Source: Rhodohalobacter sp. 614A (GTDB taxonomy: Bacteria; Bacteroidota; Rhodothermia; Balneolales; Balneolaceae). From it: 64,000 nt of DNA. The notes under the pieces were generated by a model. The model was given only the letters and a program-made list of their open reading frames with translations. It was not told the origin of the DNA and searched no databases. Position numbers and translations under genes: made by a program. The stretch is taken from assembly GCF_021462415.1 (NCBI RefSeq), contig NZ_JAKEDS010000002.1, positions 1-64,000 of the forward strand, in the 5' to 3' direction. This document shows positions 1 through 64,000 of this stretch, piece after piece (position 1 is the stretch's first letter; each line of letters begins with the position of its first letter).

Positions 1-65
1 CGGCCGTTAAGCTCCGCAGCGCCGATGGTACTCCCTTGCGGGGTAGAGTAGGTCGTTGCCTCATC
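1..65 (+). rRNA. 5S ribosomal RNA, 3' end (5' part outside window)
   Basis: The first 65 bases read as the 3' half of a bacterial 5S rRNA: the stretch GCGCCGATGGTACT near position 19 and GTAGAGTAGGTCGTTGCC near position 43 are the conserved 3' domain and closing strand. The 5' half lies before the window. It is read on the plus strand and is followed by a strong terminator, so the window starts just after an rRNA operon. The exact 3' end is estimated. Confidence 0.88.
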
Positions 66-79
66 CCTTTTTTCCCCCT

Positions 80-115
80 AAGCCTCTGATCGCCCTGCGT
101 TCAGAGGCTTTTTTA
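80..115 (+). terminator. Rho-independent terminator of the rRNA operon
   Basis: Arms AAGCCTCTGA (80-89) and TCAGAGGCTT (101-110) form a perfect 10-bp stem with an 11-nt loop and run into a T tract. It ends the 5S transcript. The tail overlaps the stop codon of the convergent tgt gene by a few bases. Confidence 0.9.
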
Positions 116-1240
116 TATTCTTCTCTCCACAGTTTTCATCATTCCCGGGTACCACTCAGAAAATGTGTCGCTCTTAACTCTTTCCCGAATGGTTTCCATC
201 AACCATAAATAAAATGTGAGATTATGTTTGGAGGCAAGTTCAAGTCCCAGTATTTCATCATTCCGAAAAAGATGATGAACGTAACTCATATTATATCGTT
301 GACAAATTTCTGATGGGAAATCGATATCAAGTGGTTTATGATGGTGTTTCCATTTGGCATTTCGAATATTGATTGTACCATTTCTTGTAAACAACATTCC
401 GTTTCTGGCATTTCGAGTTGGCATCACACAATCAAACATGTCAATTCCTAAAGCAACACACTGAAGCAGATTTCCTGGTGTTCCCACGCCCATAAGATAA
501 CGTGGTTTGTCTTTAGGTAAGTGATCTGTGTTGAAATCGGCAATTTCATACATAATATCTGTAGGTTCACCAACACTGAGACCACCAATGGCAAGCCCTT
601 CAAAATCCAAAGAAGCCATAAATTCACTGGACTCCTTTCTCAAATCTTTGAAGGTTCCTCCCTGAACAATTCCGAATTGCAACTGCTCATGGCCGTAAAG
701 AGATTTGGTTTCTTCAAACTGTTTTCGCCCTCGTTCGGCCCATCGATGTGTCAATTTCATGGAGTTCTCGACGTAATCATATTCGGCGGGATAGGGCGGA
801 CACTCATCTAAAATCATCATGATATCAGATCCCAGGATTCGTTGAGTATCGACAACGTTTTCGGGCGTAAACAGATGTTTGGATCCGTCAAGATGACTTT
901 GAAATTCGGCTCCTTCTTCACGCAATTCACGAATATCAGAGAGTGAAAAGATTTGATAACCACCCGAGTCGGTAAGAATAGGGCGATCCCATCCCATAAA
1001 TTTGTGTAGTCCACCGGCCTCCTGCATAATCTCATTTCCAGGTCTGAGATAGAGATGATAGGTATTTCCTAATATAATTTGGGCTTTTACCTTATCTTTG
1101 AGATCATCCTGATTGACCGCTTTAACACTTCCAAGTGTGCCGACCGGCATAAAAATCGGGGTTTCAATAGTGCCGTGGTCTGTCTTTAATAAACCGTTTC
1201 GCGCCTTGGTTTTATCAGATAATTTTTTTACTTGAAACAA
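113..1240 (-). CDS. tgt: Queuine/7-aminomethyl-7-deazaguanine tRNA-ribosyltransferase (TGT)
   Basis: This enzyme exchanges guanine at wobble position 34 of GU(N) tRNAs for the queuosine precursor preQ1, in the cytoplasm. The 375 residues match the usual bacterial length. The catalytic DSGGYQIFSL motif begins at Asp91, and GIDMFDCVMPTRNARNG carries the nucleophile Asp270. The C-terminal zinc site is degenerate: where the E. coli-type protein has Cys-X-Cys-X2-Cys, this one has Phe308, Ser310 and Cys313, while the later His339 is kept. To my knowledge Bacteroidota enzymes often show such loss. The gene converges on the rRNA operon and diverges from the mannose synthase gene at 1399. Confidence 0.96.
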   Translation of the reverse strand: MFQVKKLSDKTKARNGLLKTDHGTIETPIFMPVGTLGSVKAVNQDDLKDKVKAQIILGNTYHLYLRPGNEIMQEAGGLHKFMGWDRPILTDSGGYQIFSLSDIRELREEGAEFQSHLDGSKHLFTPENVVDTQRILGSDIMMILDECPPYPAEYDYVENSMKLTHRWAERGRKQFEETKSLYGHEQLQFGIVQGGTFKDLRKESSEFMASLDFEGLAIGGLSVGEPTDIMYEIADFNTDHLPKDKPRYLMGVGTPGNLLQCVALGIDMFDCVMPTRNARNGMLFTRNGTINIRNAKWKHHHKPLDIDFPSEICQRYNMSYVHHLFRNDEILGLELASKHNLTFYLWLMETIRERVKSDTFSEWYPGMMKTVERRI

Positions 1241-1398
1241 GAACTTTATCTATTTTATTTACTTTCCATTATTTTGTTCTAAAACTACAATAAAAGTTGT
1301 TCTAAATCATTTAGTTTCAGGTGAGAAACAAATACAACTTTGCTCAAAAACTGCTGGCATAATTATCTCCAAATCAAAATTTTCTTCGGAGACAAAAT

Positions 1399-2121
1399 AT
1401 GAGTGATTCACTCGTCATTATTCCAACCTTCAACGAAGCTCATAATATTGGGCGCATGATTGATCAAATCCAATCTTTGGATATTGGGATAGATACACTT
1501 GTGATAGATGATGGCTCGCCCGATGGCACCGCAGATATTGTTCGATCTAAAATGACGGATAAAAATGGTGTTTTTTTAATTGAACGAGAGGGAAAACAGG
1601 GGCTTGGAACGGCTTATGTTGCCGGTTTTAAATATGCTCTTGAAAAAGGATATACTTACATTTGCGAAATGGATGCCGATTTTTCTCACAATCCAGAGGA
1701 TCTGCCACGGCTTATCGAAAGCGTTAAATCCGAGGGAGCTGATATTGCTGTTGGGTCGAGGTATTCTCAGGGAATTAGTATTGTAAACTGGCCGTTGAGC
1801 CGACTGATCTTGTCGTATTGTGCAAATCTGTATGCAAGATGGATAACCGGGATTCCCATCAAGGATACTACAGCGGGATTCAAGTGCATTCACAGAAAAG
1901 TACTGGAAGCTATAGACCTGGATCGCGTTGGTTCTAACGGATATGCATTTCAAATTGAAATTCATTTCCGCGCATGGAAAGCAGGATTTAAACTAAAGGA
2001 AGTCTCCATCATATTCCGGGAGCGGGAAGAAGGCGTATCCAAGATGTCAAAATCGATAGTAAGGGAAGCCGTTTGGAAAGTTTGGAGTTTAAAAATACGT
2101 TCTCTCGTCGGATCTCTTTAG
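1399..2121 (+). CDS. Polyprenol monophosphomannose synthase (GT2 family, DPM1-like)
   Basis: A GT2 glycosyltransferase of 240 residues that transfers mannose (or a related hexose) from a nucleotide sugar to polyprenyl phosphate at the inner face of the membrane. Visible motifs are PTFNEAHNIG (9-18), VIDDGSPDGT (35-44), and EMDADFSHNPEDLP from residue 90 with the metal-binding Asp92/Asp94, then AVGSRY. It has no C-terminal membrane segments, like soluble DPM1 forms. A GGAG sequence lies about 9 bases before the ATG. Its product would feed lipid-linked sugar donors for glycan or protein mannosylation. Only 7 bases separate it from the convergent MEMO gene. Confidence 0.9.
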   Translation: MSDSLVIIPTFNEAHNIGRMIDQIQSLDIGIDTLVIDDGSPDGTADIVRSKMTDKNGVFLIEREGKQGLGTAYVAGFKYALEKGYTYICEMDADFSHNPEDLPRLIESVKSEGADIAVGSRYSQGISIVNWPLSRLILSYCANLYARWITGIPIKDTTAGFKCIHRKVLEAIDLDRVGSNGYAFQIEIHFRAWKAGFKLKEVSIIFREREEGVSKMSKSIVREAVWKVWSLKIRSLVGSL

Positions 2122-2128
2122 TGATGTT

Positions 2129-3358
2129 CTAAAACAAGATTGAGCCAAAAGAAACAGCACTGTTTTGCTCTTTTTCATCCCACCAAAAATAGTTGAGGAG
2201 TTCACCTTTTTTGTCCGGAAAGATATTTAGATACGTGTAGAGTGGCGGAAAACCACAAATTCGGGTAGAGTCATAATCCCTTTTTACATGATTTAACAGA
2301 TGATCAGGATTTCCAATCTCAGAAAGATCCAGGAATTGCTTATCAGATTGTTCAACTTTTTCCCTCAGAATGTTTGCCGGCTCGCGGTCGCCAAATTTTT
2401 GTCCGACATGAGACAAGTCTCCACTGATTAGCACAAATGTTTCTTCATCAATAAATGATTTTAGCTGTGTTGTGAAATGCTCGATTTTTTTTGCCAAATC
2501 TCCGGTTTGAGAGTAGTAGAGATCATCAAAACCTGAAATGAGAATGGGTACAATTTTAAAATCGTGCTGCCAGATTTGTGAAGCGAATACGAGATGAAAC
2601 TCAATGCTGTGTTCGATTCTGTGGGCCCGGTCTTTCAGAGTAAATCCGTTTTCAGGACTTTCACTATCGAGTGCCTGAATCACCTCCAAATCGGGCGAAA
2701 GAATTCTCCCAGGGATTTTGAACATTTTTTGCGATCCAATAAAAGGCAGTCCATCATAAAAGCGATAATAGTAATTGGCGTAGTGAGAAGTAGCCAAAAT
2801 CACGACTCTTTTCGGAGCGATTTTCTTTAAATGTGAAAAAGCTTCACCATATAATTTCTTGCCCACAGAAATTTCAATGTGGGGAGCGTAAAGTGCACTT
2901 GGAATTTTTCCATTTTCCTGCTCGAAATCAGGAAGCAGCTCAGATACAAACGTCTGTAATTGTTCAGCGTTATTCGGATAACTGTTGCCAGCCAGGAAAG
3001 CCTCACGAGCCTCGCCTTTTTCGAAATCCTGGTCAAGTTGGTCGGAGTAAAAATGGAAATATTCAGAATGCAACAACCGGTGTTGATCCAGCAATTGCAC
3101 GAAATCCAACAGGTTTTCCGTAGAAAGAGAACCATCAATTTGTTTATGAATATCATCAATGCTTAGCTCCCCGGTTATCATCTGAAGAAGGGGTTGAACA
3201 TTGGCATCAAGAGCAAAATTCTCTGAAAGATATCCCATTGAATCATGGAAATAGAGCAGTTTCCGGCCATTATCTTCAATAGGAATCATTTGAAGATCCC
3301 GTCTAAGCGGTGGAACCGGTTCGGTAGTGGAATGAAAAAGTTGTTTATTCCTCAGCAT
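2129..3358 (-). CDS. MEMO-family protein (AmmeMemoRadiSam system protein B-like)
   Basis: The C-terminal 260 residues match the MEMO fold, related to metal-dependent extradiol dioxygenases. The human MEMO1 metal ligands His49, His81 and Cys244 have clear counterparts: His160 in YAPHIEI, His192 in ATSHYANY and Cys368 in RICGFPP. EHSIEF (249-254) corresponds to the EHSLE-type motif. The first 150 residues are an extension that I cannot assign with certainty. In many genomes this protein belongs to a three-part AMMECR1/MEMO/radical-SAM set, but neither partner is in the window. Its start overlaps the end of nth by 14 bases, so the two are co-transcribed. The biochemical role is unknown. Confidence 0.85.
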   Translation of the reverse strand: MLRNKQLFHSTTEPVPPLRRDLQMIPIEDNGRKLLYFHDSMGYLSENFALDANVQPLLQMITGELSIDDIHKQIDGSLSTENLLDFVQLLDQHRLLHSEYFHFYSDQLDQDFEKGEAREAFLAGNSYPNNAEQLQTFVSELLPDFEQENGKIPSALYAPHIEISVGKKLYGEAFSHLKKIAPKRVVILATSHYANYYYRFYDGLPFIGSQKMFKIPGRILSPDLEVIQALDSESPENGFTLKDRAHRIEHSIEFHLVFASQIWQHDFKIVPILISGFDDLYYSQTGDLAKKIEHFTTQLKSFIDEETFVLISGDLSHVGQKFGDREPANILREKVEQSDKQFLDLSEIGNPDHLLNHVKRDYDSTRICGFPPLYTYLNIFPDKKGELLNYFWWDEKEQNSAVSFGSILF

Positions 3359-4106
3359 CTGCTTGTCCTCTCATTTTCCAGCACTCGCAATTTTTTCCAT
3401 ATTTAATACAAACGGGATGATCCGGAGGTTCAGAAATCCGGGCTTTACATGCATTTCGTCCATGATGTATAAATAAATGCGAAAGATTTGTCCAGGTTTC
3501 CTGAGGGAACAACCCCATCAGATCACGCTCAATTTTATTGGTATTTTTTTTCTCTTTGGTAAGTCCAAAACGGTTCGAGAGCCTTTTAACGTGAGTATCC
3601 ACCACAACCCCTTCATTTTTTCCGAATGCATTTCCCAGAACCACATTGGCTGTTTTCCGTGCCGCACCTCGGAGAGTGAGAAGTTGACTCATGGTTTGAG
3701 GCACTTCTCCATCAAATTCTTCTACTATTGTTGTAGATGACTCTTTCAACGATTTTGCCTTATTCCGGTAAAATCCGGTTGATCGTACCAACTCTTCCAG
3801 GTCTTCGAGCTGTGCCTGCGACATCGCTTCGGGAGTTGGATATGCCTCGAACAAATCTGGCGTTACCTTGTTGACCCGAACATCGGTGCATTGGGCGCTC
3901 AAAATTGTAGCTATCAGAAGTTCAAACGGGTTGCGATGATTCAGTTCGCACCTGGGATTCGGATAATGCTCAAGAAGCTCTTCATACAATTCAAGTGCCC
4001 GTTTCTTTTGTTCTGCTGTTTTCTTGGGAATTTTAGCCACTGAATAATTCTGATTTATTTGAGAGGATTTTGGAAAAAATGACTTCCATACAATTATTAA
4101 ATTCAA
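3345..4106 (-). CDS. nth: Endonuclease III (DNA glycosylase/AP lyase)
   Basis: Removes oxidised pyrimidines from DNA and cleaves the abasic site. The helix-hairpin-helix LRGAARKTANVVLG contains catalytic Lys151, and VVVDTHVKR contains catalytic Asp170. The hairpin reads LRGAA instead of the usual LPGVG/LPGVA. The C-terminal iron-sulfur loop is unusual: cysteines at 220, 233, 240 and 242 give a 12-6-1 spacing, not the classical 6-2-5. The first 25 residues before IPKKTAEQKK are not family-like, so the true start may be a GTG near 4040. The gene is translationally coupled to the MEMO gene. Confidence 0.93.
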   Translation of the reverse strand: MNLIIVWKSFFPKSSQINQNYSVAKIPKKTAEQKKRALELYEELLEHYPNPRCELNHRNPFELLIATILSAQCTDVRVNKVTPDLFEAYPTPEAMSQAQLEDLEELVRSTGFYRNKAKSLKESSTTIVEEFDGEVPQTMSQLLTLRGAARKTANVVLGNAFGKNEGVVVDTHVKRLSNRFGLTKEKKNTNKIERDLMGLFPQETWTNLSHLFIHHGRNACKARISEPPDHPVCIKYGKNCECWKMRGQADAEE

Positions 4107-4241
4107 TTTTGAAGTTCGTAATTCCTGATCGCCTGTTCAAATTTGATTTCATCCCTGGAGTATTTAAAAAACGGTTGTTCACAAATGCAATAAATGCTTA
4201 AACTTTCAGGGTGTTGCGATCTGCTTCAACAACTAATTTTT

Positions 4242-5468
4242 ATGAGTAAAAAAGCCACCTACGGCACTGTTTTTTTATTTACCCTGATCTATGTTCTCAG
4301 TTTCGTAGATCGCCAGATTGTCGCTGTTTTAGGCGTTCAAATTCGGGATGCTCTTCAATTGAATAACTTGCAGATTGGGCTTTTGTATGGCCCGGCTTTT
4401 TCATTTATCTATGCGATTGCCGGAATCCCCATGGGCAGGCTGGCCGATAGAACCTCGCGTAAATTGATGATTTGTCTCGGACTATTTATTTGGAGTTTGA
4501 TGACAGTTTTTAGTGGTTTTGCAGCTTCGTTCTTGTTTTTGGTTACCGCCCGGCTTTTTGTCGGTTTGAGCCAGGCAATGCTTAGTCCGGCAGTTTACTC
4601 CTATCTGGCCGATACTTTTTCACCCAACAAAAGAGCTACTATTTTTTCGTTTTATTCAGGTGGAATTTTCATTGGAGTCGGATTGTCTTTTTTGATTGGT
4701 GGATCCATTTCGCTGGCCTATGACTGGAGAATGGCAATGATAGCCGTTGGCGTGCCGGGAGTGGTGATTGCTCCTGTGACGTGGTGGTTTTTAAAGGAAC
4801 CTGATCGCCCATTTAGTAAAAAAGGAACGGAAAATAACGCTCTTTCAGAAATTCGGGATCTTCTCAAAAAGAAAACCGTTCGATGGCACCTGCTGGGGTT
4901 CTCGTGCCTTGCCTGCACGGGATACACCATTTTAGCCTTTGTTGGAAATGTTTTTAACGATGTTTATTCGGAACCGGGTTTGATACCAAATTTTGGATGG
5001 TTTATGATGGGGGTTGCCGGCACAGTGATTATTTCAGGGCGGGTAGCTGATCTGCTTGCACGAGACAAACCAGAGTACAGATTCTGGATGGGAATCGTAG
5101 CGGCTCTTGGCGGGCTTCCGTTATATATTTTTGGTCTCTTCCAGCCGGATGCCACCACAGCATTTATCTGTGTTGGTATTGGAGTTTTGATTTCATCCTC
5201 CTATAATGGCGTGGCCGCTGCTTTGCTTCAATATTTTGTGAGGAGTGATCAACGGGCGTTAGCCGGTGGGCTTTACCTGTTTGTAATAAGCATAGCTGGG
5301 TTTGGGCTGGGACCGCCTGTAACAGGTTGGCTGATCGATTCAGTTTATACCGGAACGTATGCCGTTTCCTATGCTTTAATGACAGTTATGATAGTTTGCA
5401 GTTCAATTGCTACCGTTTCGTTCATCCAGGCAATGAAATCATATCAGCACGACGCTTTAAATACATGA
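4242..5468 (+). CDS. Major facilitator superfamily transporter, spinster-like
   Basis: About 408 residues with 12 predicted membrane helices. The N-terminal VLSFVDRQIVAVLGVQIRD and the loop GIPMGRLADRTSRK are hallmarks of the spinster-like MFS branch, which includes sphingosine-phosphate and various organic-anion exporters; the substrate here is unknown. An upstream in-frame ATG at 4194 would add 16 residues, LKLSGCCDLLQQLIF-like, that do not belong to the family. I therefore prefer ATG 4242, which places the first helix at the N-terminus. No Shine-Dalgarno is evident at either. The DUF368 gene follows after 35 bases on the same strand. Confidence 0.85.
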   Translation: MSKKATYGTVFLFTLIYVLSFVDRQIVAVLGVQIRDALQLNNLQIGLLYGPAFSFIYAIAGIPMGRLADRTSRKLMICLGLFIWSLMTVFSGFAASFLFLVTARLFVGLSQAMLSPAVYSYLADTFSPNKRATIFSFYSGGIFIGVGLSFLIGGSISLAYDWRMAMIAVGVPGVVIAPVTWWFLKEPDRPFSKKGTENNALSEIRDLLKKKTVRWHLLGFSCLACTGYTILAFVGNVFNDVYSEPGLIPNFGWFMMGVAGTVIISGRVADLLARDKPEYRFWMGIVAALGGLPLYIFGLFQPDATTAFICVGIGVLISSSYNGVAAALLQYFVRSDQRALAGGLYLFVISIAGFGLGPPVTGWLIDSVYTGTYAVSYALMTVMIVCSSIATVSFIQAMKSYQHDALNT

Positions 5469-5503
5469 GGATTCGTCCATTTAACTAAAAGAAAATCATC
5501 AAA

Positions 5504-6652
5504 TTGGAAAATAATCAGACCGAAAAAACCGAGCCGAAGAAGGATGAAACGTCCTGGAAAGAATCGCCTTTTTTAATTATAAAGGGATTTTTGATGGGAT
5601 CGGCAGATATTGTGCCCGGCGTTAGCGGGGGAACCATGGCATTGATTACGGGCATTTACGACCGGTTGATTTTTGCGATACAAAGTGCCGATTTACAGGC
5701 AGCCAAAAGTGCACTGACATTTCAATTCAAAAAGCTATTCGAGCACTTTCACTGGAAGTTTTTCCTGCTTCTTTTCACGGGAATTTTTTCAGCGGTCATC
5801 TTTTTTACACGGATTGTTCCCCTCCAGGTTTACATGTTTACCCATCCCGAAATTGTATATGGTTTGTTTTTTGGGTTGATTGTGGGATCCATTGTTCTGC
5901 TTATGTCGGAAGTGGAAAAGACGGAGAGAACTCCTGTCAACTTTTTATATGTGCTTGTTGGAGCATTTATCGGGTTTTGGGTCGTCACACTTGTTCCGGC
6001 CGATACTCCCGAATCGTTTGGGTTTGTCTTTCTTTCGGGATCCATTGCAATCTGTGCTATGATTTTACCAGGAATATCCGGCTCTTATCTTCTGCTGATT
6101 TTTCGAAAATACGATTACATTCTTTCCCTTCTGGGAATGATCGGAACGATGGATACGGTAGATGCGATACTAAATCTGATTCCTTTTTTCCTTGGGGCAC
6201 TGTTTGGAATCATACTCTTTTCGCGGATTTTATCCTGGTTGCTTAAAAACTTTCATACCGCCACACTAATGGTCTTAATTGGATTTTTGATAGGATCGCT
6301 TTACGTGATATGGCCGTATCAACAACGCACTTTTGAAGATCACGTTCGGGATAGGGAAATTGTGGAGATGACAGACCCCATTGTTGAAGAATTACAGCAA
6401 AGGGAATCTATCCCGCCGGGCCCCCAATACCAACGAATTGGCGAGATTCAAAACCCCGATGCATCATTCGATCGTTTGAAGCGGGTAGAGATTGAAACGG
6501 TTTCAAGAAAACTTGTATCCAGTCAGCCATTCTTTCCGGGAATCAACTGGCCGGAACAAGATCAGGGGATTAATAAAATTGGAGGTATTGCCGGAATGGG
6601 AATCGGTTTGTTCCTGATTATTGGCATCGCATGGCTGCGTAGAAAACAGTAG
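5504..6652 (+). CDS. DUF368 membrane protein, PopT-type undecaprenyl-phosphate translocase
   Basis: The signature GFLMGSADIVPGVSGGTMALITGIYDRLI near the N-terminus (residues 30-58) identifies DUF368, a polytopic family shown in Vibrio and Gram-positive bacteria to flip undecaprenyl phosphate back to the cytoplasmic side. A second inverted-repeat-like segment, AMILPGISGSYLLLIF, lies near residue 190. About 80 hydrophilic residues (270-350) precede a last membrane helix; this loop is longer than in the short family members. The first codon is TTG at 5504, since no earlier ATG is present. Recycling of the lipid carrier would support peptidoglycan and LPS synthesis. The specific function is inferred from the family. 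Confidence 0.85.
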   Translation: MENNQTEKTEPKKDETSWKESPFLIIKGFLMGSADIVPGVSGGTMALITGIYDRLIFAIQSADLQAAKSALTFQFKKLFEHFHWKFFLLLFTGIFSAVIFFTRIVPLQVYMFTHPEIVYGLFFGLIVGSIVLLMSEVEKTERTPVNFLYVLVGAFIGFWVVTLVPADTPESFGFVFLSGSIAICAMILPGISGSYLLLIFRKYDYILSLLGMIGTMDTVDAILNLIPFFLGALFGIILFSRILSWLLKNFHTATLMVLIGFLIGSLYVIWPYQQRTFEDHVRDREIVEMTDPIVEELQQRESIPPGPQYQRIGEIQNPDASFDRLKRVEIETVSRKLVSSQPFFPGINWPEQDQGINKIGGIAGMGIGLFLIIGIAWLRRKQ

Positions 6653-6663
6653 AATTCTACTGT
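6646..6663. promoter_or_regulatory. Perfect 18-bp palindrome ACAGTAGAATTCTACTGT
   Basis: A perfect inverted repeat with 9-bp half-sites spans the stop codon of the DUF368 gene and lies 105 bases upstream of the universal stress protein start. It is operator-like in size and symmetry and has no T tract after it, so it is unlikely to be a terminator. No regulator is known for it. Confidence 0.35.
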
Positions 6664-6768
6664 GTAGGTTCATAATATTTCCGTATTTATAGCGGTGGAG
6701 TATTAAAGAAATCATCACATTTTCCGTATTATTAAGTATAATCATCAACTAAAAAATTGGTGCCAATC

Positions 6769-7758
6769 ATGATCAATTTTAAAAAAATTTTAGTACCGAC
6801 CGATTTTTCATCCGGTTCTGAAATAGCATATTCTGTGGCGCAAAATATTGCAGATACGTTTGGTGGAGTAATCGATTTTATTCACGTCGTACCAACAATC
6901 ACATATCTGAATGAGAGCATCAAGAGGCTTGGGGTTCCTTTAGATATGGAGAAGGATATCTATCCCAAAATTATTGAAGAGTCTGAAGTGAAGCTCGAAA
7001 AAGCGATGGACCAGTACCTGAAAGAAAAAAGCAAGGGAAAGCATATCGTAAAAATAAACCGCAGACCTTCTTATGCAATTTCTGAATATGCCAAGAAGCA
7101 TGATTATGATATGATTGTGATTGGATCTCGCGGAAAAGACGAGACCAAGTTTATTCGGGGCGGAACCACGGAGCGGGTTATCCGAAGATCACATGTACCG
7201 GTATTTTCCGTGGATGACAGGTTTGATAAGAGCAAAGTCAAAAATGTGTTGATGACCACGGATTCCTCCGAAATGTCGTTGGTTGCCTTCCCACTTGCTG
7301 TTGCTATTGCGGATGCATTTGATGCAAGGCTCTCGCTTATGCATGTTGTTGAACTTTATGGTAGTCTTTCGGAAGAGATACCTAAAAGTCCCAAAAAGGG
7401 TGAACTGGTATCGATTTACGAAGGCATTATTGAACGAATTAATCATTATCTCACCAAAAAAGGCTTTGACAGTATTCACGTTCAGAGAACGGGTGTAACG
7501 TATGAGGATGAGGTGATTATAACCGACGGAGAAAATAGCCGATCCATCCAGCTTTCCACAAAGATTGAGAAAGGGGTTTCGGCCCATTATGAGATTGAGG
7601 CTTACGCTTCTGATGAAGCTGATGTTGTGGTGATGGCAACTCACGGCCACAGTGGATTCGCTCATTTAATCCTTGGCTCCACAGCAGAAAAAGTGGCTCA
7701 ATATGTGAAGAAACCCGTCATTACCATCCGGCCTGATGAAGACGAGTTTGAAGACTGA
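6769..7758 (+). CDS. Universal stress protein, tandem UspA domains
   Basis: Two UspA domains in one chain of about 329 residues: residues 1-140 (FKKILVPTDFSSGSE at the start, ending VPVFSV) and about 155-325. The ATP-binding loop G-2X-G-9X-G-T is intact in the first domain (GSRGKDETKFIRGGT). In the second it reads ATHGHSGFAHLILGS, with the first Gly replaced by Ala. Such proteins bind ATP or AMP and help survival under stress, often in energy limitation. The open frame extends to a TTG at 6757, but ATG 6769 gives the family-like N-terminus MINFKKILVPTDF. It stands alone, with its own terminator. Confidence 0.92.
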   Translation: MINFKKILVPTDFSSGSEIAYSVAQNIADTFGGVIDFIHVVPTITYLNESIKRLGVPLDMEKDIYPKIIEESEVKLEKAMDQYLKEKSKGKHIVKINRRPSYAISEYAKKHDYDMIVIGSRGKDETKFIRGGTTERVIRRSHVPVFSVDDRFDKSKVKNVLMTTDSSEMSLVAFPLAVAIADAFDARLSLMHVVELYGSLSEEIPKSPKKGELVSIYEGIIERINHYLTKKGFDSIHVQRTGVTYEDEVIITDGENSRSIQLSTKIEKGVSAHYEIEAYASDEADVVVMATHGHSGFAHLILGSTAEKVAQYVKKPVITIRPDEDEFED

Positions 7759-7789
7759 TCGTTTTAAACAACCGTCTTCAGATTTTTTT
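7749..7789 (+). terminator. Rho-independent terminator after the universal stress protein gene
   Basis: Arms TGAAGAC (7749-7755) and GTCTTCA (7774-7780) pair across an 18-nt loop that contains the stop codon, and are followed by GATTTTTTT. The long loop makes it a moderate rather than a strong candidate. Confidence 0.6.
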
Positions 7790-8026
7790 GTGAGGTTTAT
7801 TTTTTTTAAGCAATTTAATTTGAAATGGCGGAAAAAAAGTATGGCTTGTTTTTGAAGCAGACATTCATCTTCTTGTCCATTGATTGTGTAAATCAATCAA
7901 AATGACTATTTATAGAGAAAGAGAAATAGGTACCATTCATTGAGCTTTGAGCTATTTATATACCGGCATTTCTTTAACCAGACATCTTAGCCGATTTAAA
8001 ATCTAATTTAAACCAGATACATAGTT

Positions 8027-9553
8027 ATGAAAAAAGTTGGTACAAAAATTCTGGGTTTGTTCCTTATAATTGCCGCACTTCCGGCTCTTGTAAATTCTCA
8101 GGATCTTGCCTCGTTTGAAGAAAAAGTTACCGAATTTACCCTCGATAACGGGTTGAAATTCGTTGTGATCGAGCGACCGGTAGCACCGGTTGTAAGTTTT
8201 GCTACGTATGTAAATGTGGGGGGAGTGGATAATCCAAAAGGGAATTCCGGCCTGGCACATGTTTTTGAACATATGGCATTTAAGGGAACCCAGACAATAG
8301 GAACAACCAACTGGGAGGAAGAAGAAAAAGTTCTGCAAGAACTTGATGAAATCTATCAGGAATGGCTTGAAGAGCAGTATGCCACGGAGCCGGATTCTGC
8401 GAGAATTGACGAGTTGTGGTCTGAATTCTTGGCGTTGCAGGAAGAAGCCGGTCAATATGTGGTGAATAATGAATTTTCTGAGATTGTAAACCGAAATGGC
8501 GGAACGGGTATGAATGCCACAACCAGTGCAGATCGTACCAATTACTTCTACAGCCTTCCCGAAAACCGAATTGAGCTTTGGTTTAGCCTTGAATCCGACC
8601 GGTTTATGAATCCTGTATTCAGAGAATTCTATAAAGAAAAAGAAGTTGTTCGGGAAGAACGAAGATCCAGTTACGAATCTTCCCCGGTTGGAAGCCTGTA
8701 TGAATCATTTATCACCACTGCTTATTCAGCACATCCCTATGGAGTACCTAATATCGGTTGGCATTCAGATATTACAGCCACTACCATAGAAGATGCCCGC
8801 AAGTTTTATGAAACCTATTATGTTCCAAATAATATTACCATTGCAATAGCCGGTGATGTAGATCCTGGGGAAGTTCAGGAACTCGCCGAGATCTACTTTG
8901 GTAGACTCGAAAGAGGGCCCACACCACCGCCGATTTATACCGAAGAACCGAAGCAGACGGGAGAAAAAAGATTTACGATTCAACGGGAATCCCAACCTTT
9001 CTTGCTTCTTGGATACCACACCGTAAATGATCAACATCCGGATTTTGCAGCTCTTGATTTGTTAGGCTCTCTGTTGGTTGGTGGCCGTACTTCAAAGCTA
9101 TATAAACGACTTGTGGAAGAAGAACAGATCGCACTGGGTTTTCAAATGTTGAACGGAGTGCCCGGTTCGAAATACGGAACGATATTTGGGTTACTCGCCG
9201 TGCCAAACCAGGGAATTTCTGTAGATACTCTGGAAACGGCTATTTATGAGGAAATTGAAAAAATCCAAAATGGTGAAATTACCCAGGAAGAACTCGACCG
9301 TGTTCGAACAAATGCACGGGCCGGGCTGATTCGCGGATTGGATTCGAACTCGGGTTTAGCAGTAGGGTTTGGCGCCGCCGAAGCGCTTCAGGGTGATTGG
9401 CGCAAAGTCTTCACAGATCTTGAAGAACTTGAAAATATAACTGTCGAAGAGATCCGGCGGGTTGCTAATGAATATCTGGTGAAGGAGAATCGAACGGTCG
9501 GCATTATTTCCAATGAATCCAGCGAGGAGGAGGTAGCCGATGCGAATCAATAA
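8027..9553 (+). CDS. M16 family zinc metallopeptidase, catalytic subunit
   Basis: A periplasmic pitrilysin-type peptidase of 508 residues. After a signal peptide (residues 1-24, cleaved near VNSQ) comes the inverted zinc motif HVFEH in GLAHVFEHMAFKG, with the downstream Glu in EKEVVREERR. A charged insertion of roughly 60 residues (EEEEKVLQELDEIYQEW...) lies between the zinc motif and NGGTGMNATTSADRTNY, as in the long bacterial M16 group. The middle and C-terminal parts have the usual non-catalytic M16 domain (RTSKLYKRLVEEEQIA). It overlaps the frame of the following M16 gene and forms a two-subunit pair with it. Confidence 0.93.
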   Translation: MKKVGTKILGLFLIIAALPALVNSQDLASFEEKVTEFTLDNGLKFVVIERPVAPVVSFATYVNVGGVDNPKGNSGLAHVFEHMAFKGTQTIGTTNWEEEEKVLQELDEIYQEWLEEQYATEPDSARIDELWSEFLALQEEAGQYVVNNEFSEIVNRNGGTGMNATTSADRTNYFYSLPENRIELWFSLESDRFMNPVFREFYKEKEVVREERRSSYESSPVGSLYESFITTAYSAHPYGVPNIGWHSDITATTIEDARKFYETYYVPNNITIAIAGDVDPGEVQELAEIYFGRLERGPTPPPIYTEEPKQTGEKRFTIQRESQPFLLLGYHTVNDQHPDFAALDLLGSLLVGGRTSKLYKRLVEEEQIALGFQMLNGVPGSKYGTIFGLLAVPNQGISVDTLETAIYEEIEKIQNGEITQEELDRVRTNARAGLIRGLDSNSGLAVGFGAAEALQGDWRKVFTDLEELENITVEEIRRVANEYLVKENRTVGIISNESSEEEVADANQ

Positions 9554-9593
9554 GAAATATTTTTATCACCTTTCAACAGAAAAGTTATTTGAT

Positions 9594-11663
9594 ATGATGA
9601 AACGAATCGTATTTCTCAGCATGCTATTCCTTTTTGCAAACTCTGCACTGCATGCTCAAAAACAGTACGATGAACTGGAATATCCTGAATTAAATGAATT
9701 CCAGGCTCCCGAAGTCGAAACATTTACTACCGATAACGGAATTCAGTTTTTTCTGCTTGAGGATAAGGAATTACCGTTGATTGATCTTACCGTGGTAATT
9801 AAGACAGGCAGCATTTTGGATCCTGCTCAAAAAGAAGGGTTGGCGTCCATCGCAGGAACGGTCATGCGCTCGGGCGGAACGGAACAATATCCGTCTGATT
9901 CTCTCAATGTTCTGCTCGAAAATAAAGCAGCGAGCATGGAGACGGGGATTGGCTTTACATCAGGCAGCGCAAGTATGAATGTGTTGAAGGAAGATTTTGA
10001 TGAACTCCTTCCGGTATTCATAAACCTGCTGACAAGTCCCGCATTTCCGGATGATAAGATTGAGCTGGCTAAAACTCAGACAAAATCCAGTATTTCACGA
10101 AGAAATGACGATACCCAGTCGATTGGCGTTCGGGAATTTCGCCGATTGATTTATGGAAGGGATACACCATATGGACGAAATATTGAGTACGAAACGATTA
10201 ACAATATCACTCGCGACGACTTGGTTGAATTTCATGATAAACATTTTGTATCCGAAAATATGATGGTGGGAATTGTAGGCGATTTCGATGCATCAGAAAT
10301 GAAGAACAAGTTGGAGGATGCTTTCAGTAATATTCCCTCAGGTCAAGAAACGAATTTGGACTTTCCGGAAGTGAATTATCAGCCAAAGAGCTCCATCAAT
10401 TTTGCGAACAAATCAGATGTAAATCAAAGTTTTATATTGATGGGCCATCTTGGTGGACTTCGTGATAATCCGGATTATCCCCAAATTCAGGTAATGAATC
10501 GGGTATTGAGCGGCGGCTTTTCAGGCCGGTTGATGCAGGTGATCCGGACAGAAATGGGACTCGCCTATTCTGCATTTGGTCAATACAGCATGAACAGTTT
10601 TTATCCGGGATTCTTTTATGCCGGAGTGATGACTAAAAGCTCAACAACAGCCGAAGCGATTGAAGCCGTGATTGGAGAGATTGAACGGCTCCAAAATGAA
10701 CCAATTACTCAGCAGGAGTTGCAGGATACCAAAGACCAGATTCTGAATTCTGCCGTTTTTGAATACGACAGTTATGAAGAAATTCTCAGCCAGCAAATTT
10801 CTTATGAATACCAGGGACTTCCATTGGATGCTTACGAAGAATACCTGAACGGAGTTCGGGAAACCACCATCGAAGATGTTCAGAGAGTGGCCCGGGAATA
10901 TTTGACACCTGATCAGTTGGAAATTTTAGTAGTTGGAAATTCCCAGGAACTCGGGGATCAACTGCAGCAATTCGGGGAAGTGAATGAAATTGATATTTCT
11001 ATTCCCGAACCGGGCGGGCAAGAAGAAACCGTTGCCGGCGATGCGACAGCCGGACGCGACTGGCTCAATAAAATGGCGAGTGCGGTTCTGCCGGGCGGAC
11101 CCATTGAGGGCGAGTTGATTTTTGAAGCAAAGAATGTTGTTCAGACGCCACAAGGTGAAATGAATCTTGATCTTGAACAGACCATCAACTTTTCCACAGA
11201 TAAATTGGTAGCCAATGTTTCCATGCCGATGGGGCAGGTTACCATGCAAATTGAGGATGGAGAAGGGAAAATGATCATGGGAGGAAACGAGATGCCCATG
11301 CCGCCGGCTCAAAAAGAACAGTTGATGGCTGAGTACCATCGGAACCATGTATATCTTGCTCTAAAAGGAGCAGATCTTGGAGTTGAATATCTTGGCATGG
11401 AAGAGATGGAAGGACAGGAATTGGCACACATTCGGGTGGAAGCGAATGAAACGATTCATCTCTATCTTGATCCCAATACATCACTGCCGATTGTGAGAAC
11501 CTATCAGCAATTTGATCCTCAGGCTGGAGAACAAGTGACAGTTAAGGTTGTTTCAAACGATTGGAGAGAAGCCGATGGAGTGCTCATGCCGTATGAAACG
11601 GTTGTTTACGTGGGTGGCGAGCAAAGTGCTACAACTATTGTCAGCACACATTCCGTTGAATAA
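9594..11663 (+). CDS. M16 family peptidase-like subunit, non-catalytic, with C-terminal LolA-like extension
   Basis: Two M16 domains span about residues 30-470 after a signal peptide ending HAQ. At the position of the zinc motif the chain reads GLASIAGTVMRSGG, so the metal ligands are gone and this is the non-catalytic partner of the preceding peptidase. The extra 190 residues at the C-terminus (from about 490) resemble the beta-rich LolA/outer-membrane lipoprotein-sorting fold: repeated strands, then NDWREADGVLMPYETVVY. The open frame reaches back to 9540, overlapping the previous gene, but ATG 9594 (or 9597) gives the signal peptide MMKRIVFLSMLFLFANSALHA. A strong terminator follows. Confidence 0.88.
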   Translation: MMKRIVFLSMLFLFANSALHAQKQYDELEYPELNEFQAPEVETFTTDNGIQFFLLEDKELPLIDLTVVIKTGSILDPAQKEGLASIAGTVMRSGGTEQYPSDSLNVLLENKAASMETGIGFTSGSASMNVLKEDFDELLPVFINLLTSPAFPDDKIELAKTQTKSSISRRNDDTQSIGVREFRRLIYGRDTPYGRNIEYETINNITRDDLVEFHDKHFVSENMMVGIVGDFDASEMKNKLEDAFSNIPSGQETNLDFPEVNYQPKSSINFANKSDVNQSFILMGHLGGLRDNPDYPQIQVMNRVLSGGFSGRLMQVIRTEMGLAYSAFGQYSMNSFYPGFFYAGVMTKSSTTAEAIEAVIGEIERLQNEPITQQELQDTKDQILNSAVFEYDSYEEILSQQISYEYQGLPLDAYEEYLNGVRETTIEDVQRVAREYLTPDQLEILVVGNSQELGDQLQQFGEVNEIDISIPEPGGQEETVAGDATAGRDWLNKMASAVLPGGPIEGELIFEAKNVVQTPQGEMNLDLEQTINFSTDKLVANVSMPMGQVTMQIEDGEGKMIMGGNEMPMPPAQKEQLMAEYHRNHVYLALKGADLGVEYLGMEEMEGQELAHIRVEANETIHLYLDPNTSLPIVRTYQQFDPQAGEQVTVKVVSNDWREADGVLMPYETVVYVGGEQSATTIVSTHSVE

Positions 11664-11688
11664 ATTTTTCTTGCAAGGTGAATTTATC

Positions 11689-11716
11689 AAAGGCCCTGTT
11701 TTTTGGGGCCTTTTTT
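11689..11716 (+). terminator. Rho-independent terminator after the M16 pair
   Basis: AAAGGCCC (11689-11696) pairs with GGGCCTTT (11706-11713) and leads into a T run. It ends the two-gene M16 operon. Confidence 0.88.
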
Positions 11717-11835
11717 ATTTTATCTTGATTAATCGACACTAAAATCATTGGATGAGAATGTTCGATCGTAATCCAAGAATTTTTGTAACTGAATCATTCG
11801 ATGATTGCCACTAACGGATCAAACCAAAAAGATTC

Positions 11836-12357
11836 ATGAAAATTGAAAAAAATGAATACGGTGAGTTTTTTGAACGATATGTAAAACTCAGTAATAACAC
11901 TCTTTTGGTTGATCTTTTGAGGTCAAACGCCAAAGAGATGAACGATCTTTTTGAAGGTTTATCGGAGGAAGATGCGCTCTATAAATATGAGGAAGATAAA
12001 TGGACGCTGAAGCAGGTTTTTGGGCATTTGGTTGATACGGAACGCATATTTAATTATCGTGCGCTCTGTGTTGCCCGTGGAGAACCTAATGCGTTGCTCA
12101 GCTTCGATCAGGATGTTTATGTTGATAATGCCGATTTTAATGCAATGCCAATATCCAAATTGCAAGAGCAATACAATGCAACCCGTCAGTATACCATCGC
12201 TCTCTTTTCTCATTTTACCGATGAAGAACTCTTGAGAAGAGGTTCAATCAGTGGTTATTCATTTACGGTGAGAGCTACGGGCTATGTCATTGCCGGTCAT
12301 GAACTTCACCATCTCAATATAATCAATGAGCACTATTTACCGGGACTTACGCAGTAA
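11836..12357 (+). CDS. DinB superfamily protein (putative metal-dependent hydrolase/thiol transferase)
   Basis: A 173-residue four-helix DinB fold. The three conserved metal-binding histidines of the superfamily are present: His64 in VFGHLVDTERIF, and His155 with His159 in IAGHELHHL. WTLKQVFGHL and the C-terminal AGHELHH motif are typical of the YfiT/BstA branch that uses bacillithiol or a similar thiol in Firmicutes; whether this organism has such a thiol is unknown. The 3' end overlaps the end of the convergent glycosyltransferase gene by 11 bases. Confidence 0.85.
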   Translation: MKIEKNEYGEFFERYVKLSNNTLLVDLLRSNAKEMNDLFEGLSEEDALYKYEEDKWTLKQVFGHLVDTERIFNYRALCVARGEPNALLSFDQDVYVDNADFNAMPISKLQEQYNATRQYTIALFSHFTDEELLRRGSISGYSFTVRATGYVIAGHELHHLNIINEHYLPGLTQ

Positions 12358-13417
12358 TTTCTGCCACCGTCTCATACGCGTTTGCATCCTGAACTTCCAG
12401 CAAATGCTCGGATGAGAAATGGCCTTCATGATTTTTCGCAAGCTGGATCAACATATCTACTAATTTCGAGGTATCAGCAATTTCCTCCAGTTGAATGGGG
12501 TTTGTGTTTTTAATCCAGTCTTTTGCCAGTTCAACAAAAGCATCATCGATATTTCTGGCTGTGTGTACACGCATTTTTTGTAATGCAGCAGCGTTACAAT
12601 ACTGCTCATATTGATTAGAAATTGGGATGGTGAGCAATTTCTTGCCCAGAAACATCGCCTCGGCACATGTTTCAAATCCGGCACCTGTGATCACTCCAAA
12701 ACTGCTTTTCATGCTATCCAAAAAAGGAAGATTCCCGACAGGTCGAATAAGGACGTTCTTTTCAGCGTATGATTCTTTACAATCAGGAGAAAAAACATGC
12801 CATTCAACTTCAGGAATCTGGCTGAATTTTTTGGCCAAAAATTGAGGATCAAAAGCAGGAAGATATACGGTTACATGATTGCTTTTTTTTGTGATTAAAG
12901 AGCGGACATCTCTTCGAATAATGGGAGGCAATATAAACGAATCGTACCGCTTGAAGTGAAATCCTACCGGTTTTCTGCACGGAGCAAAATGGCGGAGTAT
13001 TTGTTCACCCACCAACGATTTTTTGGAAGGTCGTGGAGCTTCAGTCGACAGAAAGGAAGCCTGGTGACTCAAGGCGATGGAAAACACACTTTTTTGATGG
13101 GCGGCCCACGCGGTTACCGGTTCAAAGTCAGAAATGACAAGATCGTACTGTTTAACATCCAGCGCGTGAATATCCCGTATAAACGTAACGGGTTTTAGAT
13201 TAAAGGCCGTTTTCAGATACGAAACACTGCCTTCCGAATCATACGTTAAACTGATCCCTCTCTTCTGGATAACCGTAATATCTTCAAGATTCATAGTACA
13301 GTTGTAGCCGCTGAGAAGAACATCAATCTCCGCTTTTTCTGACAATATGGGGAGAATTTCTCTTGCTCTGCTGATGTGGCCGTGACCGGTTCCCTGTATT
13401 CCGTAAAGTATTTTCAT
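12347..13417 (-). CDS. Glycosyltransferase, MurG/GT28-like fold
   Basis: A GT-B glycosyltransferase of 356 residues. The N-terminus KILYGIQGTGHGHISRAREIL has the glycine-rich GHGH acceptor-side motif seen in MurG-like enzymes. The C-terminal ITGAGFETCAEAMFLGKKLLTIPISNQYEQ is the GT28-type nucleotide-sugar site with a glutamate-containing loop. Donor and acceptor are unknown. The start codon overlaps the stop of the upstream metallophosphoesterase gene by 4 bases (ATGA), so the two are translationally coupled and probably act on the same glycolipid or lipid-A-like pathway. No membrane helix is visible; it is likely cytoplasmic or peripheral. Confidence 0.8.
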   Translation of the reverse strand: MKILYGIQGTGHGHISRAREILPILSEKAEIDVLLSGYNCTMNLEDITVIQKRGISLTYDSEGSVSYLKTAFNLKPVTFIRDIHALDVKQYDLVISDFEPVTAWAAHQKSVFSIALSHQASFLSTEAPRPSKKSLVGEQILRHFAPCRKPVGFHFKRYDSFILPPIIRRDVRSLITKKSNHVTVYLPAFDPQFLAKKFSQIPEVEWHVFSPDCKESYAEKNVLIRPVGNLPFLDSMKSSFGVITGAGFETCAEAMFLGKKLLTIPISNQYEQYCNAAALQKMRVHTARNIDDAFVELAKDWIKNTNPIQLEEIADTSKLVDMLIQLAKNHEGHFSSEHLLEVQDANAYETVAEITA

Positions 13418-14229
13418 TTGATATAAACCTCTGAGTTGCGTCGGTGAGATCGAATGAGCTTTTCAATTCTCTCATTTTGTATAAAATCTTCTTCCCTGAA
13501 TTTGTACATATCCCACTGCTGTCCGTCGTATTCCAGGGAAGTCAGGTTTTCTACCCAATCGCCGGAGTTCATGTAAATTACCGATCCTTTTTCATTCTCA
13601 AACCCGCGAATCTTGGGTTGATGGATGTGTCCGCAAATCACGTAATCGTATCCCTGGTCAATGGCAAGCTCGATAGCTGTTGTTTCAAAATCTTCAATAA
13701 AGCGGACAGCCTTCTTTACACCGTCTTTTATTTTTTTGGAAAGAGACAACTTACCTCGCCCCATTCTTTCGGTAATTTTGTTGATGGCGCGGTTCAGAAG
13801 TATCAATAAATCATATCCTTTTCCACCAATTTTGGCCACCCATTTGCTGTGTTTCATGGTGATGTCAAAAATATCACCATGAAAAATCCAGACTTTTTCG
13901 CCGTTCAGTTCGAGAATAAGTTTATCGCGAATAAACAGGGGACCTAATTGCAGGCTGGAAACTTTTCTGAGAACCTCGTCATGATTTCCTGTCAGGTAAT
14001 AGATATCGGTACCGTTGGTCATCATGGTAAGCATGGTTTTTAAGACCATCATATGAGACTCCGGCCAGTAATATTTTCTGAAATTCCATACATCCACAAA
14101 ATCCCCATTCAAAATCAAAATTTTCGGATCGATGGAATTCAGGTACTGCAACAATTCGAGTGCATGGCAACCCACAGTTCCCAGATGGATATCTGATAAG
14201 ACAACAATATCGAGCGGTCTTTTTACCAT
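13414..14229 (-). CDS. LpxH-like metallophosphoesterase (UDP-2,3-diacylglucosamine diphosphatase family)
   Basis: A calcineurin-type phosphoesterase of about 271 residues with all five metal motifs: SDIHLG, NGDFVD, GNHDE, FHGD and CGHIHQP. The spacing and DFVDVWNF-type second motif place it in the LpxH-like group, which splits UDP-diacylglucosamine to lipid X and UMP. Whether it is the lipid A enzyme or acts on another nucleotide-linked lipid is not settled by sequence. An upstream ATG at 14262 adds 11 residues (VFLVINNHLL), but MVKRPLDIVVLSDIHLG from 14229 is the more family-like start. It is the first gene of a coupled pair with the glycosyltransferase downstream. Confidence 0.84.
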   Translation of the reverse strand: MVKRPLDIVVLSDIHLGTVGCHALELLQYLNSIDPKILILNGDFVDVWNFRKYYWPESHMMVLKTMLTMMTNGTDIYYLTGNHDEVLRKVSSLQLGPLFIRDKLILELNGEKVWIFHGDIFDITMKHSKWVAKIGGKGYDLLILLNRAINKITERMGRGKLSLSKKIKDGVKKAVRFIEDFETTAIELAIDQGYDYVICGHIHQPKIRGFENEKGSVIYMNSGDWVENLTSLEYDGQQWDMYKFREEDFIQNERIEKLIRSHRRNSEVYIK

Positions 14230-14497
14230 AAGTAGATGATTGTTTATGACTAAGAAAACCATTCATTATTATTAGAAGTTGTACCTATTGTTAGTTTTTG
14301 ATCACCAGATTGTTAAGAAATTATTTCCCAACTAAATGATTTTAATTGTAGATTGTAGGATATGTGCTAATTTAGGGGATGTCTATAAGTCTTAGGTTCG
14401 CAATGAAATAGACAAGTTTACTCTTCGGTCCTGCCAGATTTTTTAGGTAGCTCAATTTATTTTTTCTCAATGAGACTGATAATTTTTTCATTCAAGC

Positions 14498-17050
14498 ATG
14501 TCTAAAAGCAAACTTCTGAAGGAGAGGGTCAAAGAGCTCACTTGCCTCTATACAATTTCTAATCTGAATGAACACGAGCTTTCAGTGAATGAACTTCTTC
14601 AAAATGCAGTGGAATGTCTTCCGGAAGCCATGCAATACACTGAATACTCATCCGGCTGTATTGAATTTGATGGCCATCGGTATACAACAGAAGGCTTTGC
14701 TCCTTCAAAGTGGATGTTGACTGAAACCAACGAGACTCTTCGGAGGGATAAGTTGAACGTTCATGTGGCTTATTCGGATGATTTCTCAAATCAAAAGGAA
14801 GCACCATTTTTAGATGAAGAAAAGCAGATGATTCGTTCCATTGCTTATCAGCTTTCCCTTAAGATAGATCGAATTCACAGGAAAAATGAACTTCAGAAGA
14901 AGCAATTAATCGTCAAGCGATCGTATGAGTTAAGCGGAATCGGGACATGGGAACTGAATGTAGAGGATTCTGTTTTCTACTGGACTCCTTTCATCAAGGA
15001 GTTACATGGAATTGACCTGGATACTGATTTAAAGCTTGATGATGCATTCAAACTTGTAAAAGAAGGAGAGAGCAGGCAGATCATTCAAAAAGCCATAGCG
15101 GGTTGCATAGAAAGGGGAGGTAGTTTTGATATAGAAATAGAGTTGATTACAGGGAATGGCAAAACCGTTTGGACGCGTATTGTAGGCGAGGCGAAATTTG
15201 AGAATGGTACATGTACCCAACTCTATGGGACCCTTCAGAATATTCAGAAAAGGAAGCAGGCTGAATTATTGGTTAGTGAAAGCAGGGAAAAGTTGCACAA
15301 AATCATGAATCAGTCACCAGATGTAATTTGTACTGTAGATACTGAAGGCAGATTTGTAGAGGTAAGTGAAAAATGTATAGAAGCTTGGGGGTACCAACCT
15401 GATGAAATAATAGGGCAACCTATTTTTAATTATGTTCATCATAAAGACGTACACAAAACCCGTCGGGCTTTCAAGAAGATTGTTGCCGGAAGAGAAATGA
15501 ATAATTTTGAAAATCGGCACGTACATAAAAACAGATCTCATATACCCGTTATCTGGTCGGCCAAATGGGATGAAAAAGATGGGCTCATATATTGTGTAGC
15601 CAGAAACGGAACTGAAAAAAAGCAAGCGGAAAGAGAGTTGAAAGAGTATAATAAGTTTATAGAAACAGCAATTGAAAATTTGCCTCTTGGCATTGCTGCT
15701 TACAGTACATCAACAGGCAAAACACAACTAATCAATAACAAATACAGCGAAATTTGCGGATGGCCAAAGGAAGAACTTTCTGATGGTGAGAAGGTTTATG
15801 AACTTCTTTTTCCCGAAGAAGCCTACAGGAATGAAATTAAAGGCAGAATTCTTGAAGACACCGAGAGTGGTGAATTAGATAGAATGGTTTGGGAGGGTTT
15901 TAGGATTACTGCAAAAAATGGAGAAGAGAGAATTGTACAGGCCCAGAATATTCCTCTATATGAACAAAACCTGATGATTTCTACCCTTATTGACATCACG
16001 GAGAAGAAAAAGATGGAGCAGCAATTGATTGAGAATGAAAAACGGTTTAAGGCCTTGGTTCAGGAGGGATCTGATTTGCTGGCAATTTTCGATCAAAATG
16101 GTATTTATACATATGTAAGCCCAACCTCCGAAAATATTCTTGGAATCAAATCCGAGCATTTTGTTGGAAAAAATTTGCTACAGTTTGTCCATGAGAAAGA
16201 TAAAGCCAAGATTATCAGAGTGATAAAAAATTTGCCGGCATTGAAGCGATTCAAAATTCCGGTGGTTCGGTTTCGAGATGTAAATTACAACTGGCGATGG
16301 CTGGAAACGACTATTACAAATTTGACCAAGGAGCCGGCTGTTAACGGATATGTAGCTAATTCCCGCGATGTTACAGAGCGGGTTAAAGAGCAGAAAATCC
16401 TACAGGAATCCCTCGAAGAGAAAGAAGTTTTACTATCCGAAATTCATCACCGCGTAAAAAATAACCTGGCTATTATTTCCGGAATTTTACAGCTGCAAGC
16501 GTATGATGAAGAGAACGAACAGGTTCTTGAACGGCTCTACGACAGTATATTCCGGATTCAAACAATGGCGTCCATTCATGAACTTCTCTATCAAACAGAT
16601 AACTTTTCGAGACTTCTATTTTCCGAGATCATCACGAAACTGACTTATGGGATTGATGAGACATTGAGAGGTGGCAAAAACGTGAATATCAACATATCTC
16701 AGCAAGAGCATGAGTTAAATATTAACCAGGCCATACCCTGCTCACTGATTATAAATGAGGTGATTACCAATATCTACAAGCATGCTTTTAAAAGCAGAAA
16801 GGAGGGTTCTCTTTGGATAAGTATCCAGGAAGAAAATGGGTGTTTACAATTGAAAATACAGGATAATGGGATCGGTCTTCCAGAAGGCTTAAATACAAAT
16901 GAGTCGACTACGTTAGGAATGAATATCATCAGAATTTTGTCTATTCAACTCGAAGCAGAATATAAGTTTGAAAGCTCTTCGGAAGGCACAATATTCGAGC
17001 TCAAATTCGCAAAAAATATTTTTGAAAAAGAGCTTGTGAATTCCCGGTGA
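14498..17050 (+). CDS. Multi-PAS sensor histidine kinase (HisKA_2 type)
   Basis: A soluble, 850-residue kinase with no membrane segment. Residues 1-125 look like a GAF-type domain (KERVKELTCLYTISNL start). Four PAS domains follow at roughly 135-255, 262-380, 390-505 and 515-640, several ending with PAC-like motifs such as VARNGTEKKQAE. The phosphoacceptor helix EIHHRVKNNLAIISGILQLQ holds His650/His651, and the ATPase domain has NEVITNIYKHAF and DNGIGLPEG. This HisKA_2 architecture is common in light, redox or stress signalling. No response regulator gene is adjacent. It is preceded by about 270 bases without a gene. Confidence 0.92.
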   Translation: MSKSKLLKERVKELTCLYTISNLNEHELSVNELLQNAVECLPEAMQYTEYSSGCIEFDGHRYTTEGFAPSKWMLTETNETLRRDKLNVHVAYSDDFSNQKEAPFLDEEKQMIRSIAYQLSLKIDRIHRKNELQKKQLIVKRSYELSGIGTWELNVEDSVFYWTPFIKELHGIDLDTDLKLDDAFKLVKEGESRQIIQKAIAGCIERGGSFDIEIELITGNGKTVWTRIVGEAKFENGTCTQLYGTLQNIQKRKQAELLVSESREKLHKIMNQSPDVICTVDTEGRFVEVSEKCIEAWGYQPDEIIGQPIFNYVHHKDVHKTRRAFKKIVAGREMNNFENRHVHKNRSHIPVIWSAKWDEKDGLIYCVARNGTEKKQAERELKEYNKFIETAIENLPLGIAAYSTSTGKTQLINNKYSEICGWPKEELSDGEKVYELLFPEEAYRNEIKGRILEDTESGELDRMVWEGFRITAKNGEERIVQAQNIPLYEQNLMISTLIDITEKKKMEQQLIENEKRFKALVQEGSDLLAIFDQNGIYTYVSPTSENILGIKSEHFVGKNLLQFVHEKDKAKIIRVIKNLPALKRFKIPVVRFRDVNYNWRWLETTITNLTKEPAVNGYVANSRDVTERVKEQKILQESLEEKEVLLSEIHHRVKNNLAIISGILQLQAYDEENEQVLERLYDSIFRIQTMASIHELLYQTDNFSRLLFSEIITKLTYGIDETLRGGKNVNINISQQEHELNINQAIPCSLIINEVITNIYKHAFKSRKEGSLWISIQEENGCLQLKIQDNGIGLPEGLNTNESTTLGMNIIRILSIQLEAEYKFESSSEGTIFELKFAKNIFEKELVNSR

Positions 17051-17120
17051 GATCTTTTTCGATAATTTTCAAAGAGTTATCCTGCGTGGGATAAACCAAT
17101 CAAAACCAAGTTATTTAGCG

Positions 17121-17561
17121 ATGTCAGAATCTGCCGATAAAATCATTGTGCATATCCATTTGGGAGACCAGAATTATAAAACGGTAATGACGGCCGGGAA
17201 TCACGAATTAATTGCGGATGAACCAGAAGAAGCGGGCGGAAGTAATGAAGGGCCCGGGCCATACGATTATTTGTTGATGGCATTAGGTTCTTGCAGTGTA
17301 ATCACAATGAAAATGTATGCTGAGAGAAAAAAATGGCCTGTTGAAGATATTTTTATTGAAATGAGGCACTCGAAAGTTCATGCCGATGATTGTGTGGATT
17401 GTGATGATCCAAACGCCAAAATCGATAGAATAGAGAAGGAAATTATTATAAAGGGAGACTTAAATGAGGAACAACTCAACCGGTTGCTGGAAATATCAAA
17501 GAAATGTCCCGTTCATAAAACATTATTGAGTGATATTGAGATCGACTCAACCCTCGGGTAA
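17121..17561 (+). CDS. OsmC family peroxiredoxin-like protein
   Basis: A 146-residue OsmC-fold protein of the YhfA-like branch. The two redox cysteines of the family are present: Cys58 in ALGSCSVITMKMYA and Cys129 in KKCPVHKTL. Two further cysteines (Cys91, Cys94) lie in a CVDC loop that many YhfA-like proteins have. Members reduce organic hydroperoxides in the cytoplasm; the specific substrate is unknown. It follows the PAS kinase by 70 bases and converges on the short nitroreductase-like gene. Confidence 0.9.
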   Translation: MSESADKIIVHIHLGDQNYKTVMTAGNHELIADEPEEAGGSNEGPGPYDYLLMALGSCSVITMKMYAERKKWPVEDIFIEMRHSKVHADDCVDCDDPNAKIDRIEKEIIIKGDLNEEQLNRLLEISKKCPVHKTLLSDIEIDSTLG

Positions 17562-17576
17562 TCAATAGATTGTTCT

Positions 17577-18245
17577 CTAGCCGGTTGTAACGGTAGAATT
17601 TAATCCAATCAGAGATTGAAGATATCGGTTTTTGGGAGTTTGAAGATCTGGTTTCTCTGCTTCATCATCAACACAAAAATCGATAACCCGGAATTCGTTT
17701 GGGGATAAATGATCGTGACAGTCATTTTGGATTGATTCCTTCCAATAACCCACATTTAACCATGTGAAAGGGTTGTTAAATGTAGAATAGAGAGCGAACC
17801 ATAATTCAAAATCACTGCTGCTTAATCCATTACCTTGCAAGATCTCTGTCTGCTCAATTTGCTTAATATCCAATTGATACTGTCTCGCCAGCGTTTGAAT
17901 GATTTTTTCAGGATCACTTTTTTTATGTGATTTATCCTTGGAAGGTGTTGAATTTCGAACAAACGTACTGTTAACATCAATTCTTATAGAAGCTACCACA
18001 CCGGGGTTTTCTAAACTTGGAAAGCTCTGGATGTGAAAATTGGATTGGTTCCTTTCGATGTAGCATGAGAGCGCCTTTAAAACCTGGCCTACAGCAATTA
18101 CAGAACATCGGTAATTATTTCTGTCTTTCAGGTAGGCAGGTAAGATGGAAATCTCAATAACATTGCCAGAGATATGATATTTCCATGAGTCCGTTTTATA
18201 AAGATTCGAATGTTTACGAATCTCTTCAATCCATTTTTTAAGCAT
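17577..18245 (-). CDS. Uncharacterised protein, resembles half of an Acg-type nitroreductase
   Basis: I cannot assign a firm function to these 222 residues. DSWKYHISGNVIEISILPAYLKD near the N-terminus followed by CSVIAVGQVLKAL resembles the start of Acg-type nitroreductase-fold proteins (there: PWRW...DGTLEL...D..R...S.GAAL..L). The chain is shorter than a full Acg protein and its second half has no recognisable FMN site. It is the last gene of a minus-strand run, 14 bases after the second YceI gene. It may be a degenerate or single-domain relative. The N- and C-terminal parts show no membrane segment or signal peptide. Confidence 0.6.
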   Translation of the reverse strand: MLKKWIEEIRKHSNLYKTDSWKYHISGNVIEISILPAYLKDRNNYRCSVIAVGQVLKALSCYIERNQSNFHIQSFPSLENPGVVASIRIDVNSTFVRNSTPSKDKSHKKSDPEKIIQTLARQYQLDIKQIEQTEILQGNGLSSSDFELWFALYSTFNNPFTWLNVGYWKESIQNDCHDHLSPNEFRVIDFCVDDEAEKPDLQTPKNRYLQSLIGLNSTVTTG

Positions 18246-18259
18246 CTCTCTTCTCGCTA

Positions 18260-18892
18260 TTAATTATTGCCTATGGCTATCAGATCGAAATGGACGGTTA
18301 GTTCTTCATCAGCTCTGATTAGTCCCATTAGTGCCGTCGGGGGTTCTACCCCAAAATCGGTCATTCGTATTGTTGTTTGACCAACTGCACGGACTCTCTC
18401 ATCATTCAGGTAATAGGCATTTGTCATAAAGCTTATATCCCTGGTGTTTCCCGCGACGGTTAGGTTTCCGTGCACTCTCACTTCAAATGCATCATCAAAT
18501 GACTGAGGCTGACTTATCAAATCGGCCTGCTCAAATACAAAAGTAATCTCAGGAAATGTATCTGCCTTAAGTGCCTTCTGCAGGTCTTTATTCATCTTTC
18601 GTTGACCACACTCTATGCTGTCAACTTCAATCTCTATTTGTACAGAAAGTATTTCTGTGACTTCATTTAAAAGAGATGAAGGATTGTTGAATTCAGGCAG
18701 TGTTGCTTCTCCTGAATAATTCTCAGCAAGGCATTCAAACTCATTGACATTTGATCGTCCCTGGAACCAAAGTTTACTCTCATTAAGAGGGACAAACGTA
18801 GATTGAAATGAAAAAACTTCCCCCGCAAAAATCAGACTGAAGAGCATGAGAACGGCTATCTTCATAAATGATATGTTAGGGAAGTTTTTCAT
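18260..18892 (-). CDS. YceI family periplasmic lipid-binding protein (second copy)
   Basis: A secreted YceI-fold protein; the family binds polyisoprenoid lipids in a beta-barrel. A signal peptide (MKNFPNISFMKIAVLMLFSLIFAGEVFS) precedes the domain. Conserved parts are ALKADTFPEITF, VHGNLTVAGNTRDI and MTDFGVEPPTALMGLIRADEELTVHFDL. The open frame extends to 18934, which would overlap the upstream YceI gene by 23 bases; ATG 18892, 19 bases after that stop, is preferred. It is a paralogue of the preceding YceI protein and probably part of the same operon with the porin. Confidence 0.88.
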   Translation of the reverse strand: MKNFPNISFMKIAVLMLFSLIFAGEVFSFQSTFVPLNESKLWFQGRSNVNEFECLAENYSGEATLPEFNNPSSLLNEVTEILSVQIEIEVDSIECGQRKMNKDLQKALKADTFPEITFVFEQADLISQPQSFDDAFEVRVHGNLTVAGNTRDISFMTNAYYLNDERVRAVGQTTIRMTDFGVEPPTALMGLIRADEELTVHFDLIAIGNN

Positions 18893-18911
18893 CTTGAAAA
18901 AAATATTATGG

Positions 18912-19508
18912 CTATCTACTGAAAGATACGTCAAATTTTATAATAACTTCATCTTTAGATCGAATTGTACCAAAAACTGCGGTCGGCGGATCGATACCAA
19001 AGTCGGTCATCAGAATTTGTTTTTCGCCAGTGAACTGGATGCTGCCATCCTGAACATTTGCTGTTACCTGCATATCAGCCGTATAGGAAGTTCCTTTAGC
19101 TGTGATAACCCCGTTTCCGGTGATTAATAATGCACCGTCTTGACTGGTTACTTCTGTAACGTTATTAAGCTCGAAAGTAACATTCGGGTAATCATCTTTT
19201 TCCATGTGTTTATGGATATTTTTTTTGAGCCCACCAGACTCAGCATCAATTCCCTCTACAGGAATGGTTAAACTCAGGCTTTTAAAAGATTCAGGTGTAA
19301 GATTTTCTGCACTGACAGACTCTATATTTTGAAGAACAAGAGTACCGTTTACTTCAGTAGCCTGGGCCTCCCAGTCATGAACGTTAGAGTCTCCGTCAAT
19401 AATCATGCTGGAGGATTCCTGAGCGGTAAGTGTGATGTCCTGTGCTACGGCTGATCCTGCCATGAATAGTAGCGCGATGAAAAGGGATATTATTTTTTGA
19501 GTATACAT
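18912..19508 (-). CDS. YceI family periplasmic lipid-binding protein (first copy)
   Basis: A 198-residue YceI protein with a clean signal peptide ending AVAQ (about residue 23). The family core is visible as GDSNVHDWEAQ, HMEKDDYPNVTFELN, GVITAKGTSYT and MTDFGIDPPTAVFGTIRSKDEVIIKFDVSF. It is expected to bind an isoprenoid or similar hydrophobic ligand in the periplasm. It lies between the porin gene, from which it is separated by 72 bases with a 10-bp hairpin, and its paralogue. The pairing of two YceI genes with an outer-membrane barrel suggests a joint envelope role, which is inference. Confidence 0.92.
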   Translation of the reverse strand: MYTQKIISLFIALLFMAGSAVAQDITLTAQESSSMIIDGDSNVHDWEAQATEVNGTLVLQNIESVSAENLTPESFKSLSLTIPVEGIDAESGGLKKNIHKHMEKDDYPNVTFELNNVTEVTSQDGALLITGNGVITAKGTSYTADMQVTANVQDGSIQFTGEKQILMTDFGIDPPTAVFGTIRSKDEVIIKFDVSFSR

Positions 19509-19527
19509 AGCTTTGTAAATTTAATTT

Positions 19528-19553
19528 GCAGGGTTGTTTTTTTACAACCCTGC
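19528..19553 (-). promoter_or_regulatory. Perfect 10-bp hairpin between porin and YceI genes
   Basis: Arms GCAGGGTTGT (19528-19537) and ACAACCCTGC (19544-19553) pair perfectly around a 6-nt loop. In the transcript it is followed by AAATTAAATT rather than a T run, so it is a poor terminator. It may protect the 3' end of the porin message or act as a processing point, giving more porin than YceI. Confidence 0.5.
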
Positions 19554-19580
19554 ATGGGGTTTATTAATTCAATTTATTTC

Positions 19581-20840
19581 TTAGAAACTTACTACTGCTT
19601 CGATGTTGATTCCGCTGAATTCTGCATCATCATATACTCCGGAGAATCCATCGTAAGACTGAGTTACAAATTCAACTTTTGTCAGTACGTTTTTGGTGAG
19701 GAACCAGCCACCACCGATGTTCAATCTTGAGATGTCAACGTCTCCATCGGAAATATGATCACCAGATACAGTGTTGTATCGTCCGCCGATGTAGAAGTCT
19801 TCATCTGCACCAAATCTGTAGAGAAGTTCTCCACCAAGTTGTGTGAATGATCGTGAGCTGGGCTCAGCAGATCCCTGACCGGATGTGGTTTCAAATACTC
19901 CGAAGAATTCCAGGCCTTGATATTTCAGGAATGGGTTGATCATGATAGATGTCATTTCTCCACCACCAGCATCAGCAAATGCAGGGTCGAATCGGCCAGC
20001 CCGGAAGTTGCCGGGTTCAATTGCGTTATAGTATCGGCTACCTGCCCGGTCGCCAGCGTAGATGTAAATTCGGGCAGCTTCAGATATTCTCATGAGAGAT
20101 CCGGTAATTCGGAATCTGAAATCGTCATTTATTTGGCTGTCATATCCAACTTTTGCGAGGAAAGTTGCTTTTGTTTTAACGTCGCCCTCAACAGTGCTTT
20201 GATTTAATTTACCATTGGTAAGGCCAATCATTCCAAATATCGGTCCGTTGTACAAGTACACTTCACCACCAACTTCTGTTGTGAATGAATCCATGATGTA
20301 GTTACCTACAAATGGGTTGAAGATCGTAGCACCGTTATCACTTCGTCGGAAGTGAGTATCACCGTAGTTGTTTTCCATGTGTCCCACTTTAATTCGCATG
20401 TGGTCACTTAATTCAGAAAGAAATCCTTCTTCAATGAAATCAAATGAATCCATTTGCAGATATCCACCTTTAACGTATGCTTCCGGGTGGTGTTGAGATG
20501 AAAGATAGGTTCTGAGGTGCATTCTCAATCCGGGAGCCAAAGCTACATCAAAATCCAGGTTTGAGGTTGCCAGGTTAAAGTTGTTTTCAAGGTCGGGTAA
20601 ATCACCTGCGGCATTATCATGGCTCATTCCCTGGAACTGTAACGTGTTAGAGCCGCCAATTCGAAGATTAAAACCATCGAATTCTTTGTCGGTGTAGAAG
20701 GGAGCTTCAAATTCGTTCAAGCCTGTTTGATCAGGAGAGACATAATAGGGTAACACCCGATCATTATCTTGGGCTTGCAATCCAATGCCCCAAAGCGAGA
20801 ATAAAAATATAAAGGATAATGTAGTTGTTAGAGTTTTCAT
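19581..20840 (-). CDS. Outer-membrane beta-barrel porin-like protein
   Basis: About 419 residues: a signal peptide (MKTLTTTLSFIFLFSLWGIGLQAQ), then many alternating amphipathic strands and a C-terminal aromatic residue (IEAVVSF), as expected for an outer-membrane barrel. The sequence HMRIKVGHMENNYGDTHFRRSDNG resembles the inner face of phosphate-selective-type porins. The substrate is unknown. The open frame reaches to 20909, but the extra 23 residues come from the upstream leader; ATG 20840 gives the signal peptide. It heads a minus-strand run of porin, two YceI and a nitroreductase-like gene, downstream of a sensor-regulator pair. Confidence 0.85.
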   Translation of the reverse strand: MKTLTTTLSFIFLFSLWGIGLQAQDNDRVLPYYVSPDQTGLNEFEAPFYTDKEFDGFNLRIGGSNTLQFQGMSHDNAAGDLPDLENNFNLATSNLDFDVALAPGLRMHLRTYLSSQHHPEAYVKGGYLQMDSFDFIEEGFLSELSDHMRIKVGHMENNYGDTHFRRSDNGATIFNPFVGNYIMDSFTTEVGGEVYLYNGPIFGMIGLTNGKLNQSTVEGDVKTKATFLAKVGYDSQINDDFRFRITGSLMRISEAARIYIYAGDRAGSRYYNAIEPGNFRAGRFDPAFADAGGGEMTSIMINPFLKYQGLEFFGVFETTSGQGSAEPSSRSFTQLGGELLYRFGADEDFYIGGRYNTVSGDHISDGDVDISRLNIGGGWFLTKNVLTKVEFVTQSYDGFSGVYDDAEFSGINIEAVVSF

Positions 20841-20902
20841 GGTCTTATTTTTTTCTGTGTTTATTGGGTAATTATTAAAAATTTTTTTGAGCCGTAATGT
20901 GG

Positions 20903-20933
20903 CCGTCATCTGTTGTTTGTTTCTTGATGACGG
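20903..20933 (-). promoter_or_regulatory. Inverted repeat in the porin leader
   Basis: Arms CCGTCATC (20903-20910) and GATGACGG (20926-20933) are a perfect 8-bp inverted repeat with a 15-bp spacer, 63-93 bases before the porin start. It could be an operator or a stem-loop in the 5' leader. No T tract follows. Confidence 0.4.
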
Positions 20934-20997
20934 AACAAATATTGCAAGAAACAGAAATAAGAGTAAGAGGACTTAATCTGATTGAGCAGTAAGGACA

Positions 20998-21026
20998 TCC
21001 CCTATAGGAATGGGGATTTCCCCTAT
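20998..21026. promoter_or_regulatory. Repeated TCCCCTAT sites upstream of the porin operon
   Basis: TCCCCTAT occurs at 20998-21005 and again at 21019-21026, exactly 21 bp (two helical turns) apart, and GGGGA (21012-21016) forms an inverted half-site with the second copy. The group lies in the 249-base gap between the NarL-type regulator gene and the porin start. This arrangement is typical of a dimeric regulator's binding region. Confidence 0.4.
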
Positions 21027-21089
21027 GATGTGTATAAAGAAGAGACGGAGTTTTCTGTAGGAGAAATGGATGGGAAAATCATAAAAAAG

Positions 21090-21746
21090 CTATCTGGCGG
21101 ACTCTTCTACCCACTTTACGGCATGGCGCATCAATTCGTTTGCAGTGTCTACCTGGAGCTTGTCTTTGATGTTTGCCCGATGAGATTCCACGGTTTTAAC
21201 GGAGATGTGTAATTTATGGCCGATCTCTTTTGTGGAGAGGCCCTTTCCTGTTAGTTCGAAAACTTCAAGTTCACGATCGCTAAGCAAATCAAGAGGATTG
21301 TCGCTTTTGGAGGCATTGCCCGTGGCCATTTTCATGATCAGTTTTGTACCAATGTTTTCGCTCAGGTAAATTCCTCCTTTCAATATTTGCCTGATTGCGG
21401 AAATCAAAACTTCGGCGGCTTCCAGTTTCATCAGATAACCTTTGGCTCCAGCCCGCAGGGCGCGTTCCGCATAGAGCTCTTCATCGTGCCGGGAAACTAC
21501 CAGTATTTTTAAATCCGGCTGTTGATGCAGTACATTTTTGATGAGTTCGATGCCGTTCATCCCCGGAAGGGAAATATCAACAACTGCAACATGTGGTTTC
21601 ATATTAATGATATCCGTGAGTGCTTCTTCAGCACTTTCAGCCTGACCACAAACTTCAAAACCAATCTCTTTTTCAATAGTCATTACCAACCCCTTTCTCA
21701 TAAGTGGGTGGTCGTCAACAATGTAGATTTTTTTGTTCTCAGCCAT
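21090..21746 (-). CDS. NarL/LuxR-family response regulator
   Basis: A 218-residue response regulator. Residues 1-125 are the receiver domain: acidic pocket Asp11/Asp12, phosphoacceptor Asp57 in VAVVDISLPGMNG, and the conserved Lys in GAKGYLMK. Residues 150-215 form the LuxR-type helix-turn-helix (LSDRELEVFELTGKGLSTKEIGHKLHISVKTVESH). It starts 27 bases after the histidine kinase stop on the same strand, so the two form a two-component pair. The adjacent porin operon, with repeated sites in its upstream region, is a plausible target. Confidence 0.95.
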   Translation of the reverse strand: MAENKKIYIVDDHPLMRKGLVMTIEKEIGFEVCGQAESAEEALTDIINMKPHVAVVDISLPGMNGIELIKNVLHQQPDLKILVVSRHDEELYAERALRAGAKGYLMKLEAAEVLISAIRQILKGGIYLSENIGTKLIMKMATGNASKSDNPLDLLSDRELEVFELTGKGLSTKEIGHKLHISVKTVESHRANIKDKLQVDTANELMRHAVKWVEESAR

Positions 21747-21773
21747 GGTTAAGTTTGCTTATTGCTAAAGTTG

Positions 21774-23201
21774 TTAAGAAGATAAGATTTTATAGGAGGA
21801 TCCCACGGCGAGAAGTGTAACCAAAATTGCTGCTCCGCCGAGGCTGCTTTTTTCTATTTCAAAATTTGCACCGATTAACCGGGATCGGAACTTCATAATC
21901 CTGACTCCCAGTCCTTTATGTTTATCCCAGTCCTGGGAAAAACCTGTTCCATTGTCCTCAATTTTTACGATAAGTTTCGTTTCATCGTGTTTCATATCAA
22001 TCTGTACTTTCGAGGCATTTCCGTGTTTTACGGCGTTACTCGTAGCCTCTTGTACAATTCTGAACAAATGAGTCAGGCTTGTGGGATCATCAAAATGAAT
22101 ATTGAGAGTATCTTTTAATTTGCACTCGATATTAAAAAGACGTTCAGCATTTGTGGCGAGGCGTTGAAGTGCGGCAACAAGGCCACTGCTGTCCAGTTCA
22201 ACGGGAATCAGGTTTCTGGAGAGTCCGCGGGCATATTCATCCGCTTCTTTCAGTAAATCGGTAATTTCCACAACATCTTTTGCCAGAGGATGATCTTCAT
22301 CTTTCAGTGAAGAAGCAATATTTTTGGTAATCAGGGTAATTCCCGTCAGCATTTGCCCAAGCCCGTCATGCAGATCCTGCCCGATTCTGAAACGTTCATG
22401 TTCGCTCACCCGCAGTACTTCCTGCTCAAGACGGCGTTGTTCTGAAACATCCCGGATGATACCTGTATAGAGGCGTTGTCCGTTTACATTCACCTCACTG
22501 ACCGCCAGATACATCGGGAAAGTTGAACCATCTTTTCGTTTACCGGTCACTTCTCGGCCAATCCCAATTATTTTTCGATCACCCGTCTGATGATAGTTAT
22601 GTATGTAGCCATCATGTTCGCGACGGTAGGGCTGGGGCATCAAAACTTTTATATTTTGTCCGATCACTTCGGAGCTGCTGTACTGGAAAAGATCTTCTGC
22701 AGCTTTATTGAACGTTCGCACACTTCCCCGGTCGTCGATCGCAATAATGGCATCGACGGTTGTTCGTAATATACTGCGTGCACGGGCTTCACTTTCCCGA
22801 AGTTTCATTTCGATAAGGAACTGGCCTTCTTTATTCCGGGCCATTTTTTCAGCAAATGCAAGCCGAACATCCAGCCGCTGTTCGCTGTGAAGTGATTCAA
22901 TAATGTACTGATCAATATCGGCGTCAATCAGGCGGTGTAGGTGTTCAACATCCGATTGAGTAATAACTGCAAAAATCGTGTACTTTCTGCCGTGCTCTTT
23001 TGCCCGAATCAGTTTGCAAAACTGGATGGCCTCTTCAGAATAATCACTGATTAGAATGAGCGAAAAATTCTTCTCCTCCAAAAGATTCAATCCCTGGTCA
23101 GTCGGCTCTGTGATGACTATATAATGATGTCGCCTCTGGAGGGCGTTGAATAATGTTTTTTTGACCTCTTTGTCAAACCCTGCAATAAGTGTATTCATCA
23201 A
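21774..23201 (-). CDS. Sensor histidine kinase with receiver-like and FixL-type PAS domains
   Basis: A soluble 475-residue kinase. Residues 1-125 look like a receiver domain that lacks the phosphoacceptor (SLILISDYS has Ser52 at the usual Asp place). The PAS domain (140-255) is strikingly like that of the oxygen sensor FixL: His196 and Arg216 keep the 20-residue spacing of the Bradyrhizobium FixL heme ligand His200 and distal Arg220, in REHDGYI and IIGIGREVTGKRKDGSTFPM. A HisKA_3 helix follows with phosphoacceptor His278 in FRIGQDLHDGLGQ, then an ATPase domain (NAVKHGN, DNGTGFS). It pairs with the NarL-type regulator next to it. Heme binding is inferred. Confidence 0.92.
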   Translation of the reverse strand: MMNTLIAGFDKEVKKTLFNALQRRHHYIVITEPTDQGLNLLEEKNFSLILISDYSEEAIQFCKLIRAKEHGRKYTIFAVITQSDVEHLHRLIDADIDQYIIESLHSEQRLDVRLAFAEKMARNKEGQFLIEMKLRESEARARSILRTTVDAIIAIDDRGSVRTFNKAAEDLFQYSSSEVIGQNIKVLMPQPYRREHDGYIHNYHQTGDRKIIGIGREVTGKRKDGSTFPMYLAVSEVNVNGQRLYTGIIRDVSEQRRLEQEVLRVSEHERFRIGQDLHDGLGQMLTGITLITKNIASSLKDEDHPLAKDVVEITDLLKEADEYARGLSRNLIPVELDSSGLVAALQRLATNAERLFNIECKLKDTLNIHFDDPTSLTHLFRIVQEATSNAVKHGNASKVQIDMKHDETKLIVKIEDNGTGFSQDWDKHKGLGVRIMKFRSRLIGANFEIEKSSLGGAAILVTLLAVGSSYKILSS

Positions 23202-23330
23202 GCGGTAACTTCTTTTTGAATGATGTATGGGAATCTAATAAATATCTGGCTATTTGTAATGCTTTAAGATGATGGGTATTAGCCTGCTAATACTGTGTAT
23301 CTGTTGTGGAATCAAATGTTTGTGCCAGGT

Positions 23331-24686
23331 TTACGAATCTGTTGATTCAGAATATTTAGGTAAACGTACAAGTCCGTCCTTCCATTCAATTTGGAGTTCT
23401 TTTTTGGGATCAAACGTTGTTTGGGTGCGTATCCACTTGCCGTCCTGCAGAATTCTCGAAAATCCCTTTTCCAGGGGGGCTTTCGGATTGATTTCTCTCA
23501 GCTTTGCAAAAGCATCTTTGTAACGCGATGTTTTATCATTCAGAACTTTTTCCGATCTGTTTTTCATTTTTTCATTAAGTGATTCTATCAGCCGGGAGTA
23601 ATTTTGAATGGAGTTTTTGGGACTTTGCTGCTCCAATTGATTCATGGAATATTGAAGTGTGGATTCGCGTTCTAAAACCATCTGCCGGAATCGGCTTCGC
23701 ATTCTTTCCCTCAGGCTATCCACTCTATTTCTCTGAATAGTCAGCCTTTCTTGTACAACGAGCAAAGCGTGCGAGTGGGCAAGGCGATCCACATAATCCC
23801 TGTAATATTGAATTTTTTGCGCAATCAGGGATTCAAGAGTCTTAACATCATCCTCAATCTGAAAACGAAGTTCATTGATATCGGGTGTAGAGATGATCAC
23901 GGCTTGTGTTGGCGTTGCAGCCCGGGCATCGGCCACAAAATCGGAAATACTAAAATCAACTTCATGTCCCACAGCACTTACAATTGGGATAGCACACTTA
24001 TGAATGGCTCGTGCTACAATTTCTTCGTTAAACGGCCATAAATCTTCCAGCGAGCCGCCACCGCGTCCAATAATAATAAGATCCACCGGATTTTCCTGCC
24101 GTTCAAAATACTCCAGGGCTTTTACCAGTTCACCGGCGGCCTGCATTCCTTGTACACTTGCGTGATGAAGATACAGCGTAGCTACAGGCCAGCGCTGTTG
24201 AAAAGTTGATTGAATATCATGAAAGGCAGCTCCCGTGGATGATGTGATTACGCCAACTCTAAAAGGGAAAGGAGGAAGAGGTTTTTTGATGGAATCATCA
24301 AAGAGTCCTTCATCCTGAAGTTTTTTCTTAAGCTCTTCGAACTTTTTTTGAAGGCGCCCAATTCCAGCTTGTTGAACAAGGGTAACGATCATTTGGTAAC
24401 GCCCGTGGGGTGGATACACCTGGATGTCTCCCCCAAGCACCACTTGTTGACCATCCTGCAACTCCACATCAAGCCGGCTGGCAGTGCTGCGCCAAATGAC
24501 ACAGGGAAGCTGGGCGGAATCGTCTTTTACGGTAAAATAATAGTGGCCGTTCCGGCTTTGGTTTACATTGCTGATTTCACCTTCTACCAGGATATCCCGG
24601 AAATTACTTTCAAGAATATTTTTGATTTGATCTGTCAGCTCCGAAACCGAGGGTACATCGAACGCAAAGGGTATCTGGTTTTTCAT
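23331..24686 (-). CDS. xseA: Exodeoxyribonuclease VII large subunit
   Basis: The catalytic subunit of exonuclease VII, which degrades single-stranded DNA to short oligonucleotides. An N-terminal OB-fold (residues 20-100: LVEGEISNVNQSRNGHYYFTVKD) is followed by the nuclease domain with GVITSSTGAAFHDI, IIGRGGGSLEDLWPFNEE and AVGHEVDFSISDFVADARAATPTQA, and a long C-terminal coiled coil. The length of about 451 residues is normal. ATG 24686 (MKNQIPFAFDVPSVSELT) fits the family better than the upstream ATG at 24722. The small subunit gene xseB, often adjacent, is not seen here. Confidence 0.95.
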   Translation of the reverse strand: MKNQIPFAFDVPSVSELTDQIKNILESNFRDILVEGEISNVNQSRNGHYYFTVKDDSAQLPCVIWRSTASRLDVELQDGQQVVLGGDIQVYPPHGRYQMIVTLVQQAGIGRLQKKFEELKKKLQDEGLFDDSIKKPLPPFPFRVGVITSSTGAAFHDIQSTFQQRWPVATLYLHHASVQGMQAAGELVKALEYFERQENPVDLIIIGRGGGSLEDLWPFNEEIVARAIHKCAIPIVSAVGHEVDFSISDFVADARAATPTQAVIISTPDINELRFQIEDDVKTLESLIAQKIQYYRDYVDRLAHSHALLVVQERLTIQRNRVDSLRERMRSRFRQMVLERESTLQYSMNQLEQQSPKNSIQNYSRLIESLNEKMKNRSEKVLNDKTSRYKDAFAKLREINPKAPLEKGFSRILQDGKWIRTQTTFDPKKELQIEWKDGLVRLPKYSESTDS

Positions 24687-25120
24687 CGTTAAAAAATCAC
24701 TGTTCCAAAAACCAAAATCCAATGATTTTTTGGAACAAAATCAAAAATAAGTAATACAGAATAATGAGACGGAGTTGCGGCCGTTATTGAATCGAACTAT
24801 TAAAGTAGAGAAATATTTCCTATCCAAGCCCCGGAAAAATCGGCCATCTTTGTACATAAAAGTTTCTGTATCGGACTCATCAGGAAATATTGAATATTGA
24901 AACAGCATTTTATTAAAAACCCCGATTAAAAGCCATAAACGGCGATCTCATTTGAAGTGACGTAGTGTTGTTGTAGTGTTAAAAAAGCGCTTTTCTTCGA
25001 GTGTAGTAATTTTATTGAGTTTAAAGTTCTTGCTAAGCAAAGTGATGTGATTAATCTTTAAAAGAGACGGAAAGGTGTAGTCACCATAACGAAAACTATT
25101 CCAAGTAACAGCAGTAACGT
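24687..25120. other. 434-base gene-free region between xseA and the glucan locus
   Basis: No credible coding frame; a 103-codon minus frame that crosses into the next gene is a shadow. The region must hold the divergent promoters of xseA and of the glucan locus. The one distinct element seen is a palindrome at 24983-24994 with a GCGC core. Confidence 0.6.
24983..24994. promoter_or_regulatory. AAAAGCGCTTTT palindrome, LacI-type operator candidate
   Basis: A perfect 12-bp palindrome with the CG-centred A-tract/T-tract form of LacI-family operators, 127-138 bases upstream of the first enzyme of the glucan locus. No LacI-type gene is in the window. The link is by resemblance and position only. 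Confidence 0.35.
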
Positions 25121-26596
25121 ATGAAAAGATGTAGATACAAAGACGACCTTTGGAGATTTTTAACTTTACTCGTGATGATATTCTTTCTGGCGCAATCCGA
25201 AGGGATAAGAGCAAATTCCTATGGGCTGGATTCAAAGAAAACTTCTCAAGAAAAGACACACCAAATTCATAGTGAATTTAAAGCGGATACAACAGATACC
25301 TTTCACGGGGTTCCTGTTTCATTTTTGGAAGATTTAAAAGAGAGAACATTCACCTATTTTTGGGAGGTTGTGGATACATCAACTTGGCAAAGTGATGATC
25401 GGTATCCCACACGAAATTTTGCCAGTATCGCTGCCACCGGTTTTGCTTTGCCAACCTATATAATAGGAATTGAGAACGGGTACATTACCAGGGAAGAGGG
25501 AACAGAGCGAGTACTAAATGTATTGGAATGGCTTTGGAATGCTCCTGTGGGTGATGATGAAAAGGGAGTTGCCGGTTACAAGGGATTTTACTACCACTTT
25601 CTGAACTACGGATCTGGTACGCGATTTAAAGATGTTGAGCTTTCTACTATAGATACGGGTTTGCTGATGGCCGGAATTCTAACCGCTCAAAGCTATTTTG
25701 ATGGGGACAATTCAGAAGAAACTAAAATTCGTGAGTTGGCCGATTCTTTATACAGACGGGTTGAATGGGATTGGGCGATGAATAACAATCCTACCATGTC
25801 TATGGGATGGCGTCCGGAAAGAGGATTTATAGAAGCTCAGTGGAAAGGCTACAATGAAGCGATGATTTTATTGATTCTCGCTTTAGGCTCGCCAGAGCAT
25901 CCCATTCCTGATAATTCCTGGGATGTTTGGACATCCACATACGACTGGGAAGATTTCTATGGATTTGAACATGTGAATTTTGGCCCGCTTTTTGGTCACC
26001 AGTATTCGCAAATGTTCGTTGATTTTCGCGGCATTCAGGATGATTATATGCGAGAGAAGGGAATCGATTATTTCGAAAACTCAAGACGTGCCACTCTTGC
26101 AAACAGAGCCTATTGCATTGATAATCCCAACAATTTTGAGGGATATGGAGAAAATATTTGGGGATTAACGGCAAGCGACGGCCCTGCAAATGAAACACGT
26201 GAAATCGGTTCCAAATCGGTTCGTTTCCGAACCTATCACGCCCGTGGAGCGGCTGCCGGATATATCCAGGATGATGGAACCATTGTTCCCACAGCTGCCG
26301 GTGGATCCATCCCATTTGCTCCCGAAGAGACACTGGCTGCACTTTATACAATGAAAGAGAGATTTGGTGATCAGCTCTATACGGGATATGGCTTTATAGA
26401 TGCCTTCAACCTGACCTATCAGGAAGATGGTTGGTTTAACGAAGATTATATAGGAATCGATCAGGGGCCTATCATTATTCAATTGGAAAACCTTCAAACA
26501 GGTTTGATTTGGAGCATTTTGCGGGAAAACGAATACATCCAAAAAGGATTGGAAAAAGCCGGATTTACAGGCGGCTGGCTCGATGAAACAGATTAA
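25121..26596 (+). CDS. Glycoamylase-domain glycoside hydrolase (GH144-type), secreted
   Basis: A 491-residue hydrolase with an N-terminal signal peptide (FLTLLVMIFFLAQSEGIRANS) but no lipobox, so probably periplasmic. The body from about residue 65 is the (alpha/alpha)6 glycoamylase domain (PF10091): LKERTFTYFWEVVD, YKGFYYHFLNYGSGTRFKDVELSTIDTG, WDWAMNN, GYNEAMILLILALG, FGPLFGHQYSQMFVDFRG, NIWGLTASDGP and IDQGPIIIQLEN. Biochemically known relatives in family GH144 are endo-beta-1,2-glucanases. It opens a locus with SusC/SusD, a second such enzyme and a GH3, which supports beta-1,2-glucan or sophoro-oligosaccharide degradation. Activity is inferred from family and context. Confidence 0.88.
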   Translation: MKRCRYKDDLWRFLTLLVMIFFLAQSEGIRANSYGLDSKKTSQEKTHQIHSEFKADTTDTFHGVPVSFLEDLKERTFTYFWEVVDTSTWQSDDRYPTRNFASIAATGFALPTYIIGIENGYITREEGTERVLNVLEWLWNAPVGDDEKGVAGYKGFYYHFLNYGSGTRFKDVELSTIDTGLLMAGILTAQSYFDGDNSEETKIRELADSLYRRVEWDWAMNNNPTMSMGWRPERGFIEAQWKGYNEAMILLILALGSPEHPIPDNSWDVWTSTYDWEDFYGFEHVNFGPLFGHQYSQMFVDFRGIQDDYMREKGIDYFENSRRATLANRAYCIDNPNNFEGYGENIWGLTASDGPANETREIGSKSVRFRTYHARGAAAGYIQDDGTIVPTAAGGSIPFAPEETLAALYTMKERFGDQLYTGYGFIDAFNLTYQEDGWFNEDYIGIDQGPIIIQLENLQTGLIWSILRENEYIQKGLEKAGFTGGWLDETD

Positions 26597-26613
26597 TTAT
26601 TAAACAGAATAAA

Positions 26614-29600
26614 ATGAAAAAATCCATGAAAGCATGTAACAAATGGATGTCCGGAATTACAAAAACAGGCAGGCCCATTCTGTTTCTTTTTGTGATTTTA
26701 ATAACCGGACTTCTAAACAGTGAGAATGCCTGGGCCCAGCAACAGGTTCAGGGAACGGTGGTAGATGCCCAGAGCGGGGAAACACTTCCGGGTGTAAACA
26801 TACGAGTACAGGGCAGTGGTAATCGAGGAACGGTAACCGACATGGATGGTAATTTCAGTATTACCCTTCAAGCCGGTGAAAATGTACTGATTTTTTCATA
26901 CGTCGGTTATACTCTACAAGAAGTAAATGTTGAAGGACAACAGGAACTATTCATTGAACTGGAACCACGAGTCGGTGAACTGGATGAACTTGTAGTCATC
27001 GGTTACGGAGCCGTTCGTAAACGTGATGTAACCGGTTCGGTAGGCCAGGTTCCGGCAGAAGAAATCGGGGATTTTACAACCTTTAATGCCGAACAATCCC
27101 TTCAGGGAAAGGTAAGTGGTGTGCAAATCAGTGCCTTGTCTGGTCAGCCGGGAGATGGCTCGGCTGTGCGAATTCGTGGAGTAGGAACATTTAATGATTC
27201 CTCTCCAATATATGTAGTTGACGGGGTAATTCTTGATAACATCGATTTTCTGAATCCTGCAGATATTGAATCCGTTGAAGTTCTGAAAGATGCGTCAGCT
27301 ACCGCAATTTACGGATCAAGAGGTGCGAATGGAGTTATTCTGATTCAAACAAAAACCGGCTCGGGCCTTGAACAGGGCAGTACATTGGTAACCGTGTCGG
27401 TTGAAGGAGGCGTTCAGCAGTTGGAAAAACAGATTGATCTGTTAAATGGTCGCGAATTTGCCATCATAGCCAATGAGATTCGCCCAGGATCTTACAATAA
27501 TGTGGATGCCGTTCCGAACACAAACTGGCAGGATCAGATTTTTGATACCGCTCCAATGCAGAATCACCAGATATCTGTTAGTGGAGCCACGGATAAATCC
27601 GATTATTATGTGAGTCTTGGCTATTTCCAACAGGCAGGTATCATAGACAAGTCGAATTACGAGCGACTGAACCTGAAATTGAACAATAATTATTATCTCA
27701 GTGATAACGTAAAACTGGGAAATAATCTCACCATCTCTCCGTACCGGCAACGCATTGCTCCAAATGTATCCTTTGCAGCTTATCGGGCACAGCCTCTGTT
27801 AGATCCCTACTATCCGGATGGAAGTTTTGGGGTCGTTTACAACGTAGGAAATCCACTGGCCAGCCTGGAGTACTCTAATAACTACAATCGTGGAGTTCGG
27901 GTTGTTGGAAACGTATTCGGTGAATTTACACTGTTTGAAGATTTCCTTTTCAGAACCAGTTTTGGTACAGATGCTTCTCTGAATCGCGCCAAAAATTTCA
28001 CGCCGGCATTTACAGTGTATAATCCTGATGGAACGCAGTCGCAGCAGAACAATGAATTCAGCGATCTGTTTAAAGGAGAAACCCTGAATTACAATCTTCT
28101 TTGGGAGAATACGATAAACTATATCAAAGATTTTGGCAGGCATAGTGTTAATGCGGTTGCCGGACTTACCATGCAGCAGGTGAAATCTGAGCGATTGGAG
28201 CTGTCTGGCCAGAATATACTTCGGGATGATGAAGATTTCTGGTATATCGATCCCTCTTATGTTATCGATGAAGCGAATAACATCAACATGTTATCGTCTA
28301 TCCTCAATGAGGTAGATCCAAACCAGTATTTCAATATGATGTCGTACCTGGGGCGTGTGGTTTATTCCTATGATGGTAAGTATACGGCCACTCTGACAAT
28401 CCGACGAGACGGTTCATCGAAATTTTCGGAAGGAAATCAGTGGGGTACTTTCCCATCAGCCGCATTGGGCTGGAATATCGACCGGGAAGCTTTTATGGAA
28501 GATATTACATGGCTTAGTAACCTGAAACTTCGTGGAAGCTGGGGTATGATTGGTAATGAAAAGATTACTTATTATGATCGGTTTTCGCGTATAAATGCCG
28601 GGTTATTAGCTGTTTTCGGAAATCCGGATGCCACTTATAATGCGGCTACATATGGAAAATCAGGGAACCCCGATCTGCAATGGGAAACCACTACTCAAAC
28701 AGATATCGGTTTAGAAATCGGCATGTTAGACCAGCGATTGTCTGGTGAATTTGATTTCTACAACCGGGTCACAGACGATATTCTGATTGAACTTTCCACT
28801 CCCGGCCATCTCGGAAACGGACAGGGACAAAAAGTGCGATATAATGCAGCATCTGTTCTTAACAGAGGAATTGAATTTCGGGTGAACTGGGAAGATTACA
28901 TAGGCGATGATTTCTCATATGGAATCACAGTCCTCGGTAATACCATTCATAACGAAGTTCAGGATATCGGTGGAAACAGTGAAGTTGATGATGAGCTGAT
29001 CGGTGGAGGATTGGCAAACGGCCAGCAGGTTACCCGATCGATAGTCGGCCGTCCAATTGGATCGTTCTATGGATACGTAACCGATGGTATCTTCCAAAAT
29101 CAGAATGAGTTGGACAGCTACCCACATCTTTCAAACGCCGGTGTTGGAGACCTTCGATTTGTAGATACCAATGGAGATGGTACTCTAAACGGAGACGACA
29201 GAACTTTTATCGGTTCTCCGATCCCTGATCTGGTCTACGGATTTTCGGTTGATCTGGCATATCAAAACTGGGATTTGTCAGTTGCTTTTCAGGGGCAGTA
29301 CGGAAATGAATTATTTAACGGTAAAAACGCAGTCCGTCCTGATCCTTACAACTTTGAGCAACATGTTTGGGATCGCTGGACCGGCGAAGGAACCAGTAAT
29401 TCTGAACCACGTCCTTCATATGGCGGCTACAACTATTTACCGTCCGATCGATTTATTCAGGATGGTTCGTACTTGAGACTTCGAAGTATTGCTCTTGGAT
29501 ACAGCCTTCCGACGGGACTGGTAAATAATTTGAATATGACTCGTGCAAGAATTTATGTGAAAGGAAATAACCTGTTCACATGGACCAGTTACACCGGATA

Positions 29601-29703
29601 TACCCCGGAGATTGGTAGCGGAAATGTACTCTCAAACGGAATAGACACGGGTATCTATCCCATTCCACGAGTTTTCTCCGTAGGAATTAACACAACATTT
29701 TGA
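26614..29703 (+). CDS. SusC/RagA family TonB-dependent outer-membrane transporter
   Basis: The 1029-residue import channel of the locus. After a signal peptide (cleaved near AWAQ, residue 42) comes a carboxypeptidase-D-like regulatory domain (QGTVVDAQSGETLPGVNIRV...GNFSITL, about 43-130), then the plug domain with LDELVVIGYGAVRKRDVTGSV and VLKDASATAIYGSRGANGVILIQTK, and the 22-strand barrel ending in GINTTF. It takes up oligosaccharides from the surface using TonB energy, with the SusD lipoprotein as lid. It starts 17 bases after the first hydrolase and 10 bases before the SusD gene, in one operon. Confidence 0.97.
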   Translation: MKKSMKACNKWMSGITKTGRPILFLFVILITGLLNSENAWAQQQVQGTVVDAQSGETLPGVNIRVQGSGNRGTVTDMDGNFSITLQAGENVLIFSYVGYTLQEVNVEGQQELFIELEPRVGELDELVVIGYGAVRKRDVTGSVGQVPAEEIGDFTTFNAEQSLQGKVSGVQISALSGQPGDGSAVRIRGVGTFNDSSPIYVVDGVILDNIDFLNPADIESVEVLKDASATAIYGSRGANGVILIQTKTGSGLEQGSTLVTVSVEGGVQQLEKQIDLLNGREFAIIANEIRPGSYNNVDAVPNTNWQDQIFDTAPMQNHQISVSGATDKSDYYVSLGYFQQAGIIDKSNYERLNLKLNNNYYLSDNVKLGNNLTISPYRQRIAPNVSFAAYRAQPLLDPYYPDGSFGVVYNVGNPLASLEYSNNYNRGVRVVGNVFGEFTLFEDFLFRTSFGTDASLNRAKNFTPAFTVYNPDGTQSQQNNEFSDLFKGETLNYNLLWENTINYIKDFGRHSVNAVAGLTMQQVKSERLELSGQNILRDDEDFWYIDPSYVIDEANNINMLSSILNEVDPNQYFNMMSYLGRVVYSYDGKYTATLTIRRDGSSKFSEGNQWGTFPSAALGWNIDREAFMEDITWLSNLKLRGSWGMIGNEKITYYDRFSRINAGLLAVFGNPDATYNAATYGKSGNPDLQWETTTQTDIGLEIGMLDQRLSGEFDFYNRVTDDILIELSTPGHLGNGQGQKVRYNAASVLNRGIEFRVNWEDYIGDDFSYGITVLGNTIHNEVQDIGGNSEVDDELIGGGLANGQQVTRSIVGRPIGSFYGYVTDGIFQNQNELDSYPHLSNAGVGDLRFVDTNGDGTLNGDDRTFIGSPIPDLVYGFSVDLAYQNWDLSVAFQGQYGNELFNGKNAVRPDPYNFEQHVWDRWTGEGTSNSEPRPSYGGYNYLPSDRFIQDGSYLRLRSIALGYSLPTGLVNNLNMTRARIYVKGNNLFTWTSYTGYTPEIGSGNVLSNGIDTGIYPIPRVFSVGINTTF

Positions 29704-29713
29704 GGCCATAATT

Positions 29714-31192
29714 ATGAAAATTCACAAGATTTTAATTTTGACATTTGTACTTGTGGCTTTTGCAGGCTGCGAGGATTTTTTAAGTGTTAGTCCCCAGGGG
29801 GAACTGACGCAAGAAGCATTTCCAACGACTCCGGAAGATGCTCTGCAAGCGACAAACGCCGTGTATTCAACTGTTCGGAGCTGGCACTATCACAGTGGTG
29901 GATTTCCCATTCTAGATTTTATGTCTGATGATGGACACAAAGGAAGTAACCCCAATGACGGCGCAAATACACAGGGGCCATATGATAATTTCACGCACAC
30001 CCCAACTCAAGACGGGCTTGACCGATGGTGGAATGCACTTTATGAAGGGATCAAACGTGCCAATGTGGTTCTTGAGAAAGTTGAGCCTATACAAATGGAT
30101 CAGCAATTGAAAAGCCGGTATCTGGCTGAAGCAAGTTTTTTGAGAGGGCTTTACTACTTCGATTTGGTTCGGGCATGGGGTGGTGTTCCATTGGTTACCT
30201 CATTGGAAGTTCCCTTTGAAGTTCAGAGATCATCAGCCGCCGAGATTTATGATTTGGTAGAGCAGGATCTGCTGTTTGCGATCGACAATCTTCCGCCCAA
30301 AAGTGCATATGGTGCCAACGATCTGGGAAGAGTGACCAGAGGAGCTGCACAGGCATTACTGGCAAAAGTATACCTGTTTCAACAAGATTTTGAAGGTGCT
30401 GAGCAGTATGCGATGGAAGTTATCAATTCTGGCGAATATGGACTGGAACCTGATTTTTATGATGCAAACGGACCCGGCGGGGAGCACGGCATAGAATCCG
30501 TCTTTGAAATTGGCGCTGTTGCCACTTCCGGCACAGATAATGGTGGTAATCAGTATGCCAATACCCAAGGTGTTCGCGGCACTCCAAACAGAGGATGGGG
30601 CTTTAACCGGCCTTCTGTTGATTTAAGGGAAGCGTTCGGCCCAAACGATCCGCGTCGAGATGCCACAATTATTGAACTTGGTGAAGTTATTGACGGAGTA
30701 GAAATTTTGGGTGATGGTACAACTCCCGATGAAATGACCGATGAAAACGGAATTCTTCAAATAGAAAGTTACAACCAAAAAGTGTGGATTCCGGGAACAT
30801 CAACCAATACACAATTCGGGCATAACCGGCGCCTTATTCGTTATGCAGACGTGCTGTTGATGGCAGCCGAAGCTCTGAATGAAAATAATAAACCAGGGCA
30901 GGCGCTGACTTATCTGAATCAGGTGAGGGAGAGAGCCCGCCAGGGAAATGCATCCATTCTGCCGGATATCACTGAGACAAATAAGGATGCCCTCAGAGAT
31001 CTGATCATAAAAGAACGCAGACTGGAGTTGGCACTTGAAGGCCATCGTTTCTGGGATCTTGTTCGCACCGGAAAAGCACCGGAAGTACTCGGTCCGTACG
31101 GATTTGTAGAAGGCAAACATGAAGTACTTCCAATTCCTCAAAGTGAAATTGACCTGTCGCAGGGAACGCTCACTCAAAATGAAAATTGGTAA
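29714..31192 (+). CDS. SusD/RagB family nutrient-binding outer-membrane lipoprotein
   Basis: The 492-residue partner of the SusC channel. The signal peptide ends with a lipobox FAGC (Cys19), so it is anchored in the outer membrane. It has the SusD fold: EDFLSVSPQGELTQEAF at the N-terminus, TPR-like helices (YLAEASFLRGLYYFDLVRAWGGVPLV), and the C-terminal RRLIRYADVLLMAAEALNE...IKERRLELALEGHRFWDLVRTGKA. It binds glycan at the cell surface and closes over the channel. Ligand identity cannot be read from sequence; the neighbouring enzymes suggest a beta-1,2-linked glucan. Confidence 0.97.
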   Translation: MKIHKILILTFVLVAFAGCEDFLSVSPQGELTQEAFPTTPEDALQATNAVYSTVRSWHYHSGGFPILDFMSDDGHKGSNPNDGANTQGPYDNFTHTPTQDGLDRWWNALYEGIKRANVVLEKVEPIQMDQQLKSRYLAEASFLRGLYYFDLVRAWGGVPLVTSLEVPFEVQRSSAAEIYDLVEQDLLFAIDNLPPKSAYGANDLGRVTRGAAQALLAKVYLFQQDFEGAEQYAMEVINSGEYGLEPDFYDANGPGGEHGIESVFEIGAVATSGTDNGGNQYANTQGVRGTPNRGWGFNRPSVDLREAFGPNDPRRDATIIELGEVIDGVEILGDGTTPDEMTDENGILQIESYNQKVWIPGTSTNTQFGHNRRLIRYADVLLMAAEALNENNKPGQALTYLNQVRERARQGNASILPDITETNKDALRDLIIKERRLELALEGHRFWDLVRTGKAPEVLGPYGFVEGKHEVLPIPQSEIDLSQGTLTQNENW

Positions 31193-31238
31193 AAGAACAT
31201 TTAAAACATCAATCCAACCATAACAAAAACAAATAATT

Positions 31239-32504
31239 ATGAAAACAAAACTTACAACACTACTGATGCTTTCAGCTGTTTTTATGATGGCTGTTCTGTT
31301 TCAGGCATGTGGAACCGATAGTGGACCAGAAGATTTGAACATCGAGTCGATGACGGTAGGAGGTCAGGATTTGAATGCTGCTGAATCCCCCGAAGATGTG
31401 CCAGCGGATGCAAGCATTGAAGTGACTTTTAGCTCTAATGTGCAAGCTGCAACGGCTACATCAGCGAATATCATGTTAGTTCAGGATTATAACGATGAGC
31501 AGATTCCGTTGGATATTTCTGTAAGCGGAGCAACGATTACAATTACTCCACAAGAGAACCTGGGATCTGGCGCTCTGTATCAACTGACACTTAGCAGTGG
31601 ACTTCTGAACGAAGATGATCAACCGCTTGCAAATACAACCCGGTCTTTCTCCACAGCGGGTACATTTGCACCTGCGGGCATGGTTGCTAATTGGACATTT
31701 GAAGATACTGCGGATGATGTAGTTGGAACTTACAGCCCGAGTGCCTCTGGAGTCGTCGCTATTACCTATACAGACAGCCGTAATGATGCTGCCGGAATGG
31801 CTGCCACATTTGATGGAGATGCAAGTATTATTGAGATCCCCAATGGCGATCAATTAATTGATACCGAGGAATTTACGATGAGTTTTTGGCTAAAAACCAA
31901 TTCTACAAATCACGTAAATGAAAATGGAGATCCAGCCGGACATTTTGTATTTGGGTTGGCGGCATTCCATGGAATCCAGATGGAAATTCCAGCTAACTAC
32001 TCTCAATTTGCCATCCCAAATGCGGTCAGGCTTTCAGATGGAACGGTTACAGGGGCTGGTAATATGAATTGGAATGGAGATGGTATTACCGGACAAACCG
32101 GCGGTTATGTAGCCATTACTGTAAGCGATGAAGAGGATGTACCTGCTTTAATTAAAGATAAATGGACTCATGTAACCATTATTGTTGATGGACCAAATAA
32201 ATCTCGTTCATTATATGTAAATGGTCAATTAAGAATGCATCACGACTTTACATTGTTGGATGCAGACAGCCCATTACAAAATATGACGGGCATGGCTTAC
32301 AATGGCAGTGAACCTGACGTTTATCCAGAATTAGCTTTTGGATTTATCCAATCAAGACAGGGTACAATGTGGGATAATGAACCTTGGGGAGGATATGATT
32401 TCCCAACAGCAAATCACTTCAAAGGTCAGCTTGACGATATAAAAATCTATCATAAAGCCCTTACTGAAACTGAAATTCAGTTAATGTACGATTCAGAAAG
32501 TTAA
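31239..32504 (+). CDS. Surface lipoprotein with Ig-like and LamG domains, putative glycan-binding protein
   Basis: A 421-residue lipoprotein (lipobox FQAC, Cys24). Residues 35-130 form an SbsA/Big_5-type Ig-like domain (DVPADASIEVTFSSNV...ITITPQENL...YQLTLSSGL). Residues 145-415 form a concanavalin-like LamG domain (VANWTFEDTADDVVGTY, FTMSFWLKTN, WTHVTIIVDGPNKSRSLYVNG, FKGQLDDIKIYHKALTETEIQLMY). The position right after SusD is where surface glycan-binding proteins are encoded. The Ig-like domain matches those in the second hydrolase downstream. It probably holds glucan at the cell surface; ligand unproven. Confidence 0.88.
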   Translation: MKTKLTTLLMLSAVFMMAVLFQACGTDSGPEDLNIESMTVGGQDLNAAESPEDVPADASIEVTFSSNVQAATATSANIMLVQDYNDEQIPLDISVSGATITITPQENLGSGALYQLTLSSGLLNEDDQPLANTTRSFSTAGTFAPAGMVANWTFEDTADDVVGTYSPSASGVVAITYTDSRNDAAGMAATFDGDASIIEIPNGDQLIDTEEFTMSFWLKTNSTNHVNENGDPAGHFVFGLAAFHGIQMEIPANYSQFAIPNAVRLSDGTVTGAGNMNWNGDGITGQTGGYVAITVSDEEDVPALIKDKWTHVTIIVDGPNKSRSLYVNGQLRMHHDFTLLDADSPLQNMTGMAYNGSEPDVYPELAFGFIQSRQGTMWDNEPWGGYDFPTANHFKGQLDDIKIYHKALTETEIQLMYDSES

Positions 32505-32547
32505 TTCAAGAAAACCCATAGAGGTACGTTCGCGTATCCACCATAAT

Positions 32548-32608
32548 TCCCGGTATGGATGCTGCTTTGCCTGAGTGAGGGAGTGGCGCTCCACACCGGG
32601 AGTTTTTT
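32548..32608 (+). terminator. Terminator or attenuator inside the glucan locus
   Basis: CCCGGT (32549-32554) pairs with ACCGGG (32595-32600), with an inner GGAG/CTCC stem, followed by AGTTTTTTA. It lies between the surface lipoprotein gene and the second hydrolase gene. Since the downstream genes serve the same pathway, it may only partly stop transcription. Confidence 0.7.
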
Positions 32609-32634
32609 ATCACAGTTGAAGTATTTATGAAGTA

Positions 32635-34662
32635 ATGAATCACAAACTATATAATCTTTCTACAGTAAGGGAGAATTTTTCATATCGTCTCTTTTTTGTA
32701 ATTAATTTTTTTTTGATTGCTTTCCTAATAACAGGCTGCAAAGATAAAAGCACGGAACCTGAACCGGGTACATTCCAATTGCTTAAAGCTTCTGCCGATG
32801 ATGTGACACTGAGAAGCAGCCAATCGACTCCCGATATTCCAGCAACTGCTACATTTACGATTGATTTTTCAACGGCTTTAAATCAGCAACAAGCTCAAAA
32901 CAGTATTCGAATTGTTTCTCTTGAAAATGATGAAGCTGTTTCGTCTGACATAACATTTGAGAATAATGGAAACAGCGTTGTCATCACTCCACAGCAAACA
33001 CTGAACTGGCTACACGAATATAAACTTGAAATTTCTGATGAACTTGAATCAGCTGAAGGTGCCCATTTTCCAGGCGTGGAATTTCTATTTGAAACCAAAA
33101 ACGGGTCAGGAGAGATCGTTTCCATAACAGTCAACAATACAGAGCTGCCAGAACAATCTGTGATTCGCAATGTAACTTATAATGATGTAACTGTGGAGAT
33201 TGTCTTTTCTGAATCGTTAAACGAACAGAATTTGCAGAACGATATCAGAATTACGCCGTCATTTGCATCCGACTTTTCACTTTCGCCGGATGGCAAAACC
33301 GTGACCATCACCAATACAGAAGACCTTGATTACTATCGCCACTATTTTGTGAATATAAGTGGTGATCTGTCTTTTGAAAACGGATTTGAGTTCGACGAGT
33401 TTAACACCCGTTTTCAAACCGGCCTGAATTCCGAACCGAAGTTTCCGCAAATTTCTGATGAAGAGCTACTCACAAAAATCCAGGAAGCTACTTTTGGCTA
33501 CTTTTGGGATTTTGCGCATCCGGTGAGCGGACTGGCAAGAGAGCGGAACACCTCGGGAGATACCGTTACAATCGGAGGCAGCGGCTTTGGAGTTATGGCG
33601 ATTTTGGTCGGCATTCACCGTGGATTTATTACCCGGAATGAAGGAGTAGAACGGCTTCAAAAAATTGTGGATTTCCTGGAATCGGCGGATCGCTTTCATG
33701 GAGTTTGGCCTCATTGGATGAATGGAAATACAGGCAATGCAATCCCCTTTAGCCAGTACGATGATGGCGGTGATCTTGTTGAAACGGCGTTCATGGCACA
33801 GGGACTCATAACGGTTCGCGAATTTTTAAATGAGGGAATTGAAGAGGAGGGAAATCTGATCGATCAGATCAATGGCCTTCTCGATACCATCGAATGGAAC
33901 TGGTACACGCAGGGTGGTCAAGATGTTTTGTATTGGCACTGGTCAGAAAATCACGAGTGGAGAATGAATCACCAAATACAAGGCTATAATGAAGCATTGA
34001 TTGTGTATGTGCTGGCCGCATCGTCTGATGATTATGGAATTAATCCTGAAGTATATCAACAGGGATGGGCAAGATCAGGTGGAATTGTGAATGGGAAATC
34101 ATTTTATGGAATCACGCTTCCCGTCGGATTCGATTATGGCGGTCCACTCTTTTTTGCACATTATTCCTTTCTGGGACTCGACCCAAGAAACTTATCTGAT
34201 TCGTATGCAAATTACTGGACGCAAAATCAAAATCATACGCTCATAAACCGTGAGCATAATATTGTCAATCCCAATAATTTTGTGGGATACAGTGCCAACA
34301 GTTGGGGCCTCACGGCAAGCGACAATCCCGAAGGGTACAAAGCTCATGAACCAACACACGATGACGGGACCATTACACCAACTGCAGCCGTTTCGTCTAT
34401 CCCATACACTCCGGATGAATCGATGGATGCGATTCGCCATTTTTACTATGCATTGGGTGATAAACTTTGGGGTGAATACGGATTTCATGATGCATTTAAT
34501 CCCACACAAGGGTGGTGGGCGAATTCCTACCTGGCTATTGATCAGGGCCCGATTATCATCATGATAGAAAACCATCGGTCGGGTTTATTATGGGATCTTT
34601 TTATGGATGCGCCCGAAGTACAATCGGCGCTGCAAGAACTTGGTTTTACTACAAACGAATAA
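32635..34662 (+). CDS. Surface-anchored glycoamylase-domain hydrolase (GH144-type) with Ig-like domains
   Basis: A 675-residue lipoprotein (lipobox ITGC, Cys35). Two Ig-like SbsA/Big_5 domains occupy about residues 45-155 and 160-265. The glycoamylase domain follows from residue 275: LTKIQEATFGYFWDFAHP, GVWPHWMNGNTG, DLVETAFMAQGLI, WNWYTQ, GYNEALIVYVLAASS, GGPLFFAHYSFLGLDPR, SWGLTASDNP and IDQGPIIIMIENHRSG. It is a paralogue of the enzyme at 25121 in a different arrangement: this one is on the outer membrane, that one likely periplasmic. That fits surface cutting of polymer followed by trimming after uptake. GH144 relatives are endo-beta-1,2-glucanases. Confidence 0.88.
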   Translation: MNHKLYNLSTVRENFSYRLFFVINFFLIAFLITGCKDKSTEPEPGTFQLLKASADDVTLRSSQSTPDIPATATFTIDFSTALNQQQAQNSIRIVSLENDEAVSSDITFENNGNSVVITPQQTLNWLHEYKLEISDELESAEGAHFPGVEFLFETKNGSGEIVSITVNNTELPEQSVIRNVTYNDVTVEIVFSESLNEQNLQNDIRITPSFASDFSLSPDGKTVTITNTEDLDYYRHYFVNISGDLSFENGFEFDEFNTRFQTGLNSEPKFPQISDEELLTKIQEATFGYFWDFAHPVSGLARERNTSGDTVTIGGSGFGVMAILVGIHRGFITRNEGVERLQKIVDFLESADRFHGVWPHWMNGNTGNAIPFSQYDDGGDLVETAFMAQGLITVREFLNEGIEEEGNLIDQINGLLDTIEWNWYTQGGQDVLYWHWSENHEWRMNHQIQGYNEALIVYVLAASSDDYGINPEVYQQGWARSGGIVNGKSFYGITLPVGFDYGGPLFFAHYSFLGLDPRNLSDSYANYWTQNQNHTLINREHNIVNPNNFVGYSANSWGLTASDNPEGYKAHEPTHDDGTITPTAAVSSIPYTPDESMDAIRHFYYALGDKLWGEYGFHDAFNPTQGWWANSYLAIDQGPIIIMIENHRSGLLWDLFMDAPEVQSALQELGFTTNE

Positions 34663-34691
34663 TTTTAATATCAAATAGCAGAGTGGAAGCA

Positions 34692-36920
34692 ATGAAGAAA
34701 ATGTTGATATTGGCGATTGTGACAATACTATCAGCGAGTTTTGGGTGTGGCAGTAATTCTCCTGTCTCTGATTCCGAGAGAAGCATCGAACAAAAAGTGG
34801 ATTCGCTGTTGTCGGTCATGACGCTACAGGAAAAAGTTGGTCAGCTTACGCTTTATACCAGCGATATGGATCAAACCGGTGCATTTTTACGCCCGGAATA
34901 TTTGGAGGATGTCAGATCCGGAAACGTGGGAGCGATATTTAATGCCTATGGTGCTGAGTATACACGAGAACTTCAGGAGATGGCAGTTAACGAAACACGG
35001 CTTGGCATTCCTCTTTTGTTCGGATACGATGTAATTCACGGCCACCGAACCATTTTTCCGGTTCCGCTGGGACAAGCTGCAAGCTGGGATCTGGATCTTA
35101 TTGAAGCTTCCGAAAGAGTTGCTGCCCGTGAAGCCTCCGCAGAAGGATTGCACTGGACATTTGCTCCAATGGTTGATATTTCTCGGGATCCTCGCTGGGG
35201 AAGAATTGTAGAGGGTGCAGGTGAAGATACCTATCTGGGATCGAAGATTTCGGCAGCAAGAGTGCGTGGATTCCAGGGAAATGACCTAGGAGATGTACAG
35301 ACAATTGCCGCAACTATGAAACACTTTGCCGCTTATGGGGCTGCAAAAGCCGGCCGGGATTATCACACCGTTGACATGTCGGATAGGGAATTGCGCGAGA
35401 TCTATCTGCCACCATTCAAAGCAGGTTTTGATGCAGGAGCTGCTACTGTGATGACATCTTTTAACACGCTCAACGGAATTCCTGCTACAGCCAATGAGTA
35501 CCTGTTTGAGGATATCCTTCGGGATGAATGGGGATTTGACGGTTTTGTAGTAACAGACTATACAGCCATCATGGAACTGCTTTTTCACGGAGTGGCAAGA
35601 GATGAACAGCACGCCACAGAGCTCGCGATGAATGCCGGAATTGATATGAGCATGCAGGATGGATTTTATCAACGAAATCTGGCAGATCTGGTTGAAGAGG
35701 GCAAAATCACAGAAGAACAACTAGACAATGCCGTTGCAAATGTTCTGCGTGTGAAATATCAATTGGGTTTGTTTGAAGATCCATATCGCTACAGCTCTAC
35801 TGAAAGGGAAGAAGCTGAAATCATGAAACCTGAGAATATTGAGACAGCCCGCGATATGGCCCGGAAATCAATGGTTCTTTTGAAGAATCAAAACCAGGTT
35901 CTACCAATCAAAGATGATGTGGAAACGATTGCCGTGATTGGCCCGCTTGCAGATAGTCAACGCGATCTGATTGGAAGCTGGTCGGCCGCAGGAGATTGGT
36001 CGAAATCCGTTTCCCTGTTGCAGGGATTGAAGAATAAAAAACCGGAAATTAATTTCATCCATGCAAAAGGGACCGGAATTGATGATGGAGATACATCCGG
36101 CTTTGATGCGGCTGTTAACGCTGCCCGTCAGGCTGATATGGTGATTTTGGCTTTGGGCGAAGCGTACTGGATGTCAGGTGAGGCAGCAAGCCGTTCAGAA
36201 ATTGATTTGCCCGGCGCACAGCAAGAGCTTGCCAAAGAAATTCATGCACTCGGCAAACCAACCGTTGCCGTATTGATGAATGGCCGTCCATTAACTATCA
36301 ACTGGCTGGATGAAAACATTCCTGCTATTCTCGAAACATGGTTCTTGGGAACAACCACAGGCGACGCCATCGCCGATGTACTTTTTGGCGATTATAATCC
36401 ATCCGGAAAACTGCCGGTGACATTTCCGAAAAGTGTTGGCCAAATTCCTATCCACTATGATATGAAAAATACCGGCCGCCCGTTTGATGCCAATAACAAA
36501 TACACCTCAAAGTACCTGGATATATCCAACGAGCCTCTGTATGTTTTTGGTCACGGTTTGAGTTACACAACCTTTGATTATAGCCCGATTACTTTATCAT
36601 CCAACAAAATGGCCACATCCGATAGCCTGCAAGTATCGGTTACAGTCAGCAATACGGGTGAATACGCAGGCGAAGAAGTAGTACAGCTCTATCTGCACGA
36701 TAAAGTGGCTTCGATAGCTCCTCCGGCGCGACGTTTAAAAGGATTTCAAAAAATAAACCTGCAACCGGGAGAATCGAAAGAAGTAGTCTTCAACGTTACG
36801 AATAAAGACTTGTCATTCTACCAAAAGGATATGAGTTACGGCTCTGAACCCGGAGAATTTATGGTCTTTGTAGGAGGAAGTTCAAAAGACACGCAGTCGG
36901 CTGAGTTTGTTTTGGAATAG
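34692..36920 (+). CDS. GH3 family beta-glucosidase, lipoprotein
   Basis: A 742-residue exo-glucosidase. The signal peptide ends in SFGC (Cys19), so it is lipid-anchored. The GH3 N-terminal barrel includes TLQEKVGQLTLY, GYDVIHGHRTIFPVPLG, TMKHFAAYGAAKAGRDY and GFDGFVVTDYTAIMEL with nucleophile Asp289. The alpha/beta sandwich domain has ARKSMVLLKNQNQVLP and the C-terminal fibronectin-like domain has RLKGFQKINLQPGESKEV. The open frame starts inside the previous gene (34590), but ATG 34692 gives the signal peptide. It should release glucose from oligosaccharides; in this context sophoro-oligosaccharides are likely. Confidence 0.95.
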   Translation: MKKMLILAIVTILSASFGCGSNSPVSDSERSIEQKVDSLLSVMTLQEKVGQLTLYTSDMDQTGAFLRPEYLEDVRSGNVGAIFNAYGAEYTRELQEMAVNETRLGIPLLFGYDVIHGHRTIFPVPLGQAASWDLDLIEASERVAAREASAEGLHWTFAPMVDISRDPRWGRIVEGAGEDTYLGSKISAARVRGFQGNDLGDVQTIAATMKHFAAYGAAKAGRDYHTVDMSDRELREIYLPPFKAGFDAGAATVMTSFNTLNGIPATANEYLFEDILRDEWGFDGFVVTDYTAIMELLFHGVARDEQHATELAMNAGIDMSMQDGFYQRNLADLVEEGKITEEQLDNAVANVLRVKYQLGLFEDPYRYSSTEREEAEIMKPENIETARDMARKSMVLLKNQNQVLPIKDDVETIAVIGPLADSQRDLIGSWSAAGDWSKSVSLLQGLKNKKPEINFIHAKGTGIDDGDTSGFDAAVNAARQADMVILALGEAYWMSGEAASRSEIDLPGAQQELAKEIHALGKPTVAVLMNGRPLTINWLDENIPAILETWFLGTTTGDAIADVLFGDYNPSGKLPVTFPKSVGQIPIHYDMKNTGRPFDANNKYTSKYLDISNEPLYVFGHGLSYTTFDYSPITLSSNKMATSDSLQVSVTVSNTGEYAGEEVVQLYLHDKVASIAPPARRLKGFQKINLQPGESKEVVFNVTNKDLSFYQKDMSYGSEPGEFMVFVGGSSKDTQSAEFVLE

Positions 36921-36927
36921 CATGGCG

Positions 36928-36955
36928 CTTAGCGCAGAAAGCTTGGCGTAAAGTG
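36928..36955 (+). repeat. Left imperfect terminal inverted repeat of the IVP cassette
   Basis: 28 bases beginning CTTAGCGCAG, 8 bases after the GH3 stop. They match the reverse complement of 37427-37454 at 21 of 28 positions, with differences that are nearly all transitions. The arm is more GC-rich than its surroundings and itself contains a small GCGCT/AGCGC palindrome. Confidence 0.7.
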
Positions 36956-37065
36956 TGGGGCGAAGAAGGATAAGTACGATGTAATCTTTTCAGCCTGATT
37001 GTGTAAGGTTCACAGATTTTTGGTTCATATATAAGAACAGGTGAACTGCAAAATCTATTACCACT

Positions 37066-37425
37066 ATGGCTGAATTTAGATTTCAAAAACTGGAAATTTG
37101 GCAAATAGCAATTGAAATTGCAGATACTCTGTTTGATATAGCAGATAACCTTGAACAGAGAAAACTGTTCCGATTTGCAGATCAGTTGCGGGGAGCGGGA
37201 ATGAGCATGTCGAACAATATTGCGGAAGGGTCAGGATCGAGTTTTAAAAAGGTCTTTAACCGATATTTGGATGACGCCAGGAACTCAGCCTTTGAAAATG
37301 CGAATATTGCAATTTTGTTATGCCGAAGAAAATTGATTTCAGAGAAACAAAAGGAAGATATTTTAGAAGATCTGGATAAGTTTTGTCGTAAAACAAGCTC
37401 TTTCCAAAAATCATTGAACCGCTAA
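37066..37425 (+). CDS. Four-helix-bundle protein (23S rRNA intervening-sequence protein family)
   Basis: A 119-residue member of the IVP/TIGR02436 family. Typical stretches are FRFQKLEIWQIAIEIADTLFDIA, LRGAGMSMSNNIAEGSG and FNRYLDDARNSAFENANIAILL. The first known members are encoded inside 23S rRNA genes, and the related Avd protein serves diversity-generating retroelements; most members, like this one, stand alone between genes and have no known function. The gene is framed by 28-bp imperfect inverted repeats and lies inside a polysaccharide locus with which it has no evident link. No reverse transcriptase or template repeat is near. Confidence 0.92.
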   Translation: MAEFRFQKLEIWQIAIEIADTLFDIADNLEQRKLFRFADQLRGAGMSMSNNIAEGSGSSFKKVFNRYLDDARNSAFENANIAILLCRRKLISEKQKEDILEDLDKFCRKTSSFQKSLNR

Positions 37426-37426
37426 A

Positions 37427-37454
37427 CGCCTTGCGCCACGCTCTCCGCGCTAAA
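37427..37454 (-). repeat. Right imperfect terminal inverted repeat of the IVP cassette
   Basis: 28 bases ending GCGCTAAA, the inverted counterpart of 36928-36955. It begins 2 bases after the four-helix-bundle stop codon and includes the TTT TAG end of the regulator gene on the minus strand. Confidence 0.7.
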
Positions 37455-40341
37455 ACGTCATAATCAATTCAGTAAGATTCTGATCCGTTGAAAGATCCAG
37501 ACGTTTCCGTAGTCGATACCGACGCTCTTCCACACCGCGAACGGAAATATTTAAAAGTGGTGCAATTTCCTTTGAAGAGAGGTTCATCCGCAAATATGCA
37601 CAAAGCCGAAGATCGCTTGGAGTAAGCTGGGGATATTCTTCCTTCAGCCGTTTGAAGAAATTTCCATGGGCTTCGTTATATAACTGTTCAAAAATTTCCC
37701 ACTCATGCTCATCTTCAATTCCATCTTCAATCAGTTTAATGAGTTTGTTATAGGATTTGTCAGGAAGTTGATTTCGTGACTTTTCTTTTTGACTCTCCAG
37801 TTCATCTTTAATGGAACTCAAAAGATTGTTTTTGCGCATCATTGCCATGGTATTGGACGCCAGTTGCGCAGATTTGTGCTCAATTTCATTCTGAAGTTTT
37901 TCATTACTCAGTTTGATCACTTCTTTCTCCGCTTTTTCCCGATCCTCAAGAATTTTCTGCTGATTCTTTTCCAGCTCTTCACCGAGTTTTTTCCATCTTC
38001 GGCGGGAGATATAGAATCGAATCATCAAAACAAAAGACAATAATAAAATAAAGTAGAGCACAAAGGCTGCGGGTGACAAATACCATGGTACTTCAATTGT
38101 AAAAGAGAAAGTTACCGGCTCCGTAAGCTGTCCGCTGGGGCCAATCGAGCGGACAAAAAAGGTATATTCTCCGGCGGGCAACCGAAGGTATTCTGACTGA
38201 GTGTTGGTTGTCCATTCACTCCAGTTTGCATCAATTCCATCCAGTTTGTATTGAAAGAACGCACGATTTCCGGCCATTTGGGTGGTTGACCAATTAAAAC
38301 GAATCGAATTGTTTTGATTGGAAAAATTCTTTTCTGAAGATACATCGGGATTAAGGACGGATGTATGTTGTTGTGAATTACTGATTGTAACGGAATTCAA
38401 TTCAACTTCAGGAGCGGGATAGTTCGTTTCATTCACAAGGTCCAGATTGAGAACGGCAAAACCATCTTCCAGGCTGATAAGATGTAAGTTTTCATTCAGC
38501 GGAATGATATTTTCATAACCCTCAACCAGTTTTAGATTATACATTTCGGGCAGTATTCTGTACACAAGATTTATGGAATTGAAGTAAACTTCCACCAACA
38601 GAATTTCTGATTCCTTAATAATCCAATACCATTGTTCACCAACGGGAATAATATTGGATACGGATTCCCTGACCGTAAAAAACTCATTTAAATCGTTATA
38701 GGGGACAAACCTTTCGTTAATGGCATCCCACTGATAAAGCGTATCGGCGATGGAAGTCATTATCTGGTTGTTCATCTTGAATACAAGATTCGTACTCTGC
38801 GGGAGCCCCTCGGCGCGTCCAATTTCACGGATTTGATCGATCCGGTTAAATTGCATGTTTGGTTGAAGCCGAAAAACTCCCCGGATAGTATGCCCAAGCC
38901 AGATGTTTCCAATATGATCAAATTCCAGGAAACGGGCGGGTGATTGAAATCCGGACATCAAATATGATTGTTGCCAAATGTCATTCTCTTTTTGATAGAC
39001 AACAAGGTTGCTGTATGTACTTTGCAGGAGGAGTTCCCGGTTATTGACTGGGTAAGGTTTCAGGTTATATCCCCCGTGAACGGTACTTACTTTGGTCAAC
39101 TCCTTATTTTCGATAAGGTAAGTTCCATCGTTCAAGCCGCTGTACAGTTTTTCATCAAATACTTTGAGAAACCAAACCTGTCCCTGGGAATCCGGGATCA
39201 GAGATTTGTCATAAAAATTTCCGTTTTCATCCCTTTTGTACCAGTAGATGCCCCGGTTTGTACCTATGTAAAGTTCGTTATTATGAAGGGCAGCAGTATA
39301 AACACTTCCTATTCCATCGGGTTCTTCCAGGTATGGATGAATGGGTGTATCAAAAGCGATGTAGCCGATTCCCCTGTCCATCCCAACCCACACATTTCCA
39401 AAAGAATCGGCGTGAAGTGATAAAATGGTGTTGTTCTGGAGTTGATTCCTGGTGTTAATATTTTCGAGAAAATTAAAATCCAGATCGTAGATGTAAATGC
39501 CATTCAGAATAGTTCCGATAATAATTTTATCGTCTGTCCGGACAATCGTATTGATCCTGTTTTGAACCACCTCGTCGGCGCGTTCTGCCTCCCAATCATC
39601 AAATGCATTTCCATCAAACGTATAAATTCCGCCGGAGGTACCAATGAGCATGGAGTTCTCGTTCAGGCGAATAATTGAGGCTACTTCTTCCTGGCTGAGA
39701 AATTCGCTTCCGGCTACCGGAATAAATTCATCATTTATCAGCCGTCGCAATCCTCCCTGAACTTGTTGAGTGTAAACGTTGTCTCCGATTTTGTATAAAA
39801 ACATAAACGATCCGGGTGGATCCAGGCGATAAACGTCTGCATTTACTTCATCATAACAATAAACAGACCCAAAGCTGTGGAAGTAAATTTTGTTTTGATG
39901 TTCTACAATTTTCCAGATTTCATCGTTGTTTAAATCCGGATTTTCCAGTCTGTTTGCCAGCGAGTGATATTGAAGTTCGCCTGCCGCGTTTTCTTCCCAA
40001 TAGCCAAAATCTTCAAAAGAACCGGTGTAGATTCTATCATTGATGTATGCTACAGAGCGGAATACCGTACTGCCTGGAAGTTTGTGGAGAGTAAATGTGG
40101 AATTTTCATAAATCAATAAACCGTTGTTATTGGCGATTAAAATACTTCCACTGTCGTTGGCTGTAATATCCCAGTTTTGGTTTCCGGCCCCGGCTTCACT
40201 TGCACTATAATTACTAACCTGGTAACTGATTTGAGCCTGAACAACAGCCAGATCCGCCAACAGAAGAAATAAGATTGGAAGTATAAACCGTACTAAAACC
40301 ATAGCTTTATTTCGACCTTTCACAACATGAATTTTTCTCAA
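37450..40341 (-). CDS. SusR-like sensor/regulator: beta-propeller, Y_Y_Y domain and LuxR-type HTH
   Basis: A 963-residue membrane-spanning regulator. A signal peptide (MVLVRFILPILFLLLADLAVVQA) is followed by about 650 residues of Reg_prop beta-propeller repeats (DSGSILIANNNGLLIY, GNVWVGMDRGIGY, GNIWLGHTIRGVFRL), a Y_Y_Y Ig-like domain (FQYKLDGIDANWSEW...LPAGEYTFFVRS), one membrane helix (about 752-772), a coiled coil, and a C-terminal LuxR-type helix-turn-helix (LTPSDLRLCAYLRMNLSSKEIAPLLNISVRGVEERRYRLRKRL). It joins periplasmic sensing to DNA binding in one chain, like SusR. It converges on the glucan genes and is their probable activator. The start may be the inner ATG at 40302. Confidence 0.93.
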   Translation of the reverse strand: MRKIHVVKGRNKAMVLVRFILPILFLLLADLAVVQAQISYQVSNYSASEAGAGNQNWDITANDSGSILIANNNGLLIYENSTFTLHKLPGSTVFRSVAYINDRIYTGSFEDFGYWEENAAGELQYHSLANRLENPDLNNDEIWKIVEHQNKIYFHSFGSVYCYDEVNADVYRLDPPGSFMFLYKIGDNVYTQQVQGGLRRLINDEFIPVAGSEFLSQEEVASIIRLNENSMLIGTSGGIYTFDGNAFDDWEAERADEVVQNRINTIVRTDDKIIIGTILNGIYIYDLDFNFLENINTRNQLQNNTILSLHADSFGNVWVGMDRGIGYIAFDTPIHPYLEEPDGIGSVYTAALHNNELYIGTNRGIYWYKRDENGNFYDKSLIPDSQGQVWFLKVFDEKLYSGLNDGTYLIENKELTKVSTVHGGYNLKPYPVNNRELLLQSTYSNLVVYQKENDIWQQSYLMSGFQSPARFLEFDHIGNIWLGHTIRGVFRLQPNMQFNRIDQIREIGRAEGLPQSTNLVFKMNNQIMTSIADTLYQWDAINERFVPYNDLNEFFTVRESVSNIIPVGEQWYWIIKESEILLVEVYFNSINLVYRILPEMYNLKLVEGYENIIPLNENLHLISLEDGFAVLNLDLVNETNYPAPEVELNSVTISNSQQHTSVLNPDVSSEKNFSNQNNSIRFNWSTTQMAGNRAFFQYKLDGIDANWSEWTTNTQSEYLRLPAGEYTFFVRSIGPSGQLTEPVTFSFTIEVPWYLSPAAFVLYFILLLSFVLMIRFYISRRRWKKLGEELEKNQQKILEDREKAEKEVIKLSNEKLQNEIEHKSAQLASNTMAMMRKNNLLSSIKDELESQKEKSRNQLPDKSYNKLIKLIEDGIEDEHEWEIFEQLYNEAHGNFFKRLKEEYPQLTPSDLRLCAYLRMNLSSKEIAPLLNISVRGVEERRYRLRKRLDLSTDQNLTELIMTF

Positions 40342-40477
40342 TCCTTCAAGATAAGAAATAAACGATATCTATTGGTGAATGTTGGTTTTGCATAAATGCG
40401 AATAAAAATTTTACGTACAGGTTGAAATATGTGTAAAACATGTGTAATGTGTAGGTGTACTCAAATTTTTTACGCCT

Positions 40478-40771
40478 GTGGATAATAACAACAACAAATT
40501 TCCTCCCATAAATGTACTCAATGTAATGAGGGGATTTCATCATTCTGATATTCCTCATCATGTAACTCCCTACCGGTTTGAAACACGGGATGGGAAACGC
40601 TATAAAATTTCGGAGATTCGGCAGGTACACCGTGAGCGGGTAGGCAAGGGATTTCATTACCATTATGTGGTAAGAACGGATAATCAAAGATATTTCCACC
40701 TCGTATTGGAAAGTGAATCATTTACATGGAGGATGATCCAGGAAGTGGATAATGAACTGTTCTTTTCGTGA
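40478..40771 (+). CDS. Small uncharacterised protein, 97 residues
   Basis: I do not recognise a named family. The chain is hydrophilic, rich in His and aromatic residues, and looks like a real folded protein: HVTPYRFETRDGKRYKISEIRQVHRERVGKGFHYHYVVRTDNQRYFHLVLESESFTWRMI has strand-like alternation. The first codon is GTG at 40478; an inner ATG at 40526 is an alternative. There is no signal peptide or membrane segment. It diverges from the SusR-like regulator gene and converges on xerD. A 117-codon frame on the other strand over the same region has unlikely composition and was discarded. Confidence 0.65.
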   Translation: MDNNNNKFPPINVLNVMRGFHHSDIPHHVTPYRFETRDGKRYKISEIRQVHRERVGKGFHYHYVVRTDNQRYFHLVLESESFTWRMIQEVDNELFFS

Positions 40772-40831
40772 CTATCGATTGCATTTACAGACTGTAAACA
40801 TCAATAAATCAGGGCTTTTTTTCTGGCGATG

Positions 40832-41743
40832 TCAGGCTCTGGGGTGGAACTGTTTGTGTACCTGGTGAAGCAGGGAACGGTCTACATGGGTGTAAATTTC
40901 GGTGGTTACAATAGAGGTGTGGCCAAGCATCTCTTGTACGGCTCTCAAATCAGCTCCGCCCTCAAGCAGGTGAGTTGCGAACGAATGGCGAAAAATATGA
41001 GGATATACGTTTTTTTTGATTTCCGCTTTTTGTGCGTACTTATTCACAATATTCCAGATACTCATGCGGCTTAGCGGTCCGCCGCGTTGATTCAGGAAAA
41101 GCTTATTTTCACTCTTTCCGGGATTTTTATCGCTCATAAATTCTTTCCGGGCGGTTTCTATGTAATGCTCAATTGCCTGCTGTGCTATTTCTCCGATAGG
41201 TACCAGCCGCTCTTTATTTCCTTTCCCGATTACTCTGATGAAGCCTATTTCAAAGAAAAGCCGGTTCATCTCCAGGTCCGTTAATTCACTTACACGCATG
41301 CCGCTTGCATAGAGTGTTTCAAGGATGGCCGCATCCCGGATGCCGGCGGAGGTTGTACGGTCGGCAGTATCAATGATGCGCTCAATTTCATTGGCATCCA
41401 ATACTTCAGGTAATTTTTGGGCTTTTTTGGGCAGATCGATCAACTCTGCCGGGTTGGCTTCAGCAAGTTTTTCAACAAGGGCAAACTCGTGGAAACTCCG
41501 GATGCTGGAGATATTTCGGGCAATCGTACTGACGGCCAGCCCCATATCCGTTAACAGTTCCAGGTATTGTTCGATGTGAGAATGGGTTACGCCACCCAAA
41601 TCCCGGACATTCAGGTCTTTTGCTATAAAATCCAGATACCGGTCCAGATCGTTTTGATAGGAGATGACGGAGTTTTCGGAGAGGCCTTTCTCAAGTTTTA
41701 TGAACTGCAGGTACTGCTTGAGTTCTCGTTCAAAAGCCTTCAT
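40832..41743 (-). CDS. xerD: Tyrosine recombinase XerD
   Basis: A 303-residue site-specific recombinase that resolves chromosome dimers at dif with FtsK. The N-terminal SAM-like core-binding domain (residues 5-95: FIKLEKGLSENSVISYQNDLDRYL) precedes the catalytic domain with Arg150 (LYASGMRVSEL), Lys174 (GKGNKERLVP), His249 and Arg252 (HIFRHSFATHLL), His275 (LGHTSIVTTEIY) and the nucleophile Tyr284. Length and motifs suit XerD; XerC is hard to exclude without a tree. It follows the c-di-AMP phosphodiesterase gene by 31 bases on the same strand. Confidence 0.93.
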   Translation of the reverse strand: MKAFERELKQYLQFIKLEKGLSENSVISYQNDLDRYLDFIAKDLNVRDLGGVTHSHIEQYLELLTDMGLAVSTIARNISSIRSFHEFALVEKLAEANPAELIDLPKKAQKLPEVLDANEIERIIDTADRTTSAGIRDAAILETLYASGMRVSELTDLEMNRLFFEIGFIRVIGKGNKERLVPIGEIAQQAIEHYIETARKEFMSDKNPGKSENKLFLNQRGGPLSRMSIWNIVNKYAQKAEIKKNVYPHIFRHSFATHLLEGGADLRAVQEMLGHTSIVTTEIYTHVDRSLLHQVHKQFHPRA

Positions 41744-41774
41744 TTTTTATGATGTCTCCGTATCAGGGATCTCT

Positions 41775-44117
41775 TTATTCTCGGGTTGTTTTTTCTGTTC
41801 GTTTTTTTTTCGATTCGTCCTGCTTCTTTTCATCGTCGGGATATTCAATTCTTGTATGATATACCCCTTTCAGGATGCTCAGAAAAGAATCTTTAATGAT
41901 TTGAATTTGCCGGAACGTTAAAGGACAATTAGCCAATTGGCCGTCGTTTATATGATCATCAACAAGCTTGTTTATCTGGTTTTCAAGCTTATTATAGGTC
42001 GGATCCTTCATAGAACGGCAGGCAGCCTCCACAGTATCGGCAAGCATCAGAATACCTTGTTCTTTTGTATAAGGAATGGGACCGTCGTATCGAAAATCTT
42101 CATCCTGTACATCTTCTTCCTCATCGGTAGCTTTTTTGTGAAAATATTTTATAAGAGAAGTACCGTGATGGGTTTTGATAAACTCGATAATTACCTTCGG
42201 TAGATTATGCTCTTGGGCAATTTTTGCACCTTCGCTGACATGAGCTTTAATCACCAGCGTACTCATGCGTGGTTTGAGCTTTTCGTGCTCATTTGTTTGG
42301 CTCTGGTTTTCAATAAAGTAGCTGGGTTTTACCATTTTGCCAATGTCGTGATACATGGCACCAACCCGGCATTGCAGAGCATTAGCGCCAATTGCCGAGG
42401 CGGCCGAATCAGCCAGGTTGGCAACCTGCAGGCTGTGATGGAAAGTTCCCGGCGCTTTCCCCATTAATTCTTTCATTAGTGGGAGGTTCGTATCCGCTAA
42501 CTCAAGGAGTGTGAAATCGGTTGTGATTTTGAACAATTTTTCGAACAACAAAATCAACGGATAGGTAAAAAGGATGAATACGGAGTTGATGGCGATAAAC
42601 ATCAGATCGGGCCAGAAGTTGCCCCAGCCGCTGAGCCGCGTTAAAGCAAATCCCGATATTACCACTAAATAAGTCGCAAAAACAATTCCGGGTGTGATGA
42701 AGAAGAACTGCGAACGTTTTTTAATATCACGAACAGAAAAGACCCCCAAACTGCACGCTGCTGTGGTTGCAACCAGGTATTCAAAATTATTGTCGTGAAT
42801 CAACCCGGTAATAATGGCGATTGTTATAGTGGCCATCAACCCAACCCTTGAATCAAAAATAATGGTTAGAATAATGGGAGCTATGGAAATCGGTACAATG
42901 TAGCTATTTACGTTTTCGATGGGGTAAATAAGCGTGCTGGTGAGAATAACTGCACCTAATACCAAAAATACAAGCAGCAGCATAGAGGGCTGATCGAAAA
43001 TAGACCGCCGATAAAGGTAGAGGTAGAAAATAAACATCACGGTTGCCATGATGATCACAATCGACTCTCCAAGATATCTCAGCCATCTTTCAAGGGTAGA
43101 TGCTGTTTGAGCACGCGCCTCAGCAAGGCTATAGAGTTTGTTAGCCGTTTCCGGAGTAATAATATCCCCGGTTCGGATGATGATCTCTCCCTGATCAACG
43201 GCTCCTTTTGTGGTAGAAATATTTGCCAGATTTTCATCGAGGCGTTCTTGGGTCGCCGATTCGCTGTAGACCCAATTTGCTTTAATAACCTGGCTGTAAA
43301 TCTGAAGTGCCGCCTGCGCTACATTGGGAATAAATATTCTGTTCAGATAAAGCCGCGAATAATCAAGTGTTTCCGGGAGATCTCGTATATTGGCTTTATC
43401 TACCGTTCTTTCTGTTCGGTCCTGGAGATTTCTGATTGTAATTTCATCGCTTTGCAGGTCTCCTTTTTCCCGGTCAATGATGCCGTCTGACATCAGCGAA
43501 CTGATCAAATTTTGTAGCTGATTTCGAATTTGAGAGATTACCGACCGCTGTTGAGGTTGATTATTCAGGATAACGGCAGAGTAATTTTCAAGGATGGTAT
43601 TCCAGGATGATGAGTCGAGCTCTACAATTGAAAAATTTCGTTCCTGCATATACCGGATGCTGTCATTAGCAGCAGAAGAACTTCCCTCTTGCCGGGACCG
43701 TTGCCATTGCAAATAACTGTCTAATACTGGTTGAAAATCACGATAAAGAGAGTCTAAGCGGGCCTCTACAGTGGCACGAGCATCCGGATCAACGTGAAAA
43801 ATAGGAGCGGTCTGTTGCTGAATTTGGTCTCTTTCCTGCTCTAGCTCATCTGCCGTTTTTTTGATGGCGAAGGTAAATGGAGCGGTCAAATCATCTGCGC
43901 GCCACGGTTCACCAACCGAATAATTGGAAACGGTTTGGAACGTGGATTTGGGAAGAGTGATCAGGATGATGAGCAAGAAACATATGAAAATAATAGCCCG
44001 AAAGTATTTGTTTTTCCTTTCTTTATTCTCCCTTTCCTCCTTAATCTTATTGGCGCCGATGTTAGGAGCTGCTTCCCGTTTTTTTTGTCCAAGGCCAATT
44101 TTTTTGAGAATACTCAT
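41775..44117 (-). CDS. PgpH-like 7TM-HD cyclic-di-AMP phosphodiesterase
   Basis: A 780-residue membrane protein of the 7TMR-HD group. One helix (41-56) leads to a large extracytoplasmic domain (60-345), then six more helices (about 350-525) and a cytoplasmic HD domain with HDIG at 590-593 (GAMYHDIGKM) and His560/His561 in GTFHHSLQVANLAD. Relatives in Listeria and elsewhere hydrolyse cyclic-di-AMP to pApA; this second messenger controls K+ and osmolyte balance. A K+ channel gene lies at 60307 in this window, but no direct link is shown. The highly charged C-terminus (DEKKQDESKKKRTEKTTRE) is probably disordered. Confidence 0.92.
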   Translation of the reverse strand: MSILKKIGLGQKKREAAPNIGANKIKEERENKERKNKYFRAIIFICFLLIILITLPKSTFQTVSNYSVGEPWRADDLTAPFTFAIKKTADELEQERDQIQQQTAPIFHVDPDARATVEARLDSLYRDFQPVLDSYLQWQRSRQEGSSSAANDSIRYMQERNFSIVELDSSSWNTILENYSAVILNNQPQQRSVISQIRNQLQNLISSLMSDGIIDREKGDLQSDEITIRNLQDRTERTVDKANIRDLPETLDYSRLYLNRIFIPNVAQAALQIYSQVIKANWVYSESATQERLDENLANISTTKGAVDQGEIIIRTGDIITPETANKLYSLAEARAQTASTLERWLRYLGESIVIIMATVMFIFYLYLYRRSIFDQPSMLLLVFLVLGAVILTSTLIYPIENVNSYIVPISIAPIILTIIFDSRVGLMATITIAIITGLIHDNNFEYLVATTAACSLGVFSVRDIKKRSQFFFITPGIVFATYLVVISGFALTRLSGWGNFWPDLMFIAINSVFILFTYPLILLFEKLFKITTDFTLLELADTNLPLMKELMGKAPGTFHHSLQVANLADSAASAIGANALQCRVGAMYHDIGKMVKPSYFIENQSQTNEHEKLKPRMSTLVIKAHVSEGAKIAQEHNLPKVIIEFIKTHHGTSLIKYFHKKATDEEEDVQDEDFRYDGPIPYTKEQGILMLADTVEAACRSMKDPTYNKLENQINKLVDDHINDGQLANCPLTFRQIQIIKDSFLSILKGVYHTRIEYPDDEKKQDESKKKRTEKTTRE

Positions 44118-44238
44118 GATAGATTTTTTAGATAATCCCGAGTGTAAACGAACACAGAGGTAATGAAAAGTATAAGAAGGGTTTACGATTAATAAAAGAG
44201 GTTCGGATATCTATAATAATTCCATCAGCTGTTGCAGG

Positions 44239-47453
<3,215 letters not shown>

Positions 47454-47572
47454 AAAGCTTTTTTTAGAGATTATTTTTGAATAAATCTAACGAATTGTGA
47501 ACCATTCATAAAGCAGCAAAATCATTCTGCTAAAAGAATGTAAGAATTTTCAGGTTTTGGGTTCATACAGAT

Positions 47573-48271
47573 ATGGAATTAATGAAAAAAATCTATCAAT
47601 CGTATGTGGAAATTGCCTTTCCGCCCACCTGTGTTTGTTGTGGTATATCTACAAGTAGTGAAGACAGATTTATTTGTTCCCTCTGCCGTACCAATCGGTT
47701 CGAAATTGTTGGAGACGAACAGAATGACATTCTACCATCTACCGTAAAATTTGTGAATACAATGTGGAATTTTGATAAAGGCGGATATCTTCAGGATTTA
47801 TTGCACAAATTAAAATACCATCATTTGAGGGGCGTTGGGCTGGAACTTGGATACCTGATGGGGACAAATTTTTTACATCGCCATTCTCAAGAAGAATTGG
47901 ATGGAATCCATGAGGCTAAACCGCTCATCATGCCCGTACCATTGCATCGCTCCAAAAAACGCAAGCGCGGTTATAATCAGGCAAGAGCACTGGGAGAAGG
48001 AGTGGCAAAGTCAACCGGGTGGGAGATCCTTAAACCCGGGGTGATAGAGCGCATCAAAAAAACCAAAACCCAAACCGGGTTAAATCTAAAACAACGATCT
48101 GAAAATTTACGGGGTGTATTCCGGGTAACAGATTCCCAACCGTTGAAAGGCCGCTTTCCGATTATTGTGGATGATGTATTTACCACCGGCGCCACAACAT
48201 TTGAACTGGCAAGAGTGATTCATAATCTGAATGAACAAAGTTCGGGGATTATGACAGTGGCTAAAGCATAA
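47573..48271 (+). CDS. ComF family phosphoribosyltransferase-like protein
   Basis: A 232-residue ComFC-type protein. An N-terminal four-cysteine zinc motif (Cys20, Cys23, Cys35, Cys38 in PPTCVCCG...FICSLC) precedes a phosphoribosyltransferase domain with the PRPP-binding loop PIIVDDVFTTGAT and KKRKRGYNQARALGEGVA. Relatives are needed for the last steps of DNA import during natural transformation, and the window also has DNA-handling genes around it. A second in-frame ATG lies at 47582. It diverges from the RodZ-like gene. Confidence 0.92.
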   Translation: MELMKKIYQSYVEIAFPPTCVCCGISTSSEDRFICSLCRTNRFEIVGDEQNDILPSTVKFVNTMWNFDKGGYLQDLLHKLKYHHLRGVGLELGYLMGTNFLHRHSQEELDGIHEAKPLIMPVPLHRSKKRKRGYNQARALGEGVAKSTGWEILKPGVIERIKKTKTQTGLNLKQRSENLRGVFRVTDSQPLKGRFPIIVDDVFTTGATTFELARVIHNLNEQSSGIMTVAKA

Positions 48272-48406
48272 ACTTGAAGTCAGAAGAATTAAACTTCGAG
48301 CAACTGATGGCAGAAGGAATAGATTCTTCTCTTTAACAATTTGCAATCAATGGTTCGCCATTCCTTTGGTATCATTTTAGCCGAATACAGCCTATCTTTT
48401 AAGTCT

Positions 48407-49042
48407 ATGAATTCTCGTAAGTCACATTCACAAAATATACTGGAAACGCCGGTTTCAACGGTTACCTCCGGGGGACACTGGTTTCACGCCACCCGAAATA
48501 CGATTAAAGAGTACGTACCCGGTCTTTTGGATAAATACAACTTTGAAGAGTTAATAAAAAAAGCTGTTGTCTGGATAGACAGCGCGGACTCACTTTCGTT
48601 GATAATCTATTTTGGCCTCGCGTTTCTCGTAAATCCGTGGATAGCAGCGGCCATTGCACTCGCATTCCATGTTTTTTGGTATCACAAAAAAAGTGCTTTT
48701 GTCAATATTGTGATGACGCCTATTCTCTCTTTTTTGAATAAGGATATTTTTCAATTATTGGTGGCGGCTCTTGTGTTGAGTTATATGGGAATGAGCGGCA
48801 TGTATACGGCGGTCGTACTTGGGATCATTTTTTTCTTCCTGTTTAAGGTAGGGCTTTTGAGAAGGGGATGGGATCGGCTGCAAAATCCTAAAGAAAAAGG
48901 GAATCTGCCATTGAATGACAGGGTTTTGAAAATGGTTTTAATCAGGTATGCCATCTATCAGAACATTCCGCCCAAAGAGGTTCAAAAGTTGGACGAACAC
49001 GTTCAGAAAGCTGTTTTAGAATTTAATAAAAAGAAAAAATGA
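48407..49042 (+). CDS. Uncharacterised membrane protein
   Basis: I do not recognise the family. From ATG 48407 (MNSRKSHSQN) the chain has about 211 residues, a hydrophilic N-terminus of some 65 residues, then three to four membrane helices (SLIIYFGLAFLVNPWIAAAIALAFHVFWY; IFQLLVAALVLSYMGMSGMYTAVVLGIIFFFLFKVGLL) and a charged C-terminus (LDEHVQKAVLEFNKKKK). An earlier ATG at 48341 adds 22 residues that look non-coding. Its stop overlaps the start of the phosphatase gene by 4 bases (ATGA), so the two are co-translated. Function unknown. Confidence 0.8.
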   Translation: MNSRKSHSQNILETPVSTVTSGGHWFHATRNTIKEYVPGLLDKYNFEELIKKAVVWIDSADSLSLIIYFGLAFLVNPWIAAAIALAFHVFWYHKKSAFVNIVMTPILSFLNKDIFQLLVAALVLSYMGMSGMYTAVVLGIIFFFLFKVGLLRRGWDRLQNPKEKGNLPLNDRVLKMVLIRYAIYQNIPPKEVQKLDEHVQKAVLEFNKKKK

Positions 49043-49668
49043 GTCATATTCGCTTGTTTATAGCTCGTCACGGCGAAACGGATTACAACAGGAACGGATT
49101 ATTACAGGGCAGGGGGATTGATGCTCCGCTAAATGAAACCGGACAGTCTCAGGCCCGGCATCTTGCTGAATATCTTAGCAGTTACGAATCAACATCTGTT
49201 GTAAGCAGCAGCTTGCGACGTGCCTGGGAAACGGCATCATTTTATGAAGAAAAAACCGATCTCACTCTTCAAAAAAACAATGATTTGGACGAGATGGATT
49301 TTGGTGATTTTGAGGGGATTGCCATGACGGAGATCGCCAAAGAACTGGATGATTTTCAAAATGGTTGGAGGAAAGGTGATATTTCGCTTAGAATTCCCGG
49401 CGGAGAATCCCCGAAAGAAGTTTTTGAACGAGCTGACGCGGCTGCGCGATCGTATATCAGCGAAGCCGATTCGCAAACAGTTATGTTGTTTATCCACGGT
49501 CGGCTGATTCGTATTTTACTATCTGAATGGCTTGGATATGGGTTGAAGAATATGCACCGAATTGAACACCGGAATTGTGGCGTAAATCATTTGATTTTTA
49601 AAAATGGAAAGTTTGAACCGGTTTATTTGAACAAAACAGATCATCTTGAACTGGTAAATATCGACTGA
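49039..49668 (+). CDS. Histidine phosphatase family protein
   Basis: A 209-residue phosphoglycerate-mutase-like phosphatase. The catalytic His11 lies in IARHGETDYNRNGLLQGRGIDAPLNETGQSQA, and the second His in FIHGRLIRILLSEWLG. EMDFGDFEGIAMTEI supplies the acid. The substrate is not clear; relatives include alpha-ribazole and broad-range phosphatases. It overlaps the upstream membrane-protein gene by 4 bases and is followed 5 bases later by ubiE. Confidence 0.92.
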   Translation: MSHIRLFIARHGETDYNRNGLLQGRGIDAPLNETGQSQARHLAEYLSSYESTSVVSSSLRRAWETASFYEEKTDLTLQKNNDLDEMDFGDFEGIAMTEIAKELDDFQNGWRKGDISLRIPGGESPKEVFERADAAARSYISEADSQTVMLFIHGRLIRILLSEWLGYGLKNMHRIEHRNCGVNHLIFKNGKFEPVYLNKTDHLELVNID

Positions 49669-49673
49669 CGATT

Positions 49674-50369
49674 ATGAGTGAAAAAGTAAAAAATATGTTT
49701 GCCGACATTGCGGATGATTACGACCGCATCAACACCATTCTCTCTTTTGGAGTGCATAATGCATGGAGAAAAAAGACGGTTTTGGAAAGTGGTGCCGCTC
49801 CCGGCGACAAAGTGCTGGATTGTGCCACCGGAACTGGTGATTTGGCGATTGAATTTAAGAAAGCTGTTGGCCACCAGGGCAAAGTTATCGGGACTGATTT
49901 TTGTGAGGAGATGATTGAACACGCTCCCGCCAAAGCCAATAAAGAACAACTGGTTGTAGAATTTGAAGTGGCGGATGCCATGAATCTTCCTTACGAGGAC
50001 AATACTTTTGATATTGCCAGTATTGCCTTTGGAATCCGCAATGTGGATGATCCGCTGGTTTGCCTCAAAGAGATGGCTCGGGTTGTAAAATCCGGCGGAA
50101 GGGTTGTGGTATTGGAGTTTGGTCAGCCAAAGGGGCCCGTAAAAATTCCTTATGAGATTTATAGCAAACACGTAATGCCGGCCATTGGAGGGTTTATCAG
50201 CGGTAATCGCGAAGCTTATACATATCTGCCCGAAACAAGTGCAAAATTCCCGGCTGGAGACGAATTCCTGAAACTAATGAGAGAAGCCGATGTTTTTAGT
50301 GACCAGCGAGCGGTAAAACTAACCGGTGGAATATCTTACATATATGTGGGTACGGTGGGAGAGAATTAG
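49674..50369 (+). CDS. ubiE: Demethylmenaquinone methyltransferase
   Basis: A 231-residue SAM-dependent methyltransferase that performs the last step of menaquinone synthesis. The family signature is complete: VKNMFADIADDYDRINTILSFGVHNAWRKKTV, SAM-binding VLDCATGTGDLAIEF, VADAMNLPYEDNTFD, and VVLEFGQPKGPVKIPYEIYSKHVMPAIGGFISGNREAYTYLPETSAKFPAG. In a Bacteroidota-type organism the quinone is most likely menaquinone. It could supply the quinol used by the cytochrome b at 57684. A terminator follows before fabZ. Confidence 0.97.
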   Translation: MSEKVKNMFADIADDYDRINTILSFGVHNAWRKKTVLESGAAPGDKVLDCATGTGDLAIEFKKAVGHQGKVIGTDFCEEMIEHAPAKANKEQLVVEFEVADAMNLPYEDNTFDIASIAFGIRNVDDPLVCLKEMARVVKSGGRVVVLEFGQPKGPVKIPYEIYSKHVMPAIGGFISGNREAYTYLPETSAKFPAGDEFLKLMREADVFSDQRAVKLTGGISYIYVGTVGEN

Positions 50370-50377
50370 TATATTCT

Positions 50378-50403
50378 AAACCCTGTCATGATGAAGGGTT
50401 TTT
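50378..50403 (+). terminator. Rho-independent terminator after ubiE
   Basis: AAACCCT (50378-50384) pairs with AGGGTTT (50395-50401) around a 10-nt loop, with a short T stretch. It separates ubiE from fabZ. Confidence 0.65.
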
Positions 50404-50467
50404 AAATTATTCGAAATCTTTCATTTTAAGACTGTGGTATTTTAAAACATTCAAAAAAATCTGTTTC

Positions 50468-50905
50468 ATGGACATCGAAGAAATACGAAAATTACTTCCC
50501 CATCGGTATCCCTTTCTACTTGTAGACAGAGTTTTAGAACTCGAAGAGGAGCGAATTGTTACGATAAAAAATGTAACTGTAAACGAAGAATTTTTTAATG
50601 GACATTTTCCCGGCAAGCCCATTATGCCGGCGGTTTTGCAGGTAGAGGCAATGGCCCAAAGCGGGTGCATTATGTTGATGAAAAACAAGGTGGAAGACCC
50701 GGATAATTCACTCTTGGTTTTTACAGGCATTCAAAATGCAAAATTTCGAAAGCAGGTGGTTCCGGGTGATCAACTGAAAATGGAAGTAAAGCTGACCGGC
50801 ATGCGCCGTAATTTTGCTACGATGGAAGGTAAAGCCACAGTCGACGATAAAGTTGTCTGCGAACTGGTTGCTTCTGCAGCGATTGTTTCAAGAGATCAGG
50901 CATGA
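50468..50905 (+). CDS. fabZ: 3-hydroxyacyl-ACP dehydratase FabZ
   Basis: A 145-residue hot-dog-fold dehydratase of fatty-acid elongation. [19 protein letters not shown] is the standard start, and [21 protein letters not shown] carries catalytic His46 and Glu60. Many Bacteroidota have FabZ fused behind LpxC; here it stands alone, which fits Balneolota-like or other relatives, though a separate LpxC-FabZ fusion elsewhere cannot be excluded. Its stop overlaps the panB start by 4 bases. Confidence 0.96.
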
Positions 50906-51729
50906 GTACACAGAAGAAACCATCCCGCCCGGAAAAAATAACTACCCAAACTGTTGTAGAAATGAAGCAGAGAGGCGATAAAATCAGCATGCTCACTGCT
51001 TATGATTACACCATGGCCGGAATTATGGATGCCGCCGGAGTTGAAGTAATTCTCGTTGGCGATTCTGCAAGCAATGTGATGGCAGGTTATGATACCACCG
51101 TTCCCATGACGCTCGATCATATGATTTATCATACTTCATGCGTGGTTCGGGCCGTGGATCGTGCACTTGTGATTGGCGATCTGCCATTTATGAGTTACCA
51201 GGTTACGGCCAAGGAAGCATTGATTAGTGCCGGCAGAATGATGAAAGAAGCTGGTGCACATGCCATAAAACTCGAGGGAGGAAAGTCCGTTAGTTCAACA
51301 GTAAAGAGAATTGTAGATGCCGGTATTCCCGTAATGGGGCATCTTGGATTGACTCCCCAAAGTATTTATAAATTTGGGACTTACAAGGTGAGGGCGAAAG
51401 AGGAACAGGAAGCAAAAGAGCTTGTTGAAGATGCCAAAGCACTTGAGGATGCCGGTGCATTTTCTATCGTGTTGGAAAAAATTCCGTCAGATCTTGCAAA
51501 GAAAGTAACGGAATCTCTCTCGATTCCAACTATTGGAATTGGCGCAGGCCCACACTGCGACGGACAGGTTCTTGTGATCCACGATATGCTTGGCCTGAAT
51601 AAAGACTTTTCTCCAAGATTTTTACGCCGATATGAGGATCTCCATAGTAAAATGACGGATGCCGTATCCCACTACATCAGCGATGTAAAAAGTGGTGACT
51701 TCCCCAATGAAAATGAGCAGTATAACTAA
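50902..51729 (+). CDS. panB: 3-methyl-2-oxobutanoate hydroxymethyltransferase
   Basis: First step of pantothenate synthesis: it adds a hydroxymethyl group from methylene-tetrahydrofolate to 2-oxoisovalerate. The 275 residues carry the family motifs [52 protein letters not shown] and [20 protein letters not shown], and [24 protein letters not shown]. It is coupled to fabZ by an ATGA overlap. panC is not adjacent. Confidence 0.97.
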
Positions 51730-51896
51730 AAAATCTCCACTAAAAGGGGAAATGTAGACTTCCACAAGAGTAAAAGTGCGCTGTTTCTTTGACAACCAAA
51801 GAACTAAATTTCTACTGTATCCCCATCCCAATTATCCCTACTTTTAGGTCTCGGTTTTGATCTTTTCAGAGCTTCTTTACAGGCATTGATTTTATT

Positions 51897-52661
51897 ATGA
51901 GTGATTACCAAAAACCGCTGATTTTAGTTTCTAACGACGACGGTATTTTTTCAAATGGAATAAAGGCACTTGCCGATGTGGCCGATGAGTTCGGAGATGT
52001 GGAAATAATCGCACCCGATCGCCAGCAAAGTGCTGTGGGACATTCGATTACAATTTCTACACCTCTTCGCGCCCGTTCATTTCGCATCGACAATCGTTTT
52101 AATGGACAGGCTGTATCCGGAACACCGGCGGATTCTGTAAAACTGGCTCACAACCAGTTGATGAACCGTAAACCCGATTTGGTGGTGAGTGGTATCAACC
52201 ATGGAAGTAACGCGGGAATCAATATCATTTATTCCGGAACAGTAAGTGCGGCCACAGAGGGCACTATACTTGGTTATCCGTCCATCGCTATTTCCTGTAC
52301 CGATTTTGACGAAGATGCCGACCTGAGCGGATGCAAAGATGCCGCCCGAAAAGTGATCGGATATGTGTTGAATCACGGGCTTCCAAAAGGTGTGACACTA
52401 AATTTGAATGCGCCTTCCGGACCGCTCAAAGGAATTAAGTGGGTCCGTCAGGCAAACAGCCGATATGTCGAAGAATTCGAAGGACGGATTGATCCCCATA
52501 ACCGTTCTTATTACTGGATGACTGGAAAATTTCAGCTTTTGGATGAAGATGAGGACAACGACATTTCTGTTATCGAAAAAGGATATGCCGCTCTGACTCC
52601 CATTCAATACGATTTGACGGCCTATTCTCTTCTTGATGATTTGAGGGATTTAGACCTCTAA
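51897..52661 (+). CDS. surE: 5'/3'-nucleotidase SurE
   Basis: A 254-residue metal-dependent nucleotidase involved in survival and RNA/nucleotide recycling. The divalent-metal site is intact: Asp14, Asp15 (ILVSNDDGIFSNGI), Ser45 (DRQQSAVGHSIT) and the Asn in SGINHGSNAG. GTPADSVKLA and SGTVSAATEGTILGYPSIAIS are also conserved. A 167-base gap precedes it; a small TTCTTTG/CAAAGAA hairpin at 51785-51803 is the only structure seen there. Confidence 0.96.
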   Translation: MSDYQKPLILVSNDDGIFSNGIKALADVADEFGDVEIIAPDRQQSAVGHSITISTPLRARSFRIDNRFNGQAVSGTPADSVKLAHNQLMNRKPDLVVSGINHGSNAGINIIYSGTVSAATEGTILGYPSIAISCTDFDEDADLSGCKDAARKVIGYVLNHGLPKGVTLNLNAPSGPLKGIKWVRQANSRYVEEFEGRIDPHNRSYYWMTGKFQLLDEDEDNDISVIEKGYAALTPIQYDLTAYSLLDDLRDLDL

Positions 52662-52773
52662 CACTAATTGCAAATTCTGATTTATCAGATTGGAGAAGCT
52701 CATTTTCAGTGTTTGGAGATCACTTCACTTCCGTTCGTGATGACGGAATATTACTTTGATGAGGGAATTATTC

Positions 52774-53631
52774 TCACAGCCCATTTTCCTTCAAATTTCC
52801 AGCCAACTCCAGCCAGAATTTTTCCACAAGTGGTTTGCGATCTTCCTTCACCTGTATCTCAATTTGTTCCAGGTGGCTAATGGAAATTGTGCCCAAATGT
52901 TGGCCCCACCTGGCGCTTTCATCCGTCACAAAAGAATCATTAATTCCTTCATGCTGGAAAATAAGCTGATTTTGAATCCTGTAAATGGGATGAAGCGGTT
53001 CTTTGGTGCCTTTCCCCACAGCGGCACTGTAAGAAAAATATTGAATGCCGTCTGTATCGGAAATCGTGGTATTGAATTCATTGGTTACATATTCCCTGGT
53101 AAGCTGCTGCACAGCCGCTACTGCATTACTTTTGGTTGAGGGATAAATGCTTTCTCCGAACCAGTCTACAAATTCGGCAAGTTTGTCGCGGATAGTATCT
53201 GGAGAGTTCAGAACCAGCTCCGCCAGGCTTGTACCGCGATGAGGCGTGGCGATTGTGGTAAGCGATGCAACCGACTCTGAAACATCAAGCCGGGCAATAG
53301 CATAGCGCATATCAAGCCCGCCCATGCTATGGGCTACAATATTGATTTTCTCGTAACCGTACTTCTCTTTCAACTTTTTAATAATGCCTGACCATTGCTC
53401 GGCTCTGGTTTCAATCGTGGCATAGGGTACAATATTTGGGGCAAAAGCATGAATTCCAAAACTGCGAAGCCGCATGCAGGGTTTATGCATCGGCGAAGGA
53501 GAGAGGAGAGTGGAAAATCCTCCGTATCCATGACACATTAAAACCGGGTATTTTAACTGAATAATTTCCGGTTGCGGAAATTCCGAGAGGGCAAATTTTT
53601 TGAGATACTTTTTCGGTTCAATCCACTTCAT
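52774..53631 (-). CDS. Triacylglycerol lipase-like alpha/beta hydrolase
   Basis: A 285-residue lipase-fold hydrolase without signal peptide. It shows the oxyanion-hole start YPVLMCHGYGG, the nucleophile Ser102 in VAHSMGGLDMRY, ATPHRGTSLAEL typical of bacterial family I lipases, and a likely Asp in GINDSFVTDESARWG and His in ISHLEQI. It probably cleaves carboxyl esters of lipids; substrate unknown and cellular location uncertain. It converges on surE. A gene for a lipase-specific foldase is not present. Confidence 0.88.
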   Translation of the reverse strand: MKWIEPKKYLKKFALSEFPQPEIIQLKYPVLMCHGYGGFSTLLSPSPMHKPCMRLRSFGIHAFAPNIVPYATIETRAEQWSGIIKKLKEKYGYEKINIVAHSMGGLDMRYAIARLDVSESVASLTTIATPHRGTSLAELVLNSPDTIRDKLAEFVDWFGESIYPSTKSNAVAAVQQLTREYVTNEFNTTISDTDGIQYFSYSAAVGKGTKEPLHPIYRIQNQLIFQHEGINDSFVTDESARWGQHLGTISISHLEQIEIQVKEDRKPLVEKFWLELAGNLKENGL

Positions 53632-53734
53632 ATTATCAAGATAAAAGGTTTTCGCTTAGGAAAGTAGCCTTTCACAAAACAGCTGTCAGATCAGAATGTT
53701 CCAGAAGAACGAAATGTTTTTTGGCTCAAAAAAA

Positions 53735-54166
53735 TCAGTCGTCACTTTCAGAATAAAGAAAAATTGTTCTCTGAACCGTTCCGTTAAAGGCGATGTGAAT
53801 CTGCATGTCTTTTTCAGGAAAGTAAACATTCCCAATTGTTTCGGCCCGGTATGGCCAAATTCGTTCGTGCAGTGTGTAATGAAAGCTCGTTTTTGAAAAG
53901 GATGGGCTAACTTCAACAACATACCGTTTTCGGCTGAAACTGCTGTCAATAAGGATATTCTGGCTGCGAATTTGTGCATTTGAAATATTAAAATCGCGGA
54001 AAGAATCGGTGATCAATGAATCGATCTGGGTGGCAGATCTGAGCTGATGAACCGGTTGAGGATCTGTTGTCCACAGTAAATAAACAGATAATGCGCACGA
54101 GAGAACCAGCATACTGACAATGAGGACTTTTTTCCTGCTTGATCCGTTTTCATCTGAACTGCTCAA
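53735..54166 (-). CDS. Uncharacterised membrane-anchored protein
   Basis: A 143-residue protein without a recognised family. One N-terminal membrane helix (VLIVSMLVLSCALSVYLLW, about 14-32) leaves roughly 110 residues on the outside. That part has strand-rich stretches (SRKRYVVEVSP, SFHYTLHERIWPYR, MQIHIAFNGTVQRTIFLYSESDD). Composition and third-position pattern look coding. It diverges from the GNAT-like gene and follows no operon partner closely; the lipase gene starts about 100 bases downstream of its stop. Confidence 0.7.
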   Translation of the reverse strand: MSSSDENGSSRKKVLIVSMLVLSCALSVYLLWTTDPQPVHQLRSATQIDSLITDSFRDFNISNAQIRSQNILIDSSFSRKRYVVEVSPSFSKTSFHYTLHERIWPYRAETIGNVYFPEKDMQIHIAFNGTVQRTIFLYSESDD

Positions 54167-54276
54167 ATTAGCCTCAATGCTTTTCGTTTCGTGGTTTGTA
54201 CAATCCCGAAGGGCCTTGTACTTTTAAAATTCCCTTTTTTGATTAGATGTTTGAAGTTAACAATTGATTTGCTTTG

Positions 54277-55422
54277 ATGGCATACCACTTTGAGAAGATT
54301 GTCGATAAGAAACAGGTCGATCTATTTCATGAATTTCCGTTTGAGATTTATGAGCACTACCCAAACTGGATTCCGCCATTTCGGTTTGAGATCGAAGATA
54401 TTTTTGATCCGGATAAGAATTCTTTTTTTCAGCATGGAGAGTGCGAGCGATATTTAATGTATGCTGATAACCAACTTGTAGCACGCTTTGCGGTCATGAA
54501 TCATCAAGAACGGGATGCTGTTTTTAAACCCAAAATGGGTGGGCTGGGTTTTGTTGAAATGATCAACAATCAGTCCGTGGCAAATGCAATGATTGATTTT
54601 GCAAAGAAATGGCATGGCAAACGGGGATACGAAGCTTTTCGAGGCCCGATCAATTTCGGCGAAAATTTAAATTTCTGGGGACTCCTGGTTGAAAATTTTG
54701 ATGAACCGCCCATCTACGGAATGTTTTACCACGCACCTTATTACAAAGAGCTAATCGAAAATACCGGCGCCAAAAAACTGGACGACCACTGGAGTTACAA
54801 GCGCGAATTTGCCAAACCATTACCATCCCGATTGGTGAGAATTACCAATCGTATCGAGAGCCGGCCGGATGTACGTTTGCGGCCTATCGATATGAACAAC
54901 CTGGAGCGCGATGCCGAATACATTCGTGGGATCTACAACAAAGCATGGGCCGATCAGGATATCGCCGAAAGAGAACATGAGTTTAACGAACTTTCAAGAG
55001 AGGATATACAGGAGATGGTTAAAAAACTGAAACCCATCATGATTCCGGACAGTGTCATCATCACGTTTGTGAAGGATGAACCGGCTTCTTTTGTGGTTTG
55101 TGTACCCGACCTGAACGAGATCTCTGCCGAAACGAATGGTCGTCTCCGCTGGTGGCAAATTCCAAAGTTAATGCGATTTAAAAAGCGGGTTAAACATCTA
55201 CGGACAACCGTTTACGGAACTCTTCCAAAATATCGAAAAATGGGGCTTGAAGCCCTTACGTTTGTTCGCGGTATCCAGATGACACATGCTGCTGCTCCAA
55301 CATTAGACTATTTTGAAGGAACCTGGGTCAGTGAAAAAAACTGGCTGATGCAGCGAAGTCTGGAGGCACTGGGATGTGTCCATCACAAGACACATCGGAC
55401 GTATAAGTGGGCAACAAATTGA
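54277..55422 (+). CDS. GNAT-like N-acetyltransferase family protein, uncharacterised
   Basis: A 381-residue protein of the long GNAT-like group found in many bacteria with no known substrate. PNWIPPFRFEIEDIFDPDKNSFFQHGECERYLMYADNQLVARFAVM is the typical N-terminal acetyltransferase half, and FRGPINFGENLNFWGLLVENFDEPP the conserved middle. The second half (PDSVIITFVKDEPASFVVCVPDLNE, LRTTVYGTLPKYRKMGLEALTFV) looks like a second, better-kept GNAT fold. ATG 54277 is preferred to the TTG three bases before. It diverges from the membrane-anchored protein gene. Confidence 0.82.
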   Translation: MAYHFEKIVDKKQVDLFHEFPFEIYEHYPNWIPPFRFEIEDIFDPDKNSFFQHGECERYLMYADNQLVARFAVMNHQERDAVFKPKMGGLGFVEMINNQSVANAMIDFAKKWHGKRGYEAFRGPINFGENLNFWGLLVENFDEPPIYGMFYHAPYYKELIENTGAKKLDDHWSYKREFAKPLPSRLVRITNRIESRPDVRLRPIDMNNLERDAEYIRGIYNKAWADQDIAEREHEFNELSREDIQEMVKKLKPIMIPDSVIITFVKDEPASFVVCVPDLNEISAETNGRLRWWQIPKLMRFKKRVKHLRTTVYGTLPKYRKMGLEALTFVRGIQMTHAAAPTLDYFEGTWVSEKNWLMQRSLEALGCVHHKTHRTYKWATN

Positions 55423-55518
55423 TTTTGTAATGCTTGATCTTTTACATCCTAATGAATTCACCTATTTCCTTTCGTCCTAAAAGTTTGTTACTTACAAATA
55501 GAGCATTTAAAAAAATGC

Positions 55519-55896
55519 ATGGGAGAAATGATGGGAAGAATTATAAAACAACTTCTCTTCTGGAGTCCCAGGGTTCTGGGCGTTTTGTTTGCTCTGTTTC
55601 TGGGACTTTTTGCACTGGATGTGTTCAGTGAAGATCTTAGCGTTGCAGATGCCATACTTGCTTTTCTCATTCACCTGATTCCAACATACGTAGTTCTAAT
55701 CGTTATTTTTATAGCGTGGAACAGGGATGATATCGGCGCAATTATTTTCTTTGCTTTGGCACTTTTTTATATCGTATCCAGCAGCGCTGAAAACTGGGTG
55801 ATATCCGGGCCTATGATTCTTATCGGGGGGCTTTATTTGATTGCTTATATCCTGCAAAAAACCCTGAAGAATCACGATCAACCAAATCAGATTTGA
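55519..55896 (+). CDS. Small four-helix membrane protein, uncharacterised
   Basis: A 125-residue integral membrane protein with four hydrophobic helices: VLGVLFALFLGLFALDVF, LIHLIPTYVVLIVIFIAW, IIFFALALFYIVS and GPMILIGGLYLIAYIL. Between helices 1 and 2 lies a short acidic stretch (SEDLSVADA). ATG 55531 is an alternative start, with GGGAG a few bases before it. I cannot name the family and no function can be stated. It follows the GNAT-like gene and converges on the sulfur-transport operon. Confidence 0.75.
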   Translation: MGEMMGRIIKQLLFWSPRVLGVLFALFLGLFALDVFSEDLSVADAILAFLIHLIPTYVVLIVIFIAWNRDDIGAIIFFALALFYIVSSSAENWVISGPMILIGGLYLIAYILQKTLKNHDQPNQI

Positions 55897-55914
55897 GACG
55901 TTTAAATAGTTTTT

Positions 55915-55945
55915 AAAATCAGTCTTGAAATGATTTTCAAAGACT
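55915..55945. terminator. Candidate bidirectional terminator
   Basis: AGTCTTGAAA and TTTCAAAGACT form a stem with one bulged base (55921-55945) between the convergent ends of the small membrane protein gene and the sulfur-transport operon. The minus strand continues GATTTTAAAAA. Support is moderate. Confidence 0.4.
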
Positions 55946-55956
55946 AATTCTCAAAA

Positions 55957-57159
55957 TTATGTACACCCGCCCTGAACTCTTTTGATCTCTTTTTTCGGTG
56001 GCTGCAAGCTGTTTTTGAGGCGTTCTTCAATCTCTGTAAGTCTTTCGGCAGCTTCTATGTGGAATTTGTAACGGGTCAGGTCGGTTTTGCTAACATCTCC
56101 AATCGGTTCAACAGCATTAAAAATAACTTCACGAAATTCCACTACAGGTGATTCCAAAATTACCGGATCGGTATCACCGAGTTCGCGAGCTAAAAATGCT
56201 GCTTTGTAGACTTTATCCATATCATCCCCGATAAAAACGTTGGTTTTATACGGCTGCTTCAACATCGAACGCCATTCGCGGTTATAAAGATTTTCGAAGG
56301 GAACATTGATCGCAGCCGGGATGGAAGCTTCTTTATATGCCGTAGTGTCCCGAATGTCGATAATGTTGAATTCATGGACATTATTCATGATCTCAAAAGC
56401 CAGCTTGTCGATAGTCATTGTATCGAAATTGTTCGATACTTCAGAGATCTGTGCCGAATCCATTTTGGAAAGTGTATACTCCTTTTTGTCGGGAGTCATC
56501 CAGATAAGAGTGATGATTACAATAGGAAGGACTGCTGTGAGGCTGTATTTGATTTTTCGATCTCGCGGTATTTCAATTGTTTTTCCGTTGACTTTATCCT
56601 CAATTTTTGAGGTCAGATAGAATGCAAGAAGAGCAATGATTGTCAGGAGAATGCCGAAAAATTCAGGTGATATTCCCAGCATGTCATTCATCGTCAGCGG
56701 CCCCATATTTGTAGAATTAAACAGGGTTTCCAGCATAGGATACCCTTCCGTGAAAGCTAAAATCCCAAGGATTGAACCTCCTACAAAAGCAAAGGCATCA
56801 ATACGCCCGACCGCCAGTGCACAAAGGCTGGTTCCCGGACAAAATCCCCCCAGAATAAATCCAACGCCCATGATGGCTCCGCCCACCAGTGCCGACCAAA
56901 GAAAAGTTGGATTGATATAAATCACATTTAAATCAAGCAGGCCGAGATGGGCAAACAGCAGCACACCAACCATTGCCGTAACTCCAGCCGTAAAAAAGAC
57001 TTTGAGTACGGTAAAATCATATCCATAAAAAAGGCCGACGAGTTTTCGGGAAGAGGAAAAACCGGCCTGTTCAAGCGCAAACCCAAAAGCAATCCCAACG
57101 ATGAATGCTACAACAAGGTTAAATTCAGAACTCAATATTTCGGGGACAAGTGGTGCCAT
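55957..57159 (-). CDS. YeeE/YedE sulfur transporter fused to a Cys-less rhodanese-like domain
   Basis: A 400-residue fusion. Residues 1-215 are a YeeE/YedE-type membrane part with the conserved GGFCPGTSLCALAVGR (cysteines in the thiosulfate path of characterised YeeE) and GFALEQAGFSSSRKL. After another helix comes a rhodanese-like domain (about 245-345: FNIIDIRDTTAYKEASIPAAINVP). At the place of the catalytic Cys loop it reads TNVFIGDDMDKVY, so sulfur transfer by the usual persulfide is not possible. The chain ends QGGCT. It is the last gene of the octaheme cytochrome operon, 9 bases after the shorter YeeE gene. Import or sensing of thiosulfate-like sulfur is inferred. Confidence 0.9.
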   Translation of the reverse strand: MAPLVPEILSSEFNLVVAFIVGIAFGFALEQAGFSSSRKLVGLFYGYDFTVLKVFFTAGVTAMVGVLLFAHLGLLDLNVIYINPTFLWSALVGGAIMGVGFILGGFCPGTSLCALAVGRIDAFAFVGGSILGILAFTEGYPMLETLFNSTNMGPLTMNDMLGISPEFFGILLTIIALLAFYLTSKIEDKVNGKTIEIPRDRKIKYSLTAVLPIVIITLIWMTPDKKEYTLSKMDSAQISEVSNNFDTMTIDKLAFEIMNNVHEFNIIDIRDTTAYKEASIPAAINVPFENLYNREWRSMLKQPYKTNVFIGDDMDKVYKAAFLARELGDTDPVILESPVVEFREVIFNAVEPIGDVSKTDLTRYKFHIEAAERLTEIEERLKNSLQPPKKEIKRVQGGCT

Positions 57160-57168
57160 GTTAACCTC

Positions 57169-57687
57169 CTACGAAATCCATAATTTTCTGAAAAACCAGG
57201 CAACCATATAAGCCGAGCCAAAGATGGCGAACATCGTAATAATTCCTCCAAACGACATTACCGCCATTCCACTCAAGGCTGAACCGCTTGTGCATCCGCG
57301 GCCGAGTTGAGATCCCAATCCAAAAAGTGCGCCGCCCAAAACGGCGAAGATAATTCTTGTTTTGCTTTGGATTCTCGGTCCCTTTTCAAGTTTGAGTGCA
57401 ATCCTGTTGGAAATCACCCCGGAGAAAAATGCGCCTATTAGCACCCCGATAATTTCATAAAACAGCCAGGTATTCAGCGGACTTCCGGGATTCGATTGCT
57501 GGTAGTTCGCGTAATATTCAGTGTTGTTCCAGTGTTCGGGAGCAACCTGTTCTACACCATATAGAGCCACAGCTTTAACGCCGCCGCTGGCCCCAAGTCC
57601 ACGGCCGGTTACATAAATTGTGGCCAGTAATACAAATCCTAAAAAAAGGCCGGCCAGGTATGGATTCATATACGCTTTTGGTTTCAT
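57169..57687 (-). CDS. YeeE/YedE family sulfur transporter, half-size
   Basis: A 172-residue membrane protein with about four helices. The C-terminal motif LGSQLGRGCTSGSALSGMAVMSFGG contains the GRGCTSG signature with the conserved Cys that passes thiosulfate in the family. In other bacteria two half-size YeeE/YedE proteins work together; here the partner half is encoded next in the operon. An extracytoplasmic loop (GVEQVAPEHWNNTEYYANYQQSNPGSP) lies between the first two helices. The start overlaps the cytochrome b stop by 4 bases. Confidence 0.92.
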   Translation of the reverse strand: MKPKAYMNPYLAGLFLGFVLLATIYVTGRGLGASGGVKAVALYGVEQVAPEHWNNTEYYANYQQSNPGSPLNTWLFYEIIGVLIGAFFSGVISNRIALKLEKGPRIQSKTRIIFAVLGGALFGLGSQLGRGCTSGSALSGMAVMSFGGIITMFAIFGSAYMVAWFFRKLWIS

Positions 57688-58370
57688 AATTCACCTCCTT
57701 CTGTTGCAATGACTTCAGCTTTTGGTTCCGACGGCGTTTCATCCTCACTTTCATCTGATTTCGTTTCAAGCTCTTCGTACCCGGTTACCATGGCTCTTAT
57801 GTTGGAGGTGGGACGATCTCCGGTGGTTGTCATATAAACATGCAGGATAATGAACGCAACCAGGATAAAAGCTCCGAATGTATGCCAGGCAGCAATGACG
57901 GATAAATCAATATCGCTTATGATTACCACATCGTTGGCGTTAATGGTTTTGTGAAACATGTACAACAGTCCGGAGAGAACCACAATGGGCACAATCAAGA
58001 TTTTGAAGGCCAGGTATGTGAAAATTTGAAGAGGATTCAGTTTCTGCCAGCGTCCATGGAGTGTGGGATGAGGCTCGTTCCGAAACATGCCCACGGTGTA
58101 GTATCGAAGCTGTGCACGAATATTTTTCAAGGTTGGGATATAATTACGCCACTCATCCGTTGTAAAATGCCAGAAGATGGCGAGACCAATCAGTAGCAGA
58201 AGTGCATAGGCCGCATAACGATGAAACATGACGGCTTTCTCAAACCCAAAAATGTGGATAGAATCGTGTACTTCAAACCCTGTAACGGCAAGAAACAGGA
58301 TTAGTGCTGCTTGTCCCCAGTGCCAAAACCGCTCAAACCGTTTATATTTTTTGATCTTCTTCATCGTCAA
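57684..58370 (-). CDS. Cytochrome b, membrane electron-transfer subunit
   Basis: A 228-residue membrane protein of the thiosulfate-reductase/hydrogenase b-type cytochrome family. Four helices carry likely heme ligands His17 (FERFWHWGQ), His50 (VMFHRYAAY), His163 (AAWHTFGAF) and His177 (FIILHVYMTTTGDRP). The C-terminus after the last helix is acidic and low-complexity (ETKSDESEDETPSEPKAE). It should pass electrons between menaquinol and the octaheme cytochrome encoded just upstream, whose frame it overlaps by 29 bases. The YeeE gene is coupled to its end. Confidence 0.9.
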   Translation of the reverse strand: MTMKKIKKYKRFERFWHWGQAALILFLAVTGFEVHDSIHIFGFEKAVMFHRYAAYALLLLIGLAIFWHFTTDEWRNYIPTLKNIRAQLRYYTVGMFRNEPHPTLHGRWQKLNPLQIFTYLAFKILIVPIVVLSGLLYMFHKTINANDVVIISDIDLSVIAAWHTFGAFILVAFIILHVYMTTTGDRPTSNIRAMVTGYEELETKSDESEDETPSEPKAEVIATEGGEL

Positions 58371-59985
58371 AATCTTTATAGTGAGTCATCTCAAGGTCTT
58401 TTTCGCTGCGGATATGCGTTACAATTCTGAGTGAGCCGTGAATCATCACACCAAAAACAGTAAGCAGAATCAGCCAGTTGCCGAATGAATCAAGGAAGTG
58501 ATTACGATCTCGCCCGGGAATGTAAAATCCTGTGAGGTTTTGAAGACGTCCGTCGTTTCGGGTATGACAATCCTGGCATTGCAGGGCACCCGTAGCAGGA
58601 GCCACCATATGATTGATGGGCCAATACATTTCGGTTTCAATAAATGTATGTTTACCACTATAGGGAAGGCCCACTTCCCTCATTCCGGCTTCGGCGGCAG
58701 TGGACCAGTCAAAATCCTGCCAATAGGCACTGTCTCCTACGGCTTCTCCATACAATTTCGGCTGGATAAGTGTCAGGTACTCAGTATCAAAAATCTGGTC
58801 GCCACGGTGAACTTTTACGGGTACAATTTTTGAGTTCGGATCCTCATGGCTTCCTAATAATTTATTCACTTGAACCGGTCCGGCGGTAGTATCCACTTTA
58901 TCTCCCAAAAGATAATGCTGTGCTTTTCCATTGAACCAAACGTATTCGGGCACAAGATCAGATCCCCATTCAAACGAACCTTTAATGGAGAGGTAGGTGT
59001 GCTGACCTGTGGAATCATCTACTTCGTAAGGATCGCCATTTTCCAACATGCCTGCATCCGACCATTTCCATGTCAGTTTCGTGGGATTTTCTTTGGCATA
59101 TGTTGGAATATGACAGGTTTGGCAGGAAACCCTCGCTCCGTGAATATTCAGCATTTCTGAGAGGTGAGGTGTATTTGTATGGCAATCTTCGCAAAACAGC
59201 CGGTTCACATTTTCGGAAGAAACCGAATACATTTTCCCTTTAATCTGGTGATTTTCCGCGGTATGGCAGTCCACGCAGCTCATATTCAAACCGGTTACAG
59301 CCATATGAACATCCAGTTCACGGTCAGCCGAATAAAGCGCTTCTTCCAGGTCCCCGTGTTTTACATTATTTCCGCCGCCGCCATAGAAGTGACAAGTGCC
59401 GCAGTTACTTATGATGGGCCTCCCAACACTTTTTGCTACGGCTGTCAGATCAACACCTTCCGCCGGGAAACCAGCCGATCCGGAGCCTTTTATATACTCT
59501 TCGCTGTTATCGTGGCAGGAAAGGCAATCCACATTCGTAGGATCCATGAAATTGAAATCTTCAACACTGTTCAATCCAAAACCGGTGTGACATTTTGCGC
59601 AGGCTACTTCATTCCCAGCCACGCTGATGCAGTAATTATTCAAAGCATTTCTTTTGCCCAGCGCATGGATTCCGCGCCCCTCAATGTAGGAGATGCGTTC
59701 CCAATTCCAGTGGTTCGATTCCATGACTTCGTTATGCCGTTCATTATGGCAACTAATGCAAGCTTCGGTGACTTCCTGGGGAGTGGTAAACATCCGGTCC
59801 AATTCAGGAAATTTTGAGTGATCCACCGGAGGTTTTGGAACCTTGGCGTACCGTATTCTAAGTTCTTCAAGCGCAAGGTTAGGCTCAGGTTGGCGGTAAT
59901 TCATTTGAATAATGGCGATGACAAGGGCCGTCACAACCAGGATCAACAGGAGGTATAACTTTTGTTTGTGGTCAGATATACTCAT
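58342..59985 (-). CDS. Octaheme c-type cytochrome, tetrathionate reductase (OTR) family
   Basis: A 547-residue multiheme cytochrome with eight CXXCH motifs: Cys76, 129, 154, 195, 237, 265, 288 and 470. NYCISVAGNEVACAKCH and the wide gap before the eighth heme are typical of the octaheme tetrathionate reductase family known from Shewanella, which in vitro reduces tetrathionate, nitrite and hydroxylamine. An N-terminal helix (10-28) anchors it, and unlike the soluble Shewanella protein there is also a C-terminal helix (about 499-517). It heads the operon with cytochrome b and two YeeE/YedE proteins, which points to respiration with a sulfur oxyanion. A GGAGAG site lies before the ATG. Confidence 0.93.
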   Translation of the reverse strand: MSISDHKQKLYLLLILVVTALVIAIIQMNYRQPEPNLALEELRIRYAKVPKPPVDHSKFPELDRMFTTPQEVTEACISCHNERHNEVMESNHWNWERISYIEGRGIHALGKRNALNNYCISVAGNEVACAKCHTGFGLNSVEDFNFMDPTNVDCLSCHDNSEEYIKGSGSAGFPAEGVDLTAVAKSVGRPIISNCGTCHFYGGGGNNVKHGDLEEALYSADRELDVHMAVTGLNMSCVDCHTAENHQIKGKMYSVSSENVNRLFCEDCHTNTPHLSEMLNIHGARVSCQTCHIPTYAKENPTKLTWKWSDAGMLENGDPYEVDDSTGQHTYLSIKGSFEWGSDLVPEYVWFNGKAQHYLLGDKVDTTAGPVQVNKLLGSHEDPNSKIVPVKVHRGDQIFDTEYLTLIQPKLYGEAVGDSAYWQDFDWSTAAEAGMREVGLPYSGKHTFIETEMYWPINHMVAPATGALQCQDCHTRNDGRLQNLTGFYIPGRDRNHFLDSFGNWLILLTVFGVMIHGSLRIVTHIRSEKDLEMTHYKDFDDEEDQKI

Positions 59986-60003
59986 GTTTCTCTCCGAAAA
60001 ATG

Positions 60004-60024
60004 AACAAGTCTCCCGGACTTGTT
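60004..60024. promoter_or_regulatory. Inverted repeat in the octaheme operon leader
   Basis: Perfect 8-bp arms AACAAGTC (60004-60011) and GACTTGTT (60017-60024) with a 5-base centre, 19-39 bases upstream of the octaheme start codon. In that transcript the stem is followed by CATTTTTC and then the GGAGAG ribosome site, so it could be an attenuator or an operator. Confidence 0.45.
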
Positions 60025-60264
60025 TTTAAAACTGTTACATAGGATTAGTTTATCTCAATATCGAGCCATACACAATAAGGCATTCCCTGATTGCCAGCTT
60101 AAAAAAGGATGGTAATGTCCTAAAATACAATGACTTAAAGGTATGAAGACTTGCGTCCGGAGCAGTTGATGGAGAACCCAATAACCGATTGGCCTGGTGG
60201 AAAATTGACTCCAATCTGACGTGAGAGAACGAATAATTCCCAACCTTTCAAAAGTCCACCTTCT

Positions 60265-60285
60265 ACAGTAGTTTACTGTTATAAT
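60265..60285 (+). promoter_or_regulatory. Palindrome and -10-like box before the K+ channel gene
   Basis: ACAGTA (60265-60270) and TACTGT (60274-60279) form an inverted repeat, directly followed by TATAAT (60280-60285), 22 bases before the start codon. The position fits an operator overlapping a promoter. The same half-site sequences occur with wider spacing at 6646-6663. Confidence 0.4.
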
Positions 60286-60306
60286 CATTTGAAATAGAAA
60301 CAACGT

Positions 60307-62016
60307 ATGGTAGAAGGAACATCACTGTTGTTCATAGCTTTTTTGGCCGGGGTCATCTTTGCGGGTGTATATCTATATTTTTTCTATGGGTTGAATGATT
60401 GGTGGAAGAAAGTATTTAAGTCCCTGCTGTTTGTTGCCGCTTTGATCTTTTTATATGGATTTATCTATCAGTGGGGAATGGCAACTTTTGAGGGTTTTGA
60501 AAAAAGTTATATCCATTCCATTCAGGTAGTTATTGAGTCGATTACTACATCCGGTTATGGAGGCGATGCTCCCTGGAAGAGCGATTTTATGAATATTTTT
60601 GTGGTGTGGATGAATCTGACGGGAGTCATTCTGGTTTTCCTGGCATTTCCGCTTTTTGTTTTTCCGATGATTCGTGAAGCCATTCAACCCCATCCTCCCG
60701 AATCGGTTAACCTGGAAGATCATGTTATTATTTGCTCAATCTCAAAAAGAGTATCCATCCTGCAAGATGAGCTTCATTCAAAATCCATCCCGTATGTGAT
60801 TATTGATCTGGATGAAGATGCCGTTCTGGATTTAAATCAAAATGGAACGTTGGCTCTGTGGGGAAATCCTTCTGACAGGGATGTATTGGAATCCGCCAAT
60901 ATTGAAAAAGCCCGGGCGCTGGTGGCGGATATGGACGACGAAAATAATGCTCTGATTACACTTACAGCACGTTCGCTCCGGGATGATCTGAAAATTCTGA
61001 GTGTAGCCACAGAAGAAAATGTGATTGCCTATCATCAATATGCCGGAGCAACGAATGTGATTTTGCCAAGACGCATTTTAGGGCAGAGCTTGGCAGAGAG
61101 AGTGATTGTTTCTCTTTCAAAAGATTTACAGGGAGTTACTCAATTAAGCGATGAACTGGAACTGACCGAAATTCTGATAGAACCCAAGAGTGATATTGTC
61201 GGCAAAAGTATCCAGGAATCGAAAATCAGGCAGCGGTTTGGAGTTAACATTATTGGCGCCTGGTTTTGGGGCAATTTTGTTGCCAATCCAAAGCCCAACC
61301 AGGTGATCAACGAACATACCATTCTTCTTCTGGCGGGGCCTCATGATAAACTGACGGAATTCAGAACCAAAACAACGTCGAAAGTGCATGAAGTTGAAGG
61401 CCCCATTATTGTTGCCGGTTTGGGAGTTGTAGGACGAACCATCGCGGCGCTTTTTCAAGAAAACGACATTCAGTTTACAGTTGTGGATATTGATGAAAAA
61501 GAAGGGGTGGACGTTATTGGCGATATTACCGAGGAGGAGATTTTAAAAGAAGCCGGAATTGAAAATGCATCGACCATTATTCTTGCCGTTAATGATGACC
61601 GAACGGCGATCTTTACAACACTTGTTCTCAAAAAAGTAAATCCCGAAATCGAAATCATCGCAAGAGTAAGTGATGTGGAAAATATCGGCAAATTGTACCA
61701 GGCCGGCGCCGATTACGTACTTTCCCTGCCAACCGTTTCTGGACGGATGCTATTCTCCATTTTGGTTGAAGATGATGAAGTTCTGTCCGCAAATACCATG
61801 TATGAGGTTGTGAGAATCAAGGCTCCGGAACTGGATGGGAAAAGCCTTGAAGGAGCAAATATTCGCGCTGAAACCGGATGCACCATTGTAGCAGTAGAGC
61901 GCAACGGGCATTTGGTGGCTGAACTTGGCCCATCTTTCGAACTCCACGAGGACGATCAACTTATTGTTGTTGGAAGTGACGAGACCATTAATGCGTTCAG
62001 GAAAAAGTACAGTTAG
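60307..62016 (+). CDS. Two-pore-helix K+ channel with tandem RCK (TrkA) domains
   Basis: A 569-residue channel. Three hydrophobic segments in the first 120 residues frame a pore loop reading SITTSGYGGDAPW, a variant of the TVGYGD filter also seen in some halophile channels. Two RCK modules follow: the first (about 135-350) has a degenerate nucleotide motif (IICSISKRV instead of GXGXXG), the second (about 365-565) an intact GLGVVGRTIAALFQENDIQFTVVDID, each with a TrkA_C part. It should gate K+ flow in response to a nucleotide or ion. It diverges from the octaheme operon. The cyclic-di-AMP phosphodiesterase in this window could be functionally related. Confidence 0.92.
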   Translation: MVEGTSLLFIAFLAGVIFAGVYLYFFYGLNDWWKKVFKSLLFVAALIFLYGFIYQWGMATFEGFEKSYIHSIQVVIESITTSGYGGDAPWKSDFMNIFVVWMNLTGVILVFLAFPLFVFPMIREAIQPHPPESVNLEDHVIICSISKRVSILQDELHSKSIPYVIIDLDEDAVLDLNQNGTLALWGNPSDRDVLESANIEKARALVADMDDENNALITLTARSLRDDLKILSVATEENVIAYHQYAGATNVILPRRILGQSLAERVIVSLSKDLQGVTQLSDELELTEILIEPKSDIVGKSIQESKIRQRFGVNIIGAWFWGNFVANPKPNQVINEHTILLLAGPHDKLTEFRTKTTSKVHEVEGPIIVAGLGVVGRTIAALFQENDIQFTVVDIDEKEGVDVIGDITEEEILKEAGIENASTIILAVNDDRTAIFTTLVLKKVNPEIEIIARVSDVENIGKLYQAGADYVLSLPTVSGRMLFSILVEDDEVLSANTMYEVVRIKAPELDGKSLEGANIRAETGCTIVAVERNGHLVAELGPSFELHEDDQLIVVGSDETINAFRKKYS

Positions 62017-62138
62017 ATAAAGAGATCGCCTAAGCTGAAAAAAGCATCTGAATATGCCTTTCGAAACAAATCCGGGAGATCAGGCTACAAATTATTCAGA
62101 CTTAGGTTCGAAATTCTTGTGTTTAATTAAATCCATTC

Positions 62139-63791
62139 GTGGCTTTGAAAAATCTGGGACAATATAAAGATCTCGCCTTCTTTCTGTGGAAATATGGAAA
62201 CAGTAATTTCATTGAACAGGCGAAAATTCAGGAGATTGCAAGCGAAGAGTGGAACGAGCAAAAACAGATTTCGGGGGATGTTCTGCCATCACAAATGGTT
62301 GAAGATCTTAAGGAAATGGGTCCGGCATTTATAAAACTTGGTCAGCTGCTTTCTACCCGCCCCGATCTGCTTCCACCGCCTTACATTCGGGAGCTTTCCA
62401 ATTTGCAAGACCAGGTGGAGCCGTTTTCTTATGAACAGGTTGAGGAGATTATACAATCTGAACTTGGGGTTAAGATTTCAAAAGCATTTAAACATTTTGA
62501 AAAGAAACCAATTGCCTCTGCTTCGCTGGGACAGGTTCATATTGCCGAACTCAGGAATGGCGGAATGGTAGCCGTGAAAGTTCAGCGGCCGGGCATCCGT
62601 AAGAGAATCAGTGAAGACCTGGAAGTGCTTGAAAATACGTGTGAGTTCCTTGAAAAGAACACAGATTTCGGGAAGAGATATGGCTTGAATAAATTGTTTC
62701 AACAATTCAAGAAAACGCTGATACATGAGCTGGACTATCTCAAAGAGGCTAAAAATCTTCGCATCTTTGAGAAGAATCTTTCGGAATTCAGGCGGATTGT
62801 TATTCCCGAACCGGTTGAGGATTATTCCACAGATCGTGTGCTTACCATGCAATATCTCAAGGGGAGAAAAATCACTGAAATTTCGCCCTTGCAGCAACTG
62901 GAGTTGGATGGTGATGAGATTGCTGACGAACTTTTTCGGGCGTATTTGAAGCAGATTGTGATTGACGGATTCGTTCATGCGGACCCACATCCCGGAAATA
63001 TTCACTTGATGAATGACAACAGGGTAGCCATGCTGGATTGTGGAATGGTTGCTCATGTTTCTCCGGAAATAAGGAATCAGTATTTAAAGCTTGTTCTAAA
63101 TATTGGGGACGGCAGTGCGGGCGAAGCAGTCGATAAACTGATAACGATGAGTGAGGAGCTGGAAAATGCAGATGAAGTTCAGTTTCGAAAAAGTGTCAGC
63201 AGCCTGATTCTTGACAACATGAATTCTACAGCCAGCGAACTTCAGACCGGAAAAATTATCCTTGATATAGTTAAAGTTGCAGGGAAAAGCGGATATTTAT
63301 TGCCGGTTGAAATGAGTATGATTGGGAAAGCGCTTCTGAATTTGGACCAGGTTGCGCGAATATTGTCACCGGAGTTCAATCCCAATGAGGCAATCCGTAA
63401 ACATGCGATGGAACTTACCAACAAACATTTATGGAAAGACCTGACGTCTTTGAACTTTTTTCCAACTGTTCTGGAGAGTAAGGAGCTGATTGAAAAAATG
63501 CCGGAGCGGCTGAATAAATTCCTGCGCAATGTAGCAGAAAATAAGGTTCAATTTAAAATAGATGCGCTGGATGAGGAACGCCTTATGATGGGCTTCCAGA
63601 AAGTAGCAAACCGGATTACAGTTGGCTTAATTCTGGCCGCACTCATTGTCGGTTCATCCTTGCTGATGCAGGTTCAAACTGAATTTACACTATTTGGTTA
63701 TCCGGGCCTGGCAATGATCTTTTTCCTCGTCGCTGTATTGGGATCCGGTATGCTTGCCTTTCGGATTTTTGTATCGGATAAAAACGAGTAA
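62139..63791 (+). CDS. ABC1/UbiB/AarF family atypical kinase
   Basis: A 550-residue ABC1-family protein. Conserved family motifs are present: MGPAFIKLGQLLSTRPDLLPPPYIRELSNLQDQV, PIASASLGQVHIAELRNGGMVAVKVQRPGI, HELDYLKEAKNL, GFVHADPHPGNIHLM and MLDCGMVA. Two membrane helices close the C-terminus (TVGLILAALIVGSSLL; LAMIFFLVAVLGSGMLAFRIFV). Relatives support quinone synthesis or lipid transport; the kinase-like fold uses ATP in an atypical way. The first codon is GTG at 62139. It converges on the partial peptidase gene. Confidence 0.93.
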   Translation: MALKNLGQYKDLAFFLWKYGNSNFIEQAKIQEIASEEWNEQKQISGDVLPSQMVEDLKEMGPAFIKLGQLLSTRPDLLPPPYIRELSNLQDQVEPFSYEQVEEIIQSELGVKISKAFKHFEKKPIASASLGQVHIAELRNGGMVAVKVQRPGIRKRISEDLEVLENTCEFLEKNTDFGKRYGLNKLFQQFKKTLIHELDYLKEAKNLRIFEKNLSEFRRIVIPEPVEDYSTDRVLTMQYLKGRKITEISPLQQLELDGDEIADELFRAYLKQIVIDGFVHADPHPGNIHLMNDNRVAMLDCGMVAHVSPEIRNQYLKLVLNIGDGSAGEAVDKLITMSEELENADEVQFRKSVSSLILDNMNSTASELQTGKIILDIVKVAGKSGYLLPVEMSMIGKALLNLDQVARILSPEFNPNEAIRKHAMELTNKHLWKDLTSLNFFPTVLESKELIEKMPERLNKFLRNVAENKVQFKIDALDEERLMMGFQKVANRITVGLILAALIVGSSLLMQVQTEFTLFGYPGLAMIFFLVAVLGSGMLAFRIFVSDKNE

Positions 63792-63807
63792 AATAGTTTG
63801 ACCCGAA

Positions 63808-64000
63808 TCAATCCACATATTTATGATTCCACCAGTCCGGCTGATCTTTTAAATATTTGTCAAACCAGGAAATGATGCTCTCTTTCCAGAGTTTGTATTT
63901 TTTGTAGTCGAGGATGTGATGATCCTGTCCGTCAACTGTAACTAAAGCAGTTTCTTTTCCAAGAAGTTTTAGAGCGGTGTACATTTGCAGACTTTCTCCG
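63808..64000 (-). CDS. S9 prolyl oligopeptidase family protein, C-terminal end (partial)
   Basis: The minus strand reads in frame to the window edge with a TGA stop at 63808-63810. The translated end has SLQMYTALKLLGKETALVTV, then DGQDHHILDYKKY with the probable catalytic His, then WFDKYLKDQPDWW near the stop. This is the C-terminal end of the alpha/beta-hydrolase domain of S9 peptidases (acylaminoacyl-/dipeptidyl-peptidase type). Its start lies outside the window. It converges on the ABC1-kinase gene with 16 bases between stops. Confidence 0.82.
   Translation of the reverse strand, partial: GESLQMYTALKLLGKETALVTVDGQDHHILDYKKYKLWKESIISWFDKYLKDQPDWWNHKYVD

Follow-up and report, generated by a model that had tools for sequence, protein, structure and literature searches.

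What reaction does an octaheme c-type cytochrome carry out when its gene is followed by a membrane cytochrome b and two proteins of the YeeE/YedE sulfur transporter family? This question is raised by an operon in the window, the whole stretch of 64,000 nucleotides from Rhodohalobacter sp. 614A that was analysed here. A check of the open reading frames of the window confirmed all four genes on the minus strand at these positions:

58342..59985, minus strand: OTR-family octaheme c-type cytochrome, 547 aa (TIGR04315, match to 1sp3, CXXCH count)
57684..58370, minus strand: membrane cytochrome b of the cytochrome b561/Ni_hydr_CYTB type, 228 aa (PF01292)
57169..57687, minus strand: YE2, PmpA-like C-terminal half of a YeeE/TsuA transporter, 172 aa (PF04143, 6leo)
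55957..57159, minus strand: YE1, PmpB-like N-terminal YeeE half with a sixth helix, a rhodanese-like domain and a Gly-Gly-Cys (GGC) tail, 400 aa

An earlier note on this DNA had described a C-terminally anchored OTR, a cytochrome b and YeeE/YedE genes in tightly overlapping order. Profile searches, the match to 1sp3 and reading of the sequences bore out the gene identities. Overlap was found at the first two junctions (29 bp between OTR and cytochrome b, 4 bp between cytochrome b and YE2), while YE2 and YE1 are separated by a gap of 9 bp. In a gene survey of the phylum, the order OTR, cytochrome b, two YeeE/YedE-type genes was present in 33 of 394 genomes, and it was also seen in the genera Thermophagus, Carboxylicivirga and Melioribacter. 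A lack of conservation had been posed beforehand as a possible refutation. All loci holding the four genes had a single order on a single strand (39/39), which argues that the arrangement is more than chance.

The cytochrome matched TIGR04315 over the complete model (positions 1-440 of 440) with 571 bits (cut-off 375), and S. oneidensis OTR (1sp3) with an E-value of 2.6e-123. It starts with a hydrophobic segment and carries eight CXXCH motifs. Three further features were assigned:

59629..59631, minus strand: OTR Cys119, aligned to Cys64 of S. oneidensis OTR (1sp3)
59359..59361, minus strand: OTR Lys209, aligned to residue 153 of 1sp3
58429..58482, minus strand: C-terminal transmembrane anchor of OTR, approximately residues 502-519 (from the sequence)

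Of 68 homologues, at least 95% share Cys119, and Lys209 is likewise kept in at least 95% of the homologues. Residue 153 of 1sp3 reportedly binds the catalytic heme on its distal side (Mowat 2004), so that both marks of the TIGR04315 family, eight CXXCH motifs and a lysine aligned with this ligand, are present. The protein thus shares with S. oneidensis OTR the eight motifs, a full-length match and equivalents of Lys153 and Cys64. The Shewanella protein, however, is periplasmic with the tetraheme cytochrome STC as its partner (PMC4484225), whereas the OTR described here is anchored at its C-terminus and comes with a dedicated cytochrome b and a sulfur-channel cassette. The anchor consists of a hydrophobic helix with a charged stretch behind it; it was present in all OTRs of four-gene loci and missing from soluble OTRs of 455-478 aa.

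The cytochrome b matched PF01292 (E 9.5e-26, 91 bits, cut-off 30). Its best NCBIfam match was the thiosulfate reductase cytochrome b PRK15006, under the cut-off. His17, His35, His50, His163 and His177 are conserved and are likely heme ligands. A quinol-type cytochrome b next to an anchored octaheme reductase supports the respiratory module that had been proposed from the sequence. The same OTR and cytochrome b unit was proposed from the genome of Thermosulfurimonas dismutans (TDIS_1882-1883), in a description that mentions neither YeeE halves nor a rhodanese domain or GGC tail (PMC4911364). Pairs of OTR and cytochrome b without any YeeE gene were found in lineages L044-L047, in Paracoccus (L092), where OTR is anchored as well, and in Photobacterium (L093), the scope outside the phylum being the OTR neighbourhoods of five plasmid records. 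OTR therefore does not need the cassette.

The YeeE-type proteins had been read as two sulfur transporters. YE2 covers positions 177-308 and YE1 positions 12-196 of the 310 positions of PF04143. Two complete transporters are ruled out by these complementary halves, and YE2 and YE1 would probably form one heterodimeric transporter of the PmpAB type. YE2 matched TsuA (6leo) with an E-value of 1.7e-9. Against models of full-length TsuA (NF052577 / NF041049), YE1 and YE2 reached at best 47 bits with a cut-off of 400, the protein being split. PmpA and PmpB are likewise complementary halves with one conserved cysteine each, at the positions of TsuA Cys293 and Cys91; the role of the Cys91 position was described previously (PMC11582611). 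Cysteines at both positions were found here:

57292..57294, minus strand: YE2 Cys132 (direct alignment with TsuA Cys293, 6leo)
56839..56841, minus strand: YE1 Cys107 in the motif GG[FY]CPGTS (TsuA Cys91 equivalent by motif)

Cys132 was invariant in 20 homologues and Cys107 in the homologue alignment, in which no cysteine occupied the position of the third TsuA cysteine, Cys22. YE2 (172 aa) is longer than PmpA (∼130 aa), and YE1 differs from PmpB by extra helices, a degenerate rhodanese domain and the C-terminal GGC. AlphaFold2 models of YE1 and YE2, built from 6-sequence alignments, were confident only within the rhodanese part. The membrane parts were poorly modelled, and no conclusion here draws on them or on the absence of TsuA from the list of similar folds.

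The C-terminal rhodanese-like domain of YE1, which the earlier note did not contain, follows the sixth transmembrane helix:

56494..56547, minus strand: sixth transmembrane helix of YE1, approximately residues 205-222 (loop charge bias)
56125..56418, minus strand: rhodanese-like domain, residues 248-345 (PF00581, E 1.5e-5; 3o3w)
55963..55971, minus strand: Gly-Gly-Cys motif, YE1 residues 397-399 (column conservation)

Loop charge bias in 37 homologues places the domain and the tail outside, so that the sixth helix would bring the rhodanese domain into the periplasm. The PF00581 match was above the cut-off, and fold comparison matched the domain to 3o3w (Z 12.8, rmsd 2.6 Å over 103 residues). 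Its active-site loop reads NVFIGDDMDK, and a catalytic cysteine was present in this loop in none of the aligned homologues, which rules out an active rhodanese sulfurtransferase. The Gly-Gly-Cys tail is almost invariant (38/38 homologues). Column identity is 98% in the motif compared to 41% in the preceding linker, which is Lys-rich and disordered. As background, 0 of 821 unrelated open reading frames ended in GGC. We infer from these sequence features that the rhodanese, having lost its catalytic cysteine, acts in the periplasm as a base for the GGC tail, which is flexible and carries positive charge. A comparable arm is known from SoxY, a periplasmic protein with GGCGG at the C-terminal end on a flexible tail. 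YE1 shares the C-terminal arm on a flexible tail; unlike in SoxY, it extends from a rhodanese-like domain that is part of a membrane transporter, and no more than one residue follows the cysteine. The YE1 domain has the rhodanese fold and not that of SoxY, and no Sox genes, soxZ-like genes included, were found in the four-gene operon.

In other genomes, the cassette of YE2, YE1 and rhodanese domain was found downstream of genes for a PhsA/PsrA-type molybdoenzyme, an Fe-S protein and NrfD (11 loci). Both operon versions can be preceded by a gene for a Cys-rich MerR regulator, with products that are 44-69% identical; some of the genomes with the molybdoenzyme operon have this regulator beside it. 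Thus, the OTR-cytochrome b pair and a PhsA/PsrA-type complex exchange places under the same regulator family. PhsABC/PsrABC takes the same slot in other genomes of the phylum with molybdenum/Fe-S catalysis and an NrfD membrane subunit, where hemes and cytochrome b are used here. In Caldithrix, Psr is encoded close to two sulfurtransferase genes (PMC5317091). Since the cassette also serves PhsA/PsrA-type molybdoenzymes, the proposed link to sulfur is stronger than the earlier reader could know. The PhsA-like proteins next to the cassette score under the PhsA equivalog cut-off, so that their substrate is itself a prediction.

A single origin of the link between OTR and cassette was rejected with YE1 and YE2 together (OTR-linked cassettes as one clade, AU p = 0.0026) but not with YE2 alone (AU p = 0.083); the stem branch of the second lineage (L082/L083) is long, and this grouping was put to the test once the first trees were known. 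In the OTR tree, the second-lineage OTR clusters with soluble OTRs; the tree label for soluble OTRs also covers anchored OTRs from loci without YeeE genes, and anchored and soluble proteins were told apart by the OTR sequences, not by the tree label. Apparently, OTR and the cassette came together independently on at least two occasions.

At a probability of roughly 60%, the four genes specify a periplasmic sulfur reductase that is driven by menaquinol and equipped with a sulfur hand-off channel. Cytochrome b would oxidise quinol and pass the electrons to the membrane-anchored OTR, which would reductively cleave a soluble sulfur compound at an S-S bond, with tetrathionate as first choice and polysulfide or another polythionate next. 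Close to OTR, the GGC thiol may take up the sulfane sulfur or thiosulfate group and, like the GGCGG arm of SoxY, pass it to YE2 Cys132 at the periplasmic mouth of the split YeeE channel that YE2 and YE1 would make. The substrate, the covalent loading of the tail and the direction of sulfur movement are what we infer. The earlier note, which put forward reduction of tetrathionate or a similar compound and uptake of the thiosulfate formed, is borne out in part, for the respiratory module, the sulfur link and the conserved order. Because related bacteria have a molybdoenzyme of the PhsA/PsrA (thiosulfate reductase) type at this place, controlled by the same regulator, OTR probably respires sulfur compounds, and most likely the OTR-cytochrome b pair does the job of Phs/Psr, the quinol-driven S-S reduction of tetrathionate, polysulfide or thiosulfate. 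Sulfur would probably reach the PmpAB-like channel by way of the Cys arm. At slightly less than an even chance, the channel, the dead rhodanese and the Gly-Cys arm form a general hand-off cassette for unrelated periplasmic reductases, whether built on hemes or on molybdenum, with OTR in this context a true sulfur respiratory enzyme. In that case, the arm would represent a novel type of sulfur carrier that resembles SoxY by convergence. A dead rhodanese with GGC on a split YeeE would provide a new path along which reactive sulfur is led from the periplasmic enzyme to the membrane channel.

Purified Shewanella OTR acts on tetrathionate, nitrite and hydroxylamine. The pair could accordingly be a nitrite/hydroxylamine reductase for respiration or detoxification, with the YeeE genes as unrelated passengers. 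Both compounds are reduced by S. oneidensis OTR in vitro (PMC4484225), and no NrfA was found in the genome of the window, where a nitrite role would not be redundant. We consider this reading very improbable. Passengers do not fit the fixed order in 39 loci or the separate joining of an unanchored OTR to the same cassette; NrfA is already present in 19 of 33 four-gene genomes, compared to 42 of 361 other genomes of the phylum. The genome of the window also lacks NarG and any candidate Nap, Psr, Phs or Ttr catalytic subunit, one weak molybdopterin-domain match aside. The exchange partner, moreover, is a PhsA/PsrA-type enzyme, and this replacement in a matching operon points to sulfur compounds as the natural substrate of OTR.

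Oxidation of thiosulfate or sulfide by OTR, with electrons passed to quinone and the sulfur product handled by the channel, appears unlikely. The exchange partner is nearest to PhsA thiosulfate reductase, and the named four-gene hosts, Marinilabiliaceae and Melioribacter, are organotrophs. Oxidation of thiosulfate to tetrathionate would be uphill with menaquinone (textbook values, ∼ +0.2 V compared to -0.07 V). In favour of oxidation, Paracoccus, in which an anchored OTR also occurs, is a thiosulfate oxidiser, YeeE-type SoxT proteins work in sulfur oxidisers (PMC11582611), and bifunctional heme enzymes are known, TsdA among them (PMC5146829).

It is also doubtful that the GGC arm instead feeds substrate to the reductase, as Sud supplies Psr in Wolinella, while the channel exports sulfane sulfur or offers only a docking site. 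In favour of this, the cassette is found next to two unrelated reductases, which would suit a general feeder, and the Lys-rich tail could draw sulfur anions. TusA is the usual cytoplasmic sulfur acceptor, and its homologue YeeD partners YeeE. TusA was not found in the genome of the window and was not enriched in four-gene genomes (10/33 compared to 78/361, p 0.28), so that import followed by transfer to a TusA-like acceptor is unsupported. Against a feeder without import, the channel cysteines at both TsuA positions are invariant, and sulfur import is the activity of those YeeE, SoxT and PmpAB-like proteins that have been characterised (PMC11073785, PMC11582611).

The operon was not described in open-access papers pairing octaheme cytochromes with YeeE, most subscription papers lying outside this scope, and papers on PmpA, PmpB and rhodanese, or on tetrathionate, Bacteroidetes and YeeE, contained nothing about it. 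It spans many families of a phylum seldom considered for sulfur respiration. In the Phs-type loci, the counterpart of the sixth helix and rhodanese domain of YE1 is a separate membrane-anchored open reading frame.

The operon occupies one stretch of the window:

59985-55957, minus strand: genes for an octaheme tetrathionate reductase-family cytochrome (OTR), a cytochrome b, a PmpA-like YeeE half (YE2) and a PmpB-like YeeE half carrying a rhodanese-like domain and a Gly-Gly-Cys tail (YE1)

The first product scored 571 bits against TIGR04315 (cut-off 375) and aligned over its full length with the S. oneidensis OTR (1sp3, E 2.6e-123). Residues equivalent to Cys64 and Lys153 of the S. oneidensis protein are kept in this alignment, and a C-terminal membrane helix is extra in the window OTR. 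This confirms the anchored OTR-type octaheme cytochrome described in the earlier note. The cytochrome b matched PF01292, YE1 and YE2 matched PF04143, and YE1 additionally matched the rhodanese family. The genes had been called tightly overlapping, which holds for the OTR/cytochrome b (29 bp) and cytochrome b/YE2 (4 bp) junctions; YE2 and YE1 are separated by 9 bp. The divergent neighbour (window 60307-62016) encodes a potassium-channel-like protein of 569 aa with two TrkA domains, and no link between it and the operon was seen.

YE1 corresponds to the N-terminal and YE2 to the C-terminal half of PF04143. YE2 matched the final hundred residues of the full-length YeeE thiosulfate transporter TsuA (6leo, E 1.7e-9), and in this alignment TsuA Cys293 corresponds to YE2 Cys132. 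The Cys91 motif of TsuA corresponds to YE1 Cys107. Both YE cysteines are invariant among homologues; the TsuA Cys22 position is not a cysteine in YE1. PmpA and PmpB, for which a heterodimer was proposed (PMC11582611), share this split arrangement, and such halves are already known. Because the halves are complementary, YE1 and YE2 most likely form one split transporter, judged from sequence, instead of the two sulfur transporters originally proposed.

Past its fifth helix, YE1 continues with a sixth, which is followed by a rhodanese fold (top PDB match 3o3w, Z 12.8, rmsd 2.6 Å, 103 residues). No aligned YE1 homologue has the active-site-loop cysteine. Gly-Gly-Cys forms the C-terminal end, with at most one residue beyond, in all 38 homologues whose C terminus is intact (Gly-Leu-Cys in loci L082 and L083). 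Alignment columns of this motif have an identity of 0.98, those of the preceding linker 0.41; over the 25 residues before the motif the net charge averages +4.7, and the tail is disordered in the predicted model. Only 3 of 821 other ORFs of the loci end in Gly-Cys, all of them cassette rhodaneses overlooked by the search. Since loops 1 and 5 are Lys/Arg-rich and the N terminus and loop 2 are nearly devoid of these residues, the rhodanese domain and tail are predicted to be periplasmic. This agrees with related loci, where an ORF of its own encodes the rhodanese together with an N-terminal hydrophobic helix. At L058 (10814-12006) YE1 reads as two ORFs, a YeeE and a rhodanese part, either by natural split or by frameshift.

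OTRs over the family cut-off were found in 54 of 394 genomes of the phylum, at 59 places; wide flanks were examined for all except ten. The four genes follow each other on one strand, as OTR, cytochrome b, YE2 and YE1, at 33 places in 33 genomes. Order and strand are identical in 39/39 loci that carry the complete set, a count that includes duplicates and named genera, so the gene order in question is conserved. Named carriers are Thermophagus, Carboxylicivirga and Melioribacter. Among the remaining 26 places, 13 belong to one family with small genomes, where three loci with full flanks showed nothing beyond anchored OTR and cytochrome b; L047 is one more such pair. Ten have a soluble OTR and none of the partner genes. 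L082 and L083 have an unanchored OTR followed by YE2 and YE1 without cytochrome b; the L083 OTR has a lipobox-like N terminus, and in both the YE2-YE1 cassette lies directly 3' of OTR. OTR is sporadic in the order of the window's genome (above the cut-off in 3/59 genomes), which suggests transfer or loss. In L008 (Bacteroidales MAG, Zodletone) OTR occurs twice, both copies having a longer cytochrome b gene (382-383 aa) after them, and there are no YeeE genes within the stretch covered. Distant octaheme relatives at L054 (7952-9445) and L086 (7757-9247), which score 117-125 bits, below the TIGR04315 cut-off, and lack the VKHGD lysine motif, are possibly a separate family.

The S. oneidensis OTR acts on tetrathionate, nitrite and hydroxylamine (PMC4484225). 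NrfA is present in 19/33 four-gene genomes versus 42/361 others (p 4.5e-9, genomes counted without regard to kinship), so many hosts have no need of OTR for nitrite. A search of the window's genome found neither NrfA nor NarG. Its sole PF00384 match is weak (70 positions, 32 bits), which leaves no candidate for the catalytic subunit of a Nap, Psr, Phs or Ttr enzyme. Among the families searched, OTR is therefore the sole candidate sulfur-anion reductase of this genome. In the preferred reading, electrons would pass from quinol via cytochrome b and the OTR hemes to a periplasmic S-S compound. The YE1 tail thiol would accept a sulfane or thiosulfate group and pass it to YE2 Cys132, and then via the split channel. 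Tetrathionate is favoured as substrate because it readily reacts with thiols, is reduced by OTR and has a potential (about +0.2 V, a textbook value) suited to menaquinol. YeeD, the partner of YeeE, belongs to the TusA family (PMC11073785). No TusA was found in the window's genome, so another cytoplasmic sulfur acceptor, or no import whatever, must be considered.

A YE1 profile search also detected the cassette at sites where no OTR accompanies it. In 11 of 13 such loci inspected (L115-L121, L123-L126), a molybdoenzyme operon is followed by YE2, YE1 and a degenerate rhodanese, which lacks the catalytic cysteine and ends in KKKKxEGC or GGC; L116 has a tandem pair. The L114 stretch is too short to show a reductase, and none was found near the L122 cassette. 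The operons encode a catalytic subunit like PhsA/PsrA of thiosulfate/polysulfide reductases, an NrfD/PsrC membrane subunit and sometimes a four-cluster Fe-S protein. Family libraries were searched with representative loci, the rest being assigned from gene size and sequence likeness; the best NCBIfam family of three tested catalytic subunits was thiosulfate reductase PhsA (463-536 bits, under the 694 cut-off). The difference between OTR and PhsA-type loci is confined to the catalytic and electron-transfer unit. A Cys-rich MerR regulator lies directly upstream of OTR in 9/35 four-gene loci (L049-L051, L053, L055, L057, L059, L060, L075), and is 44-69% identical to a MerR that precedes a PhsA-type operon; the cysteines at the C terminus of this regulator could serve to sense sulfane sulfur. 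Seven other four-gene loci have a MarR gene there, which shares 36-41% identity with a MarR gene close to a PhsA-type locus. Neither regulator lies directly upstream of the window operon. An OTR-cytochrome b pair was noted earlier in Thermosulfurimonas (PMC4911364), and for Caldithrix a Psr operon was noted that has two sulfurtransferase genes nearby (PMC5317091). Neither the four-gene operon, nor a catalytically dead rhodanese with a GGC tail, nor the exchange of OTR with PhsA-type enzymes was found described in the open-access literature.

A single clade of OTR-linked rows was rejected in the YE1+YE2 tree (AU p 0.0026), though not with YE2 alone (0.083). The L082/L083 cassettes cluster with PhsA-type cassettes and their OTRs with soluble OTRs (SH-aLRT 97); OTRs of four-gene loci form one clade with weak support (83). 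These groupings indicate that OTR and cassette probably became associated at least twice, with the caveat of a long L082/L083 stem branch. Such repeated joining argues for a common function over an inherited neighbourhood.
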